From: Saccoglossus kowalevskii
Lineage: Eukaryota > Hemichordata > Enteropneusta > Harrimaniidae
Direction of reading: 5' to 3'
Assembly: GCF_000003605.2 (NCBI RefSeq)
Contig: NW_003115454.1
Location: forward strand, 42,254 to 67,301
DNA length: 25,048 nucleotides
Part shown: piece by piece, positions 1-25,048 of the stretch
Position numbering within the stretch: position 1 is the stretch's first letter
How the letters are laid out: each line of letters starts with the position of its first letter
Position numbers and translations under genes: made by a program
Notes under the pieces: model-generated
What the model saw: the letters and a program-made list of their open reading frames with translations, nothing else
Told to the model about the DNA's origin: nothing
Databases searched by the model: none

Positions 1-162
1 ACACTATATAGCCTTGAATTGTGCATACACTATATAGCCTTGAATTGTCCATACACTATATAGCCTTGAATTGTTCATGCACTATATATAGCCTTGAATT
101 GTCCATACCCTATATAGCCTTGAATTGTCCATACACTATATATAGCCTTGAACTTACCATAC
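1..162. repeat. Minisatellite, 26-28 bp units, starting at a splice donor
   Basis: The core GCCTTGAA recurs at 11, 37, 63, 91, 117 and 145 (periods 26, 26, 28, 26, 28; the longer units have TATATATA instead of TATATA). The array is cut by the window edge. On the minus strand the terminal unit carries the working donor ATG|GTAAGT of the solute-binding exon 8. The others read ATGGACAAT or close variants at that place, so they are decayed copies of the donor region. Confidence 0.92.
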
Positions 163-374
163 TTTCGTTCATTATTTATGCATAGTTTGTAATATTTTCC
201 ATTTTCTTGTATTTTAGCAAATGCATCATTCCACCAATGACGTAACGGATTGCCTTTGCGCATTATAAAGTGACCTCCCGATCCTCGACCACACCGTATT
301 TGCAGTCCAATCGCTTCGGAATACAATGATAGTGACAAATCTTTCTTCCGGTAAAATGTGAAAAACGCGACTAT
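158..374 (-). CDS. Solute-binding-like gene, exon 8 (return crossover and C-terminal helix)
   Basis: 217 nt after the pyrimidine-rich acceptor TTCTTTCAG. It encodes the second hinge strand (GGHFIMRKGNPLRHWW) and the terminal helix (NDAFAKIQENGKYYKL). The strong donor ATG|GTAAGT at 157-152 lies in the terminal unit of a minisatellite that runs off the window. The protein continues in an unseen exon. Confidence 0.87.
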
Positions 375-3300
375 CTGAAAGAAAAGAAAGAAAACATCAT
401 CTGAACGAATTGCACCCCATTCTTACATTATCTTATACTGAACAACACTTTGATATAAAAAAGGGTTTCCCAACGACCATTTAAAACAATCCTTCATATA
501 CTAGCATATGTCAAATTAGCAGCACCCTTGGTGATTGTTAGCCAAAGACATCAGGCTATCATATACTATGCAATTACATAGATATTTCATTGATGATTAC
601 CTTGGCAACACGAATTTGAAATATTTGTTCGGTGAGTACGCTGATCAAGACCGGTGAGATGGTGGTTGAAAATCTTAAGAGTCTCATGAGTGAATATAAC
701 TACACCTCGGAATATAATGTGATTCTAATAACAATAACAAGAACTTTGAACACATTTATCAGTAAGACATTTGGAAATGTTTGGACATGCTGAAAGCTTC
801 AAAGTTTATACCATACAAGGTGTAAGTCGCCTCTCTTCAACAAGTGTCCACAACAAATCACTGCTAGACTAGGTGCAACAAACTAAGACAACATTCACTA
901 CACGCTATTTCAAGCTGATTTTATTGAGACAGCGAGGTGCATTTGTTGAGTTGCGAGTTCGATTCTCGTGTTTCATATTTATATCTTTCTGTATGTATAT
1001 GTGTAATTTCACATGAATGGACAAGCACAGTTGAAAGGCAGAATCACAGTCGAAACTATGTAATTACCTCTTCACTCCTTAAGGCTTCGACAGCATCATT
1101 TACCGTATTATAGTGGACTTTATGTAAGGGTGATAGACGGTCAAATCCGTTTATTACTCCGCTGTCTCCCAGACAGTTCTCATCATAAACGTCGCCTTGT
1201 AAGAAACCTAGAGTCGAAATAAATTTACTAGATTATGAAGTATATTTTCTTAATAAATTGAATACAAGATTCTATTATATTTTATTCTATTGATACCTGA
1301 AGTGTGGCTTAATGATAAGTGTGTCCGCCCGACAGCAGATATTGCGGACTCGAATTCTGTTATAGGCTGCACATTCAGCAGTGAGAAACAAAAGAGTACA
1401 TATAGCCCACATGTAGGCTCGTGTAGGAGATGTGGCGTCTATTCGGTGGGCACGTAAAAATTGTCTTTTGTGTTCCATTTGAGCTGGAACCCTACACCAC
1501 TAATTGATCTGGCAATCCCAAGGCACTCCAAGAATGTATACATCTACCACCATTAGCTGTACGAACATAGTATTTTTCCTTATTAATACTTATATTGTAT
1601 TAGGAAGTCTTTCTATGACAACACATCATATTTAAATAACCTTCCAGTTGTTTGTTTTTTTGAAAAGAAGAAATAAATTGAGTTTTATTAGATTATTCAC
1701 TTAATGAACTTATCTAGCAAGGAATATCTTCAGCAATTGCTGTCTGCGTGACATTCAGTTCCAGATATCATTAATTCTAATAGATCAGTTTTGTCTGAAG
1801 GACAACCCTCTTTAACTATTTGGGGTATTTGGTAATGAATAATCGTTGAAAACTATATGTAAGCAATTAAGCAAGCGTTATTATGAGCCAACTATTTTCC
1901 CGAATTCTTCAGATGTGTATACTAAAATGGAAAATCCTCACAGCATATTCTGTTAGTTATCAGAAATAGGTGCGAGACTTCGCTAGTAAAATCAGCATTA
2001 GCCATTGTGTGGATACTATGCCATCTGGTGTCACTTGGATGTCTACAGTAATTTGGTCGTACCTTGGAAACAAGAGCAGATAAAGTAAAACCAAGATACG
2101 ATTGTCTAACTTACAACGTTCACAGGTATAATTCACAGGTAATTCGCGTGACTGGGACTTGGAAGTGTTAAAAACAGTGTTTTCAGTGGTCGAAATAGTA
2201 AAAACAAAGAGCACAATAGGAAAATTGACCATCAGTGTTACTCCTGTTTGCTATCTTAAAAGCTTTTAAACGCCGACAAAGTTGTGAATGTGACGTATCA
2301 TTGTATTTGTTGTTATAAATTGATTATTGAGACAGTAATAATAATGTGTAGTTTTCACTCCCTATTATCATTATGTTTGTGTGCGATAGGCCGAGGTTAC
2401 AACAATTACACGGGGTATACATCAAATGCCTCCGACATAACATCATTCAAGGATGAGTCCCATATTGGTATATTGCGTAATGTTATGGGAAAGCTGCATA
2501 AATACAAATGTCTTATATTGTGTACCTATTTTCCTTGTTACATCTGACACTTCATTCGGATTCACGTTTTTCGGATTGCCTTTCAAAACGTACAATACGC
2601 CATACATTGGCCTGAAATGCAATACCGGATCGGTGAAATCGAAGAGAGCAACACGTTGTGGTGTTTTATAGTAAATACAGCATACATCGTACCATCTCGA
2701 CATAATTCCTAATGAGAGAAAAAACGGATACAGTAGACGCCCTGGCAAATTAGTTTGTCTCTTTTTTGTTATCCATTCATAAGTTGTATTAGAAAATATC
2801 TAGGCTGTATCAGGGGGTAAATTCTTCTCCTCGGGGTTCTCCACTTTTGCCAGGGGTAATCTCGTCTCGTCTCGTCTCTCTATCGCGTCCCCTTGAGGTG
2901 CGTGATCGGGGAAGTCACTTAAGCTTTACAGTCAAATAAGACACACACATCGAAATACGTTTCAACTCTCGTCTTAGTCGGTCTTTCGAGCACTCTATAA
3001 GACACAGCGCCCTGGGGAAAAAATCCCCAAGACTATCGCAAGGCTGACCCAAGACTCTTTTAGACTGCGTCAAGGCTCGCCCCAAGTCTCTCCAGGACTC
3101 GCCCAAGACTCTCTAGGACTGCTCTAGACTGCCTCTATCGTGGAGTACTCCACAAGACCAACTCAAACTCTCTTTATTCATTTTCAAAACTCTAACCAAT
3201 TACAAAACAGTAAAAAGACTCTAGGGCGTAACCTTCAATCATAAAGCCAATCACACTAAGTACTGAACACGTCATATCTTTTGATTAATCGTTCACTACA

Positions 3301-6135
3301 TTAATAACTACGGATACCAACTGTCAGAAATCTTAGTCAGAATAGCGACGGTTATCTCGTAATTAGTTCCAAATCACTGAGCCAAGTTCCGTCCAAAACT
3401 TCAAATAGGCCTAAACGATGACAGACATAACACAGCAATTCGCTAATAATCAGCTAATTAAGTCGATTAACTAATACGCGAAAACAAATTCATGACAGCT
3501 GCATGGCAATGAGTTTTGAATAAATAACGCTTTTATTATGTGATTTGTCAAATTATAGGTGCATATATTTTGCAGCTTTTTAAACTTTTTTTCATTTTAA
3601 ACTTGTCGGCAGCTAGATTGGGTAGAAAGATATACAGCGAGATTAAGTGAATAGAGGAAATCTAACAGTGAATAAATAGACATGACTATTTCACCAACTC
3701 ATGACTTATTGTAAAAAAAACGAAATAGCATTTATGATACATTTTATGGAGACAAATCAATTAAATCATTTCCAAAAATATGAAACAAACAGTTCGGATT
3801 GAAAGCGAGATTAGTTGTCATGGTAACAAACCTGACAAACAAATAAAAATAATAACATATGCTTCGCGTCTGAACCTCTCGTTGTCTATCTGCTGTAAAC
3901 ACATGTTATTCTTACGAATGGAAATGTTAAAACTACAAATAAATGTCTTCAGAAAGTATGCACAAAAAAGAATAATCTGCGGTAACAAGGTTGATAGTTG
4001 ATTGCTTAAAGAATAAAAGTCATGTTATATATAAATGAGATACCTTGTCCGGCAACTGGTCTTTTACCATCAACGTGGCGGTAACAATTTTTGTTGTCAT
4101 CATACATAACATTGCAATTCTTGCCAGCTTCTTCACATACTAAATATTAAATAAATATGAAATCACTGACACTGATATTACAACAAATACGTGAGCGAGC
4201 GTCCTGGTGGGTGGCTGGGTTTTGGAGTGCTTACCGAGATATTGACATTTTGAAATTTTGTTTTGTATCTCACTTACATATTTTTTTTACTAATCCAATA
4301 ATCTATGTATTTCTGCAGCCCCAAGCGAGAAGAAGATTTTTGAATGTTTTTCCATCTTTTGTTTTTCTATTCTGCAAAGAAACATGGGAAAGTGGGGGTC
4401 CAGTATGTTCTCTTAAGCACAGTTACAAATAGGGACACGCAACCAGTGCAATATTGAGGCTATTGAAAAAAATGTCTGAAAGAGGTTACTGAATAAGTTC
4501 GTATGACGAGTTCGTAAGTGATAATATGGAACATGAACTATCGTGGAACCAGCTTACAATTTGTTGACGTAATCAGACAATATATAATTTTACCAGATCA
4601 TTACAAATGACGTACCCAATTTAATGAGGTCGGGTATAAATCCTTGAATGTTTCCTTCGTTGTCACTGTAAGTAATTATTAAGATAATTAGTGAATACAC
4701 TTTTTTTACCATTTCATCTTGATGAAAGTCAACATCGTATATTACCGATTACCATATATGTAATCTTAATAGTACTCTGACAATTGCCATTAAATCTCTA
4801 ACAGTTTGCCTAACTATATATTTGACATATAAAGTTGCATTTCCTACATTTCGTCGTGCTGGTTAGCGATAAAGCACTTGTATGGTGGGTGTACATTTCA
4901 TAGCGTCAATATTCTAAACGACTATACAACCAGATTTGAATATTTGAAAATGGCCGCATCAAGAATTGATAAGATAAGGGTCTGCAATTATCATAGTCAT
5001 GCTTGGTGATATACAGTGAAGATATCACGAGGAGTGAACACACTGCGTGGGCGTAATTTTTTGAAATTTTCTGCCAACATCGTCATAAACACAGTAGGTG
5101 CATGGAAATATTAGCAAAATCAAAATCACAAAATGCACACTTTGAGAATAGACAAGAAAATTAGCAAACACGTTTTGCGATTTAATGCGAATCAGCACAG
5201 AAACATTATTTGCATTCGAATTTTCAGAATTGTAGGTTTATTTTACAATTTTGTGATCATCTAAAATGATTTCTAGAATGCGCGGCTTTAAGAAGATGCA
5301 TGCAAGAGTTAACCGTGGTAATGATGAGCTCATTTTGGGAAACAGTCGAAGAATTACTTCCCGACACTGCTTTAAATGTCATTAAAACAGTCTCGAAGTG
5401 CCGAAGTTGTGACGTCAACGGTACGTTATCTGGTCTAGGGTCACCTCGGGGCAGGCAACACAAACGTGAATGACTAAATGTATTATTTTAATTTCCAATT
5501 TTAATATTTTATTTCTCTAACAAAATAGAGGCTCATAGTGCGTCGTGACTACTGATTTGTAATTCAATTCACACGGAAAAACATTTTCAAATTACATACT
5601 TACATGTGTTCCAATGCGTCTGTTGTTGATACATGCACTACAAACGTATATGTCTCCTGACTTGGTTCATTTGTTTTACCGTCTCGTTGTCCAGTTAAGT
5701 AAGGCCATTGTAATATCTGCAAAGAAAATATACATTTCAAACGCAAATAAGTAAGTTAGTTTTCTGGTATATTTGTTTCAATAATTTTCATTTGGGCATG
5801 TAATATTTGATACATGCGTTACTTGTTTACCTGGTAAAGATTTAACGGCACAGATACACCCAACGTTTCATACGAACCATAATCATCCTTTATATCTTGT
5901 AAAACTTCACTGCCAGCTGAAATGAAATTATAATGTATGCATTTATAACTGACGTGGTTGTTCTTGTTGTAACTTCGTTCTATACAACGGAGCCACATTG
6001 ACCTATTTTAGTTTGCATAGTAGAAGAACAGAAACGTGAGTTGAATCATGTCGCTGAATGGACAGCAAGAAAAATGGACATTCGACTACCTGCAGACGTT
6101 CCGATGACAACCAGAACACATAAAAAGAGTAACAT
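158..6135 (-). CDS. Secreted family-3 solute-binding-protein-like gene (8 exons seen, 3' end outside window)
   Basis: Exons on the minus strand: 6135-6090, 5916-5831, 5716-5604, 4665-4616, 4139-4044, 2708-2526, 1207-1068, 374-158. All introns are GT-AG and all phases agree, giving 310 codons plus one base, so at least one more exon lies to the left. Residues 1-15 (MLLFLCVLVVIGTSA) are a signal peptide. Residues 17 to about 63 are an unrecognised pre-domain. From about residue 64 the protein follows the bacterial extracellular solute-binding family 3 fold (SBP_bac_3/PBPb): the DNEGNIQGFIPDLIKL helix start, KTPQRVALFDFTDP, the hinge to lobe 2, KIGFLQG, and the closing RKGNPLRHWWNDAF and ENGKYYKL helix. 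The Arg that binds the ligand carboxylate in bacterial members is present (R149, in TPQR). The usual lobe-2 Asp appears replaced near T244/F245. Eight cysteines in the mature part suggest disulfides. No channel segment splits the lobes, so it is not an ionotropic glutamate receptor. The ligand is unknown. Confidence 0.85.
1068..1207 (-). CDS. Solute-binding-like gene, exon 7 (lobe 2)
   Basis: 140 nt between CTCTAG and GAGGAG-like end|GTAATT. It joins exon 6 as KIGFLQGDVYDENC, the usual lobe-2 opening, and ends in NDAVEALRSEE, the helix before the ligand-binding Asp of bacterial members. Confidence 0.88.
1298..1490 (+). mobile_element. tRNA-derived SINE candidate
   Basis: An A-box-like TGGCTTAATG (1305-1314) and a B-box-like GACTCGAATTC (1347-1357) flank a stem GTCCGC (1323-1328)/GCGGAC (1344-1349), the layout of a tRNA head. 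A body of about 130 bases follows with no coding potential. It lies in the intron between exons 6 and 7 of the solute-binding-like gene. The 3' boundary is a guess, and no clear tail or target duplication was found. Confidence 0.5.
2526..2708 (-). CDS. Solute-binding-like gene, exon 6 (ligand-binding core)
   Basis: 183 nt between TCATTAG and ATAG|GTACAC. It encodes the lobe-1 core with YYKTPQRVALFDFTDP, then the hinge strand MYGVLYVLKGNP and the start of lobe 2. The T-P-x-R motif of family-3 binders is intact. LTR copy 1 ends about 100 nt upstream of its acceptor. Confidence 0.9.
2808..3497 (-). mobile_element. Solo LTR-like element, copy 1
   Basis: A 690-bp element nearly identical, in inverted orientation, to 23959-24630. 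It is flanked by the 4-bp duplication GCTG (2804-2807 and 3498-3501). Read on the minus strand it starts TGTCATG and ends CTGATA, with short imperfect inverted ends TGTCA/TGATA, and carries an AATAAA signal (3173-3178 region). Four-base duplications and a TG start fit an LTR of a Gypsy-like retroelement that has lost its interior. It sits in an intron of the solute-binding gene, in the same sense as that gene. Confidence 0.7.
4044..4139 (-). CDS. Solute-binding-like gene, exon 5
   Basis: 96 nt between ATTTAG and CAAG|GTATCT. It encodes CEEAGKNCNVMYDDNKNC and onward to PVAGQ, with three cysteines. Phase 1 on both sides. Confidence 0.85.
4616..4665 (-). CDS. Solute-binding-like gene, exon 4
   Basis: A 50-nt exon between TTACAG and TTGG|GTACGT. 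It encodes DNEGNIQGFIPDLIKL, a very typical start of helix 1 in family-3 solute-binding proteins (G-x-x-x-GF-x-x-D-L). Confidence 0.88.
5257..5603. other. Intron sequence, no exon found
   Basis: The 938-base intron between exons 3 and 4 of the solute-binding-like gene includes an open minus frame at 5257-5463. It has no similarity I recognise, no matching splice sites, and is not needed because exons 3 and 4 join in phase without it. Confidence 0.6.
5604..5716 (-). CDS. Solute-binding-like gene, exon 3 (first strand of lobe 1)
   Basis: 113 nt between TTTGCAG and CAT|GTAAGT, leaving two bases. It contains LQWPYLTGQRDG and then ETYTFVVHV, which fits the first beta strand of the binding domain. 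Its final AT joins the T of exon 4 to give Ile just before DNEGN. Confidence 0.82.
5831..5916 (-). CDS. Solute-binding-like gene, exon 2
   Basis: 86 nt between TTTCAG and CAG|GTAAAC. It encodes about 28 residues (GSEVLQDIKDDYGSYETLG and onward), a pre-domain I do not recognise. The following intron is only 114 nt. Confidence 0.8.
6090..6135 (-). CDS. Solute-binding-like gene, exon 1 (signal peptide)
   Basis: The ATG at 6135-6133 has A at -3 and opens a 15-codon hydrophobic signal sequence. The donor is CTGCAG|GTAGTC, leaving one base. This phase joins exon 2 to give Ala at the junction. The start was chosen because it supplies a signal peptide in the phase exon 2 needs. Confidence 0.8.
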
Positions 6136-6239
6136 AGTCAGTTTGCCAAACTACTTTGTCAACAGTAACAGATATCTTCAGATCACAACGTTAAATGGTT
6201 TGTCGATAGATGTAACCAGACAGGATTAAAGTGCAGATC

Positions 6240-6330
6240 AAAGTGCAGAAATAATTACATATCATTATAATGCTGTGCACTGACCATTATTAAAATGCCA
6301 CATTCTCATTGGTCGATCGGTATCACGTGC
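6240..6330 (-). promoter_or_regulatory. Candidate core promoter of the solute-binding-like gene
   Basis: On the minus strand a CCAAT box (6308-6312, ATTGG on plus) lies about 43 bases upstream of a TATA-like TTATAAT (near 6264-6270), with an E-box CACGTG at 6324-6329. This spacing is typical of a CCAAT/TATA promoter and would place transcription start roughly 100 bases before the ATG. It is inferred from motifs only. Confidence 0.35.
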
Positions 6331-6399
6331 AGCCCTGTGATCAGACGATAACTAGGCAGTGCTTACGGCCAGTGCACGAAATATAAACAAGAATGTATG

Positions 6400-7608
6400 T
6401 GACCCAACTATACCGAAAGTTTTCCACATATTTTTACGGACCGAGTGAAGCGGCAATAGCTGTAACTATCAACCTTTTTTCTTTGATTTTTATTTTCAAT
6501 CAAAAATTTCTTGTGTCATTACTGCCAATTTGTAACGACCATTGCCGAATTGTCGACACAACAAACATTGAATATACGCTATATACCGACGTTGTACATT
6601 AAATTAAAAGTAAATAAGAGAAGGATTAGAAAGTACTTCCATGTGTGGAAAGGATTGGATATATGAAGTTCAAATAAGGAATACTATACTAGAAGCACAT
6701 ATTATGTTTATTGCATGCAAAATCATTAACAAAATCTTGTTTTACCATATCTGTTGAATGGAACTTGAGAAACAAAAGAAATTACTATCACGCTAAGCTA
6801 CAACTCGTATAATATATAACAAAACTTTTGTTCAGCAACGTTTACCTCTCATAATAATAATAATAAGTATTAGTATTATCCTATCATCTTGCCTTCTGAC
6901 GCTGTTTTTCCATTCATTTCAGATTACCGTGGATATTTTCATACCGTATGATCATATTACTTCTATGATGTTTACATCTCTTTTATGGAGCGAGACTGTT
7001 CTGAGAGTCCCACCACTATCTGTGCGTCACACCGCATAATAACTAATTCAGTTGACTTGAATGGCACCAATAAACAATGGGAAGCTGATTACATTCTTTC
7101 TGCACCAGCACCAATCGAATTTCAACGTTGGACCAACCATTAATTGCACTTGCATGGAGCATAATGGTAAGTTAGTCACACAGCAACATACCGTAGTCTT
7201 ACACAAACTCACTTACTTTCCGTGTTGCTAGCCATGCAACAAGCAGGGGGTACTTTTACTGAACACAACTGGCTACACATCCACCATCATGCCATGCATA
7301 TCTTAGCCATTACCAAATGCACTTTGACCCCCATCATGGGGAATATTGCATAATGGAGATTGTCCACTTACATACAACTAAGCCCGTAGATTTCTCAAAC
7401 AATGTTATGTGAGTAAAATAAAAGAGTCACTGGAAATTTAACATGGGCAGAGGCGTCAATACTTTTTGTGGAACATTTGCATCCAACTGTGAGACCTATG
7501 CACCAATGTGGTGACATGAGTAATAACTTGTGTAAAACAAACAAGAGTTTTTAAAGTATAATGCAAAAACCGTTTAATAAACCATGATATATCAAAACAG
7601 AAGAATTA
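6400..7608. other. Intergenic, no gene recognised
   Basis: Upstream of the solute-binding-like gene. It is AT-rich, with short open frames lacking recognisable motifs. A strong minus donor (GAAA|GTAAGTGAG, 7217/7216) is present, but no convincing exon precedes it. Confidence 0.5.
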
Positions 7609-7728
<120 letters not shown>

Positions 7729-7729
7729 G

Positions 7730-8339
7730 GTAAATTATCTAAGTAAATGTTAGTTACATTAAATAAAGTTGGGCAACCGAAATCTAGTACACTAACAGGG
7801 TTGGTTGAGGGAACTCGTAGCATTCTTGAGCATATTGAGGTGTAACATTCTCTTTATGCCACAATGTTCCTACTTACAACATAAACAGGCAAGTCAGGGT
7901 TCCTCGTAATACATAGTAAGCATAGTCCACATTCTTGACCAGCACTCAATCACCAATGGTCAACACCATTGTAACTAGCTGGCCATAGCACTGCTTTTTA
8001 CCCAATGGCTTTAAATGCTAGGTCATATGTTCAATGCATATACTCATGTAGGTTCTCCATAGATTTCCAAATATGGCTCCCATCCGAAGTATTTTTACAT
8101 TCCCTATAAATTCACCAGTTTTCTCATTATCTACCATGCCAAGCAGCTTCATTATAGTGCAGTAGAACTGTTAACAATTTCCATTCCCGTGGGGTGACAG
8201 GGTACAGTGACGTTTCAATTCCCACAATCTGATGAGACTCCTCAATGAAATTGCACCCTTCACCATAAGACTGTCAAAAAGTTGTTTTTGCTGTCTGGTT
8301 TGTCGTTGGTATTGTCATTACAAACATAGTAAAGTGATT
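7730..8339. other. Intergenic; possible decayed mobile element
   Basis: On the minus strand there are broken frames with protein-like composition, including a stretch around 8040-8150 and CGLCLLCITRNPDLPVYVV around 7875-7940. They are interrupted by stops and frame changes and match no family I can name. They may be the remains of a transposon. Confidence 0.3.
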
Positions 8340-8712
8340 GGTAATCACATGGACAATCTAGCTTGGTAATCACATGGACAATCTAGCTTGGTAATCACAT
8401 GGACAATCTAGCTTGGTAATCACATGGACAATCTAGCTTGTAATCACATGGACAATCTAGCTTGGTAATCACATGGACAATCTAGCTTGGTAATCACATG
8501 GACAATCTAGCTTGGTAATCACATAGACAATCTAGCTTGGTAATCACATGGACAATCTAGCTTGGTAATCACATGGACAATCTAGCTTGGTAATCACATG
8601 GACAATCTAGCTTGTAATCACATGGACAATCTAGCTTGGTAATCACATGGACAATCTAGCTTGGTAATCACATGGGCAATCTAGCTTGGTAATCACATGG
8701 ACAATCTAGCTT
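8340..8712. repeat. 25-bp minisatellite, 15 copies
   Basis: The unit GGTAATCACATGGACAATCT plus AGCTT repeats 15 times. Two units have lost a G (24 bp), one has CATAGAC and one CATGGGC; the rest are identical. The array lies between the two genes and touches no recognised exon. There are no unique spacers, so it is not a CRISPR array. Confidence 0.97.
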
Positions 8713-11700
8713 TAGGTTCCTAAAGAAGTCACACACCAGTTTTCAATTATGTCTCACATCATGCTGAATCAAGATCCAGAAAAGGTGTATGTTCATGGCA
8801 TCTAAACTGTCCGCACCTGTGTGGCTGTGAAAAAGTTGAGGGGCCATTATTTCGTACAAGTTACATCAAAAGTTAACCATGACAAATGTATCTCTGCCAG
8901 TCTATGCATATGTGACATTAAACATACAAACACACACCACCAGACATTATCAGTATACGGTAAAAGTTTATTGTAGCGAATAGTGATAATTAATATATAA
9001 TATAATATACAATTATTTCGATCAATATTTAATACATAATGTTGACAGAATAGTAAGCATTTTGTTTGTTTAAGGTAGCAAGTTAGCCTTTCTTGATAAC
9101 AAAAATGTTGATACTTCTAACCAGAACAATAACAATCAATCAAACTTATTGAAAGCATATACTTCATAAATGAGTATTTAGTTTCTTTCAAATTATCGTT
9201 TCTAGTAGAGTAATTGTTTTTTCACAATTTTTAGTGTCACTATATCAATGTCTAGGTGTTCGGTGGGTATGTTTGTGTACAATACATGGTTATATAATTT
9301 ATTTGAGTGCCTTGCATCTGTGTATAAACTGTTCTATGCAATAATGGAACAAGTCATTGAAAATGTCCCCGTTAAATTTTTGAAAGTTCTTTTTGTACTC
9401 GTCATATCAAAGCGGAGATGTTGTCGCGAGCATGTCTTTGAAAATTGAGTCCCAATTGGCAAATACAACAGATTGTTTATCTACATCAAATTCGAACACG
9501 TGTTGCGTGACGCCCTTCCGGTTTAAGACATAGCAAAGAAAAACATAGATCACAAGTAAAAGTAAAACAAATTGAGATGCATGTCTATGTTATTGCACTT
9601 CCTAAAACTATTTAAAGTATGTTTGTGGATGGGAATGAGGCACTAAAATTACATTACCATACATCTCATAAATATGAATGCTTGTTGCCATGGTGCCCTA
9701 CAATAAATCTGTACATGGGGATTACAATGTTAAGATATGTGTAATGACGGAATTTGAGATTCTGGGATAGGGAATACAGCAATTGCAACTCTTTGTAATT
9801 GTATTGATAGTTCTGGATTAAAGTGGCTAACAGACCCTTTGTACAAGTCAAGCGCCCTCTTGTGTTGAATAATATGGTGAAGGCAGCGTTTTAAAATTTT
9901 CAGTTTTAATAAATATCAGTTCAAAATAATACAATTTAACGTTTGTCATGCCTCTAATTCAAATTTACATTGGCGTTGTTGTCAAACAATGGTGATCTAT
10001 CTGTGAATTACACTTGCCCATCTACATCATAAAATTAAAAAAAACTCCCCACAGTGGGGATAGTTCATCAGTGTATTAGTGTAATACGTCCATATCCCTA
10101 TAACCATATCTGACTGACGGTCGGTCGGTCGGAGAACATGTATCCTAACATGTATAACCTACGTACCAAATTTGAATGAAACCTGACAAAGCATGTCCAA
10201 AATACGACATTTAAAAAAAACAAGATGGCTGCCAGTCGGCAATCAAATCGCCAAACCACTGCATGTGCATTGGTGCCATAGTCAATTTAGACACGTGACA
10301 TAGGTGGCTTTGGGTGTTATATCTCCAAGTCACACTCATTCAGTTTCTAGAACACTTCAAGCAATTCAAAATGTTCTTTGAAATATCTTGGAAATATATG
10401 ACAATAGGTTCCAAGTACAATAAACATATGTTTATGTTCAAGTCACCCATACATTACTCTATAGTCCACTGAAATGGAACCTCCATGTTTTTCAACCCGA
10501 ACTTTGGTAACTAAGCAGTGCTTTGAATGTGGTATATATATCATACTATGGCAATATGTCTATAGCTATTCTCCTAGTCAATCTACTGCTCTCTTATCAT
10601 CGGTGAGAGAAGCCAACATCTTCTGTAGATGATAGGCACTTTGCATGGCAGTACCACCACAGGTCTCCCAAGGTATGCACTCACCAGTCCTATGTACCTC
10701 TCTTACCACGAACTGTGCACGGAATATCACATATCTTACTAGAATTACTTTGGTAGCCTCTCAACCAGTTCGTGCCAGCAACCATCAGAGCTTCAGATGT
10801 TAAGAATTATCCAGTATCACCACCACCTTCATACCACAACCCTTGAAGGCTTCTTAGACTGACAATTCAATTTCAGCTATGAACAAAGGTATTAGTATGA
10901 TCACATTTTAAATTGACAACTCGTTTGATTTGGTGCCCTGTTAAAAATGGGAGAGTGACATGCATATTAAATGGTAACATCATTCTATGTATACAATGTT
11001 CATATGAATTTCTCTTACTTAAACTAAGTAGTATAGAATACCTGTCAGTTGTTTAGTTTTCTTTTGCTCTTGTGGATTGTTTTGTCAATCATTGTCGGTC
11101 ATTTGTTTTGTGCCATTTAACTTGTAAATGACTATTTAGTGAAGTGCACTTGCCAGTTGTTCCGTTCTGGTGGATTTCTCTTGTGTTCTTAGAATGAAAA
11201 TTTCCTTATATGACTTTTCTCTAAAGACCTAAAGACCAGTTGTGCATGATAGTTCCGTGTGTAGTTTTCGTACATAAAATGCGAAAGGAACATAAATATT
11301 ATTTTGTATTCATGCATTTATGTTCTCGTTATCAGCATTTGCTGATTGTACATTATATATTAATGGATTAATTTTCAATTGATTTCATTTTCATGTGATC
11401 TTCATTGCATGTGCAGAAATCAAGGTGTCCGACAGAAACACCACAATGTAAAACAAAACAAAACATGTAATCAAAACATGCAAAGGCAAAACACGATATG
11501 AGGAAAGCCAATTGGTATTTGAATGTACAGTATATAATTATGTAATTTCAGATCTGAATAAAATTTGATGTAGCTAGCTGTCATTAATAATTCCTTGTGC
11601 TGGTGAGTAATCACCTCCAACTACATCTGGTCAACTACATGTGAAAATCATGTTCAAGTGGTATCCTTCTGATAGGATTTGTCAATAAATCAGAGTGTGC

Positions 11701-12889
11701 CTTACCACAAACCGACCTGTAATAATAGTTCTGATTGTTTTCCGTTTCTGTGACTTGCATAGTAATTGGTCAGATGTAGTTAGAGAAAATATGTACCATC
11801 GTCGATCAGAACTAACGCCAAAGTCTACACCCATATCACATGATATTCAGATTACTAGTACTACATTTTCTAATTTAATAAACATACTTTTTGTCTGACA
11901 GGATTTGTCACATGGTATATTTTAATTCTAGATCTACCTTTATAAGTTAGGGTATAATAGTTAACTGCCATTTAAGGCACAGATGCAGGTTCGTGGGTAT
12001 TTGGGAGTGAATTTTTTTTTTTTTTTGCTTTTTATTATCCAAGCAGTCTTGGCTATTGACTGTTAAAATTTTGTAGAATTGTGAATAGTGGAGCATACTC
12101 CACGATTTTAAAATATAGATAACAGGTGCAAACATTCTCTCTTTTGAATGCTTAGCAAGATTTAGCAAGGCTGTACATAAATAATAAAAAAGAAACATGG
12201 TGAAAAAAGAAATGACGGGATCTCCATATTATGCACTTTATTTACCTTTTAACAAAACGATAATACATTTAAATTTGGAACTGTTGCGGCCATTTTAATT
12301 ATGAGCATTAGAAAACTTCTTACTGAGTGAATTGTTATGCAAATTGGCAATTATCGCCGTCTGGTCATTGTTTTTGGTTGAACAGTGTTACAACAAACGT
12401 ACAGACAACTAGCCTGGGTGTTAATTTATGCATAAACTAGTGGAATTTGGGATGCTGCCCTGCAAAATTGACAACTGGTAGACAGTTTTCAAGACGGCAC
12501 TTTCTTCACAGTAAACAGATGTACCTATAAACCAATTTTGACAGGAAACAGAAGCATAGTTTAGAAGCTATTTTTTTTTAAATCACTTTTGACCAAAAAA
12601 GCACATTTTTGTGCATATTTCAAACTACAGTGACCATAACAAAAAATACTAACAAAATTTTAAAATTCATACAATAAGCTTTCCGAAAATATATAGTTTT
12701 GTGGACAAGGGAGGTCATCTTAGTTTCTTAATTAACTAATTAAAATACCTGTCAGGTAAACTGCATCTCTACCTTAACTGCATTATTTAACTACACGGTA
12801 TTAAATCCCATGAATGTGTCAGTTTTTTCTGGACGTTGATATTTTATAACATGTACTATGAAAACAAAAATAGCACTTGAAATAACAAA
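8713..12889. other. Intergenic, no gene recognised
   Basis: About 4.2 kb of AT-rich DNA between the DKK3-like gene and the minisatellite. No spliced or long open frame with recognisable content is seen. Part of it (about 10025-10560) looks like dispersed-repeat sequence: a 15-bp palindrome, a GGTC tandem run (10119-10132) and an AAGATGGCTGCC motif. I see no RNA gene. Confidence 0.5.
10046..10060. repeat. Perfect 15-bp hairpin TCCCCACAGTGGGGA
   Basis: Seven-base arms around a single A, followed by a region with dispersed-repeat character. It could mark the end of a small mobile element. Confidence 0.5.
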
Positions 12890-13367
12890 GACAACACTTT
12901 ATTTCCGAAATAGTTACATTGAAAATAAGCTGAACGCTACATTGTTGCACACAACTATCACAATACAGCGATCAATTGTTAATAAAATACGTTTATTATA
13001 GAAAAAACCTGTAAATAAAACATATAAATGGAAGAAGACAGAGATGTAATTTGTAAACAATGCAGCGAAAATAAATTGTATAGCGCCCACTGAATGTATG
13101 CATTTTTCCCTTCAAGTTAAAACAGTTATATCATTTACTTATGATTAAAATATTCCACCGTAACCTTTAACCTTGGCTAAATGGTCATGATAATACAATG
13201 AAGTCAGATTTCATTACACCATATTAAAATATATACTCAGAGATCGATCAATATGCCATTTACAAAATCCTACATATTGTAAAATTATGATGCATTATTG
13301 TGTATATACATTAATAACAGTATCGAGAGGTTTGTGAGAACCGAATAATCAAATTTGTGATTCTGGT
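12890..13367 (-). other. 3' UTR of the DKK3-like gene with polyadenylation signals
   Basis: Downstream of the TAA at 13370-13368 the minus strand has AATAAA at 12997-12992 and again at 12903-12898, giving a UTR of about 380-480 bases. The cleavage site is inferred. Confidence 0.5.
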
Positions 13368-15807
13368 TTACATGAATAACATATCAGGGCTTTGTTGGTT
13401 TGGGATGTCACCATCAGTTTTTCTATATGGACCTTGAAATATGAATGTATCGTCATCAGTCTTGTCCACATCAATTTTCTGGATGTCATGGTAACCATAT
13501 TCTTTATTTTCTCCAAATAATTCCGTCTCAATGCCTGTAGAAGCAGGCAATCGCATCTCATCATCATTGATCTTTTCGGTTTCTAGTGTATCCACTTCTT
13601 CCAAAAGTTTGTTTACGTTGATTTCTCCTACTTTATATTCGCTCATCCCTGCATTCTCTCCGTGAATCGATTCATCCGGGTTATATGGGTTTGAATTAGA
13701 CCCAAATTCGTTGAGTTCAGTGTATTGTTCATCGCCTGTTGGACGTTGAGCATGGTCATTATTTTGTGGTACAATTTCTAAATTTTCAGGAATTTCGGAG
13801 TGATATTCATTTTGTGTGTCATCAACAGGGACATTTTGTTGGTATGAGGCAGATGGCATGTCATTAATGCGAACAGGAGTGCCGATGTTATCTTGATAGC
13901 CTACATTGTTTTCATTTAATGTATCAATCATTCCAGGAACACTCTGTTGGTAAGGAACAGGTGCAATTTCTACATTTTGTCCAAACTGGTCCTCATTCTG
14001 CGTGCCAATATTTGTTTGATATTGATCAATGGGAACTTCATTAGCTTGGCCATAATTTGTAATCGTTTCGTGTGAGCTTTCAAACTGGCTTTCGCTTATC
14101 GTACCTACATCGTTTTGGTAAGATTCTAGTTCAATGTTACTCACAGGTTTAAAGTTTTCTTGGATACTTTCATAGGAATTATCTTTAAGCGTGTCAATAA
14201 TTGGAACATTTTGTTGGTAAGGGATGGGTTGACTTACAGGTGGGATAGCTTCTTGGATACTTTCATAGGAATTATCTTTAAGCGTGTCAATAATTGGAAC
14301 ATTTTGTTGGTAAGGGATGGGTTGACTTCCATATGTTTGACTTGCAGGTGGAATAGCTTCTTGGAGATTTTCATAGGAATTAGCCTTAAGTGGATCAATA
14401 ATTGGAACATTTTGTTGGTAAGTGACGGGTTGACTTTCATATGTTTGACTTGCAGGTGGGATAGCTTCTTGGAGATTTTCATAGGAATTATCCTTAAGTG
14501 GGTCAATAATTGGAACATTTTGTTGGTAAGGGACGGGTTGACTTTCATATGTTTGACTTGCAGGTGGGATAGCTTCTTGGAGATTTTCATAGGAATTATC
14601 CTTAAGTGGGTCAATAATTGGAACATTTTGTTGGTAAGGGATGGGTTGACTTTCATATGTTTGACTTGCAGGTGGGATAGCTTCTTGGAGATTTTCATAG
14701 GAATTATCCTTAAGTGGGTCAATAATTGGAACATTTTGTTGGTAAGGGATGGGTTGACTTTCATATGTTTGACCTGCAGGTGGGATAGCTTCTTGGATAC
14801 TTTCATAGGAATTATCTTTATGCGGGTCAATAATTGGAACATTTTGTTGGTAAGGGACAGGTTGACTTTCATATGTTTGACCTGCAGGTGGGATTGCTTC
14901 TTGGATACTTTCATAGGAATTATCTTTATGCGGGTCAATAATTGGAACATTTTGTTGGTAAGGGACGGGTTGACTTTCATATGTTTGACCTGCAGGTGGG
15001 ATAGCTTCTTGGATACTTTCATAGGAATTATCTTTAAGCTTGTCAATAATTGGAACATTATGTTGGTAAGGGACGGGTTGACTTTCATATGTTTGACCTG
15101 CAGGTGGGATAGCTTCTTGGAGATTTTCATAGGAATTATCCTTAAGCGGGTCAATAATTGGAACATTTTGTTGGTCAGAGGCGGGCTGATTTTCATACCG
15201 AATTTCGTTGAATTCCATAACATTTGGTGCATTGTCTATAGAAGGGTTGTATAAAGATGGATTTTCACGAATTTCACCAGAAGTCACAATATTCTGTTGG
15301 TAATGATCTTGAATAGCTGTGTTAAACTGCACATTTGACGTTACATCCTCAACCTTATTTACTGAGCTTTCACTAGAGTCCTTGTATGTCTCAAAAATAT
15401 CCTTCTGCATTTGCTTTAAGCTTGCTAGTTCTTCTTCAAGATGTTTCCCATCATCATCATCATCTATAGGATTAGTTTGAATGTCAGTTAAGTAACTGTC
15501 AACATCGCCATCTTCATCATCAGCCCAACTGCTCTCCGAGTCCCAGCTACTTGCCATCGATTCGCCTGCATCATTGTCGCCATTATCTGGATCATAATCT
15601 TCTTCTTCTTCACTAGAAAGGTCTTCAGTGTTTTCAAAATCATCATCTTGCTCTTCTTCGGTGTTTTCTTTTTCTTGAACCGATATGTATGCGTTTACTT
15701 GTGGATTCTGCATAGTGACGTCATTGATGGTGGTATCATGCCCCTCATTGTGGTTGGATGTATCTGTGACAGTCACCCTCTTGCACACAGTGTCACTGAA
15801 AAAGGCA
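13368..15807 (-). CDS. DKK3: DKK3-like gene, exon 5 (last cysteine plus about 800-residue tail)
   Basis: Acceptor TTCTTTTAG. The single base T completes Ser, followed by AFFSDTVCKRV, whose Cys (residue 310) is the tenth of domain 2. The remaining 804 residues have no Cys. In order: an acidic region (about 345-425, runs of Asp and Glu), a predicted helix (about 425-444, HLEEELASLKQMQKD), the 36-residue tandem array (508 to about 853), degenerate repeats with YQQNVP/YQQSVP cores (to about 990), and a C-terminal part with EYKVG (1025-1029) and a Leu/Glu helix. The exon join explains why the long open frame alone would lack any ATG start. Confidence 0.93.
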
Positions 15808-18800
15808 CTAAAAGAACAAAATAGTCAAGACATTAGTTCCATATAATTGGGAAGAACATTCAAAAGTGTATTTGGCGGATAAATAATCTAGGCAGATGAT
15901 CTTTAATTATTTCAAAATTATTTGTATTATTGTAGAAACTCTCTTTCATGAATGGACTACTCAGATTGATATATGCCATGTATTGTCCGACGCTACTGCA
16001 AGGCAGTATATGCTCAATCTTATCACCTGATATCTCTCCTTGATCTTAACTTTGAGGTCCATATATCATTCTTTTGTATATTGATTTTTGTGAAATCTCC
16101 AAAACTGATCATTTCCTTTCGTGTACCACAAAAATGTCTGTAATGCTGTACACATTAACTTATGTGTGTACTTTGTTCCATTGTTATAGATATATGTCCA
16201 TTGTACTTTGTTGACTATGGGTTTTGGATTAATTGATGGGTATATCAGGGCTACTTATTATACCATAATGCAAAATTGGTACTCTGACTCAGCCTGGGAA
16301 TCTGCATTGTATATCATATTGTAATGTTTCTTGCCAAGACAGGAACTGGCGCTCTGATTCAGCCTGGGAATCTGTATTGTATATCATTCTGTAATGTTTC
16401 TTGCCAAGACAGGAACTGGCGCTCTGATTCAGCCTGGGAATCTGTATTGTATATCATTCTGTAATGTTTCTTGCCAAGACAGGAACTGGCGCTTTGTTTC
16501 AGCCTGGGAATCTGTATTGTATATCATACTGTTATGTTCTTTTACCTGGACAGAAGCTGACACTAGGTCTCAGCCTAGGAATCTTTATAGTATATATTAC
16601 TGTAATGTTTCTTACCTCGATAAGGGCTGGCATTCTAACCCAGCAACGCAGGGACATTCACTGGGAGGTGTATTGATGATATTCGTGAAAAAAGATTCTC
16701 GTCCACGACTACAAGTCATTCCTTGTTCTCCCCTTGCCTTGCAAACTGTTGTCTGTAGACCTGTAGAGAAAAAACATTATTAATTTATAAACAACATACG
16801 AAGGTAATTAAGGCCACAGTGTGCGTGTAGCATTTGAGGAGAACGAAACCAGCCAATCAAAATGTCCACGCAATAAAAATTGCTAGCCCTTAATCTAAAG
16901 TTCCAAGAAGCAGTACAGTAGATTAATTCAATTTCGCTGTTGTTGTCGATTACCCACCTGGTTCGTAAGCACAGCACATATTATCTAAACAGTCACGGTC
17001 CTCATCACAGAATGTGCCAGAGTCTCCGGGGATAATGTCGGCATGGCAACGACCGAAGACGCACAGACTTCCGGGGCAGCACTCTGCGTCTCTGTTACAT
17101 ATCTCGTCTTCACCCATGCATCCTGCACACTCATTGGGCCAAAACCAGAAACCCATGTTGTCACAGAATTCGTTATCAGCACAATCGTTGTCATCCACAC
17201 AGTCAGCCTGCATTAAAATGACACAAGTTACCCAGTTCCAGTTCATGTTGACTATATACACACATTGTATTTGAGCTATACAGCTAAATAACATCGTTCA
17301 ATGTGAATTTGTGTTTGTCAAGCAAACTAAATGTCATTCTCGAAAGTGGACTGACGTAGTAGATGTAGTACAGCTTTACAAAACGCACTACAACACACAT
17401 GTTTCAGCTCGTTCAACAAAAACTAATACAAATGCTGTTACTGAAGGGTTTGCAATCACAGCTTTTTTTAGAAATTTCGCTTAAAGTGTTACTACTCCAA
17501 GCATTACCAATACACTACTGAACTGGTTCCATTAGTGGCGCGAAAACTGAAATTCCTTTTGACTATATGATTTACTGAATTTACCACGCAAGTGAACCAA
17601 TCTTAACTTCTAGACTGAACGAAGATTTCACGTTAGGTTAAAATGTACCAGAGACGTAAATATTGTAGAGCTGCTTTTGTTGATTTTGAATGTGACCAAA
17701 ACAATCTTGAAATGAATACGAGCTTCAATTGGGAGCAAGTGTAAATTTATAAGTATTTTAATATAGCCTGTATTCTTGGGGGCGGAGCTGCGTCACAGAA
17801 CGTTCCACGTTGCTAAGACGCGCGCCGCTGTACCATGTATTTCTATGGGCCCTGTGCGAGCTGCTAAGGAACGCCGGACGAGAAGCCGATGAAAACAACT
17901 AAAGTCGGGGAAAGAGCACAAACTCAACTTTGAAATAATCCTGAGCAACCAAGGGTATATATGTAGTAATTGTAGGGATAATCTACCCCCAAAGTAAGTT
18001 TTCTATGAGTTGTTGGCATTTGTTAACCGTGATGATTGCGGATGTCTGCCCTGTAAATAATGTGAGAATATGACATGGTTGAAAATTTACTAACCCAGTG
18101 GAAACACGGATATATGCAAAACTCAATTCTTTTGCGGATACGTTCGAAACTTTACCAGCATTTGATGTTGACACTCACCAGTATAGATGCATATATGTAT
18201 TACGTGCATACGATATTTACAATGTACCCGTTAGGCATTTCTCATAATCAACTGTTAACGGTGATGGCGCACCTAATTTGAACAGCGCCATCACATGATG
18301 ATAACATACCTTTTCGTCCATCCACTCAGATGATGAAGACATAAATTCATCCATTGAACTCGAAGTGTCGTCTTCTTCTTCCTGAATAAACTCATCGAAT
18401 TCCAGTCTGCTATCAATATCCGACTCTTTCGCTTTGCTGTCACTTCCTAATAGATTCGTTGTCGTGAAGACAGCCAGACCAGCACTGTTGTTTACCGTCA
18501 ACTTAACAACTGTTGTATTTTTCTGCATCAGCATACCGCCCATTTTCACAATTTCCGAAGTTGTATTTGTGTAATTCGGTGGCAGCAATTCAACATTTCT
18601 TATCTTAGGGTCAGACACTGTGTACAAAGTGAGAATAATACAACGTTCAAATCAAAATATTTATATAATATTATACCCCAATATTTCTTATATGTTCTCA
18701 AACTGGTGAGGTGCAAAACAGTATGACTGTATTTTATAACATTTGTTTTCTATTATCGGAGTCGTTACCGTTGTAGTAAAAACACTTATATTTATCTTAC

Positions 18801-21170
18801 GTAATATTATCCTTTGATCAAATAATGACGCAAAATAATTATGTCTTATGTCTGATCGATTGGTTTCGTTTTCGTTCATAAATTCCTCTCTCATATATGG
18901 AAGCACTTTGCTGACACACTTTTATCTTGACATTTCAAAGTGTATACACTGCTACAATATATTGCATAAATAAATTAATAACATGAACCCTTCCTTCTTG
19001 TGCAACTAAAGAGATAATACGCAACTATTTGATACTTCTTTCGGTGCACATAGACAATGAATGGCGGTGTGGAGTTGGAACTAGCCATCGATAATTGGGG
19101 TGACGATGCTCATATACGCACAAATACAGCACATTCAGCACTGGGTATTTGGCTCGAGTGAGCATTACTAAGCAATAACATGTGTTCATCCATGCATCGC
19201 CATGGTAACAATTCAAAAGTGGCGTACTATTTGACACATGTTACAAATTCCCAAATCTGTGTAGTTTATTGGTGTTTGAATTATTGACAAAATGAGTACA
19301 AAACGGATCTCAACAAGGTGAATTACGTAAGATAATTTTCTAAAATTGAAAATTACACAACCGACAACAAGAATTCACAAAATACTGATATACCAAATAC
19401 GGTGAACGGATGAAAAATACTCGTCTCAGTGAATAGAATTGCTTAATTAGTTACTATCCTAATTTGGCAATTACGCCTTTATTTCTAGTCATAATAACAC
19501 TAAAATAAATGATGACGCCATTTTGTTTGACAGCGTGATAATCATAAATATGACACCAGATTAAGGCCACCTGTTGCAACCAGCTAGCCGAGATTTGCTG
19601 ACGTCACGTTGAAGCACGATAATTATAACAAATATATTTCATTGACCTGCATGTTAGAGGAATTTTATAGATAAAATAAAAACCGCATGTATATTTACCC
19701 AATTTTAGGTATATGGCTCTTGTGGGCAACAAACTGATATGAATTCTATGTCCATACGTGCAACATTTAGTTTATCGTGGTATGTTGTGATGAATAAATG
19801 TTGGGTAATTATGTGTAGACCAACTGTGTATTATTTGTATTTTATTAAATCGGTACAGATTTGGTGAATACATTTATTTGTTGTTGTTCCGCCATTTTGT
19901 TCTTGGAGCACATGTGTGACTAGACCGCCATGACCGCCAGCAAAAAAAACAACACGGCTCCTACTGATTTCCGATAGTCGCAAAATGTGCCAGTCAAATA
20001 CTCGATTGCTAATTCAATTTATTTGAACTCCAATTTTGACCAACCACTCCAACATTTTGTAAGTTTTAAAAATGTTATGTCGAGGAATTTCTTAATATTG
20101 AATATTGAACAAATTTGGATTGGATTGTTTGTGATAATTCCGAATCATCTTTCTCGTCCTTCAGTCGTGGTTTCGGAAATACTAGTATGTTAAAAAGCAG
20201 GATTCACTGGAAATAATCCACGAACTGCTGCACTATTCAACTTGAATATCTATCCGAGCTCGGCAATGCTGACCTCGATGTCACACCTAACCAGAACCTC
20301 TGCTAACCATGTTTACTGTGCACATGGTGTCGCAGATATTATAGAATTGTTTGAACCCTTTATACGCCAAATTCGACTTCGGTTTGGTCCACACTTACAG
20401 GAAAATACTTACAATTGTGCCAAAATATTGTGCTCCAATATTTTGAATAGAACAAATCGTTTAAAATATCAAATGAAATGTGTTTGCTTGCTACTCCCGC
20501 CATTTCACGCAAAATAGTTCACTAACACACACTCGCTACAGTCACACACGGATCTGTTGGTGTAGACTGTGCAAATTTTATGTCAATTCTCCGAGTAAAT
20601 TTTTACAAGACAAATCAAAAATTTGGTACCAATATTTTAGCTTTGTGGCGACAATATTAGATTGCTGGAATCTCCGTCAAAACCCATTGTCTATGAACAA
20701 TATTCGACAGCGAAAAAACGCAACAAAAATGGTGAAATGAACAATAACATTTACGTGGCAGACCTCGGATGGCGGGCAACAGCTATAGTCTGTTCTTGGC
20801 CGAACAAATTTGTAAATAGAAGGAGTAATAGTTTTGATTAAACTCCAGTTCTTTTCCAATTTTTCATAATTATGAACACATACAAATACCACAACTAAGA
20901 ATATATACTGGCGACAGAGATGAGATTTTACAAACAATGGTAAATCTCGTGAACAACACAATTCCTACCTTTTCCTTCTTCATGAAACGACTGCAATTTT
21001 CCGTACATAGATTGTAAATTATCAATTAACTTGTCGAATCTGTCTTCTCTCTTCTCCCCGATATTATCCATGTTTTGAAACGCATTATTTGCTAGTTGTA
21101 CTTGCTGATAGTAATTGGGAAAGGCGTAAATGACACCAAAAAAGAGAGTTATTAAGATGACGCATCGCAT
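13368..21170 (-). CDS. DKK3: Dickkopf-3-like secreted protein with giant repeat-bearing C-terminal region (5 exons, complete)
   Basis: Exons 21170-20969, 18617-18310, 17207-16958, 16760-16616, 15807-13368 (202, 308, 250, 145, 2440 nt; total 3345, 1114 residues). All introns are GT-AG and in phase. Residues 1-16 are a signal peptide. A helical N-terminal segment follows, then LLPPNYTNTTS with N-glycosylation sequons, an acidic Ser-rich linker, cysteine-rich domain 1 (173-224, ten Cys), a 12-residue linker and cysteine-rich domain 2 (237-310, ten Cys). DKK proteins are secreted modulators of Wnt signalling through LRP5/6; DKK3 is the divergent member and its receptor role is disputed. The short linker, the LLPPNY region and a CVFGRC/CCAYEPG pattern identify DKK3 rather than DKK1/2/4. 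Vertebrate DKK3 is about 350 residues. Here about 800 cysteine-free residues follow the second domain, including ten 36-residue repeats. The start at 21170 was chosen over an upstream in-frame ATG (21275) because it opens the signal peptide and has A at -3. Confidence 0.93.
14157..15191 (-). repeat. In-frame 108-bp (36-residue) coding tandem array, about 10 copies
   Basis: Units of the pattern SQPVPYQQNVPIIDPLKDNS plus YE(N/S)(L/I)QEAIPPA(G/S)QTYE. Eight full-length units, one shortened by five residues (ends AIPPV), and a last unit that degenerates after SIQ. Variants fall in blocks: units 2-4 have SIQ with AGQ, units 5-8 have NLQ with ASQ, units 9-10 have SIQ with DTLK. Units 3 and 4 are identical at the protein level. 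This suggests block duplication and recent homogenisation. Confidence 0.97.
15808..16269. other. DKK3-like intron 4, unique part
   Basis: AT-rich intronic sequence between exon 5 and the 70-bp array; no feature recognised beyond the exon 5 acceptor. Confidence 0.6.
16270..16645. repeat. 70-bp intronic minisatellite that includes the exon 4 splice donor
   Basis: The core CAGCCTGGGAATC (plus strand) recurs at 16290, 16360, 16430, 16500 and 16571, and its exonic counterpart CAGCAACG at 16641: periods 70, 70, 70, 71, 70. On the minus strand the terminal unit holds the true donor CGAG|GTAAGAAAC. The next has CCAG|GTAAAAG, and the others TTGG|CAAGAAAC. The array starts inside exon 4 and spreads into intron 4. 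Confidence 0.93.
16616..16760 (-). CDS. DKK3: DKK3-like gene, exon 4 (cysteine-rich domain 2)
   Basis: Acceptor CTCTACAG, donor TCGAG|GTAAGA. It encodes GLQTTVCKARGEQGMTC and SECPCVAGLECQPLS, cysteines 5-9 of domain 2. This exon has no long open frame and is recognised by phase, cysteine pattern and splice sites. Its last 30 or so bases belong to the 70-bp intronic repeat unit. Reading past the donor meets TAA at once. Confidence 0.92.
16958..17207 (-). CDS. DKK3: DKK3-like gene, exon 3 (cysteine-rich domain 1)
   Basis: Acceptor AATGCAG, donor CCAG|GTGGGT. Encodes ten cysteines from CVDDNDCADNEFC to CCPGSLCVFGRC, the complete first DKK domain, then the short linker and the first four cysteines of domain 2 (CDEDRDCLDNMCC). 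Confidence 0.95.
17208..18309. other. DKK3-like intron 2 with a GC-rich island
   Basis: A 1.1-kb intron. Bases 17775-17890 are clearly GC- and CpG-rich (GGGGGCGGAGC, GACGCGCGCCGC) in AT-rich surroundings, which suggests an inserted fragment of a mobile element. No coding exon is recognised. Confidence 0.5.
18310..18617 (-). CDS. DKK3: DKK3-like gene, exon 2
   Basis: Acceptor TACACAG, donor GAAAAG|GTATGT. It encodes VELLPPNYTNTTSEIVKMGG and a beta-rich region with several Asn-X-Ser/Thr sites, the segment that precedes the cysteine domains in DKK3. It ends with an acidic serine-rich stretch (EEEDDTSSSMDEF, SSSSEWMDEK). Confidence 0.9.
18618..20968. other. DKK3-like intron 1
   Basis: 2.35 kb. 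Plus-strand open frames at 20242-20740 show no recognisable domain. Several CCGCCATTTT/GCCATTTTG motifs (YY1-like) occur (near 19517, 19888, 20508), possibly within dispersed repeats. Confidence 0.5.
20969..21170 (-). CDS. DKK3: DKK3-like gene, exon 1
   Basis: Starts MRCVILITLFFGVIYA (signal peptide). An Asn/Gln-rich amphipathic segment follows (NIGEKREDRFDKLIDNLQSM) that corresponds to the N-terminal helix of DKK3. The donor is AAAAG|GTAGGA, phase 1. Confidence 0.88.
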
Positions 21171-21275
21171 ATTGGTAACAATATTCCTAACTACATACAA
21201 TATAACTGGTTGTCGTGACTTCGATTTGATTGCCAGGCCCGCAATGATGTGTTGTTGTATAGCCCGATGTTGCAT

Positions 21276-23167
21276 TAATGATGTCGTCAGTTTGAGTTTT
21301 GTTCTAGAAAAAGCTCAATTGACTCCCTAGCCAGGACTTATTTTGTATGAACATCAAACCAAAAATTGAACCACGGACTACTGCATATCATTAATTAGCT
21401 AATCATTGCAATGAATGCACCAATTACGATGATGAATTTTTAAATTTATTTCTAGTTGCTGATGCCGCATTGCAAACGATAAATTATCTAATCTTGTCCC
21501 GGTTAAGATTTACGATTAAAAAAGAGTTGTTTGATATTCTATGATGTTCAAAAATTATTTAGTCAGCGCCTTTGTGGGTTTTTTTTTCCAGATTTTAGGA
21601 AGTAACACAAACAAGTCGTGCACTAACAAAAAAACAATCATTCTGTTGTTGGCCCAATAAATACACCACTCGACGATGAATATTTTTAAAATTTACACAA
21701 CACATTAAATTCAACAACATAAAAGAAATCGACACATTAGTTTCATATATTTTCTTCAAAGTATCGATATACGTGGCGAGATGTTTTACACATTTTGAAT
21801 TTCTAGTAAAAACGTACCACCAGCAATGTTGCAATAATTCGAATTATGTTACACTCGTTTACCTAGGGAGTTGTGATTCAACCTGGCACAACCTGTTACC
21901 TGATTTGAATAAAATATTATAATCCTTTGAAACAATAAGAAAGTCGTCACAACATGTCGCAATAAGTTGAATGAGTGTCGACAATTGTTTATTAATATGC
22001 ATCATTTCAAAATTACTGTCATATTACTTGACGACAGTGTCACCCAATAATACTGTGCGTTATAATGACCATGACGAATAATTTGCGTTTTATTCGTATT
22101 CCAATACCAGCTGTAACCCGTTTGAGCAGGTCAATGTCTGAATATAACCGGTTGTGAATCACTAATTCATCATGGTGGCTCACATGTAAATATCCACATC
22201 GCCAGCCATAAATGATAAACTCATGTTGGTTGCAGCTGGATCAACACACTGTTGTGTCGCGTATTTACAGAAAATTAACAACTTGAAACATCGTCGTCTG
22301 TATGTATGTCTACTAGTCAGATCGGCATTTAAATAAAGAATATGAGTACTATAATTCATAGTCTGACCGTTTGTAGATGCCATAAAAACAACACAATTAA
22401 TACACAGGCATGGAAAACCAAAATGTTGTTTTAACAAAATATTAACATTACGGAGACGAATCATAAAAAAACAAACAAATATAAAACAATCTGTATAGAG
22501 GTTGATATTTTAATATTTGTTATCGTGGTGTTTTAATATTTAGTGTCAAACGTTGATAGAATCGTAGAAATATGACATCACAGTACTATCGACAGTATCA
22601 ACGCTTTAAGCTGAACGTGAATTGCGTCATGTGGACGTGTTAGTTGTCGTGTTAGTTACCCAGATATAATGAATGAGGCTTTGGCTCTAGATTGATAATT
22701 TTAATTCCTAAATATCACCCTGTGACACGAAACGCGCACATATAACGACATAAATAATGATATAATACTTTACTGTCGGCTTATCAACAAGTAAACCGGT
22801 TGTAGACAAAATAAATGTGCATATTAATAATAACAAATCGAAAAGAGGCTTACTGGCCACGCCAGTTAAAATCAGTGAAGGATAAACACAATGCATGCTG
22901 CGATGACGTCATTGTTATCAGGTGACATACGTCTATCCTCCTAAGAATTCACATTTTTATAATCAAAACCTTTGTGATACAACTTTAACGTGAAAACGGG
23001 TGAAAACAATTCGGAAAATGGGAACACACATAAGACAACATTTTAGCGGGGAAAATGTGAGAATTAATGTAGAAAATCAATTACTGCGGGATGGTTACAT
23101 ATTCTCTCACGGAGAGTCTGTGGAGATAAATATTATTGTTAAAATTAATAAATAAATAAATAATAAT
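21276..23167. other. Upstream region of the DKK3-like gene, no other gene recognised
   Basis: AT-rich. Homeodomain-like TAATTA/TGATTAG sites lie near 21390-21405, on the promoter side of the DKK3-like gene. No TATA box or second gene could be supported. Short open frames here have no recognisable content. Confidence 0.4.
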
Positions 23168-23290
23168 GTTCAGCATTTTGTCAACAACTAATCACAAGAC
23201 TGGTTACGAACCACATCGAGGTCACGACTCGATTAGCCTTGCTCAACTGGTTCGTAACCAGTCTTGTGATTGGTTGACAAAATGCTGAAC
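23168..23290. repeat. Large imperfect hairpin (46/43-base arms)
   Basis: The arm 23168-23213 pairs with 23248-23290, differing mainly by a 3-base insertion, around a 34-base loop. The loop itself holds ATCGAG...CTCGAT. No coding content. It could be a foldback mobile element or a structured transcript region. Confidence 0.9.
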
Positions 23291-23958
23291 AGGCCACGCC
23301 TCCAACTGTGCCGTGCGTTCGGGCAAATCGTTAGGAATTCCTAAATGGAGTCAATTTGTGTAGTTTTCTTGATTTATTCTGCAGATATCGGTAAAATATT
23401 GATAAGACTTTGACGAAATGTGAAAGAGCAACTAATAATCTTCAACCTGGTATTTTTTATAGATTTTATTTTTCATTCTTTTCGTCTGATTTTTCGAGTT
23501 TAAAAAATGTGAGCTGGCAGGAGCCTTCATCCCTTGTCTATTTCTTACACCAAATACCAGCCGATACCCCCCCCCCCCGCTCATAGGAAGTGCGTACAGT
23601 TGATTATAGTTCCTGGGCTCCCTGTGATTCTACCTTATGCGGAATTGCGATTTCCAAATATGGAATGATTACACTAAAGCCAACAAAGCTGACAAAATAC
23701 AGTCACAAATTTAGACATCAAATATCCACAGAAACTAAGTAAAATGAAAAACTGCTGAAACTAATGCAGAACCTACCAGGTTAATAAGGTATATCGGAGA
23801 AATATGAGATGTACTCGTACTACTTACTACATGCGACACAACGAAAACAGAAAAAAATACTTACGTAGTAAGCAACTTTAAACATGGGAAACTTCAATAA
23901 ACAATGTCTACTGAGTATCAATAAATTACTTCAAACGTCTAAAGACATAACACAATAT
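23291..23958. other. Intergenic, with a 12-base C tract
   Basis: No gene recognised. An uninterrupted run of 12 C lies at 23567-23578. Confidence 0.6.
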
Positions 23959-24630
23959 TGTCATGAATTTGTTTTCGCGTATCTGTTGACCGACTTAATT
24001 AGCTGATTATTAGCTGAATTGCTGTGTTATGTCTGTCGTCGTTTAGGCCTATTTGAAGTTTTGGACGGAACTTGGCTCAGTGATTTGGAACTAATTACGA
24101 GATAACCGCCGCTATTTAGACTTCTCATTTTGACAGTTGGTATCCGTAGTTATTAATGTAGTGAACGATTAATCAAAAGATATGACGTATTCAGTGCTTA
24201 GTGTGATTGGCTTTATGATTGAAGGTTACGCCCTAGAGTCTTTTTACTGCATTGTAATTGGTTAGAGTTTTGAAAATGAATAAAGTTGTTTTAGTTGGTC
24301 TTAGGGAGCACAGCACGATAGACTAGACGCAGTCTAAGTCGAGTGCAGTCCTGGAGATCCTTGGGGCGAGTGTTGACGCAGTCTAAGAGAGTCTTGGGTC
24401 AGCCTTGCGATAGTCTTGGGGATTTTTCCCCAGGGCGCTGTGTCTTATAGAGTGCTCGATTGACCGACTAAGACGAGAGCTGAAACGTATTTCGTTGTGT
24501 GTGTCTTATTTGACTGTAAAGTATAAGTGACTTCCCCGATCCCGTACCTCGAGGGGACGAGATATAGAGACGAGACGAGATCCCCCCTGGCGAGTGTGGA
24601 GAGCCCAGAGAGAAGATTTTCCCCCTGATA
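23959..24630 (+). mobile_element. Solo LTR-like element, copy 2
   Basis: Inverted, nearly identical partner of 2808-3497, including long identical runs. It is flanked by the 4-bp duplication ATAT (23955-23958 and 24631-24634). It starts TGTCATG, ends CTGATA, and has AATAAA at 24279-24284 in the same orientation. No reverse transcriptase or other internal coding part is attached, so a solo LTR is the best reading. It lies about 2.8 kb upstream of the DKK3-like start and is antisense to that gene. Confidence 0.7.
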
Positions 24631-24634
24631 ATAT

Positions 24635-25048
24635 CACAAATCTGACGAATGAACAACAGTATTACTACTGAACCCAATCAAATAGGATTATTTTTACAGA
24701 TTGAACCTATATATTTCGCTTTTGTGAATACTGACGCTGTCTTTTGAGCAGTAGGAAACAAATGTGTTGTGGAATTTTCCCTCCAATAACAAGCTCAATA
24801 ATGAAATACACAGAACTCTCCTTACATATTCCTTAGCTTTGTACAGTAAACCTGATGGTGTCTAAAGCCCATATGAACAGTATTGTAGAACTAGCAGGCG
24901 CCTTGTTCAGTCATAATAGTACCACACGCCCTGATCAATGTATGTTGTATCGTGAATGTAGATAGGTACATATGCCTTATTTATGTGAACTCTGATTCTT
25001 AAATCTAATTAGTCTATGCAGACTGAGTTCAGTGGAAAAAAATCTTTG
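24635..25048. other. Intergenic tail of the window
   Basis: AT-rich sequence with no supported feature. Confidence 0.6.

Follow-up and report, generated by a model that had tools for sequence, protein, structure and literature searches.

Gene organization of the DKK3 locus

Five coding exons of a DKK3-like gene, all on the minus strand, were identified in the window (the whole stretch of Saccoglossus kowalevskii DNA analysed, 25,048 nucleotides). They join in phase into a CDS of 3345 nt encoding 1114 aa, and all four introns have GT..AG ends. Coding exon 1 (20969..21170) encodes a signal-peptide-like start (MRCVILITLFFGVIYA; residues 1-16, called by eye) and the beginning of the DKK3-type N-terminal region; an upstream in-frame Met is also present for this exon (ORF 20928..21314). 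Coding exon 2 (18310..18617) carries the DKK3-type N-terminal region (LPPNYTNT...NNSAGLAVF), an acidic linker and four N-glycosylation motifs. Coding exon 3 (16958..17207) encodes domain 1 (10 Cys, residues 173-224), a 12-residue linker and the start of domain 2, and coding exon 4 (16616..16760) extends from the middle of domain 2 through its ninth cysteine (Cys9, residue 297) and ends in a phase-2 donor. Coding exon 5 (13368..15807) contributes the tenth cysteine (Cys10, residue 310), a Cys-free tail of 804 residues and a TAA stop, and is open from a TTTTAG acceptor through the TAA. The locus is very probably a single DKK3 gene with a gain of about 800 codons in its last exon, and the five exons would be transcribed as one mRNA.

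Intron 4 (15808..16615, minus strand, phase 2) separates Cys9 from Cys10 and contains a tandem array (16282-16613; 70-bp unit, 4.7 copies) which takes up much of the intron and lies right past the exon 4 donor. Tandem arrays were also found at 8338-8712 (25-bp unit repeated 15 times, 97%), 7608-7727 (ATAA repeated 30 times) and 1-152 (26/54-bp unit). Exon-like ORFs at 75-419 and 2443-2799, both on the minus strand, resembled by eye the ligand-binding parts of ionotropic glutamate receptors; the Pfam search gave SBP_bac_3 at 0.0027, below the cut-off, for the 75-419 ORF and no match for the 2443-2799 ORF. The 10-kb flanks of the window (L012 and L013; G000:C885:32254-42253 and 67302-77301) both read as N. 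The mollusc haemocyanin family PF14830 gave 0 matches, a result of no weight because no control responded.

DKK3 identity of the protein body

Ten cysteines each were counted in residues 173-224 and 237-310, with 12 residues between the two domains, and the sole other Cys of the protein was residue 3. Domain 1 matched Pfam Dickkopf_N (1e-10, 42.2 bits, cut-off 25). Among PDB sequences, domain 2 matched DKK2 (4.3e-6) and domain 1 matched DKK4 (2.9e-5); the six matches did not include a DKK3 chain. The human DKK3 reference used for pairwise comparison (350 aa) agrees with the available text of PMC10606412 at the only positions checked (L249-E255, P258 and R264). Residues 1-172 scored 87 against this reference (shuffled mean 29, reached in 0/1000 shuffles) and the two Cys domains scored 244 (shuffled mean 40, 0/1000). 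The score of this gene (246) was the best of those obtained for the Dickkopf loci of the genome (L001, 177; L003, 142), these being pairwise scores with one DKK3 reference. DKK1/2/4 proteins are not known to have a DKK3-type N-terminal region (LPPxYxN...). Judged from its sequence, the body is DKK3-like, as the initial annotation had proposed.

The features held in common with vertebrate DKK3 were the N-terminal region, the two ten-Cys domains, the 12-residue linker, the CPC..GL.CQP.S motif and, as a candidate, an acidic segment past Cys10. The difference lies in what follows Cys10: about 66 residues without repeats in the human DKK3 reference, but 804 residues with a 36-residue repeat here. 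By hand count, the loop between Cys6 and Cys7 of domain 2 had 18 residues in this protein (Cys 270-289), 23 in the human DKK3 reference and 16 in the DKK2 chain; the longer loop of DKK3 carries an insertion said to lower LRP5/6 binding (PMC10606412, available text). All domain cysteines and the DKK3 N-terminal region are retained, which makes it probable that the DKK3 body continues to fold and to signal.

Evidence for a coding tail in phase with the body

The codon for Cys10 (residue 310) lies at 15785-15783, ninth in exon 5 when the split codon is counted; the opening codons of this exon give, in the right phase, the cysteine missing from domain 2. Because the stop-to-stop frame of exon 5 opens at 15824, only 17 bases upstream of the exon, it could hardly accommodate an independent start. 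Between 16575 and 11000, a Cys would follow within 25 residues of 83 AG sites; the longest continuations were 813 codons (acceptor 15807) and 809 codons (acceptor 15795), the next longest being 74. Acceptors 15807 and 15795, 12 bases apart, are both in phase and both plausible, and Cys10 becomes the fifth codon when the second is used; their use may produce isoforms in which the stretch from Cys9 to Cys10 differs by four residues. These results agree with the earlier claims that exon 5 is joined in phase to the body and supplies the tenth cysteine of domain 2.

The 804 residues past Cys310 contain 0 Cys and reach 2.6 times the length of the body. From residue 312 onwards (803 residues), 154 Asp and Glu were counted versus 32 Lys and Arg. 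In-frame stops were absent from the two non-repeat flanks of the tail, of 201 and 246 codons. The counts were 10 and 33, and 11 and 35, for the other two frames of the same strand, and 6-13 for the reverse frames. Dinucleotide shuffles of the flanks had means of 13.6 and 16.8 stops and were stop-free in 0/2000. The 3-base periodicity of each flank was reached in 0/1000 dinucleotide shuffles. The tail thus looks coding, and the proposal of a Cys-free extension of about 800 residues holds. Long antisense and second-frame ORFs also run across the 108-bp array of the tail and are presumably by-products of the repeat, because its period is a multiple of three.

Segments and repeats of the tail

The first segment of the tail (residues 312-512; 15177..15779, minus strand) is acidic, with a net charge of -46, and includes a possible short helix at about residues 421-444, the longest helix in a single-sequence AlphaFold2 model of very low confidence. 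The second segment (residues 513-867; 14112..15176, minus strand) is a recent array in which a 36-residue unit (YQQNVPIIDPLKDNSYENLQEAIPPASQTYESQPVP-like) is repeated in tandem, with 8 full units, one unit of 31 residues (five short) and one partial unit. The corresponding DNA array (14229-15197) has a 108-bp unit, 9.0 copies and 95% matches. A Pfam BBIP10 match on the array (0.00065, under its cut-off) was discarded as a match of repeat and composition.

Residues 868-1114 also carried the unit, scoring 98 versus the consensus (shuffled maximum 81, 0/1000). The signal was located in residues 868-990 (score 94, 0/1000 shuffles), where decayed older copies of the unit were recognized (13743..14021, minus strand; YQTN at residue 898, YQQSVP at 921, YQDN at 939 and YQQNVP at 957), two of them spaced 36 residues. 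Consensus alignment detected no unit copies in residues 991-1114 (629/1000 shuffles reach the score) and no significant signal ahead of the array (61/1000). The presence of decayed copies beside a fresh array suggests repeated rounds of unit amplification in a tail whose frame has been kept over a long time. Within the array, pN/pS was 0.54 across the 8 full units and 0.76 in a 9-unit set including a non-homologous partial unit, for which the wrong frames had values of 0.52 and 0.93; the selection signal is weak and not decisive.

Near the end of the tail, EYKVGEINVNKLLEEVDTLETEK resembled the C-terminal segment of the human DKK3 reference (36/1000 shuffles as good over the whole tail, 11/1000 over its last 150 residues). 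Residues 1025-1058 (EYKVG..LEEV; 13539..13640, minus strand) are accordingly a weak candidate for a remnant of the short, ordinary DKK3 C-terminal segment; no such segment was detected at the tail start (167/1000 shuffles as good). If the remnant is real, the growth would have been an insertion between Cys10 and the ancestral DKK3 C-terminus, a course which the alignment is suggestive of and does not go beyond.

Predicted disorder and search for relatives

Single-sequence AlphaFold2 modelling of the tail gave mostly coil with a mean pLDDT of 38.4, a value which a lone sequence often receives anyway. In the charge-hydropathy analysis the tail fell on the disordered side, and the N-terminal region likewise, less so. 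The tail is probably disordered according to these predictions. The initial annotation had described a tail with an acidic start and repeats and had suggested disorder; the acidic start and the repeats were found, and the disorder received weak support. Its overall reading is supported in part, the DKK3 body, the junction, Cys10 and the Cys-free coding tail standing more firmly than the disorder.

Searches for relatives of the tail gave 0 PDB matches at E <= 1, and in IMG/VR 5 pattern-matching stretches, none of them a relative. Among 56 scored candidates of 153 in its own genome, there was no convincing second copy: the tail itself and 8 weak matches of 16-21% identity were retrieved. The 8 weak matches were rejected as matches of composition; 7 had 6 to 15 internal stops and one (L011, E 0.064) had none. 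The first 461 residues of the joined protein, covering the body and the first part of the tail, were searched against 5.8 billion proteins, and none of the 7991 candidates with the most words in common reached E <= 0.01; this search says little, because ordinary DKKs were missed as well.

Dickkopf paralogues and the probable ancestral last exon

Three Dickkopf_N loci were found in the genome: the DKK3 gene described here, L001 (G000:C4134) and L003/L014 (G000:C1946). L001 is DKK1/2/4-like (PDB DKK2, 2.8e-16); it shares Dickkopf_N with the DKK3 gene, but stops 5 residues past its last Cys and has no tail. L003 weakly matched DKK1 (3.2e-4), and L003/L014 was set apart as a third, putatively DKK5-like class by elimination and from PMC11414264. 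The available text of the same paper names dkk5 and states the loss of dkk1/2/4 in protostomes, and that of PMC6425005 states the loss of dkk3 in ecdysozoans and lophotrochozoans; three such loci would conflict with these scenarios if they came from a protostome.

In addition to Dickkopf_N, L003/L014 shares with the DKK3 gene a phase-2 intron between Cys9 and Cys10 of domain 2, but it lacks the tail: joined across the intron at a junction chosen by hand, its sequence closes with ...CRRAPIENTDELEWRFWTDFDQMHCQVFT-stop, which places four residues between Cys10 and the stop. From the arrangement in this one paralogue, and from the human DKK3 reference, a small last exon bearing Cys10 is probably the old state, out of which the DKK3 tail would have grown. 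The ancestral last exon would thus have supplied Cys10 and a short C-terminus only, and would later have gained about 800 codons. The product would be secreted, a DKK3 whose long, acidic and probably disordered tail derives in part from amplification of the 36-residue unit.

DKK proteins in matrices and alternative interpretations of the tail

Lineage-specific repetitive disordered tails are fairly common among secreted proteins, and the role of invertebrate DKK3 has been little studied. DKK3 has been reported in vertebrates, cephalochordates, hemichordates and cnidarians, with no mention of a long tail in the text available. Among the matches listed in a literature search that covered mostly papers free of subscription, none concerned a DKK with such a tail. 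The combination of DKK3 and a long repeat tail is a variant of a known family, and is new as far as those matches show.

Precedents for DKK3 in a matrix or a storage compartment are known from nematocysts and eggshell. DKK3 proteins have been found in the nematocyst proteomes of box jellyfish and, as cited there, of Hydra, and rank with the main proteins identified in nematocysts; they resemble the present case, by description only, in placing the DKK3 family in a structural secretory compartment, and differ from it in that the available text mentions no long tail (PMC3517583). Chicken eggshell DKK3 is cited, and DKK-1 in urchin tooth matrix reported, in PMC2830187. Long tails are not known to be involved in the nematocyst and eggshell precedents. 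Urchin phosphodontin, again by description only, is comparable in its workings, being secreted and acidic with many short repeats, but no Dickkopf domain is mentioned for it in the text available (PMC2830187).

These reports of DKK proteins in eggshell and urchin tooth matrix (PMC2830187) would also fit an alternative, which we regard as unlikely, where the tail has turned into a polymer of a structural or biomineral matrix, with the DKK3 body left as a mere anchor or relic. The acidic, Tyr/Gln/Pro-rich repeats point the same way, with one SxE motif per unit. SxE is a motif of the secretory-kinase type. However, SxE was at chance outside the array (5 observed, 4.1 expected, 783/2000 shuffles reach), and the body retains all 20 domain cysteines and the N-terminal region, unlike a relic. 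On the same count, SxE being unenriched outside the array, phosphorylation of the Fam20C type was rejected as the force behind the tail.

Alternatively, the tailed form might be a minor isoform, most of the mRNA being shortened by internal splicing or by the use of another last exon, with the tail of importance in one tissue only; we consider this quite improbable. AG sites of the 70-bp array in intron 4 (16503, 16491, 16433 and 16421) would lead soon to a Cys (SASSC...) and, after 44-48 residues, to a stop. However, the pyrimidine tracts of these sites scored 0.50-0.56 on a crude scale, versus 0.75 and 0.81 at 15807 and 15795, their continuations were unlike DKK3 by eye, and exon 4 read directly into intron 4 gave Ser-Arg-stop, with no Cys10.

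Since the protein is probably secreted and its tandem units are equal in length, a prohormone-like precursor processed into numerous small secreted peptides could also be considered, but this is very unlikely because no dibasic site was present between repeat units in the array, the only ones lying at 1097 (the only one well inside the tail) and 311 (tail start). Scarcely credible, too, is an artefact, in which 13368-15806 would be a separate gene or a misjoined contig beside an ordinary DKK3: the gene model rests on genomic sequence, and the copy number of an array 95% self-identical may be mis-assembled, but the reading frame begins so close to the exon and, by eye, lacks an early signal peptide, and the exon start gives exactly the missing Cys10 in an arrangement common to the paralogue L003/L014.

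Putative function of the tailed DKK3

For a single DKK3 gene with a grown last exon, the favoured mechanism is one in which the folded DKK3 body would do the receptor or ligand work, and the tail, presumably lineage-specific, could act as a polyanionic, multivalent tether or spacer holding DKK3 in extracellular matrix or in secretory-granule material; such a hold would slow the spread of DKK3. Retention by the tail is put forward tentatively, as a mechanism that may well not apply. The architecture and the retention mechanism taken jointly are loosely held, with the balance slightly in their favour. DKK3 has been reported not to bind LRP5/6 or to block Wnt receptor assembly, unlike other DKKs (PMC5524345, available text). 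A more specific and rather doubtful proposal is a matrix-immobilised, multivalent Wnt/TGF-beta modulator, whose range would be set by a 36-residue repeat of variable number, so that tail-length alleles could tune its gradient.

If retention is true, the tail could turn a freely moving signal into a matrix-held one. The 108-bp array is an obvious candidate for length polymorphism, and a DKK3 with such a tail may offer a natural test of whether DKK3 is diffusible or matrix-bound.
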